The position numbers and the translations under genes are program-made. Of a stretch of 32,806 bases of DNA, positions 1-32,806 are shown one piece after another. The notes below the pieces were generated by a model. That model did not search any database, was not told the DNA's origin, and saw only the letters and a program-made list of their open reading frames with translations. The stretch comes from a bacterium (GTDB taxonomy: Bacteria > Hydrothermota > UBA3073 > JACQXS01 > JAGMCI01): contig JASEGA010000022.1 in the NCBI GenBank assembly GCA_030018315.1, positions 1 through 32,806 on the forward strand, written 5' to 3'. Position 1 is the stretch's first letter. Each line of letters opens with the position of its first letter.

Positions 1-402
1 AAATACTATTAGTTTTCGCGCTATTCCTTCAAGTGTTCTGTAATCGATTTTAAAAATAGATTTAAGTCTTGATAAAAACCAAATTAAAGCTTCTGGATAG
101 TAGTAAGGTCGTCCTCTCTTATTTGTATTCATTAAGTCTAGCTCCTCTTGCCAATTCTCGAAAAGCTCAAAATCAAGTAAGATTTCTCCTCTCTTGACTA
201 ATCCTTCATTGTAAATTTTCCAATCTATGAGAGAGTTATAATTCTTTTTCGGTTTACATAATGCAGGTTTCTTTTTATGCTTAAGTTTATGGATATGACA
301 ATAGACTGCTTGTCTTGTTATTCCATATTGTTCTGCAATTTGGGAAGCCTTTTTGCCCTGGCTTAATAACTCTTCAACCTTTTCAGCAGTTAAGTTTGCC
401 AT
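1..402 (-). CDS. IS5-like transposase, N-terminal part (runs off window)
   Basis: I translated this by hand from the ATG at 402-400. The reading frame stays open for 134 codons to base 1 and continues outside the window. A strong ribosome site (AGGAGGAGGG, complement of 411-420) sits 9 nt upstream. The protein starts with a resolvase-like helix-turn-helix (residues about 5-32, ...[18 protein letters not shown]). It continues with a segment resembling the N-terminal region of IS5-type DDE transposases (about residues 97-130, [20 protein letters not shown] then [11 protein letters not shown]). The DDE catalytic part is not in the window. It lies directly beside the truncated response regulator at 432, so insertion of this element probably removed that gene's 5' end. 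Family assignment is from motif memory, not a search. Confidence 0.75.
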
Positions 403-431
403 TTATTATTCCCTCCTCCTATAAAAGCATA

Positions 432-1483
432 ATGCAAGTGGATATAAAAATATTTATTCAACAAAGCATAATAATGTTGACAGGTTATGGGAGTATAAAT
501 ACTGCAGTTAAGGCGATGAAATTTGGTGCCTATGACTACCTGACAAAGCCAGTTAATAATGATGAACTCAAGCTTGTAATAAAGAAAGCAATTGAGAGTA
601 GAAAGCTGACAATGGAGGTAATGGACTTGCGTAGAGAACTACAGGAGAGATTTAGGTTTGGCAATATAATTGGGAAGAGTCCACAGATGCAAGATGTGTA
701 TACTTTAATTGAGACAGTGGCACCACAGGATGTGACAGTATTGATTCATGGTGATAGTGGGACTGGCAAAGAGCTTGTTGCCAAAGCTATACATTACAAT
801 AGTATGCGTAAGGATAAACCGTTCCAAATAGTAGACTGTGCGACACTGCCTGAGACATTAGTTGAGAGTGAACTATTTGGATACGAGAAGGGAGCATTTA
901 CCGGTGCTACAGGAAGGAAGATTGGTAAGTTTGACCTATCACATGGGGGTACACTGTTTTTAGATGAAATTGGGAATCTTACTCCAAATGTACAGATGAA
1001 GCTCCTTAGAGCAATACAGGAGAGAAAAATTGAGCGCCTCGGTGGTAAAGGGACTATTCCAATAGATACAAGGATAATAGCAGCTACAAACAAAAAACTT
1101 GAAGATGAAGTTAAAATAAGAAAAAATTTAAAAAAGAAGTAGTCGACTTTTCCAGCGATGCCAAAACTGCGATACTTTCATATCCATGGCCCGGTAATGT
1201 ACGGGAGCTCGAAAACACTGTCCAACAGGCAATCCTATTAGCAAAAGGTAAAAGAATTATACTGCAGTGCCTTCCATCTTCAATCAGAAGGTATTACGAA
1301 GAAATAAGCGAAATGAGTATTAATAAGTCAATTAAAGATGAGCTCTTAAATTACGAGCAGAAGCTTATTATTGATGCACTTAAGAAGACACAATGGTCTA
1401 TGACAAAGGCAGCTAAACTGCTTGGGACAAGTTTTAGATCTATCAGATACAAGATTAAGAAATACAAAATAGAGACAGAATGA
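432..1483 (+). pseudogene. NtrC-family sigma-54 response regulator, broken (5' loss, internal deletion, frameshift)
   Basis: The first frame (432-1142) encodes the end of a receiver domain ([18 protein letters not shown], then [10 protein letters not shown]). An AAA+ sigma-54 activator domain follows, with Walker A GDSGTGKE, the sigma-54 contact loop GAFTGA and Walker [11 protein letters not shown], ending near [12 protein letters not shown] second frame from about 1121 to the TGA at 1481-1483 resumes with the AAA+ C-terminal signature PWPGNVRELE and a Fis-type HTH (MTKAAKLLGTSFRSIRYKI). The segment between them that normally holds the FREDLYYRL arginine-finger region and the LPPLRER motif, about 40-45 residues, is absent. 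This is therefore a deletion plus frame change, not a simple slip. The phosphorylatable aspartate region is also missing, presumably lost with the IS insertion. Non-functional as it stands. Confidence 0.88.
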
Positions 1484-1900
1484 GACCTGGAGTTTATAGA
1501 TTTAAGTGTAGTATCTTTAAGTGATGGTTACAATATTTTAGTAAAAGAGAAAAAGCAAAATTATGGAAGCTGTGAATCAAGAGAATAACATTCTGGGATT
1601 CACAATGTTCTACGAAGGAGAGGGCTGAATACAGCAAAAATGGGATTAGAATGGGTAATAGCAGAATAAATACATACAATAATGAGGAAGAACAAACTCG
1701 TTCAAATGCTGTAAAGCTGGGCAAAAGAGTTGCCTTATTGGTTAAAAAATTGAGAAGTTAAACTGGAGTTGACTTTTATACTATGGATGGCCGATGGATG
1801 CAGTATTGTACGAGTTTGATGAGATTCTTAATGAAAGCTTACTCCAAAAGTCCTTGACTTCCCACGGATAATGTATTATTTTTAATCAATAAGATAAGAA
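1484..1900. other. Decayed intergenic region with gene remnants
   Basis: No intact gene is visible across this stretch. It holds a short plus-frame remnant ending SNAVKLGKRVALLVKKLRS-stop (1702-1760). A few bases later comes a scrap containing gatgagattcttaat (about 1820-1834), which also occurs inside the intact gene at 1901-2206 (about 2000-2014). This looks like debris of a duplicated copy of the following module. I see no promoter or RNA gene here. Confidence 0.55.
1702..1782 (+). repeat. 81-bp direct repeat, copy 1
   Basis: This copy matches 2529-2609 over 81 bp with about 8 mismatches by eye (about 90%). Both copies encode the same C-terminal tail, SNAVKLG(K/E)RVALLVKKLRS followed by TAA, and the similarity continues past the stop to ttttatact. 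The two copies flank the toxin/DUF2283-like pair at 1901-2430. Confidence 0.85.
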
Positions 1901-2206
1901 ATGGATATCATCAACTCATTAGGTGGTATCCCTATTCGCATGATTGAAGAAAGATGGTTACATATTGTTGAGAACCACAGTGATGTTGCAGGATATTATG
2001 ATGAGATTCTTAATACGGTTGAAAATCCTGAATTCATTATTAAGGGATGCAGAAATGCACTCATTGCTATTTCAAAAAAAGACAAAAGATCCTTAGCTAT
2101 TGTGCATAAAGAGCTATCAAAGACAGATGGTTTCATTATAACAGCTTATTTTACTTCTAAATTAGATTTAGACAAGGAGGAGATATTATGGCAAAAGCAA
2201 CCTTAA
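1901..2206 (+). CDS. Putative toxin of a two-gene module (RelE/barnase-like fold nuclease candidate)
   Basis: A 101-residue soluble protein without signal peptide or membrane segment. The pattern DERW-like (ERWLHIVENH, residues 17-26), then ...ILNTVENPEFI, a central region with SLAIVHKE, and a tail with GFIITAYFTSKL before LWQK resembles a family of small phage-type RNase/RelE-like proteins often annotated as PBECR or unnamed toxins. The ribosome site upstream is weak. The next gene starts inside its last codons, which suggests co-expression as a toxin-antitoxin-like pair. No catalytic residues can be assigned with certainty. The function is inferred from gene arrangement and general resemblance. 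Confidence 0.55.
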   Translation: MDIINSLGGIPIRMIEERWLHIVENHSDVAGYYDEILNTVENPEFIIKGCRNALIAISKKDKRSLAIVHKELSKTDGFIITAYFTSKLDLDKEEILWQKQP

Positions 2207-2430
2207 GTCAAAAAGTCATAAAAGAGATTTTTGAAGCAACACCCCATTTGATTAAGTTTCCTGTGCCTAAGTTATGGGTTGATTATGATAAAGAGGCTGA
2301 TGTATTATACATAAGTTTTGAGCGGCCCCAAAATGCAACAGATAGCAAGATGTTGGATAATGGAATATTGTTGAGATACAAAAACAGAAAGATAGTCGGG
2401 GTAACTGTACTGGACGCTTCCACAAGATAG
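2188..2430 (+). CDS. DUF2283 family protein, putative antitoxin
   Basis: An 80-residue protein with the DUF2283 signature: a central VDYDKEADVLYISF strand pair (residues about 31-44), then NGILLRYKNRKIVGVTVLDAS near the end. Family members often sit next to RelE-like or DUF4258-like toxins and are presumed antitoxins. The ATG at 2188 overlaps the upstream gene by 19 bases and has a strong ribosome site, AAGGAGGAG at 2174-2182, inside that gene. The N-terminal 25 residues are extra relative to minimal family members and could carry the DNA- or toxin-binding part. The DUF2283 call is good; the antitoxin role is inference. Confidence 0.7.
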   Translation: MAKATLSQKVIKEIFEATPHLIKFPVPKLWVDYDKEADVLYISFERPQNATDSKMLDNGILLRYKNRKIVGVTVLDASTR

Positions 2431-2528
2431 TAAAGGCAAGAAGCATTTCATATATAGATTTTGAAATGAGCACTTGGTGTGATATTATATTAATTAAAGA
2501 AAAAAGATGTGACTTGGCACCAATTACC

Positions 2529-2609
2529 TCAAATGCTGTTAAGTTAGGGGAAAGGGTTGCCTTATTGGTTAAAAAATTGAGAAGTTAAGCTGTGGTTGAT
2601 TTTTATACT
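2529..2609 (+). repeat. 81-bp direct repeat, copy 2
   Basis: Second copy of the repeat at 1702-1782. It encodes the tail APITSNAVKLGERVALLV..., ending in TAA at 2586-2588. Nothing upstream in this frame resembles a complete gene, so both copies appear to be 3' remnants of one decayed gene family. The rest of 2431-2675 shows no gene. Confidence 0.85.
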
Positions 2610-2675
2610 TACGGATTTTGACTGTAGAAATGTATTGCAACAAATAGGATATTTACAAAGAGAATAGGAAATTAA

Positions 2676-3803
2676 ATGGTAGATTCTGGACGTGACCAAT
2701 TGAGTATTTGGAGAATAAAATTAAAAGATAAGCTAACAAAAGAAAAATTTGTGGAATTATATATCCACAAGAACTTAACAATTCAAGAAATAGCCACACG
2801 CTTTAATATTACAGTCCCATCTGTAACACGTTTAAAGAAGGAATATAAGATTGAGACAAAACTTGCAGATGCTTATAGAGATAAACGAGCTAAAAAAGTT
2901 GGTAAAGCTATGAGAGAATCTGCACGTAGAAGAAAGTATGGGAAGATTAGTGATACACTTTCCAAAGAAATGCTGGAATATCTCTATTGCGATTGCAAGC
3001 TTTCATTAGAGGATATAGGTAAGAGATTTGGTTGCTCCCGTATGTACATAATGAAGCTTTGCAAACTGTATAATATACTACTAAGGTCTAAATCTCATGC
3101 ACGGATAGAAGCATCAAAAAAAGGAAAGATTGTACAGCCGTATTACGAGATTAACGAAAAATTCTTTAAAGAGTGGTCTTCTGCTTCAGCTTGGGTTCTT
3201 GGTCTTTTATTTACTGACGGATGTGTGAGTTTATATGGTTCAGGTAATTATGAAGTAACATTAGCTTCGATAGATTACTCTTTATTACTCAAAGTGAAAA
3301 ATTTGATGAAATCTACTCATCCAATCATAAGACCCAATAAGAATCAGCCAAATCTTTACATGTTTCGATTTGCAAGGGATGAAATAATTAATGACTTAAT
3401 AAAGTTAGGTATGGTCCAACATAAAAGCCTGATACTTAAATTTCCACAGATTCCACAACAATTTCTTAGACATTTTATAAGAGGATGCTGGGACGGCGAT
3501 GGAACGGTATTTCTAGAAAAAGGGGCAAATAAGGGATTGAGAACAAGCTATACTAGCGGCTCTAAGGAGTTCATATACACAATGGAGCAACTTCTCCAAA
3601 CAGAAGCTGGGCTCTCTAAGCAAAAGATATATCGACGTGGCAAATCATTTTATTTCAAATATGGGCATACGGATTCAGTCAAACTATTCCACTACTTTTA
3701 TGGTAATGTATCTCCTGATATGTATCTTGAACGGAAGTATAAAAAGTTTCTTGAAGGGATGAAGACGAACAGGAGTATGCATCTATTTAAAAACTACTCT
3801 TAA
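2676..3803 (+). CDS. Free-standing LAGLIDADG homing endonuclease-like protein with N-terminal HTH segments
   Basis: A 375-residue protein. Residues about 21-57 (LTIQEIATRFNITVPSVTRL) and about 94-135 (LSLEDIGKRFGCSRMYIMKL) are two successive helix-turn-helix segments. The C-terminal half has two LAGLIDADG helices, WVLGLLFTDG at 173-182 and FIRGCWDGDG at 267-276, with acidic residues D181 and D275 in the metal-binding positions. This fits a single-chain, two-motif nuclease. No intein or intron splice signals are seen around it, so it is free-standing. The ribosome site is weak (aggaaat). It ends 12 nt before the SIR2-like gene and may be co-transcribed with it. Whether it cuts a specific target here is unknown. 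Confidence 0.85.
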   Translation: MVDSGRDQLSIWRIKLKDKLTKEKFVELYIHKNLTIQEIATRFNITVPSVTRLKKEYKIETKLADAYRDKRAKKVGKAMRESARRRKYGKISDTLSKEMLEYLYCDCKLSLEDIGKRFGCSRMYIMKLCKLYNILLRSKSHARIEASKKGKIVQPYYEINEKFFKEWSSASAWVLGLLFTDGCVSLYGSGNYEVTLASIDYSLLLKVKNLMKSTHPIIRPNKNQPNLYMFRFARDEIINDLIKLGMVQHKSLILKFPQIPQQFLRHFIRGCWDGDGTVFLEKGANKGLRTSYTSGSKEFIYTMEQLLQTEAGLSKQKIYRRGKSFYFKYGHTDSVKLFHYFYGNVSPDMYLERKYKKFLEGMKTNRSMHLFKNYS

Positions 3804-3815
3804 AAATAGAAAAGA

Positions 3816-4924
3816 ATGATAGAACATAATGTTTATATTTTAGGTGCGGGAGCTTCTAAAAGTGCAGGTTATCCACTTGGGAACGAATTATTAAGCCGTT
3901 TAGCAAAAGATGCAAAGAGTAGCTGTGAACTGGGCAGAAAAGAAGAGCAGAAAAGATTTGAAACTTGGATGCAAGAGCAACAAGGTGTTATTCCTGAAGC
4001 TATAAGAAAGTCGGGTAATCCTGAGTTTATATTAACATATCTTGACCTTGGAATTGCAGTTTTTGAGTATAATATAGAAAAAAATGGTGGGAATTGCTTT
4101 TTAAAAATATAAAAAAGATCGATAACCAACAGGCTAAATCTATGAGAAAGGAGCTTAAGAATATTTACAACAAACAAATACAAGAAGCTGAGCAGGTGCG
4201 TAAGATTCTCACAGACTCACTTACCAAATATTTGTCATATAAACATTGCAGGGATAATCAAGATGATAAAAAGAGAAAGTTCATTAAAATGCTTTGCGAT
4301 AAAAGAATAAAAAAGGGAGATGTAGTTATAACATTTAACTATGATTCTCTTATAGAACGATGTCTTCTTGAATTGGATAAATGGTCGATTTCTGATGGGT
4401 ATGGTTTTCCAGTAAAATTAGTTCAAAATAGTTGTAGAAATCTTTCTTCAGTTACCTTGGGGAAATCCCCTGTAAAAGTATTAAAATTGCACGGTTCAGT
4501 GGGATGGGTTCGTGGTGAGAAGAGCAATAGTGTATTTTTGAGCCATGCAATGTTTTTGCAATACTTTGGGAGTTTGTCAAATTTAAGAGATAAAAAAGAA
4601 CCTGGGCCTCCATTGGAATACCTCATGCCTCCTGCGGTGATTGAACCATCTTTCATTAAGCGCTTAAATATTCCTACACTGCTCAGTATCTGGGAACAAG
4701 CTGCTGTTGCTCTAAGGAACGCTGACAAAGTCTACATAATCGGTTACAGTTTGCCAGAAGCCGATATCGCAGCTCAAAGTCTTATAACAACAAATCTTAG
4801 AACTAACACTAAATGCAAAAACATTGTGGTAGTAAATCCTAATAAAGAGACGCTTTCGAGGTATGAAGAACTTATAGGAAACAGCATCAAGAAAGTGGAA
4901 CACACTTTTCAAGACTGGGTATAA
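3816..4924 (+). pseudogene. SIR2-like domain protein, interrupted by a 1-nt frameshift
   Basis: The first frame (3816-4112) starts with the NAD-binding loop GAGASKSAG (residues 10-18) and PLGNELL. The second frame, running to the TAA at 4922-4924, carries VITFNYDSLIE, KLHGSVGW with the catalytic-type histidine, and VYIIGYSLPEAD. Together these are the order expected of SIR2_2-type proteins, which often act as NAD-depleting defence effectors. The break falls at an A7 run (4078-4084). Adding one A joins ...FEYNIEK to KWWELLFKNIKKIDN without loss. No stretch seems deleted, so this may be a recent mutation, a phase-variable switch or a sequencing undercall. About 370 residues if restored. The defence role is inferred from the family. 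Confidence 0.8.
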
Positions 4925-4999
4925 ATGAGCAAAACTTTTTACATTCTTACCTATAGTTACCAGATGAATGTTTATGATTCAAGAGTTATCAAAAAGTAG
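4925..4999 (+). pseudogene. Truncated duplicate of the miaB 5' end
   Basis: The ATG follows the SIR2 stop directly. The 24-residue product contains YILTYSYQMNVYDSRV, which matches the start of the intact MiaB at 5052 (HILTYGCQMNVYDSRI). A 24-base stretch (4960-4983) is identical to miaB except for flanking changes. The GC of the first iron-sulfur cysteine motif has become SY, then the frame diverges and stops at 4997-4999. The remaining bases to 5051 show no gene. This is a relic, not a leader peptide as far as can be judged. Confidence 0.85.
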
Positions 5000-5051
5000 A
5001 TTTAAGTTGAAAAAGTATAGGAAAAAATGATTACAAATTACAGATTGAGGT

Positions 5052-6407
5052 ATGGAGAATAGAAACTTTCATATCCTCACCTACGGGTGTCAGATGAATG
5101 TTTATGATTCAAGGATTGTGGCTGAGATTTTGAATAGAGATGGATATAAAGAGACGGATGATGTCAACAATGCAGATGTGATTATTGTGAATACCTGCAG
5201 TGTTAGGGAACATGCAGAACAGAAGGCACTGGGTAGGATTGGTAATCTACAAAAGCTGAGAAAGGAAAACCCGCATCTCCTTATTGGTGTTGTTGGCTGT
5301 ATGGCACAAAATTTGGGTAATAGTATTAAAGGGGTAGATTTTGTTGTCGGACCTTCAAATTATAAACTGTTGCCAGAAATATTGAGGAATATGATTTTTA
5401 TGGAGTGCAACAACGGTGTTGTTGCAAAAAATAGGGCAAAATGTTGTTATACCGACAAGAGTTTAGAGTCGTATTCTGAGATATTTCCTGAGCCTGATAA
5501 CAAAGTGACCGCTTTTGTCTCTGTTATGCGTGGATGTGATAATTACTGCTCTTATTGTATTGTGCCTTATGTTAGAGGGAGAAAGAGGTCAAGACCGCAT
5601 TCTGATATATTAAAAGAGATTGAACACTTTGTAAAACGAGGAATAAAGGAGGTTACACTGCTTGGACAATCGGTGAATGAATACAATGATGAGGAAGTCA
5701 GTTTTACAGAACTCTTGAGGCTTATTGATGATACTGGGATTCAGCGTGTCAGGTTTACGAGTTCACATCTCCACGGGATCCTTCGGACTAAAAATATGGG
5801 TCAGGAGCTAATTGATGTAATAAGAGATGGTAAAAATATATGTGAATGGCTGCATTTACCTTTGCAGTCTGGGTCTAATACAATACTTGAAAGGATGAAT
5901 AGAAGATATACAAAAGAAGAATACAGTGATTGGGTTTATAAGATAAGAGAGGCAATTCCAGATGTCTCAGTCACTACTGATATTATGGTAGGCTTTCCGG
6001 GTGAGACCAACGAAGACTTTAATGAGACACTTAAATTAGTTAAAACAATTAAATTTGATTTTGCTTATATGTTTAAATATTCTGAAAGAGAGCCAACCTC
6101 TGCTTATCATATGAAACCAAAAGTTGCAGAAGATATAAAGAATGATAGACTTACTAAACTCATAGAGGTGCAAAATAAAATTACATATGAGAGGAATAGT
6201 GAACTTGTAGGGAAGACAGTTGAAGTTTTAGTTGAAGGTAATAGCAAACGCGGTAACTCACTTTATGGTAGGACGCGGACAAATAAAGTAGTCGTCTTTG
6301 ATGGCAACGCCTTACCGGGCGATTTTGTAGATGTCAAAGTAAAACAGTTACACGGCTGGACTCCATACGGCCTGCTTTGCGGCAAGGCGGGTGAAATCCA
6401 AAGTTAA
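5052..6407 (+). CDS. miaB: tRNA-2-methylthio-N6-dimethylallyladenosine synthase MiaB
   Basis: Radical-SAM methylthiotransferase that converts i6A37 to ms2i6A37 in tRNAs reading UNN codons. At 451 residues it is full length. The N-terminal UPF0004 domain carries the auxiliary 4Fe-4S cysteines C13 (YGCQMN), C49 (NTCSVR) and C83 (GCMAQ). The radical-SAM cluster motif CxxxCxxC is C162, C166 and C169 in MRGCDNYCSYC. A C-terminal TRAM domain (about 385-447) would bind tRNA. The DVNNAD/VGPSNY region and PLQSGSN support MiaB rather than RimO or MtaB. It is followed 65 nt later by miaA, whose product makes its substrate, so the two enzymes of this pathway are paired. A weak GAGG lies just before the start. 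Confidence 0.96.
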   Translation: MENRNFHILTYGCQMNVYDSRIVAEILNRDGYKETDDVNNADVIIVNTCSVREHAEQKALGRIGNLQKLRKENPHLLIGVVGCMAQNLGNSIKGVDFVVGPSNYKLLPEILRNMIFMECNNGVVAKNRAKCCYTDKSLESYSEIFPEPDNKVTAFVSVMRGCDNYCSYCIVPYVRGRKRSRPHSDILKEIEHFVKRGIKEVTLLGQSVNEYNDEEVSFTELLRLIDDTGIQRVRFTSSHLHGILRTKNMGQELIDVIRDGKNICEWLHLPLQSGSNTILERMNRRYTKEEYSDWVYKIREAIPDVSVTTDIMVGFPGETNEDFNETLKLVKTIKFDFAYMFKYSEREPTSAYHMKPKVAEDIKNDRLTKLIEVQNKITYERNSELVGKTVEVLVEGNSKRGNSLYGRTRTNKVVVFDGNALPGDFVDVKVKQLHGWTPYGLLCGKAGEIQS

Positions 6408-6443
6408 GCTAAAGAAGAAAGAATGTGTTTATCATTAAACAAA

Positions 6444-6474
6444 TTGCGTCTATCTGCGTCCATCTGCGGTTAAT
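6444..6474 (+). repeat. Dispersed 'ctgcg' repeat upstream of miaA
   Basis: The block ttgcgtc-tatctgcgtc-catctgcggttaat contains internal near-repeats of atctgcg. Its last 14 bases (catctgcggttaat, 6461-6474) recur exactly at 10261-10274, just before atpE. In both places the element directly abuts the start codon of a gene that has no clear ribosome site. Confidence 0.6.
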
Positions 6475-7420
6475 GCATACTAAGCTTTTGTTACCTGTTA
6501 TAGTGGGTCCTACTGGGGTTGGTAAGACAGAAATTGCAATTGAAGTAGCAATTAGACTCAATGCTGAAATAATATCGTGTGACTCACGCCAAGTTTATAA
6601 ATACATGGATATAGGAACTGCAAAACCGACAAAGGCGCAACAAATCAGAGTGCCACACCATATGATAGATGTGGTAACTCCGGATGTTGATTATAATGCT
6701 TGGGATTATGCAAAGGAAGCAAGGAGTGTAATAAATGAAGTTGTAAAAAGAGAAAAAGTACCACTCGTAGTGGGTGGGTCTGGTTTATATTTACGTGCCC
6801 TTATTGATGGGTTCTTTCAAGTACCAAAGCCGCCACAAATTATACGAGAGAGGTTGAGGAGAGAATCGCCGTCTGAACTTTACAGAAGGCTAATTGAAGT
6901 AGATAAAGTTACAGCTGATAAACTACATCCAAATGATACACAGCGAATAATGAGGGCAATTGAAGTATATGAGACAACAAAGATTCCAATGTCTGAGTTA
7001 AAAGCGACAAGAGTGCCATTTAATTGCGACCCAATATATGTAGGGCTTACTATGCCGATGACTCTATTATACAATCGAATAGAGAATAGGGTAGACTTGA
7101 TGATTGAAAATGGATTCATTAATGAAGTAAAGTCACTTCTTGATAAAGGGTATTCACCAGAGCTTAATTCACTTCAAACAATAGGGTATAAGGAGGTAGT
7201 AGCTTATTTACAGGATAAAATAACTCTTGATGAAGCCGTAAGGTTAATCAAGCAAAATACTTGTAGGTATGCCAAGCGCCAGCTGACATGGTTTAGAGCC
7301 CTCCTTGACATCAAATGGATAGAGCTATCAGATAAAGTAATGTCAAATATCAAAACTCAAATAGCAAATATCTTTATTCATGCTCATTCGTTTAATAAAT
7401 CACTTGACATCTTACTTTGA
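6473..7420 (+). CDS. miaA: tRNA dimethylallyltransferase MiaA
   Basis: Transfers a dimethylallyl group to N6 of A37 in tRNA, the step before MiaB. The P-loop GPTGVGKT lies at about residues 12-19, followed by SCDSRQVYKYMDIGTAKP, the substrate-binding DSRQ motif. Later come VGGSGLYLRAL and the C-terminal tRNA-contact segment QTIGYKEV, KQNTCRYAKRQLTWFR. I chose the ATG at 6473 because family members begin a few residues before the P-loop. An in-frame GTG at 6425 would add 16 residues translated from a dispersed repeat. At 315 residues the length is normal. The last 17 codons hold the promoter of the next operon. Confidence 0.93.
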   Translation: MHTKLLLPVIVGPTGVGKTEIAIEVAIRLNAEIISCDSRQVYKYMDIGTAKPTKAQQIRVPHHMIDVVTPDVDYNAWDYAKEARSVINEVVKREKVPLVVGGSGLYLRALIDGFFQVPKPPQIIRERLRRESPSELYRRLIEVDKVTADKLHPNDTQRIMRAIEVYETTKIPMSELKATRVPFNCDPIYVGLTMPMTLLYNRIENRVDLMIENGFINEVKSLLDKGYSPELNSLQTIGYKEVVAYLQDKITLDEAVRLIKQNTCRYAKRQLTWFRALLDIKWIELSDKVMSNIKTQIANIFIHAHSFNKSLDILL

Positions 7421-7432
7421 GTTAATTATAAT
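7404..7432 (+). promoter_or_regulatory. Consensus sigma-70 promoter of V-ATPase operon 1
   Basis: TTGACA at 7404-7409, a 17-nt spacer, and TATAAT at 7427-7432. The atp start codon at 7441 lies 8 nt after the -10 box, so the transcript should start about 2 nt before the ATG. The promoter overlaps the end of miaA. Confidence 0.85.
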
Positions 7433-7440
7433 AAGCCAAA

Positions 7441-7755
7441 ATGGCAGTCAACCTGATAAAAAACATAAAGGAAGCTGAGCATGAGGCAGAAAATATTATT
7501 AAAAAGGCAGAAGAAGAGAAATTGAAAATTTTAAAGAAGGCACAAGAAGAGCAAAATAAAGAGTTACACGAGGTTGTCAGCAGACGCGAACTCGCATTAA
7601 AGAAAGCAATTGAGGAAGCCAAAAAAGAAGCTGCTAATGAGATAGAAAGTATTAAAAAAGAAATTGAAAGAAAAAAAGAACTAATTAAAAAATACTCTTC
7701 GCAAAAAAAAGAAGCTGCAATAGCTCTTATTATAACGAAGGCTTTAGAGCTATAA
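7441..7755 (+). CDS. V/A-type ATPase peripheral-stalk subunit, G/H-like coiled coil
   Basis: A 104-residue, almost wholly helical, Lys/Glu-rich protein with continuous heptad-like pattern (KEAEHEAENIIKKAEEEK...), typical of the small stalk subunit (AhaH/VatG, or subunit F in the Enterococcus nomenclature). It pairs with subunit E to form the peripheral stator. It is the first gene of operon 1, directly behind a consensus promoter, and its stop overlaps the ATG of subunit I by one base (TAATG). Coiled-coil sequence alone is weak evidence, so the call rests mainly on its place ahead of I, K and E. Confidence 0.8.
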   Translation: MAVNLIKNIKEAEHEAENIIKKAEEEKLKILKKAQEEQNKELHEVVSRRELALKKAIEEAKKEAANEIESIKKEIERKKELIKKYSSQKKEAAIALIITKALEL

Positions 7756-9731
7756 TGGGCATATCAAGGATGCAAAAGGTGCTGTTGGTTGTACATAGGG
7801 ATGAGAAAGATAAATTATTAGAGACACTGCAAGATAAGGCAATTATACACATAAAGGACATAAAGGAAAGTACACTTTCAAAAGACTACCCTGAGTTTAT
7901 TGTAGAGAAAGAAATCACTGATAAAGAAATTGAGGACCGCCTGCTTTTACTTGGAAGGGCAATAGATTATTTAAAGAAATTTAGTGCCAAAGGGTCACTT
8001 ATAGACGCATTTTTACCGCAGAAGCTAACAATTACTGAGCCAATTTACAAGGAGACTATCTCTTCTAATGAGCCTTTAAAGGTTGCGAAGAAAGTAGAAA
8101 CTATTGAGCAAAGGTTAGATGAAATTGATAGGGAGTATGGATTACTTATTTCCCAAAAAGAGGTTTTACTTCCCTGGCAGGCACTTGATGTTGAAGTAGA
8201 GGATATTAGCTCAACGAGATTAGCAATTTCAGTAGCTGGTGTAGTTAATAATCCACCTGATGATTGGAAAGATAGGGTTCAAAAGTTGCCAGTTGATATT
8301 GAAATTGTTAATGAAGAATTGGTAAGGGTATGGGTTCTGATTTCTTATCTGCAGGATGATGAAGTAGATGTTAAAAAGCTACTTGCTGAAATTGGGTTTG
8401 AGGCAATTTCTTTTAAAGGTTTTAAAGGAAAACCAGCGAATATCATTGCTGAACTTGAAGAAAAATTGGCACAGCTTGATAAGGAAAGAATAACACTACT
8501 TGAGGAAAGCGAATCTCTTGTGCAACAGTTAAATAAGATTCTTATCCTACACGATTATTATTCAAACTTACTTTCTAAGACTAAAATAGAAAATCTTACC
8601 CTCTCTACCCCAAGTGCTGTATGCATAGAAGGTTGGATTAGGGCAAAAGATTACAAAACATTGGCAGAGATTATAGCTCAGTTTGAGGCAGTTAGTGTAT
8701 CAAAGATTGCACCAGAACCTGGAGAAAATCTGCCGGTAGAATTAGAAAACAGGAGAGGAATAAGCGTCTTTGAGTCCATAACCGAGCTTTATAGCTCACC
8801 AAATGCAACTGAATTGGACCCGTCCCCATTTTTAGCACCATTCTTTGTATTATGTTTTGCATTGTGTCTTACAGATGCTTTTTATGGGCTTATACTTGCA
8901 GGCATTTGTTTATTGCTTATGAAAAGGGTTAAGGGTGATAAAAGGTTATTGTGGGTACTGTTTGCAAGTGGAATAACAACACTATTTACTGGCGCTATAA
9001 CTGGCGGCTGGTTTGGTGACTTAGGAGAAAGGTTTGGGCTTGAAGGCTTCGTGAGATTCAAGGATTGCCTACTCGTATTTAACCCAATGAAGACACCACT
9101 TACTTTTTTACTACTTTCTTTTGCAATTGGCTTTATTCAAGTATCTTTTGGATACTTTCTTGGGTTTATAAAAGCTCTACGAGAGGGTAAAATATTTGAA
9201 GGAATATCAACAAAACTGGCATGGAACATATTCTGGCTCGCTATCCTTATATTTGGATTCTCTAAAGTAGGGACAATTCATGAATTGCCACCACAAATTA
9301 TAAGTGGGAGTGTGGCTATAATTGCAGTTGGAATTATTCTATTTGGCTCAGGTGGACCGTCAAGGAACTTGCTTTTTAGAATAGCAAAAGGGGGACTCAA
9401 CCTTTACCAGGGTCTTAGTGGGACACTATCAGATATACTATCTTACTCAAGACTTATGGCACTCGGGCTTGTGACAGCGGGACTGGCGATGACTGTTAAT
9501 ATATTAGTTGAGTTAGTAAGTAAAATGCCTGTTATTGGGATTGTTCTTGCTCCTATTGCATTTGTTTTTGGGCACTTGTTATCAATTGGAATAAATGTGC
9601 TCGGTGCATTTGTGCATAGTTTAAGGCTACAGTATGCAGAGTTTTTTACTAAGTTTTTTGACGGTGGTGGTAAAGCTTTCAAACCGTTTAGAAAAGAAGC
9701 AAAGTATATATTAGTAGAAAAGGGAGATTAA
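7755..9731 (+). CDS. atpI: V/A-type ATPase subunit I (a subunit)
   Basis: Membrane subunit that forms the ion half-channels facing the K ring and anchors the stator. At 658 residues it is typical. The N-terminal half (about 1-340) is cytoplasmic, with coiled-coil arms. The C-terminal half has several membrane spans, starting at about residue 355 (LAPFFVLCFALCLTDAFYGL) and including FIQVSFGYFLGFI and ILSYSRLMALGLV, the helix holding the conserved arginine that meets the rotor carboxylate. The segment GAFVHSLRLQYAEFFTKFF near the C-terminus is the other family hallmark. It starts inside the stop of the stalk subunit and ends one base before atpK. Confidence 0.95.
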   Translation: MGISRMQKVLLVVHRDEKDKLLETLQDKAIIHIKDIKESTLSKDYPEFIVEKEITDKEIEDRLLLLGRAIDYLKKFSAKGSLIDAFLPQKLTITEPIYKETISSNEPLKVAKKVETIEQRLDEIDREYGLLISQKEVLLPWQALDVEVEDISSTRLAISVAGVVNNPPDDWKDRVQKLPVDIEIVNEELVRVWVLISYLQDDEVDVKKLLAEIGFEAISFKGFKGKPANIIAELEEKLAQLDKERITLLEESESLVQQLNKILILHDYYSNLLSKTKIENLTLSTPSAVCIEGWIRAKDYKTLAEIIAQFEAVSVSKIAPEPGENLPVELENRRGISVFESITELYSSPNATELDPSPFLAPFFVLCFALCLTDAFYGLILAGICLLLMKRVKGDKRLLWVLFASGITTLFTGAITGGWFGDLGERFGLEGFVRFKDCLLVFNPMKTPLTFLLLSFAIGFIQVSFGYFLGFIKALREGKIFEGISTKLAWNIFWLAILIFGFSKVGTIHELPPQIISGSVAIIAVGIILFGSGGPSRNLLFRIAKGGLNLYQGLSGTLSDILSYSRLMALGLVTAGLAMTVNILVELVSKMPVIGIVLAPIAFVFGHLLSIGINVLGAFVHSLRLQYAEFFTKFFDGGGKAFKPFRKEAKYILVEKGD

Positions 9732-10208
<477 letters not shown>

Positions 10209-10226
10209 TAATGCGTTAATTTTGGG

Positions 10227-10274
10227 AACCACATCCCGCCTATCAATGACGGGCAGGATTCATCTGCGGTTAAT
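10227..10274 (+). repeat. GC-rich hairpin plus 'catctgcggttaat' repeat before atpE
   Basis: Between atpK and atpE lies a GC-rich, partly self-complementary block (cccgcctatcaatgacggg, about 10232-10250) followed by catctgcggttaat at 10261-10274, identical to 6461-6474. It is an insertion of dispersed repeats into an otherwise tightly packed operon. It could lower or uncouple atpE translation; that effect is speculation. Confidence 0.55.
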
Positions 10275-10277
10275 CCA

Positions 10278-10847
10278 ATGGAAAAAGTAGCTAAAAAGAT
10301 TTTGGATGACGCCAAGAAAGAGTATGACAAAATAATTAAAGAAGCTAAAGATGAGGCTATTAAGCTTAAGAATAAGACTAAAGAAGAGCTTGATAGGTTA
10401 AACGCAGAGATAGAAAAACAAGTTAAGGAAGTGAGAGAAAAGGAAAAGAGGCGTCTTGTAGGGATGGCAAATTTGGCGTCAAGAAATGAATTACTGCATT
10501 TAAAAAGGGAGATTATAGATACCTTATTTAATGAGGCTCTCATTAGACTTAATGGTGGGAAAAAGGAGGAGTATCTTAAACTAATTAAGGTATTACTCGA
10601 ACGCACTGGAGGCAAGGATGGAGAAATTATAGTTGGAGAGAGTGATGATAAGATAGACTCTAAATTTATAGAGAATGTGAACAATAAGTTAGGAGCTAAA
10701 TTTATACTCGCCAATGAAAAGAGACATTTCAATGGTGGCTTCATATTACACCAGGGTAAGGTTGAGATTGATGCCTCATTTGAAGCCATCCTAAATACAA
10801 AACGCGCAAATATTGAATTAGAATTAGCTAAACTGCTGTTTCAATAG
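10278..10847 (+). CDS. atpE: V/A-type ATPase subunit E
   Basis: Stator subunit of 189 residues. The N-terminal half (1-95) is a long charged helix (KKILDDAKKEYDKIIKEA...) that would pair with the G/H-like subunit. The C-terminal domain (about 96-189) is globular and contains GGFILHQGKVEIDASFEAIL, the conserved NGG(F)-x-D-SFEA region of subunit E that caps the A/B hexamer. It lies 69 nt after atpK, beyond the repeat block, with no clear ribosome site before the ATG. It closes operon 1. Confidence 0.92.
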   Translation: MEKVAKKILDDAKKEYDKIIKEAKDEAIKLKNKTKEELDRLNAEIEKQVKEVREKEKRRLVGMANLASRNELLHLKREIIDTLFNEALIRLNGGKKEEYLKLIKVLLERTGGKDGEIIVGESDDKIDSKFIENVNNKLGAKFILANEKRHFNGGFILHQGKVEIDASFEAILNTKRANIELELAKLLFQ

Positions 10848-10945
10848 TAGAAAAGTGGTGCTCTTTGAATTTTGATTAAACCTGCAGGGTGTGAGGGAAT
10901 CGGTAGTAGTAGAATTAAAAGATATAAAAAACAAAGTGGAAAATG

Positions 10946-10995
10946 AACCTGCCCCCCATTAGCGCATTGCCTTAATGGCTAAAAGTGCAGGTTTT
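10946..10995 (+). terminator. Nested hairpin, probable terminator of V-ATPase operon 1
   Basis: The outer stem pairs aacctgc (10946-10952) with gcaggtt (10987-10993). An inner stem pairs ccatta with taatgg (about 10956-10976). The outer stem is followed by tttcatt, a short T tail. The position, 100 bp after atpE and ahead of a new promoter, supports a terminator. The tail is weak for a strong intrinsic one. Confidence 0.55.
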
Positions 10996-11005
10996 CATTG
11001 TTTAC

Positions 11006-11034
11006 TTAACTTCTTGGGAATTTAAAAATATAAT
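11006..11034 (+). promoter_or_regulatory. Promoter candidate of the kelch-like secreted protein
   Basis: TTAACT (11006-11011), a 17-nt spacer and TATAAT (11029-11034). The -35 box matches 4 of 6 consensus bases. Transcription would start near 11041, giving either a 3-nt leader to the ATG at 11044 or a 27-nt leader to the ATG at 11068. Confidence 0.6.
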
Positions 11035-11067
11035 TTAGATATAATGTTCTTTAAGAGAGGGAGAAAG

Positions 11068-12009
11068 ATGAAAAAGTGTAAGATGATTTTAAGGGGACTA
11101 AAGAGGTTATTTTTGTTTCTCTTAATAATAAAAGGGAGCGCATTCTCGCAAGGTATAAATTGGCATTGTGCTACATATAGCGCAGCATGGCATCCAAGAG
11201 ATATACATGCATCAATTGCTTTTGATAACAGAATGTGGGTAATGGGAGGATTTTATTCCGAAAACAATCAAGGGCACGCACTTAATGATGTATGGTACTC
11301 TATTGACGGAGTTACCTGGGTCCAAGCTACGGATAGTGCTGCCTGGCCCGCTATGAATGGTCCACCAGTTGTATTTGATAATAAGATGTGGGTTATCTTG
11401 GGACCTATGGTATATTATTCCACTGATGGAACTAATTGGAACTTAGCCACTGTTGCTCCTTATCTCCCAAGAGTTGCGCACTCAACCGTGGTGTTCGACG
11501 GCAAGATATGGGTGACGGGAGGTGTGTGGCCTTCCATTCCTATTTACTTTAGTGACGTATGGAATTCTACTGATGGGATAAATTGGGTATGTGTTGTAGA
11601 TAGTGCAGCATGGGGACCCAGATGTGGTCATATATCGGTGGCATTTGATAACAAAATGTGGGTGCTTGGTGGGGGAGACGCTACTTCGGTGTACCTCAAC
11701 GATGTATGGTATTCAGAGATTGAAGGTATTGCTGAGAGAGAAATTATCTCAATGGGTGCATATTTAGTTATTCTACCAACAATAGCTAAGGAATATGTAA
11801 AAATAAAATACAAAAGTAGCGATAGAGGAGATATAAAAATATACAATATGGCAGGTTGTATTGTAAAAAACCTTAGCATTTGCAAAGGAAGGAATGAAAT
11901 AAATTGGGATTTAAGAGATAATCATGGTAAAAAATTGTGTTGTGGTATTTATTTCATTTACCTTGAAACTAAGAATATGAAAAAAAGTGCCAAACTAGTA
12001 GTTATGTAA
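11068..12009 (+). CDS. Secreted kelch-like repeat protein with C-terminal T9SS/FlgD-like domain
   Basis: A signal peptide (MKKCKMILRGLKRLFLFLLI... with a cut near SAFSQ) precedes kelch-like repeats. Each repeat has a pattern like AFDNRMWVMGG...NDVWYSIDGVTW, repeated about four times over residues 30-215, suggesting a partial propeller. The C-terminal 75 residues (VKIKYKS...IKIYNMAG...GIYFIYLET...KSAKLVVM) are a FlgD-like/T9SS type A sorting domain, a signal for secretion and surface attachment. I chose the ATG at 11068 because a GAGGGAG ribosome site precedes it and MKK is a usual signal-peptide start. An ATG at 11044 would add 8 residues and fits a leaderless reading of the promoter. Ligand unknown. 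Confidence 0.75.
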   Translation: MKKCKMILRGLKRLFLFLLIIKGSAFSQGINWHCATYSAAWHPRDIHASIAFDNRMWVMGGFYSENNQGHALNDVWYSIDGVTWVQATDSAAWPAMNGPPVVFDNKMWVILGPMVYYSTDGTNWNLATVAPYLPRVAHSTVVFDGKIWVTGGVWPSIPIYFSDVWNSTDGINWVCVVDSAAWGPRCGHISVAFDNKMWVLGGGDATSVYLNDVWYSEIEGIAEREIISMGAYLVILPTIAKEYVKIKYKSSDRGDIKIYNMAGCIVKNLSICKGRNEINWDLRDNHGKKLCCGIYFIYLETKNMKKSAKLVVM

Positions 12010-12117
12010 CACTATGTAATTTATGAGAAGCGCTAAGTACCAAGCTCTATCCACTTAATTTTTAATGATAGAAACCGCTCTCTATTTTATTCTGAGTGTA
12101 ATCGTTGGCTTCATTAT

Positions 12118-13059
12118 GTGAGACTTACAGTCCTTCTACTATTCATTTCCTTGTCAGGATGCAGGGACAATAAAAAGTCTGAAACTATTGACTTTCGTGA
12201 AGAGATGGTAAAATTTGTCTCATTAATTGCAAACTATGCACATGACTCGCTTGGTAAACCTGATTTTGGAATATTTCCACAGAATGGTGAACAGCTAGTA
12301 GAGAGGAGCGGCTACATTGATGTTGTGAATGGCATTGGACGGGAGGATGTATTTTACGGCTACAATGGAGATGATGTAGCAACACCAGAAAATGTGACAA
12401 ATGAGATTGAGACAAAGCTTGATATATTCAAGAGTAACGGAAAACTTGTCCTCACAATAGACTATGCTACAACTCAGTCCAATATTGACGATGCCTATAA
12501 CAAGTCGTTACATAAGGGATATATCCCTTATGTAACGGTGAGGACACTTGACCAAATTGTTAATAACGGACATAATCCTGATGCAAGTAGTTCAAACGAT
12601 GTCAAAAGTTGGACCGATATCAAACATTTTCTCTATCATCTACAGTATACGGGTTATGTGAGTTCAGATTCACTGACATCAACGATGGCAAAAACATACT
12701 ATGACCTCATTATAATGGACTACTCGTTTGATGGTAGTGATGAGAATAAATTTACGAATAACCAGATTTCTACACTCAAGACAAAAACTGATACAAAGAA
12801 TAGAAAAGTCATTGCATATATGTCAATAGGAGAAGCAGAGGATTACAGGTGTTACTGGCAGAGTGACTGGTGTCCTGGTAACCCTGATTTTATAGTCGAA
12901 GAAAAACCAAGTTGGGAAGGTGACTATAAGGTTAAGTACTGGAAAAGGGAGTGGCAGGTAATAATTCTTGGTTACTTAAAGAAGATTATTGATGCCAGCT
13001 TTGATGGTGTCTATCTTGACATCATAGACGCATACGAGTATTTTGAGAGCCACATTTAA
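12118..13059 (+). CDS. TM1410/GH114-like lipoprotein, circularly permuted domain order
   Basis: The start is GTG, and a lipobox LSGC puts the lipid cysteine at residue 15, so it should be a lipoprotein. The family (MJ1477/TM1410, related to endo-alpha-1,4-polygalactosaminidase) is a TIM barrel. Here residues about 27-150 match the part that is normally C-terminal (EEMVKFVSLIANYA, PDFGIFPQNGE, GIGREDVFYGY, VLTIDYATT, GYIPYVTVRTLD). Residues about 165-313 match the normally N-terminal part (LIIMDYSFDGSDE, VIAYMSIGEAEDYR, DYKVKYW, FDGVYLDIIDAYEYFE). The protein stops right where the family usually continues into EEMVKFV. No fragment seems missing, so this looks like a permuted but complete barrel. 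Substrate unknown. Start choice is uncertain because no ribosome site is clear. Confidence 0.8.
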   Translation: MRLTVLLLFISLSGCRDNKKSETIDFREEMVKFVSLIANYAHDSLGKPDFGIFPQNGEQLVERSGYIDVVNGIGREDVFYGYNGDDVATPENVTNEIETKLDIFKSNGKLVLTIDYATTQSNIDDAYNKSLHKGYIPYVTVRTLDQIVNNGHNPDASSSNDVKSWTDIKHFLYHLQYTGYVSSDSLTSTMAKTYYDLIIMDYSFDGSDENKFTNNQISTLKTKTDTKNRKVIAYMSIGEAEDYRCYWQSDWCPGNPDFIVEEKPSWEGDYKVKYWKREWQVIILGYLKKIIDASFDGVYLDIIDAYEYFESHI

Positions 13060-13099
13060 TAATCCTATTCTTAAAGAGATAGCGTAACGATAGTTTTAA

Positions 13100-13489
13100 T
13101 TATTTTTTGCACCTTGATTTATCCATTTTTTTTATAATATTAAGTTTTACGGTATCAGTAAGTTCTCCTCCCATGTGATACATAGTGCCGTCAATTTTTA
13201 AGATTAATAGACTTGAGTCAGCTTCACCTGGTTTCACTACCTGTCCACTTACTCCACCTTGCATTAGAGCTTCGTAAGATGAGAGGTCAAGTCCACCTTG
13301 TGCATTTGTTTGGCTGTGGCAAGAGATACAGTATGTGTTAAAAATAGGCTGTACATCATTTTTGTAAGAAATAAGAGTGTCTGACTCAGGCTCTACTGGT
13401 GGTAATGCATTCTCTTTTTTACAGCTGTAAAAAATACCTATTAAACACAGAAGGGTTGAAATAATAAACAGTAACTTCTTTAGTACCAT
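13100..13489 (-). CDS. Small c-type cytochrome lipoprotein
   Basis: The ATG at 13489 overlaps the stop of the upstream barrel gene (ATGGTACTAA), which suggests coupling; a longer ATG at 13510 is less likely. A lipoprotein signal peptide ends IFYSC (Cys 23). One heme-binding motif CISCH lies at about residues 54-58, after VQPIFNTYC, as in the mono-heme domains of many planctomycete- and FCB-type outer-surface cytochromes. Methionines in YHMGGEL could give the distal heme ligand. At 129 residues it is a single small domain. It is the last gene of an operon with ResB and CcsA, the machinery that would attach its heme. Confidence 0.82.
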   Translation of the reverse strand: MVLKKLLFIISTLLCLIGIFYSCKKENALPPVEPESDTLISYKNDVQPIFNTYCISCHSQTNAQGGLDLSSYEALMQGGVSGQVVKPGEADSSLLILKIDGTMYHMGGELTDTVKLNIIKKMDKSRCKK

Positions 13490-14376
13490 AATGAAAGCAT
13501 TATTACCCACAGATTGTTCCTAATCTCCGGGTTCTCTTTGTTAATATAATATATTATCCTAAGTCTTGTATTAGGCAAGAAATCATATTTTATCCCCAAG
13601 GCAACCCTCGACAGTGAATTCTGAGCTATATCTCTATTTTGGTCAAGTAATTCATACTGAATATATGGTATAAGTAACGGTATTGGATACCATTCAAGCA
13701 AGGTTGAATATCCTATAACTCTATTTTTTCTTATTTCTCCAATAATACATTTAGATAAAAATGAAAAATGATTTAATGGGACTCGTGTGTATCCCTCTAT
13801 AAAGGTCTTATTAATTTCAGTAGCTGGATTCCTGAGATATGCAATACCAAAATCGCTTCCCCATAACCTTGCTGATAACGTGGTAGTAAATAACTTCTCT
13901 CGTTTAGTATCAATATGATATAACCCTGTCCTAGCTGAGTTAAATATGCCGGTGCTTAAGTCAAAGATTAAAGGAGATATACTTAATCCGACCCCTACAT
14001 TTTCTCTATAGATACCGAGCCCAATGTTATCCTCTAAAAGAGATGTATGGTCTTCCAACACTAAGCCGAATGGAACCTTAAATTTTCCTATCTTTAAAGT
14101 ACCTTTGAGAGGAAGTAGAAAGAACTCAGCGTAAAGGCGCCTTTGCTCGCCGAGATTATTTGAATAAGTAACTGTTGTATGGTTAGAAATATATGCGGTA
14201 ACATCCAGTCTACCTATGTGTAAAATGAAACTATGCGGTCTTATTTGGTCCTCTGGGTAGTAATATAGAATACTGAATTCGCCACCAATTTTAAGCCTTT
14301 GGGTAGCATTTGCAACCCTATAAGAGCTAAAAAAGAGAATTACACTTAAGATGCTTAACTTTTTTACATTGCACAT
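13480..14376 (-). CDS. Outer-membrane beta-barrel (porin-like) protein
   Basis: A 298-residue protein with a signal peptide (KKLSILSVILFFSSYRVANA) and alternating hydrophobic/polar strands throughout. It ends on an aromatic pair (SLWY), typical of outer-membrane barrels. The segments RLYAEFFLLPLKGTLKIGKF and PFGLVLEDH resemble phosphate-selective-porin-like barrels, where a KVPFG loop is common. A ribosome site GGAGGG lies 8 nt before the ATG, inside the end of ccsA (13-bp overlap). The cytochrome gene starts within its stop. Together they may form an outer-membrane electron-transfer or import pair; that is inference. Confidence 0.7.
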   Translation of the reverse strand: MCNVKKLSILSVILFFSSYRVANATQRLKIGGEFSILYYYPEDQIRPHSFILHIGRLDVTAYISNHTTVTYSNNLGEQRRLYAEFFLLPLKGTLKIGKFKVPFGLVLEDHTSLLEDNIGLGIYRENVGVGLSISPLIFDLSTGIFNSARTGLYHIDTKREKLFTTTLSARLWGSDFGIAYLRNPATEINKTFIEGYTRVPLNHFSFLSKCIIGEIRKNRVIGYSTLLEWYPIPLLIPYIQYELLDQNRDIAQNSLSRVALGIKYDFLPNTRLRIIYYINKENPEIRNNLWVIMLSLWY

Positions 14377-15147
14377 TTATGCATCCCTCCTTTTAGAAGA
14401 CTTATACCAAAAAAAGTAAACATCATGAAAATGAACCCTAAGATTAGACAGCTTGCAGACTTCTTGTAGTCAACCTTTGGTAAACTTCTGATGTATAGAT
14501 AAAATATGTATACGATTAAGGTTACAAGAGTCCATACTTCCTTTGGGTCCCATGCCCAACAGCGTCCCCATGCATATGATGCCCAGACAGAGCCACTCAT
14601 AATACCGGCTGAAAAGATAAATACACCTAATCCTACAAGAGAGTGAAGGAGAGAGTTTAGATTATCTAAGTTGTAAGATTTACTAATGAGTTGGATTATT
14701 CCACCAACAAAAGCTATAGTGAATGCAGCATACCCAAGAAAACTCAAAACTACATGGACCCCAAACCAATGTGATTGCAAGACTGGCGGAATGTAGCTGT
14801 AATGCTGATAAGGCAAAGAAAGTATGTAACATAGAAAGAGTAATACTAAAGTAAGAGTAGCCGAAAAATATGTTTTAGCCTGTAAATTATCTCAATAACT
14901 AAAAGGAATACCATTATTGACCATGTAAAAAAACGGTTGCCTCAAACTTGGTTGCAAATGGTAGATGTTGACTATAGTAGCCTCTCAAAGCCAAATAAGA
15001 TGTATGAGTAAGAAAGCCAATACAAGCCAATGAAAATGTGGTCTTCCATAATATCTTTTTAGGTCTAAATGAGTTTATAAAATAAAAAATATCAGCCATA
15101 AGATATAGTAAGAATGTAACTCTTAATAAATTAACCTCAATAATCAT
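14364..15147 (-). pseudogene. ccsA: Cytochrome c assembly protein CcsA (ResC), split by two 1-nt frameshifts
   Basis: Three frames join into one protein of about 260 residues. Frame 1 (15147-14914) gives the N-terminal spans and LPFATKFEATVF. One base added at the A7 run (plus strand 14927-14933) continues to FFTWSIMVFLLVIEIIYRLK. A second base added at 14864-14876 continues into the frame ending at 14364. That part carries SHWFGVHV, the heme-handling WGRCWAWDPKEVW motif and a final GGMHKCA histidine. Every conserved block is present, so the gene is intact apart from the two slips. These may be sequencing undercalls rather than real decay. It delivers heme for cytochrome c attachment with ResB. 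Its ATG overlaps the resB stop (ATGA). Confidence 0.85.
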
Positions 15148-15866
15148 CTCTTAAAAGTAGATATAAAAACTATAAACATTCCTATGAGAATTATTGGATA
15201 TGAAATGAAAATAATTGCAAGTCCAGGATTAAATGAGACTCTTAAAATTGACATTGGAGTGAGATTCTTTGCTTCCCCTTCGTTTTGCTCAGGGTCTTGG
15301 CTCAGAATGACAGGATACTTATAGCCTAATTGTAAAAGAAAATGTCTGTTGTATATCAAGGGATGGCTTGGTGTTATCCCCCCACTAATCACTTCTTTGC
15401 CTTTATTAAAGATACGAACTTTACTAACAAAATCTTTTATTCTGTCTTCTGTTGGATAATGAACAATGCTAAACTTATCAAGATAAATTTCAAAAGGTAG
15501 TCTCTTTTGTAATTTACTATCAGGTAAGAAAATGACATTACTTTTTTCATTCTCTGGTAATGCAAGGTAGCCATAGAAACTATTTTTGCCAAGAAATATT
15601 CCAAAGAATAACACAACTATTCCGAAGTAAATAATGAGAGTACCCAATTTACCTGCACTCCGCTTGTCTGGAATTTTCAACTCAAAGATAAGTCTTGCAA
15701 AGGTAATTAAAATTGTGAAAAAGAATGAAACTCCTGTTAACCTGAACCACATGCTACCATAAACCAATTTTTGTGTAGTTACTTCATCTAATATTGAACC
15801 AACAATAGAAGCAACTGCAATCAGACATAAAATAAATAAATTAACCTTTATTAACTTATTATTCAA
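15144..15866 (-). CDS. resB: ResB-like cytochrome c biogenesis protein
   Basis: Membrane partner of CcsA in the system II heme-attachment pathway. At 240 residues it is shorter than many ResB proteins. Membrane spans lie at about 8-26, 45-63 and 75-95, then a periplasmic domain (about 100-205) and a last span (LAIIFISYPIILIGMFIVFI). The motif SFNPGLAI matches the usual 'rDPG' before the last span. The start is TTG in a 4-base overlap (TTGA) with the propeller gene. A dispersed repeat (15261-15314) is translated in frame as a roughly 17-residue loop starting VILSQDPEQNEGEAK, in the periplasmic part. Confidence 0.8.
   Translation of the reverse strand: MNNKLIKVNLFILCLIAVASIVGSILDEVTTQKLVYGSMWFRLTGVSFFFTILITFARLIFELKIPDKRSAGKLGTLIIYFGIVVLFFGIFLGKNSFYGYLALPENEKSNVIFLPDSKLQKRLPFEIYLDKFSIVHYPTEDRIKDFVSKVRIFNKGKEVISGGITPSHPLIYNRHFLLQLGYKYPVILSQDPEQNEGEAKNLTPMSILRVSFNPGLAIIFISYPIILIGMFIVFISTFKR
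15261..15314 (-). repeat. Dispersed 'gagattctttgct ... ctcagaatgaca' repeat inside resB
   Basis: The block begins gagattctttgct and ends ctcagaatgacagg. The same ends occur, closer together, at 17397-17425 at the 3' end of uvrA. On the minus strand both copies are read in the frame that gives VILS. Elements of this kind, recognisable by a CTCAGAATGACA end, are common in many uncultured bacterial genomes. Confidence 0.75.
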
Positions 15867-17299
15867 TTGCCTCTTAACACAACTAATTTCTTGGAGATGA
15901 TTGACTTTCCAGTTTCTAATCTATAGAAGTAAATACCTGCTGCGACTCTATTCCCAAGTTTATCCTCTCCATTCCAAATAATCTTGTATACTCCCGTGTT
16001 CCATTTTTTATCTATTAGAGTCTTCACCAATCTACCAGCCATATCGTAGATTCTCACACTAACTGGTATTTTAGAAACTCCATTTGTGATTTGGAATCTG
16101 ATTTCTGTCATTTGAGTAAATGGATTAGGATAGTTTTGTTCTAATTTATAACTACTACCCCCCCAATTGCCTTCTGTAACTGCATAATAGGGGGAGGTAT
16201 TTGTAACCTCATATATTGCTCTAGTTGAATAATTTGTAGCATAAATTCGGACTGTGTCATCGTTCCTACCTATCCCAATACTTAAGCATGCGGTCGCTCC
16301 TGTAACAGCATCAATTACCACACTATCTTCATAAGTACTTCCATTCCATGAGTACTCGCGAAGATCGCCACCCTGCTGGGTAGCGTACAATAGGTATTTG
16401 CCCTCGCTCTTCGTTTTTCCAATCCGTATTCCATATCGGCTTTTGTTAGGACCGCTTGGAGTAATATCCAAAACCTGCCACCCACTATAAGCATATGTAA
16501 CTTCATAAAGATGCCCATTCTCAACAGCAGCATATATTCTATTTATCCCATCGTTTCTGCCTTGTCCAACACTTACTCCAACTATCCACTGTTGAGGGAG
16601 ATTAATAACTGCTTCGTCATAAGAAGTACCATTCCAGCTAAATTCGTAGAGCGGTCCGCGTCTATCTGGGCAATATATCCTCTTTATACCATCATTCCTG
16701 CCATCTGCTATATCGTGTGTCCCCCCTATAATTGAGGAATTTATCACTAATTCACTCCAGTTACTTCCACTCCTTGTATATTCGTAGAGACCAAAAAACT
16801 GTCCACCTACATAAAGACGAGATACCCCATCATTTCTACCATCACCAACCTTAACACATAATACATTTCCTATGGATGTTTGCACATATTCTCTTGCCCA
16901 CTCACCGCCAGAGAATGTAGCTTCAATGATATCACCGCTATAAAGGTATTCCCCTGTATATACACGATTTGTTCCATCGTTTCTCCCTGACCCTACTGCC
17001 AATGGAGTAAAAGTCTCGGAGCCGATGTAAGAAACAGTTTCGCAACTCCAGCTTCCTCCAGCGTATGTCCATTCGTATATTCCGCCGTCCCTCGTTACTA
17101 CATACACCCTATTTATCCCATCGTTTCTACCATCTGCTACTTCAATTTCTTCAAGCCCTGCAGTTGGGCATGTCCCTATTTTTACTCTGTTCCAACCAGC
17201 AGACGCATAGCTAAAAACAGCGATTAATATAACTGCTATTGATGTCAACACAAAAGTGTACCTCCTCTTAAATCCGCTCATCGTCCTAAATTCTTTCAT
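15863..17299 (-). CDS. Secreted seven-repeat beta-propeller protein with T9SS type A sorting domain
   Basis: A 478-residue protein with a signal peptide (RRYTFVLTSIAVILIAVFSYASA). Seven repeats follow at about residues 50-375. Each has the pattern GRNDGxxRIY...GxLYExTYxGxxW; the sixth lacks the GRNDG (GKTKSEGKYLLY) and the seventh has GRNDD. Seven units fit a closed seven-bladed propeller. The C-terminal 95 residues start at LEQNYPNPF and end SKKLVVLR, a T9SS type A sorting domain. A ribosome site AGGAGAG sits 4 nt before the ATG. It heads the ResB/CcsA operon, and its stop overlaps the resB TTG. Its role there is unknown. Confidence 0.85.
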   Translation of the reverse strand: MKEFRTMSGFKRRYTFVLTSIAVILIAVFSYASAGWNRVKIGTCPTAGLEEIEVADGRNDGINRVYVVTRDGGIYEWTYAGGSWSCETVSYIGSETFTPLAVGSGRNDGTNRVYTGEYLYSGDIIEATFSGGEWAREYVQTSIGNVLCVKVGDGRNDGVSRLYVGGQFFGLYEYTRSGSNWSELVINSSIIGGTHDIADGRNDGIKRIYCPDRRGPLYEFSWNGTSYDEAVINLPQQWIVGVSVGQGRNDGINRIYAAVENGHLYEVTYAYSGWQVLDITPSGPNKSRYGIRIGKTKSEGKYLLYATQQGGDLREYSWNGSTYEDSVVIDAVTGATACLSIGIGRNDDTVRIYATNYSTRAIYEVTNTSPYYAVTEGNWGGSSYKLEQNYPNPFTQMTEIRFQITNGVSKIPVSVRIYDMAGRLVKTLIDKKWNTGVYKIIWNGEDKLGNRVAAGIYFYRLETGKSIISKKLVVLRGN

Positions 17300-17335
17300 T
17301 TTACTCTCCTATCAAAGTTCACTCTGACATCTTTT

Positions 17336-17380
17336 GCAAGGCTACCCGTCCCGAACCGTGACAGGGCGGGAAAGCCTTGC
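17336..17380. repeat. GC-rich inverted repeat (REP-like) between uvrA and the propeller gene
   Basis: gcaaggct (17336-17343) pairs with agccttgc (17373-17380), with further partial pairing of cccgtcc with gggcggg inside. No T run follows on either strand. It is GC-rich unlike its surroundings, and similar GC-rich palindromes occur at 10232, 20698 and 32571. Confidence 0.7.
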
Positions 17381-17396
17381 CCTACTTCTTTGGTTC

Positions 17397-17425
17397 GAGA
17401 TTCTTTGCTTAGCTCAGGATGACAT
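17397..17425 (-). repeat. Dispersed 'gagattctttgct ... ctcaggatgaca' repeat forming the uvrA 3' end
   Basis: Short version of the repeat at 15261-15314. On the minus strand it encodes the last residues of UvrA (DVILS) and its TAA stop (17409-17411), so the repeat overlaps the coding end. Confidence 0.75.
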
Positions 17426-20192
17426 CTCTTAAAAATTTACCAGTGTATGATTGACTACATCTTGCTACATCCTCCGGCGTACCTTCTATAACTATCTCAC
17501 CACCTTCGTCGCCACCTTCAGGACCGAGGTCTATTATCCAGTCGGCACATTTTATAACTTCTGGATTATGCTCTATTACAAGGACTGTGTTCCTTTTATC
17601 TACAAGCCGATTTAACACAGCTAATAAAAGCCTTACATCCTCAAAATGCAAGCCAGTTGTTGGTTCATCCAGCAGATATAGTGTATTTCCTGTTGCTATC
17701 TTTGATAACTCTCTTGCAAGTTTAATTCTCTGAGCCTCGCCTCCTGATAAGTTTGGTGCAGGCTGTCCAAGTTTTATGTATCCAAGTCCTACATCATATA
17801 GTAGCCGCAACTTTCTTACAATCTTAGGTATATTCTTAAAATGCTCCATTGCCTCAGTTACTGTCATATTAAGTATTTCGGCTATGTTTTTATCTCTATA
17901 TGTAATCTCAAGACTCTCACGATTAAACCTGTTACCTTTGCAGGCTTCGCATTCAATGTAAATATCAGGCAAGAAATGCATCTCTACCTTTATTAAGCCA
18001 TCACCCTGACAAGCTTCACATCTACCACCGGGTACATTAAATGAAAATCTACCCGGCTTATAACCTCTTATCTTGGACTCCTTTAGCTGTGAATATAGCT
18101 CTCTTATATAAGTGAATACGCCAGTATAAGTAGCTGGATTAGACCTCGGTGTCCTGCCAATTGGAGATTGGTCAATATTCACAACCTTATCAATTGATTC
18201 AAGGTTAATAATACCATCGTGCTCACCTGGAACTCGCTTTGAGTGCCAGAAATGTCTCGCAAGTGCCCGATAAAGTGTATCATTTATTAAACTTGACTTA
18301 CCTGACCCTGATACTCCTGTTATAACTGTAAAAACTCTGAGTGGAATCTTAACATCTATTGATTTCAAATTGTTGTGTCTTGCCCTTTTTATTATAAGGT
18401 ATTCATTTGAATGCCTCCTTTTATTTGGCACTTCTATTCGCCTTTTGCCTGCTAAATATGCACCAGTTAAAGAGTCGCCATTTTTCATTATCTGCTGCGG
18501 AATTCCAGTTGCTACTACACGACCACCATACTCACCACCACCAGGACCGAGGTCAATTACCCAATCTGCTTGAAGGATTGTAGATTTATCATGTTCCACA
18601 ACAAGGACGGAATTGCCCATATCCCTGAGATGCTTTAAAGTATCAATGAGCCGCTGATTATCACGCTGATGTAACCCAATAGTTGGCTCATCAAGTATGT
18701 ATAGTACACCTACAAGACCAGACCCAATTTGGGTTGCAAGTCTAACACGCTCATCTTCTCCACCTGATAATGTGTCAGAGTTCCTTGACAATGTCAAATA
18801 GTCAAGTCCTACATTTAATAGGAATCTAAGTCTTTGTTTTATTTCTTTTATTATCTCTCTTGCAATTTTTTCTTCAAGCTCAGTTAATTTTAAATCCTCA
18901 AAAAACTGAAAGCAATCTGTTACTGATAAAGAAGCTATCTCATGTATATTTTTACCCCCTACTTTAATTGCAAGACTTTCAGGCTTAAGTCTTGTCCCAT
19001 TGCACTCAGGACAAACTCCAATTACCATGTATTTTTCTATCCACCACCTTACCTCATTAGAATCACTCTCCTTATATCTTCTAAGTAGCCAAGGAATAAC
19101 ACCTTCAAACTGCCCGTCCCCGTATAGTATGACCTCTTTAGCATTTTCTGACAGTTCACCATAAGGTGTATCTAAGTCAAATTTATGCCTCATACTAAGC
19201 TCCTTTAGCTCCCAGTAAGTTCGCTTGCCAGGCTCACCCCATGGCTCTATTGCACCTTCAAGAACTGTTAATGAAGGATGTGCGATTATGAGCTCCGGGT
19301 CTATATCGAGCTCAGTTCCTAGTCCACCACATACTGTACATGCTCCATATGGAGAATTAAATGAGAACATTCTTGGCGATATCTCCTCGTAAGAGACATC
19401 ACACTTGGGACAGGACAATTTAGTGCTAAATATATGAATGTGGTTAGGAAGTTCTCCGCAGGATCCTGTGGATTGAATGAAAATTATACCCTCACCTTCC
19501 TTTATCGCAAGTTCACATGAATCAGATAGTCTATGTCGTAGTTCATCTTTTCCACCAGACACGACAAGACGGTCTACAACAATTTCAATGTTATGCTTTT
19601 TATATCTGTCAAGTTCAGGTGTATTATCTATATCATAGATTTTTCCATTTACTCTTATCCTTACAAATCCTTTACGCTTGATTTTAGTAAAAAGCTCATG
19701 ATACTCACCTTTTCTTCCCCTAACAACAGGGGCAAGTATCTGTATCTTTGTCCCACACTGAAATTCAAGTATACGGTCCACAATTTGGTCAAGTGAGAGA
19801 GGTGCAATCTTTCTGCCACATTTCCAGCAATATGGGACTCCTATTCTTGCAAAAAGTAGTCTTAAGTAATCGTAAATCTCAGTCACTGTCCCTACAGTAG
19901 AACGTGGATTCTTTGATGGTGTCCTTTGTCCTATTGAGATTGCGGGTGATAAGCCTTCAATATAGTCTACATCTGGCTTTTTCATAACCCCTAAAAACTG
20001 GCGTGCATATGCAGATAGTGATTCTACATATCGCCTTTGCCCTTCTGCATAAAGGGTATCAAATGCAAGCGAAGACTTACCGGACCCAGATAATCCTGTT
20101 ATGACTACAAACTTATCCTTTGGGATTTCCACTTGAATATTTTTAAGATTATGCACCCTAACACCACTTGCAACTATCTTATCAACAGCCAT
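17409..20192 (-). CDS. uvrA: Excinuclease ABC subunit A
   Basis: DNA-damage recognition ATPase of nucleotide excision repair. There are two ABC modules. Module 1 has Walker [17 protein letters not shown] near the N-terminus and signature [12 protein letters not shown]. Module 2 has [16 protein letters not shown] and [12 protein letters not shown]. Zinc-finger cysteines are seen in LSCPKC...CTVCGG and in GRCEACQG...CEACKGNR. At 927 residues from the ATG at 20192 it is full length. I chose this ATG because the longer frame (TTG at 20228) begins in the promoter -35 box. The first-module signature has GEDERVRL in place of the usual GEAQRIRL. The last residues come from a dispersed repeat. Transcribed divergently from acpS. 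Confidence 0.96.
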
Positions 20193-20199
20193 CCTGCAT

Positions 20200-20228
20200 A
20201 TAGTATTATAATAAATTGGGACTGTCAA
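20200..20228 (-). promoter_or_regulatory. uvrA promoter, leaderless arrangement
   Basis: On the minus strand: TTGACA at 20228-20223, a 17-nt spacer, TACTAT at 20205-20200. The ATG at 20192 follows after 7 nt, so the mRNA should start at or one base before it. No SOS box was recognised in this stretch. Confidence 0.75.
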
Positions 20229-20325
20229 GTTTTTTGTAGATATGCTAAAATAGGTACTATGCAGAAAAAATTCCTTATTTATGTGCGGGATTATTTAAAA
20301 TTATTACAAATGTTAAACCTTTTCC

Positions 20326-20354
20326 TTGACAAAATTAAATAAAAGCCATATTAT
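20326..20354 (+). promoter_or_regulatory. acpS operon promoter, leaderless arrangement
   Basis: TTGACA at 20326-20331, a 17-nt spacer, TATTAT at 20349-20354. The ATG at 20362 follows after 7 nt, the same geometry as uvrA. The upstream ATG at 20353 lies inside the -10 box and cannot be the start if this promoter is used. Confidence 0.78.
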
Positions 20355-20361
20355 GAAAATA

Positions 20362-20697
20362 ATGGGAATAGGAGTTGATATTATAGAGATTAAAAGAATT
20401 GAAGAGATGGTTGCACATTGGGGAGATAGTTTCCTCAACCGTATATTTACTGATAGAGAATTAGGGGAGTGGAAGTCGCGTGGCGAACGTATGGCTTTCC
20501 TTGCAGGTAGGTTTGCTACAAAAGAAGCATTCTTAAAAGCAAGTGGAGTAAAAGGGGTTGGCTGGAAAGAAATAGAAGTTTTAGGTATTCCAATGGAAAA
20601 ACCAGTAATTTGGGTCAGAGGAAAGAAGGAAGAAGATGCAGATGTAAGCATCTCTCATACAAATGAACTCGCAATCTCAATTGTTATAACGATGTGA
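20362..20697 (+). CDS. acpS: Holo-[acyl-carrier-protein] synthase
   Basis: Transfers the 4'-phosphopantetheine arm of CoA to acyl carrier protein in fatty-acid synthesis. The N-terminal motif MGIGVDIIEIKRIEE holds the metal-binding aspartate. GRFATKEAFLKA carries the second conserved glutamate and the lysine. The C-terminus has DVSISHTNELAIS, the usual (V)S(I)SH motif. At 111 residues it is close to the family norm. The start at 20362 follows from the promoter position and the family N-terminus. The stop overlaps the GTG of the next gene (GTGA). Confidence 0.95.
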   Translation: MGIGVDIIEIKRIEEMVAHWGDSFLNRIFTDRELGEWKSRGERMAFLAGRFATKEAFLKASGVKGVGWKEIEVLGIPMEKPVIWVRGKKEEDADVSISHTNELAISIVITM

Positions 20698-21203
20698 ACC
20701 TGCCGACAAGCGGGATGTGTATTAAAAAGGTTATAGGTCTAAGCTATAAGAAAGAAGTCTCACCACTCCAAGTATTAAGAAACCCAGAAAGAATAATCGT
20801 TCTTTTACCATTTAATCCTTACAATCCGTCATTATTTATTCCAGCTATTAAACTTGTAAAGGCTAAATTTAAGAATGCAGAAATTACTGGAGTCGCCCCT
20901 CTATGGGCTGCGTCATTCTTTAAGAATAGTGGGTTATTTAATCGGATTATCCACTACGAATCAAAGCCGAGACTTATGACACGCCAATTTTTCAGGCTAA
21001 GAAAAAAACTTAGGGCTATTAAGCCTCAGGTATCAATAGATTTTAATTCAGGTAGTGACTTGCTATCATGGCTAGGTGGTGCTGTGATAAGAGTAGGTTC
21101 AATTTCATCTCCTTTTATAAATTGTAGAGTAAAACTATCAGGTTGTCCAAGCGAGCCTGAACAGGCTATCAAAATTGTGGAAGCAATATGTACAGGTCAT
21201 TAA
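20694..21203 (+). CDS. Glycosyltransferase family 9-like protein, N-terminal half only
   Basis: A 169-residue protein. The segment RIIVLLPFNPYNPSLFIPAI then LVKAKFKNAEITGVAP resembles the first Rossmann half of heptosyltransferase-like GT9 enzymes (resembling 'P-alraLk..fP.A.it'). RLRKKLRAIKPQVSIDFN and LGGAVIRVGS are also typical. The nucleotide-sugar-binding C-terminal half is missing, and the frame runs into porY with a 16-base overlap, so the protein is either truncated or a stand-alone divergent domain. Its first residues (NLPTSGM) are translated from a GC-rich repeat, so an internal ATG at 20715 is a possible alternative start. Confidence 0.5.
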   Translation: MNLPTSGMCIKKVIGLSYKKEVSPLQVLRNPERIIVLLPFNPYNPSLFIPAIKLVKAKFKNAEITGVAPLWAASFFKNSGLFNRIIHYESKPRLMTRQFFRLRKKLRAIKPQVSIDFNSGSDLLSWLGGAVIRVGSISSPFINCRVKLSGCPSEPEQAIKIVEAICTGH

Positions 21204-22261
21204 AAGGATATATTATTTTTGCAGGATTAGCAGTTATTGCCATATTTTTGGCGTATTCCCAATATGTGTTTAGAGAACTTGAGAAGGAGTCCGAGACTAT
21301 ATCTCGAGTATATGGCAGATTTTGTGCATCAGCAACCGAAGATGAGACTTCAGTTATTTTTGACGAGATTGTAACAAAAATAAATTTCCCTGTCATTGTT
21401 ACAGCACCGGATGGGGCTATTATAGCTGCAAGAAATGTGAAATTTACTACTCCTTCTGTCATCTCAGCTCTTGATAGAGTACACAATCCGGTTAAAATTG
21501 AGTACCAAGGTAAAATTCTTGCCCTTGTCCACTACGGTAGTTCACACACAAGGAATCTTTTGAAGCTTGCCCCATTTGCTGAAATCTCATTGGGGCTTCT
21601 GTTGATAGCAATTGGCATAATCTGGCTATACACATTAAAAAGGAGTGAAGAAAATGCAAGCTTTGCTGGAATGGCTAAAGAAACTGCTCACCAACTTGGC
21701 ACTCCTATATCTTCGCTTATGGGATGGAAGGAGTTAATAAAAGATGAAAAGATTAAATCAGCACTATCAGAAGACCTTGAACGTCTCAGTTGGGTAGCTA
21801 CAAGATTCCATAAGATTGGGTCACCACCAGAATTTAAATCCCAGCCTGTAGATGAAGTGATAAAATCGGCTGTTGAGTATATAAAGGATAGAATTTCAAA
21901 AAAAGTAAAAATTGTAGAAGATTATTCAAGTGATTCTCAACTTAATCTTGACTCTGAGCTGTTTTCATGGGCAATTGAGAATTTGATTAAAAATTCTTTA
22001 GACGCCGGGAGCACTGAGATTAAGATTTCAACTCACACAAATAAGCACTTTAAGGTATTAGTAAAAGATAATGGCGTAGGTGTATACGGTAAATTGCGTA
22101 AAAAATTGTTTGCACCAGGTCATACTACAAAGGAATACGGGTGGGGAATCGGGCTCTCCCTTACAAAGAGAATTGTAAGGATGCATCGTGGTAAAATATT
22201 TTATCGCCCAAATAAGGGAGAGAATGGGGCAAGTTTCACAATATTGCTACCACTGAAATGA
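21188..22261 (+). CDS. porY: Sensor histidine kinase, PorY-like
   Basis: A 357-residue membrane kinase. Spans lie at about 7-25 and 128-150, with an extracytoplasmic sensing domain between (about 28-120). The H-box is FAGMAKETAHQLGTPISSLM with the phospho-accepting H168; this AKETAHQLGTPxSS version is typical of FCB-group kinases. The ATP-binding domain shows N-box ENLIKNSLDA, G1 VKDNGVGV and G2 WGIGLSLTKRI. Its stop shares ATGA with the start of the PorX-like regulator, so they are a likely cognate pair. The name PorY is inferred from this partner, not from a direct alignment. Confidence 0.75.
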   Translation: MYRSLKGYIIFAGLAVIAIFLAYSQYVFRELEKESETISRVYGRFCASATEDETSVIFDEIVTKINFPVIVTAPDGAIIAARNVKFTTPSVISALDRVHNPVKIEYQGKILALVHYGSSHTRNLLKLAPFAEISLGLLLIAIGIIWLYTLKRSEENASFAGMAKETAHQLGTPISSLMGWKELIKDEKIKSALSEDLERLSWVATRFHKIGSPPEFKSQPVDEVIKSAVEYIKDRISKKVKIVEDYSSDSQLNLDSELFSWAIENLIKNSLDAGSTEIKISTHTNKHFKVLVKDNGVGVYGKLRKKLFAPGHTTKEYGWGIGLSLTKRIVRMHRGKIFYRPNKGENGASFTILLPLK

Positions 22262-23763
22262 AGCGTATACTTTGGATAGACGATGAGATACACCTGCTAG
22301 AGTCACTTATTCTATTACTTAAAGAGCATAATTATGATGTCTATGGAGTATCAAATGGAGATGATGGTTGTGATTTACTTAAGAGTGCAAGATATGACCT
22401 GATATTATTAGATGAAATAATGCCAGGTAAAGATGGATTCCAAACAATAAAATTGATAAAAGAAATAGACCCCAATATCCCTGTAGTTATGATAACAAAG
22501 AGTGAAGACGAAGCTATGATTGATAAGGCTTATACTTATGGAGTATACGATTTCCTTATTAAACCATTGAAACCACAGCAACTGATTTCTACTTGTAAAC
22601 GGCTGTTTGAAAGGGAGAGCTTAATCCGAAGTGAAGTCCCTGAAGATTACACAAAGTTTTATCAATCAACAATTCAAAAATTAGCTCAATGCTTAGATTG
22701 GAAGGAATGGGTTTCACTTTATTTAAATATTGCAAAATGGGAAATAAAAATTGCTAAAGAGCCTGGACTCAAACACCTCCATACAGAGCTATTACATCAG
22801 TGTGAGCTTGAATTTGCTAAATTTGTTGAATCAAGTTATATTCATTGGATTCATAAACAGGAAGGGCCACCACTTTCAGTTAATGTAGTCACTGATTTTG
22901 TTATCCCATATGTCTCACAAAGTAGCCAAGTATATTTTGTTATTTTGGATTGCCTCAGACTTGACCAATGGATTTCAATAAGACCGCTTTTGGATGAATT
23001 TTACAATATAAAAGAAGACTTCTATTTCTCAATCTTACCTTCAGCTACCCCTTTTGCAAGGAATGCTTTGTATAGCGGTCTTTATCCAATAGAGATTGCA
23101 GAAAAGTACCCTGAATTCTGGAATCCTGAAGAAAACAAATATGAAAATGAGCTATTTGACATTCAGCTACACCGATTTGGAATACAAGGAGGTTATGTAA
23201 AAGTAAGAAATTTAGACGATGAATTAGATTTGAAAAACAATATATCAAAATTAAAGCCCGCAAAAATTATCTCAATTGTAGTAAATTTCCTTGACTATTT
23301 AGTTCATGGGAAGCGTGCGTCAGCTGTCCTTGAGGAGCTTGCCCCTGATGAGGAAGGGTTGAGGTCACTCACAGCACTGTGGTTCTCAAGGTCGTATGTC
23401 TACGAGTTACTTAAAGAAGTAAGTAGAGAAAAAAAGCCAGTCATACTTACAACTGACCACGGTGCAATCCTTACAAAAAGACCTACCATTGTCTATGGGA
23501 GTAAAGTATTATCACGCAATCTTAGGTATAAATATGGACCTGCATTGAGAACTGACTCAAAACACACTCTTTTTATAGAAAATCCAAGCCAGTATAAACT
23601 ACCGGGCAACTTAAGATATGGAATAGCAAAAGAAGACTACTACTTCATATACCCAACACACCCTAAAGAATACGCCAAAGAATACCGCTACATATTCCAA
23701 CACGGTGGAATCTCAATGCAAGAAATGATACTCCCACGTGTTACACTGATACCCAAAACTTAA
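22258..23763 (+). CDS. porX: REC-PglZ response regulator, PorX-like
   Basis: A 501-residue protein. Receiver domain 1-120 has the acidic pair D8/D9, phospho-acceptor D52 (LLLDEIMPG), T80 and K102 (IKPLKP). The C-terminal part (about 200-500) is a PglZ/alkaline-phosphatase-like domain, with YFVILDCLRLDQW, the nucleophile region SILPSATPFARNALYSGL, LTTDHGAI and a final FQHGGISMQEMILP. This architecture and length are those of PorX, the regulator of the type 9 secretion system in Bacteroidota, whose PglZ domain hydrolyses oligonucleotides. Here it lies with a kinase in one operon. Two secreted proteins in the window carry T9SS-like domains, consistent with that role. Confidence 0.88.
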   Translation: MKRILWIDDEIHLLESLILLLKEHNYDVYGVSNGDDGCDLLKSARYDLILLDEIMPGKDGFQTIKLIKEIDPNIPVVMITKSEDEAMIDKAYTYGVYDFLIKPLKPQQLISTCKRLFERESLIRSEVPEDYTKFYQSTIQKLAQCLDWKEWVSLYLNIAKWEIKIAKEPGLKHLHTELLHQCELEFAKFVESSYIHWIHKQEGPPLSVNVVTDFVIPYVSQSSQVYFVILDCLRLDQWISIRPLLDEFYNIKEDFYFSILPSATPFARNALYSGLYPIEIAEKYPEFWNPEENKYENELFDIQLHRFGIQGGYVKVRNLDDELDLKNNISKLKPAKIISIVVNFLDYLVHGKRASAVLEELAPDEEGLRSLTALWFSRSYVYELLKEVSREKKPVILTTDHGAILTKRPTIVYGSKVLSRNLRYKYGPALRTDSKHTLFIENPSQYKLPGNLRYGIAKEDYYFIYPTHPKEYAKEYRYIFQHGGISMQEMILPRVTLIPKT

Positions 23764-23773
23764 GAGTATTAAC

Positions 23774-24115
23774 TTAGCCTTTCATAAATAATCCTATAAT
23801 AGCAGCTATTGCGGTTAGAACACCGACAGGGACTTGAAATCCTGTAATGGCTGTATCCACCTTATCTACAGATTCCTCTGCTTTTGGAATTAATTTAAGT
23901 AAATCCATAATCAGGAATATACCTGCAATCACTCCCATAATGGCAGGGAATACAAATCTAGCCCCCTTCGCGAATGATGAAAGGCCTACAAAAATCACTA
24001 CTATACCGATTGGGAGCTTTAGTCCTATGAGTGCCCTGTTAGCCTTCTTAAAGGCTTCTACCTTATTTAAGAGACCCATCAATAGGATCATTCCTCCAAG
24101 TAATAAAAACTCCAT
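23774..24115 (-). CDS. Small membrane protein, unknown function
   Basis: A 113-residue hydrophobic protein with about four membrane segments (approximately 3-16, 28-48, 55-74 and 92-111). Two stretches are alike (LIGLKLPIGIVVIFVG at about 29-44 and ITGFQVPVGVLTAIAA at about 89-104), which suggests an internal duplication of a two-helix unit. A strong ribosome site (GGAGGGGAG) lies right before the ATG. It is encoded downstream of atpD on the same strand and converges with porX 10 bp away. I do not recognise the family. A co-transcribed ATPase accessory is possible but unsupported. Confidence 0.65.
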   Translation of the reverse strand: MEFLLLGGMILLMGLLNKVEAFKKANRALIGLKLPIGIVVIFVGLSSFAKGARFVFPAIMGVIAGIFLIMDLLKLIPKAEESVDKVDTAITGFQVPVGVLTAIAAIIGLFMKG

Positions 24116-24130
24116 CTCCCCTCCTTAAAT

Positions 24131-24180
24131 TGCAGTGGTCAGTGACAGGTATTCTTATCTTTTCACTAACCACTAATCAC
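24131..24180. repeat. 'cagtggtcagtgacag' / 'ccactaatcactg' repeat pair
   Basis: cagtggtcagtgacag (24131-24146) and actaaccactaatcactg (24163-24180) are imperfect inverted copies of a short CAGTGnTnAGTGnT unit, between atpD and the small membrane protein. This kind of low-complexity interspersed repeat is seen in many uncultured genomes. Confidence 0.5.
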
Positions 24181-24195
24181 TGTCTTTTCACTGCT

Positions 24196-24816
24196 TTAAT
24201 GTGCTCTTACTATTTCCTTTATTCGCATCAACCTCGATAGATTGCCCCTTTCCATTTCTAACAGTTTCATTTGTATATATTTAACTGTCTCCTCAAGTGA
24301 TGGAATTAATACATATTCAAGTGCATTTACTCTACGCCTCGTCTTCCCTATTTCAATTGCTATGAGTTCAAGTGTCTTCTCACGCTCAGCAAGCTCTATA
24401 ATTACTTGAAGTGCTTTGTCAATTGCTAAAAGTGACAAGTCAAACTCACATGCTGTAGTTGCAAACCCATAGCAATGTATTTTACCTGATATAACCTGCT
24501 TAAAAACTGGAACCTCAACATTAAGCAGCCTCTTCCTTTCAAGCTCTATTGATACACTCTTACTTGGCAACAAGAGAGCTTCCTCAACCCACTCCGGCTC
24601 CATAGATGAACGTGCAAATAGGAACCTTTTAATAGCAAGCTCAAGCTCTCTTTCAACTCTTTCTCTTAATTCTTTTAACACTTTTAAAAGGTCAAGCAAT
24701 TTACGCATAAGCTCATCCTGCTTATCCTTAAGTAACCTATGACCTCGCTTTGCAAGGATAGTCCTTTTTCTTAACCTAAGTAGTTCCATCCTTGTAGAAT
24801 TAACATCAAGCTTCAT
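24196..24816 (-). CDS. atpD: V/A-type ATPase subunit D
   Basis: Central rotor shaft, 206 residues. The N-terminal helix (NSTRMELLRLRKRTILAKRGHRLLKDKQDEL) and the C-terminal helix (IGKTRRRVNALEYVLIPSLE...) are the two arms of the coiled coil; VNALE(Y/H)(V/I)(L/I)IP is the family signature. The gene comes 63 nt after atpB, without a clear ribosome site, and is the last subunit of operon 2. Confidence 0.95.
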   Translation of the reverse strand: MKLDVNSTRMELLRLRKRTILAKRGHRLLKDKQDELMRKLLDLLKVLKELRERVERELELAIKRFLFARSSMEPEWVEEALLLPSKSVSIELERKRLLNVEVPVFKQVISGKIHCYGFATTACEFDLSLLAIDKALQVIIELAEREKTLELIAIEIGKTRRRVNALEYVLIPSLEETVKYIQMKLLEMERGNLSRLMRIKEIVRAH

Positions 24817-24879
24817 ATTTAGCGTAGAATTTTCATTTTCAAAAGCTTTTCGTCAACAGGCTTTTTAAAATACACTTTT

Positions 24880-26265
24880 TCATTCGCCCTTCTTAAATCT
24901 TGGCATATATTTATCGTAATATTCATCTCTTATCCGCTTAAGTTCAGACCTCGGAAACATTGATAGAAGCTCCCAGCCTAAATCAAGTGTCTGCTCCACT
25001 GGACGGTCTTCGTATTCACCTTGACTTACATATCTTTCCTCAAATATGCCTGCAAATTTAAGGTAAAGCTTATCAATCTCAGTCAATGCAGCCTCACCTA
25101 AAATGACTGCTAACTCCTCTACTTCCTTACCTCTTGCGTAGCAGGCGAATAATTGATTAAATACATCTGCATGGTCTTCACGAGTTTTATCTTTACCTAT
25201 TCCTTTGTCTTTGAGCCTTGAAAGCGATGGTCGCACATCAATAGGAGGTGATACCTTCTTACGATGTAGCGCTCTTGATAGTATTATCTGACCTTCTGTA
25301 ATATAGCCTGTAAGGTCAGGTATTGGGTGTGTCTTATCATCTTCAGGCATTGTCAGTATAGGGATAAGTGTAATTGAGCCCTTTTTGCCTTTAACTCTAC
25401 CTGCACGTTCATATACAGTTGCAAGGTCTGTGTACATATACCCGGGATAACCTCTCCTGCCTGGGATCTCTTTTCTTGCAGCTGATATTTCACGCAATGC
25501 TTCGCAGTAGTTAGTCATATCTGTGAGTATAACGAGCACATGCATGTCAAGTGTAAATGCAAGATACTCAGCTGCCGTAAATGTTACCCTTGGAGTTGCA
25601 ATCCGCTCTATAGCTGGGTCGTCAGCGAGATTGATAAAAAGGACAGCCCTCTCTATTGCACCTGTTTTATTAAAATCGGTCCTAAAGAATTCTGCCTCCT
25701 CATAAGTGATACCCATAGCACCAAAAACGACTGCAAACTCCTCTTTGCTTCCAAGTACCTTAGATTGACGTGCAACTTGGGCAGCCAGCCGATTATGAGG
25801 GAGACCTGAGCCTGAAAATATAGGTAGCTTCTGTCCCCTTACCAATGTATTTAAGCCGTCTATTGCGGACACACCTGTCTGGATAAATTCGTTCGGATAG
25901 TCGCGTGCACATGGATTAAGTGGAGCACCATTTATATCAGCAAGCTCATCAGGAATAATCTTTGGTCCACCATCTATTGGGATACCGAGCCCATTAAATG
26001 TTCTACCTAATATATCTCTTGATAAAGGTAGTTCAATCCCTTTAGCTAAAAATCTAACTCTACTCTTAGGAATATCTACACCCCGTGTCCCACCAAACAC
26101 TTGGATAAGAGCACGGTCACCATCAACTTCAAGTACCTGACCTTGACGCAACTCTCCTGTTGGCAGTTTAATCTCGGCAAGCTCACTGTACTTTACACCT
26201 TCTACACCTTCAACAAGCATCAAAGGACCTGAAATATCTGCTATTGTCCGATAATCCTTAATCAT
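24880..26265 (-). CDS. atpB: V/A-type ATPase subunit B
   Basis: Non-catalytic nucleotide-binding-fold subunit of the hexameric head, 461 residues. Recognisable blocks are [22 protein letters not shown] in place of a true Walker A (no GxxxxGK), [23 protein letters not shown] and [19 protein letters not shown]. The ATG starts one base after the atpA stop (TAATATG). Confidence 0.97.
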
Positions 26266-26266
26266 A

Positions 26267-28012
26267 TTATCTTAAACCATCAATTTCACTATTTATCTCT
26301 TTTTCAATTTCTTCTATATCTTTTAGTTTGGTTTCTTGAGTATATTTTGCTTTTGCTATCCGTTCAAGGACTTTGAGAGTATGGATTTTGTCTGTAGTTA
26401 TACCCCTCTTTAACGCCTCATGTGATTTACCATAAAAATGGAGTATCAACTTAAGCATCATATACTGCTTAGTTATAGATGTGTATGTATCAAGTTCATG
26501 GAATGCATTTTGGTGCAAGAAGTCCTCCCTTATAGACCTCGCTACCTCAAGGAGTAACCTATCATCCTGTGACAACGACTCAAGCCCAACCAGTCTTACA
26601 ATATCCTGTAACTCTGCCTCTTTTTCAAGAATTCGCATTGCTTCCCTAATCAACTCTGGAAACTCTCTTGCCACTTTGTCTTCAACCCATTGCCTTGTTG
26701 AATCTGTGTATAACGAATACGAAGTAAGCCAATTTATAGCCGGGAAATGGCGTGCCTCTGCAAGCCTATCCTCAAGGCTCCAAAATACCTTTACTACCCT
26801 TAGCGTAGCTTGAACTACAGGGTCGGCGAGGTCGCCACCTGGTGGTGACACTGAGCCAATCACAGTTAGCATACCTTCACGATTATCAGAACCCAGACAT
26901 CTGACTCTACCAGCACGCTCATAGAATTCGGCTACCCTCGTTCCAAGATATGCAGGATAGCCCTCTTCACCAGGCATCTCTTCAAGCCTACTAGATATTT
27001 CACGCATAGCTTCTGCCCACCTTGAAGTTGAGTCTGCCTGCAAAGCTACAGAATAACCCATATCCCTAAAGTATTCACCAATTGCTACCCCTGTATAAAC
27101 AGAGGCTTCACGGGCAGCTACTGGCATATTTGAAGTGTTAGCTATAAGCACGGTGCGCTTCATCAATGGCTCGCCTGATTTTGGGTCCTTAAGTCTTGGG
27201 AATTCAATTAAGACATCGGTCATCTCGTTACCACGCTCACCACAGCCTACAAATAAGATTATGTCTGCATCTGCCCACTCTGAAATCTGGTGCTGTATGA
27301 CAGTTTTACCAGACCCAAATGGACCTGGGACACAGGCAGTGCCACCTTTAGCGACAGGAAAAAAAGTATCTATTACACGCTGTCCCGTATACATTGGGAC
27401 TTCGGGTGGCAACTTTTCAGTGTAAGGTCGTGGACGACGCACAGGCCAGCGTTGCATTAAAGTTATGTCCCTAACTCTATCTTTACACTTAATCTTACAA
27501 ACTGTGTCTTGAACCGTAAAATCACCTTCTTTAATCTCGATTATTTCACCCAAAATTCCGGGTGGCACCATTATACGATGGGTTACAAGGACTGTCTCTT
27601 GAACCTCACCTATAACATCTCCACCTGATACTTTTTCTCCTTTTTTAACACTTGGCTTAAAATACCACAACTTCTTCCTGTCAAGTCCGGGTAAGCTGAT
27701 ACCTCTTGTAATATTATTGCCTGTAAGCTCTCTTATTAGGGTGAGTGGACGCTGTATCCCATCATAAATTGACTCAATAAGCCCAGGCCCAAGCTCCACA
27801 GACAATGGCTCAAAAGTCAAGTAAACTGGCTCACCAGGTCCAATACCCGATGTCTCCTCATATACCTGGATTGATGCAAGGTCACCCTTTAACTCAATTA
27901 TCTCACCAATTAGACGCTTCTCCGACACCTTTACTACATCGTACATCTTGGTACCACTCATCCCACTCGCTACCACAAGTGGCCCCGATACCTTAACAAT
28001 CCTGCCTTCCAT
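26267..28012 (-). CDS. atpA: V/A-type ATPase catalytic subunit A
   Basis: Catalytic head subunit, 581 residues. Walker A GPFGSGKT is at 230-237, followed by the [15 protein letters not shown] block with the catalytic glutamate, and [20 protein letters not shown]. An insert of about 90 residues (about 110-200) before the P-loop is the 'non-homologous region' that separates A from F-type beta. No V-ATPase intein is present. The ATG begins one base after the stop of the hepT remnant (TAATATG), the same junction form as between atpA and atpB. Upstream subunits F and C are separated from it by a 3-kb cassette. Confidence 0.97.
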
Positions 28013-28013
28013 A

Positions 28014-28250
28014 TTATTCTCTTATTTCTACAAAAAAAGCAACACTATAAGAGGAGGGAATTGGTTCTTTCTTTTTGGCTAAAAGGTGGAATATTAAGTC
28101 GCTACTTGTGATAACCAATAGCTCCAAGATTCGCTCAACTGTGTAGTGGTTCTCCATAAATTCCTCATAGGAAATAACTTTAAACTTTTTCAAGTCCTCC
28201 AAATACTTAATTAAAAGCTCAAGCTTCCGTTTTACCACTTCGGGTGACAT
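28014..28250 (-). pseudogene. HepT-like HEPN toxin, C-terminally truncated
   Basis: The first 65 or so residues (MSPEVVKRKLELLIKYLEDL, then HYTVERILELLV...FHLLAKKKEPIP) match the N-terminal half of the DUF86/HepT HEPN RNases. The usual second half with the Rx4-6H catalytic motif is missing. After SSYS the sequence changes to VAFFVEIRE and stops one base before atpA. It is therefore a dead remnant unless the fragment has taken another role. It overlaps the MNT gene by 32 bases, the standard arrangement of MNT/HEPN pairs. Confidence 0.75.
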
Positions 28251-28670
28251 TTCTCAACTCCTTTATGTATGCTCTTATAAACTCTCCTCGTAATTTTCGT
28301 ATTTTTTCAGTGTCAAGATATTTCTTCCACGCTTTTAGTTTGTATTCCTCAAAAAGCCCATCTCTTTTCTCGGACGAAAACTTACCTTTGGAAAAGATTT
28401 CAAACTCAAGTAATGGGTCAGTATGTGGGGTTATTACAGTTAAGTCTACAGACCCTACAAATATACAATCAAGCTCACAAATAAGTCTTAATTTATTAAT
28501 TTCGGAGTCCTCTGGGACAACAGCAATATCAATATCGCTCATCTTGTAAGTTTTTGAGCCTACACAAGAGCCAAATAAAACAAGTAAAAAATTTTATTCT
28601 CCTTACAGAATTTTTTAATTTTATTAAGATAAAGATTATACTTCATTGCTTTCTCATGCCCAAAAACCAT
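28219..28670 (-). pseudogene. MNT-type minimal nucleotidyltransferase antitoxin, 1-nt frameshift
   Basis: The 107-residue open frame from 28542 starts at MSDIDIAVVPED, but the nucleotidyltransferase motif upstream is in the same frame as LFGSCVGSKTYKMSDIDIAV, with GS...D.D as expected. Further upstream, an ATG at 28670 gives VFGHEKAMKYNLYLNKIKKF. Adding one base in the A6 run (plus 28586-28591) joins the two frames into about 150 residues. MNT proteins AMPylate and silence their HEPN partners. The partner here is truncated, so the pair appears to be decaying. The frameshift could also be a sequencing undercall. Confidence 0.72.
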
Positions 28671-28805
28671 TTATTCAGTAATTTCAAAGTTACCAGTATC
28701 CCAAGCATGACACTTAGGACAGCCAACCGGCTCTCCTATTTCTGCATCACCAACTGTTTCTACGTCCTTTTCTTGAATATATCTGAAAAGTCTTGAAAGA
28801 TACGT
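28671..28805 (-). pseudogene. 3' remnant of a small CxxC protein
   Basis: A hand-read open frame of 44 residues overlaps the end of the restriction gene and stops directly before the mntA ATG (TAAATG). It ends EIGEPVGCPKCHAWDTGNFE..., with a CPKCH knuckle. No start codon is present in the open stretch, so it looks like the 3' end of a gene whose beginning was replaced by the restriction-modification cassette. Weak evidence, based on the motif and the abutting stop/start. Confidence 0.35.
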
Positions 28806-29494
28806 TCATAACGTTTTATTTTCTCGCTTCCCCATTCTTCTTTGAAGTCCTCACGCAATATATAAACACCATCAAGTTCATATTCTGATATTATTCTATC
28901 TCTACTCTTTCCATCAATTCTCCCTCTTTTTGTAAAATCTATGTCAAAATCTTCATCGTGATCAACAGTAGCTAAAAATATTTTAATGTTCTTTGTAACA
29001 TTAGATGAAAGCAATTTGAGTTTCCAATAACATGCTTGTGCAATCCTTTCTCTTAAACTGGTTTTACAAGAAATAATAGCTATTACTGTTGATTTCCATG
29101 TATTATCGGTATTAAAATCTACAATTACCAAATCAGCGTCGGGAAGCAACAGATATTTTTCATATTTTACAGCAAGTTTTCTGAAAATAACTTCGTTTTT
29201 CTTTTTCTTAATTTCATCTTTTGTTAAAACTGCTAAACCTTTCAAAGCTTCATCGTTTTCCTTAACCTCCCTAACATACGCCTTAATTATAGAGCCTACA
29301 ATTCTTTCAAATTTATTACCAATAAAAGAATGCCAAGATTGTTCAGCACTTCTTAAATGTGGATAATGCGTAGTTAAGATAGTCACATACTCATCTTTAA
29401 GTTTTTTAATTTCATTCCAGCCTTCTTTTGGATTTATTTCTCCTTTTTCTATCTGCTGAATTATTTTTAATACTTTTTGTTTTGGGTCACTCAT
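28760..29494 (-). CDS. Type II restriction endonuclease, BsaWI-like PD-(D/E)xK candidate
   Basis: A 244-residue protein from the ATG at 29494, which has GGGGAGG 8 nt upstream and overlaps the methyltransferase stop by 8 bases. The nuclease core appears as KFERIVG (acid at 63), LLPDADLVIVDF (119-121) and AIISCKTSLRERIAQACYWK (K144). The SCKTSLRERIAQ block is typical of a BsaWI-type enzyme group, though the SxK in place of the usual ExK should be checked. It lies directly after a DNA methyltransferase, the expected partner. Target sequence cannot be told from the sequence. An alternative start at 29515 lacks a good ribosome site. Confidence 0.75.
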   Translation of the reverse strand: MSDPKQKVLKIIQQIEKGEINPKEGWNEIKKLKDEYVTILTTHYPHLRSAEQSWHSFIGNKFERIVGSIIKAYVREVKENDEALKGLAVLTKDEIKKKKNEVIFRKLAVKYEKYLLLPDADLVIVDFNTDNTWKSTVIAIISCKTSLRERIAQACYWKLKLLSSNVTKNIKIFLATVDHDEDFDIDFTKRGRIDGKSRDRIISEYELDGVYILREDFKEEWGSEKIKRYERIFQDFSDIFKKRT

Positions 29495-30668
29495 AAATTT
29501 TTCCTCCCCTCTCATAATGTGTCCACTTAATTTCTCTTTTAAAAGATTTTTTTAATAAGTCTGGATGTGGCTTTCGCATAATTAAAAGATATTTAAATCC
29601 GCGTAGATAAAAATTAAAGCGGATTGCCCTATTATACCATATACCTGTATTAGAGGTTTGTCCCCTACGAGTAACACAAATAATATCCACTGGTTCAAAA
29701 TATTTGCACAATTGTTCATAAATCTTAAAACCTACAGGTGTAAACTTTTTCTTAACCCATTGGTCACCAATAAGCCATCCTAATACTTTTCCATATTTCA
29801 ATACTCGGTAACATTCACACATGACTTTCTCAAGTTCCTCATAAAATTTCTCTGTTTCTGAAGAAATTTTTCCGATATCATCAGGGTGCTCATTATATCT
29901 AACATTGTCTCCATAAGGAGAATCAATGAAGACCATATCTACACTATTATTTCCCAATGGAATTTTCCTTGCATCATTTTGTACGACATCAGGTCTTGTT
30001 GGTGCTATATCGTAAGCAATACATCTTCGCCCTTCTTCTTTACAAACATCTAAAGTGGTTCCACTCCCTGCCATTGGATCCAATACTAAATCGCCAGGTT
30101 CTGTATACCTCTTAATTAAGTTATAAATGATAAATGCAGGAGTTACCCCAGGATATTTATTGTTTCCTTTGGGAATCTTCCCGTAACTTTGTTTCGGGTA
30201 ATCCCAAAGAGTAGTTGCCTCTATCTTTGGCTTTTCATCTATAGTTGCTGGATATTTTGGAGGAAGTTTTATATTATCCAATTCAAGTTTTGGATTTTCA
30301 AGAACTTTTATGAGAAGGTCGGTTCTAAATTCGTCAAGTGGATATTTCCAATCTATATTCAACTTTGCGAGAACTTTTTTTACACTTTTTAAACTTCTAA
30401 CTTCATTATTATTTTTTTCAACTCTTACTTGATAAGGATATCGTCCATTCCATGCGTTTGGAACTAAATCTTTTCCACCGTCAGATGCGGCCACAAATGG
30501 CCCATATAAAATATCCGAATCCATATTTAGGAGGAATAGTGTATCTCCCTTTTTTATACCAAAAACTTTTTCGGCATAGATTTTATTCGTTGAAAATAAC
30601 ATACGGTCAAGGCACTCCCTTTCAGTTCTTTCTGTGCATACGAAAATGTAACTATTTCCTTTAGCCAT
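29487..30668 (-). CDS. DNA methyltransferase with N-terminal DCD/EVE-like domain
   Basis: A 393-residue protein. Residues about 6-86 (YIFVCTERTERECL...KVFGIKKGDTLFLLNMDSDILYG...SDGGKDLVPNAWNGRYPYQVRV) have the signature of a DCD (development and cell death) domain, a PUA-like fold related to EVE/YTH readers of modified bases. Residues about 150-393 are an amino-methyltransferase: a motif X-like GVTPAFIIYNLI, motif I VLDPMAGSGTT (196-206) and motif IV DSPYG (249-253), in the X-I-IV order. The DSPYG suggests N6-adenine or N4-cytosine methylation. An ATG at 30668 has AGGGGAG 5 nt upstream; the GTG at 30674 does not. It pairs with the downstream nuclease. Confidence 0.85.
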   Translation of the reverse strand: MAKGNSYIFVCTERTERECLDRMLFSTNKIYAEKVFGIKKGDTLFLLNMDSDILYGPFVAASDGGKDLVPNAWNGRYPYQVRVEKNNNEVRSLKSVKKVLAKLNIDWKYPLDEFRTDLLIKVLENPKLELDNIKLPPKYPATIDEKPKIEATTLWDYPKQSYGKIPKGNNKYPGVTPAFIIYNLIKRYTEPGDLVLDPMAGSGTTLDVCKEEGRRCIAYDIAPTRPDVVQNDARKIPLGNNSVDMVFIDSPYGDNVRYNEHPDDIGKISSETEKFYEELEKVMCECYRVLKYGKVLGWLIGDQWVKKKFTPVGFKIYEQLCKYFEPVDIICVTRRGQTSNTGIWYNRAIRFNFYLRGFKYLLIMRKPHPDLLKKSFKREIKWTHYERGGKIYE

Positions 30669-30680
30669 TCTCACTCCCCT

Positions 30681-30902
30681 CTACGAAATCTTTTCCCCCA
30701 TAATTTGATTTACACATGACCTGCATATAGTTCTCAAGTTTGTCCAATTTTCATTTTTTGGAATTTTCCAATGTCCATTTTCGTCGTGTCCATAACTATT
30801 GTAATGTTTGAAGCACTCTTCACAAAGAATATGCTCCTCAGTGCGATGATAAACGCTTTGACCATCCAGCACGTGGACACAAACTATTATCAAACTATTC
30901 AT
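30681..30902 (-). CDS. Small four-cysteine (zinc-ribbon-like) protein
   Basis: A 73-residue protein with CEEC at about 27-30 and CRSC at about 60-63, a spacing that fits one zinc site. Its core (EEHILCEECFKHY...NENWTNLRTICRSCV) resembles a treble-clef or rubredoxin-like knuckle. The ATG overlaps the stop of the HTH gene (ATGA), and GGAAGGGG lies 4 nt upstream. Lying between the regulator and the methyltransferase, it may be a DNA-binding or assembly accessory of the R-M cassette. I do not recognise the family. Confidence 0.6.
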   Translation of the reverse strand: MNSLIIVCVHVLDGQSVYHRTEEHILCEECFKHYNSYGHDENGHWKIPKNENWTNLRTICRSCVNQIMGEKIS

Positions 30903-31078
30903 GAATCCCCTTCCTTTTCCCCTTCTTGACTGAATCGTCTTTGCCCTCCTTTAGTTTTGGTAGATGAAAGCGAACCAATTTTCTCCATCCGATAGATAAT
31001 AGACGGACTTACTCCAAGATAGTTAGCCGCCTCTTTTGTTGTATACACGGCTTTATTTTCTCTCTTTTTGTTTTTCAT
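30899..31078 (-). CDS. HTH_17/MerR-like DNA-binding regulator of the R-M cassette
   Basis: A 59-residue protein read by hand. The core VYTTKEAANYLGVSPSIIYR then GSL...GGQRRFSQE is the helix-turn-helix-wing of HTH_17/excisionase-like proteins (residues about 11-49). The ATG (31078-31076) shares ATGA with the atpF stop, and the stop shares ATGA with the next gene. It is the first gene of the R-M cassette and would be a fitting controller of the methyltransferase/nuclease pair. It has no clear ribosome site apart from coupling with atpF. Confidence 0.75.
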   Translation of the reverse strand: MKNKKRENKAVYTTKEAANYLGVSPSIIYRMEKIGSLSSTKTKGGQRRFSQEGEKEGDS

Positions 31079-31389
31079 TTCATTATATCGACGCCGACTG
31101 CCTTTTTAATTAGTTCGCGCATCTCGTTTAACGCAAACCCAGAACTACCCTTACTACCGGGAATTGGAACTATGCAAGGGACAGCAGTCCCTTTAGTTTG
31201 AACAAGCAAGTCTCTAATATGAGGTAATAAATCATCTGTGATTAGTATTATACCAAAGTCCTCTTTAATCAGTCTTTCAAGTATCTCATGTGCATCTTTA
31301 ACATTTAATACAGGAAATACTTCAGCTCCTATTGCCTTAAAAGGAAGAATAACATCCCTTTCCCCTATGGTAGCAATTTTAGTAGACAT
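31075..31389 (-). CDS. atpF: V/A-type ATPase subunit F
   Basis: Small rotor-associated subunit, 104 residues, usual length. The motifs IGERDVILPFKAIGAEVFPV and IILITDDLLPHI are characteristic: the first resembles 'iGd.dt..gFrlaGv', the second the 'I.it...a..i' strand. A C-terminal helix (LNEMRELIKKAVGVDI) inserts into the head. The gene starts one base after the atpC stop (TAAGATG). Directly downstream one would expect atpA; instead the R-M cassette begins. Confidence 0.92.
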   Translation of the reverse strand: MSTKIATIGERDVILPFKAIGAEVFPVLNVKDAHEILERLIKEDFGIILITDDLLPHIRDLLVQTKGTAVPCIVPIPGSKGSSGFALNEMRELIKKAVGVDIMK

Positions 31390-31390
31390 C

Positions 31391-32410
31391 TTAATAAGCC
31401 TCAGGTAATCTCTCTCTTATCACTGTATCTGGAATAGCATTAATTTTACCTGTAAATATCATCCTTAGTATTTTAAATTCGTTTTCCTTACCATAAAAGT
31501 AGGCAAGAACAGGCTCTACTCCAAAAGCTAAATACTTTGTAGCTCTACAAAATGAAATGAAGTGGTCGTCACAAAGCTTCTCAAGTCGTAAGAATGAAGC
31601 CTTTGAGATTAAAGATTCTACACCTTCAGTAAGGATTCTTGAATACGGGGTATTCTTAAAATAATGAGGTATAGCCTCTATAGGCTCATCAAATGAATCC
31701 AAAAACCGTGCCTGTTCAAGCCAGCCACCATCAATGAATGCTTTCGTAAAGAAGCCGCGTTCCTCTTTAAGCCATTTTATTCTTAGTAATATCTTTATGT
31801 TGACGAGGTCAATTTCTATTTTAATCAGTGTATTAAGAAAAATATTCCCTACCACTCCTATAAGAAATGAATAGTATGCTTTATCTAATACTATATCTAT
31901 GAATCTTGGGTCCTTAGTCAAGTAATAATTAGATATCGCTTCCTCTATCGCTGACTGAAGACCGAACCCAAGTTTATCGTATCTCTCATTTTGGAACACT
32001 GACTTCAGTTCATGTGTTGAGATATTTCCAAAATTAGATAAAAGTGCATCTACTTCTTTCTCTCCAATCATACCTTTAAGCAGTGTTTTGACATTGTGAT
32101 AGTCATATTTTAATTTTAGGATCTCCACAAAATTAGAATCAAGAATAAGTTTAGCCATCAGGCTATAAAGCTCTATTCTTGCATTTCTTACAATGCTCTC
32201 GTAATCCTTCGCAGAATCCTGTGGAAAATTAAGCCACTGGCTATAACCTGTGTCCTGGAGAGCCCTTAAAAGCTTATTCCCATCCTTAGCTTCAAAAAGA
32301 CGCGCAACTTTGTGAGTAGATAGGAGACGCGTCTCAAGAGCCCTTATCCTGGCGACAGCATAAGCATATCTTGTATCTTTGGATTCAATATGAGGATACC
32401 TAATTAACAT
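31391..32410 (-). CDS. atpC: V/A-type ATPase subunit C
   Basis: Funnel-shaped subunit linking rotor shaft to the K ring, 339 residues from the ATG at 32410. Recognisable blocks are YAYAVARIRALETRLLS near the N-terminus, DYHNVKTLLKGMI and EIDLVNIKILLRIK, the three-fold repeated helical core, and a C-terminal EPVLAYFYGKENEFKILRMI. The longer frame with a GTG at 32425 overlaps the -10 box, so the ATG at 32410 is preferred. It heads operon 2 and is preceded by a consensus promoter. Confidence 0.95.
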   Translation of the reverse strand: MLIRYPHIESKDTRYAYAVARIRALETRLLSTHKVARLFEAKDGNKLLRALQDTGYSQWLNFPQDSAKDYESIVRNARIELYSLMAKLILDSNFVEILKLKYDYHNVKTLLKGMIGEKEVDALLSNFGNISTHELKSVFQNERYDKLGFGLQSAIEEAISNYYLTKDPRFIDIVLDKAYYSFLIGVVGNIFLNTLIKIEIDLVNIKILLRIKWLKEERGFFTKAFIDGGWLEQARFLDSFDEPIEAIPHYFKNTPYSRILTEGVESLISKASFLRLEKLCDDHFISFCRATKYLAFGVEPVLAYFYGKENEFKILRMIFTGKINAIPDTVIRERLPEAY

Positions 32411-32416
32411 TTGAAT

Positions 32417-32446
32417 ATTATACACTGTAAATTAAAATAATGTCAA
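32417..32446 (-). promoter_or_regulatory. Consensus sigma-70 promoter of V-ATPase operon 2, leaderless arrangement
   Basis: On the minus strand: TTGACA at 32446-32441, an 18-nt spacer, TATAAT at 32422-32417. The ATG at 32410 follows after 6 nt, so the transcript should begin at the start codon. Confidence 0.85.
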
Positions 32447-32508
32447 GAAAAAGTTCCCTTGTTGAATAATTAAGTTTACACTTCCTATTTCTGCTAAATC
32501 CCACAGAA

Positions 32509-32806
32509 TTACACCGCTACTAACTCTCTTTTATCTATCCACAACCTCTTATTACACAGTGCTTTACTCACCTGTCTGCCGACAGGCAAGATTAGACTTG
32601 TAAATAAATTCATTAAACTCACTTTCAATATCACTTCCCTCCTTATATTTTCCATCTTTCGAGAGAAAACATGCTCCCCAAACATCCTCTTAAATACAGA
32701 ATACCTGCCTTCTGCCTCCCATCGTTTCCCATACTCATTTATACCTTTCCATAATTCTTCGTCCTCTAAATATTCCTTGAGAGTCTGTAGCCTTAAAAGA
32801 CGAGCC
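32509..32806 (-). CDS. IS5-like transposase, C-terminal part (runs off window)
   Basis: Read by hand as 98 residues plus stop (32509-32511). The block YGKRWEAEGRYSVFKRMFGE then FSRKMENIRREVILKVSLMN is the C-terminal signature of IS5-type DDE transposases, with the third catalytic acid (E in EAEGRYS). The final ~28 residues include LPVGRQV, translated from a small perfect palindrome. Same orientation and family as the fragment at 1-402, but the catalytic middle is not covered by either piece. Confidence 0.8.
   Translation of the reverse strand, partial: ARLLRLQTLKEYLEDEELWKGINEYGKRWEAEGRYSVFKRMFGEHVFSRKMENIRREVILKVSLMNLFTSLILPVGRQVSKALCNKRLWIDKRELVAV
32571..32586. repeat. Perfect palindrome cctgtctgccgacagg inside the transposase 3' end
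   Basis: CCTGTC and GACAGG pair around TGCC. A related GC-rich block (cctgccgacaagcggg) lies at about 20699-20714, at the start of the GT9-like gene. Confidence 0.6.

Follow-up and report, generated by a model that had tools for sequence, protein, structure and literature searches.

An interrupted V-ATPase gene order that holds a BsaWI-family restriction-modification pair and a decayed MntA-HepT pair

In the window (the whole stretch of 32,806 nucleotides that was analysed), the V-ATPase gene order C-F-A-B-D is broken between atpF and atpA. The interrupting genes, all on the minus strand, encode a helix-turn-helix (HTH) protein, a four-cysteine protein (Cys4), an N6/N4-type DNA methyltransferase, a BsaWI-family restriction endonuclease, and a broken MntA-HepT pair. 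From comparison with relatives, we favour, as a reasonably probable reading, that the F-A gap is a permissive slot that gains and loses co-oriented modules, restriction-modification (RM) and toxin-antitoxin genes included, and that the RM system found here was horizontally acquired and is probably expressed with the ATPase.

Core operons are generally regarded as closed to foreign genes, and operons with horizontally acquired genes are called mosaic operons. The junction described here is open in every readable genome of one bacterial order and is filled anew with different modules, without any change of gene order or strand. Should this be confirmed, it would be a tractable case of defence genes docking into housekeeping transcripts that stay intact, and of a dead toxin gene that may now play a part in the translation of an ATPase subunit. 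No paper on an RM system inside a V-ATPase operon was found in the literature collection searched. For the window's genome, the analysis covers the assembly sequence of a single metagenome-assembled genome (MAG) of one strain in 74 contigs.

Gene order and junctions in the window

The minus-strand cluster begins with atpC (V-ATPase subunit C/AC39; 32425-31391; PF01992, 1.5e-59), for which 32410 is the more likely start, in agreement with homologues beginning MLITYP, followed by atpF (subunit F; 31389-31075; PF01990, 2.6e-19). After a spacing of 3062 nt come atpA (28012-26267, with its ATG at 28012; TIGR01043, 5e-281), atpB (26265-24880), and atpD (24816-24196; PF01813, 6.5e-48). The HTH start shares ATGA with the atpF stop (-4 nt), and at the other end one T separates the HepT relic from atpA (+1 nt). 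The atpB gene starts 1 nt past the atpA stop, and this junction, TAA-T-ATG, has the same geometry as that of HepT and atpA. A preliminary description of this DNA had reported an RM cassette within the V-ATPase gene order, joined tightly to atpF by ATGA and ending one base before atpA. Its coordinates and gene content all hold on recheck, both junctions are as described, and the cassette does lie within the V-ATPase gene order. The V-ATPase genes of the window lie in two clusters; the second (7441-10847, plus strand) encodes a 104-aa helical protein, I, K, and E, and carries no insert. A single V-type A/B set was found in the genome.

Tight junctions are in themselves ordinary in this genome; the insertion is not. 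In 400 kb of its sequence, an overlap of exactly 4 nt is seen for 10.5% of co-directional neighbours and a spacing of -8 to +2 nt for 23%, versus 7% in a shifted control. Short overlaps occur in about 15% of gene pairs in most prokaryotes (PMC6728339).

The F-A gap in relatives

The comparison with relatives finds atpF and atpA contiguous in the outgroups: nearly all genomes examined outside the order have 5-29 nt between them. The exceptions are a genome in which the two genes overlap, a divergent second ATPase (564 nt), and the MAG UBA5214 (filed as Elusimicrobia; 218 nt). Within the order, every one of the five genomes with F and A on one contig has an open gap (1.1-5.3 kb), and each of the four relatives fills it differently. 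G001 (1079 nt) has one 161-aa protein. G002 (3637 nt) has an FAD oxidoreductase, an intact MntA-HepT pair, and an FG-GAP protein. G007 (3577 nt) has an FAD oxidoreductase, a RadC-N/methylase fusion, and REase_II (PADLOC, 3.8e-81), and G008 (5310 nt) an FAD oxidoreductase and genes without family matches. The RM system of the window's genome (G000) is missing from the slot in all four. That two of the five genomes hold an RM system there could be coincidence.

The order also varies beyond this gap: in G002, G007, and G008, atpA, atpB, and atpD are spread over three contigs, and atpF or atpD is not detectable in G003, G005, and G006. These observations, together with the differing slot contents, speak against the earlier proposal of an addiction-like cassette that could be difficult to lose. 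A single cassette is also too simple a picture: the insert has at least two layers, one an MntA-HepT pair that is old and common to G002, the other a horizontally acquired methyltransferase-endonuclease pair, plus the HTH-Cys4 pair.

The methyltransferase-endonuclease pair

The methyltransferase (30674-29487, minus strand) matches PF01555 (N6_N4_Mtase, 1.7e-26) and has an N-terminal DCD domain (PF10539, 8.5e-19). Its motif order is permuted, with DPMAGSGTT preceding DSPYG. The gene overlaps the start of the endonuclease gene (29494-28760, minus strand, from the ATG with the best Shine-Dalgarno; the longest frame begins at 29515), and this pairing is kept in UBA5214 and in most homologues in the phylum. 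The endonuclease matches PF18643 (RE_BsaWI) at 6.5e-25 and scores 87.7 bits against a curated cut-off of 26.2. BsaWI recognizes W/CCGGW, and its CCGG family is marked by a PDX21-53K active site with an upstream E and by R-(D/E)R recognition residues (PMC4652773). The corresponding motifs are intact here and invariant in 8 aligned homologues: E70, P125-D126-X24-K151, and R155-E156-R157 (numbering from 29515). As to the second acidic residue (D175 in BsaWI), the alignment has no acid at K+10 and has E156 at K+5. Structure prediction from two sequences gave a low-confidence model (pLDDT 61) without a significant Foldseek match, and a PDB sequence search with the endonuclease returned nothing meaningful. 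Neither CCGG nor WCCGGW is depleted (147 WCCGGW seen versus about 159 expected; 1.11 for CCGG), which gives no support for the site.

The 3' edge of this module is marked by a zinc-ribbon-like coding tail without a start codon (28787-28671, minus strand), IGEPVGCPKCHAWDTGNFEITE. In UBA5214, a 75% identical tail peptide directly follows the endonuclease stop in another frame relative to the endonuclease. A programmed frameshift joining endonuclease and tail was rejected because the tail frame differs between the two genomes. The endonuclease is 77% and the methyltransferase 69% identical to their UBA5214 counterparts, and AtpA is only 68% identical; the excess of the endonuclease over AtpA indicates that the pair was acquired horizontally. 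A search for the endonuclease in plasmids found none.

The HTH and Cys4 genes

The 59-aa HTH protein (31078-30899, minus strand) is of the MerR/excisionase type (HTH_17, TIGR01764), and its gene has no Shine-Dalgarno of its own (-1.7 kcal/mol). The next gene, which shares an ATGA overlap with it, encodes the 73-aa Cys4 (CxxC...CxxC; 30902-30681, minus strand), with weak HNH/RING-like matches only. Its predicted structure, from one sequence, is of low confidence and without usable fold matches, and searches in phages, plasmids, and viral contigs found no Cys4. In the phylum, the closest homologues of both proteins fall within the same order. An HTH homologue 74% identical adjoins Cys4 in G004, where the pair lies apart from atp. 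Further Cys4 homologues occur in G047 and in G058, in the latter just upstream of a truncated BsaWI-type N-terminus. UBA5214 has the methyltransferase-endonuclease pair without HTH and Cys4.

The MntA-HepT relic

The part of the insert next to atpA is the older layer and was recently killed, judging from the sequence, by a frameshift and the loss of RX4HXY. The MntA relic (about 28646-28219, minus strand; MntA_antitoxin 7.5e-10, partial) carries a frameshift at a T6 run (28591-28586) that, in three-frame translation and in alignment with the intact MntA of G002, parts the start codon from GSX10DXD; the motif lies behind the frameshift, with no start codon in its own frame. A programmed -1 frameshift at T6 is conceivable, but HepT would be truncated in any case. 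The HepT relic (28250-28014, minus strand) matches positions 1-67 of 120 of the family; its C-terminal part, including RX4HXY, is deleted, and its reading frame is still open and ends TAA-T-ATG at atpA. The intact HepT of G002 carries RNILVHGY (RX4HXY). The two HepT sequences are 77-80% identical, the next best in the phylum being 33%. Their dS is about 1.15, similar to that of atpF (1.28), with a dN/dS of 0.10-0.19, and these values together argue for shared ancestry and recent decay.

Transcription and translation

A sigma-70 type promoter, TTGACA-18-TATAAT, matches the consensus at 12 of 12 positions upstream of atpC (32446-32417, minus strand). About 7 nt separate the end of its -10 element from the ATG at 32410, and the atpC mRNA is therefore probably leaderless. 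Between atpF and atpA, no terminator-like site was found on the strand of the cassette, which agrees with the read-through that the preliminary description had assumed. Co-transcription of the cassette with the atp genes is plausible. The region contains 38 sigma-70-like matches versus 25.9 by shuffling, so internal promoters of the RM system may exist. One of them, a 10/12 match at 31109-31082, was rejected as the HTH promoter: its -10 is too near the ATG and ends 3 nt before the start codon.

Termination-reinitiation requires overlaps or very short distances (PMC10666635), and the junctions at both ends of the insert are within this range. The deletion in the MntA-HepT relic also took away the strong Shine-Dalgarno of atpA, which is -2.9 kcal/mol here and -10.9 to -12.6 kcal/mol in relatives; atpA is thus probably dependent on reinitiation from the hepT relic. 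The loss need not imply such dependence: a strong Shine-Dalgarno precedes only about 40% of start codons in this genome and is absent from atpB and atpD as well.

Alternative explanations

The gap could be a product of neutral operon dissolution, in which rearrangement breaks up the V-ATPase operon of this lineage, any gene that comes to lie next to atpF or atpA stays there by chance, and the RM and toxin-antitoxin genes have no special relation to the operon. The scattering of atpA, atpB, and atpD over contigs, the many slot genes that are not defence genes, and the genome-wide frequency of short overlaps are in keeping with it. Even so, F and A retain order, strand, and closeness in five genomes, and one slot holds two unrelated RM systems. 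The only HepT-like genes in G002 and G008 adjoin atpA and atpB, G007 and G008 carry HicA/HicB genes between C and F, and HepT genes lie near core genes in three independent cases versus 0.77 expected (p about 0.04 by a rough, post hoc Poisson estimate). We regard dissolution as possible but somewhat unlikely. A further reading, that the F-A and other atp junctions genuinely act as a recurrent docking site for genes of defence and toxin-antitoxin systems, kept because expression from the V-ATPase promoter suits them, with the dead toxin exapted as a translational relay for AtpA, appears distinctly unlikely. It is also unlikely that the RM system is autonomous, with its own promoter under the control of a controller-like HTH and Cys4, and merely located in the operon. 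HTH and Cys4 do precede the methyltransferase and endonuclease, they are paired in G004, and both the Cys4 of G058 and the match at 31109-31082 fit this arrangement; but UBA5214 shows the two genes to be dispensable, that match lies too close to the HTH start codon, and promoter-like matches are plentiful in AT-rich sequence.

That the RM system cannot be lost because it is tied to an essential transcript draws on the common strand, the tight ends, and the missing terminator. No second A/B set was found in the genome, and with atpA lacking its own Shine-Dalgarno, removal of the 3' end would now be costly. However, what is bound to atpA is the dead hepT and not the RM system, an in-frame deletion from HTH to the endonuclease would leave usable junctions, and several members of the order are without detectable atpF or atpD. 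Because slot contents turn over, addiction by linkage was rejected as the main reading and is quite improbable. A joining of contigs from different organisms, for example by an error at the atpF-HTH junction, is very improbable indeed. The MAG is fragmented and the contig ends at IS-like transposase pieces, but MntA-HepT orthologues in the same gap of G002 support the HepT-atpA side, all relatives have an open gap, no junction shows a damaged coding overlap, and the homologues closest to HTH and Cys4 in the phylum come from the same order.

For the permissive slot, which we prefer, the following course may be proposed. The V-ATPase operon would have opened between atpF and atpA in this order, and the slot would take up and lose co-oriented modules, including type II RM and toxin-antitoxin genes. 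The MntA-HepT pair inherited by the window's genome would have been killed by the frameshift and the loss of its RNase end, and a complete BsaWI-family type II system (DCD-methyltransferase and PD-(D/E)XK endonuclease) would have been gained horizontally, with HTH-Cys4 in front. This system is probably an ordinary type II system, in which the methylase would protect host DNA and the endonuclease would cut an unmodified CCGG-type site. The atpC-F-...-A-B-D transcript probably serves as its messenger, and the system would hence be made constitutively with the ATPase. Translation of AtpA probably relies on reinitiation by ribosomes that have terminated on the hepT relic.

Comparison with known systems

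With BsaWI-family type IIP RM systems (PF18643; PMC4652773), the system shares the PD-X24-K core, the R-E-R triplet, an N-terminal helical part, and an adjacent methyltransferase. It differs in the DCD domain on the methylase, the location in a V-ATPase operon, the undepleted CCGG, and a recognition site that is putative. The relic resembles MntA-HepT (HEPN/MNT, type VII toxin-antitoxin; PMC7641770) in gene order, family matches, the GSX10DXD sequence, and its intact G002 orthologue; here the pair is broken before GSX10DXD and without RX4HXY, and the relic may act as a leader for atpA. The -4 nt and +1 nt junctions of the insert fall in the range of termination-reinitiation coupling (PMC6728339, PMC10666635), except that the gene preceding atpA is that of a dead toxin and not of an ATPase subunit, and the coupling is putative. 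As in mosaic operons, foreign genes are fitted on the same strand into an old operon; here, one junction is reused by different modules, including two non-homologous RM systems, within one order.

Organization of the locus

The parent genome (G000) spans 1.95 Mb in 74 contigs, of which the window is one whole contig (C22, 32,806 bp). On the minus strand, the genes run in the order atpC, atpF, HTH, Cys4, methyltransferase (MT), restriction endonuclease (RE), MntA relic, HepT relic, atpA, atpB, and atpD. The atpF/HTH and HTH/Cys4 junctions each share ATGA, the RE start (best at 29494, Shine-Dalgarno -11.2 kcal/mol) lies within the end of MT, the two relics overlap, and a single T separates the HepT stop from the atpA ATG. 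The remaining V-ATPase genes (a 104-aa helical protein, I, K, and E) are 13 kb away on the opposite strand and carry no insert. No terminator-like sites were found on the cassette strand from atpF to atpA. A perfect sigma-70 consensus (32446-32410) places its -10 element some 7 nt ahead of the probable atpC ATG (32410); given this proximity, the atpC messenger is probably leaderless, in a bacterium. IS-transposase-like pieces, judged by eye, lie at both contig ends (1-402 and 32509-32805) and would explain the contig breaks.

The tight junctions of the insert are not unusual. In twenty 20-kb samples of G000, overlaps of exactly 4 nt account for 10.5% of co-directional neighbours, and spacings of -8 to +2 for 23% versus 7% in shifted controls. 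Published surveys put overlapping gene pairs at about 15% in most prokaryotes (PMC6728339). The junctions show an insert fitted to the operon; they do not show that the arrangement is special. As far as sequence allows, the preliminary description of a restriction-modification (RM) cassette embedded in the atp operon, and probably co-expressed with it, is supported.

A permissive slot between atpF and atpA

Outside the order, nearly all genomes with both genes readable have an atpF-atpA spacing of 5-29 nt; the exceptions are one overlap, a divergent second ATPase (564 nt), and the MAG UBA5214 (218 nt). Inside the order, the gap is open in all five genomes with atpF and atpA on one contig, always filled on the same strand and with different contents. 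Beside the HTH-Cys4-MT-RE-MntA-HepT insert of the window, with its two relics, a member of the same family (G001) holds one 161-aa protein. An FAD oxidoreductase is accompanied in G002 by an intact MntA-HepT pair and an FG-GAP protein, in G007 by an N6/N4 methyltransferase fused to a RadC N-terminus and by a protein matching a PADLOC type II REase (3.8e-81), and in G008 by genes without hits. In G007 the fusion is followed by the REase within the gap (L037:6681-8961), and this RM system seems to have been inserted into radC. G007 and G008 also carry genes between atpC and atpF, including HicA/HicB genes, and atpA, atpB, and atpD lie on separate contigs in G002, G007, and G008.

Since the gap is open in all five readable genomes with differing contents, an open atpF-atpA junction characterizes the order within the limits of the sampling, and there is turnover among the genes it holds. 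The junction is better described as a permissive slot used repeatedly. The idea that the cassette is hard to lose is not supported, because relatives carry other contents and the part bound to atpA is a dead toxin frame rather than the RM system. Two unrelated RM systems occupy the slot among the five genomes, and HepT genes lie beside atp genes in three lineages, G002/G000 and G008 in the order and G067/G070 elsewhere. These cases suggest, without proving it, that RM and toxin-antitoxin genes may prefer the slot (rough post hoc p of about 0.04).

In G008, the sole HepT-like gene and its MNT partner (L134:5335-6016) are directly upstream of atpB and overlap its start by ATGA. An MNT-HEPN pair in G067 (L140:5190-5839) lies 140 nt downstream of atpD, and G070 has a relic of it (L141). 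In three further genomes of the order (G003, G005, G006), atpF and atpD were not found. The alpha/beta pairs of G003 and G006 show F-type-ATPase-like spacing; a V-to-F ATPase replacement inside one order is possible.

Origins of the insert

RE and MT are 77% and 69% identical to a pair in UBA5214, filed as Elusimicrobia, where the pair is away from atp genes. AtpA of the two genomes is only 68% identical, yet this protein ordinarily changes much less quickly than a restriction enzyme does; MT-RE was therefore acquired by horizontal transfer. RE homologues at 26-42% identity occur in 16 other genomes of the phylum, mostly adjoined by a methylase, with no atp genes nearby at the loci examined. 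A zinc-ribbon coding tail without a start codon (28671-28787) just follows the RE stop and recurs in UBA5214 in another frame (L060:8758); it marks the 3' edge of the module at 28671.

RE retains the CCGG-family residues (E, PD-X24-K, R-E-R; PMC4652773). MT keeps DPMAGSGTT and DSPYG, and with both sets intact MT-RE is likely a working type II RM system. Family membership makes a CCGG-type site likely; neither CCGG (ratio 1.11 in 432,806 bases of G000, L111-L130 plus the window) nor WCCGGW is depleted, which gives the site no independent support. In the same sample, GATC is strongly depleted (132 seen, 1229 expected; 0.11), as is CTAG (0.14), with GGCC at 0.41 and TCGA at 0.42. MT (29487-30674) is a bacterial DNA methyltransferase that carries at its N-terminus a DCD (development and cell death) domain, a type most familiar from plants.

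The HepT copies of G000 and G002 are 77-80% identical, the next best among 147 genomes of the phylum being 33%. Their synonymous divergence (about 1.15) is similar to that of atpF (1.28), with dN/dS of 0.10-0.19, and both MntA-HepT copies reside in the atpF-atpA gap. In G000, a T6 run between the MntA start and GSX10DXD lacks one base, and the C-terminal part of HepT, RX4HXY included, is gone (motifs from PMC7641770). The simplest reading is inheritance from a common ancestor and recent death in G000.

An HTH-Cys4 pair (74% and 71% identity) occurs away from atp in G004, of the same order, where the contig ends just behind it. Cys4 also occurs alone, in G058 beside a truncated BsaWI-type N-terminus and in G047 beside an MNT-HEPN pair, and so keeps company with defence genes.

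Translation of atpA

The atpA Shine-Dalgarno is strong in the four relatives (-10.9 to -12.6 kcal/mol). In the window it is at background level (-2.9 kcal/mol), since the deletion truncating HepT extends to one base before the atpA ATG. The HepT relic has its own good Shine-Dalgarno (-8.2) and an open frame ending TAA-T-ATG, the same geometry as atpA-atpB. Translational coupling requires overlaps or very short distances (PMC10666635), and the HepT relic/atpA junction is of this kind. The messenger for the cassette would likely begin ahead of atpC, and from these features the likeliest route to AtpA would be reinitiation of ribosomes after the HepT relic, with the caveat that strong Shine-Dalgarno sites precede only about 40% of G000 starts.

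Relation to known systems

Neither the RM and toxin-antitoxin families nor mosaic operons and translational coupling are new. The novelty lies in where the insert sits, in the repeated use of a single V-ATPase junction by RM systems that share no homology, and possibly in a toxin relic serving as a translation relay for atpA.
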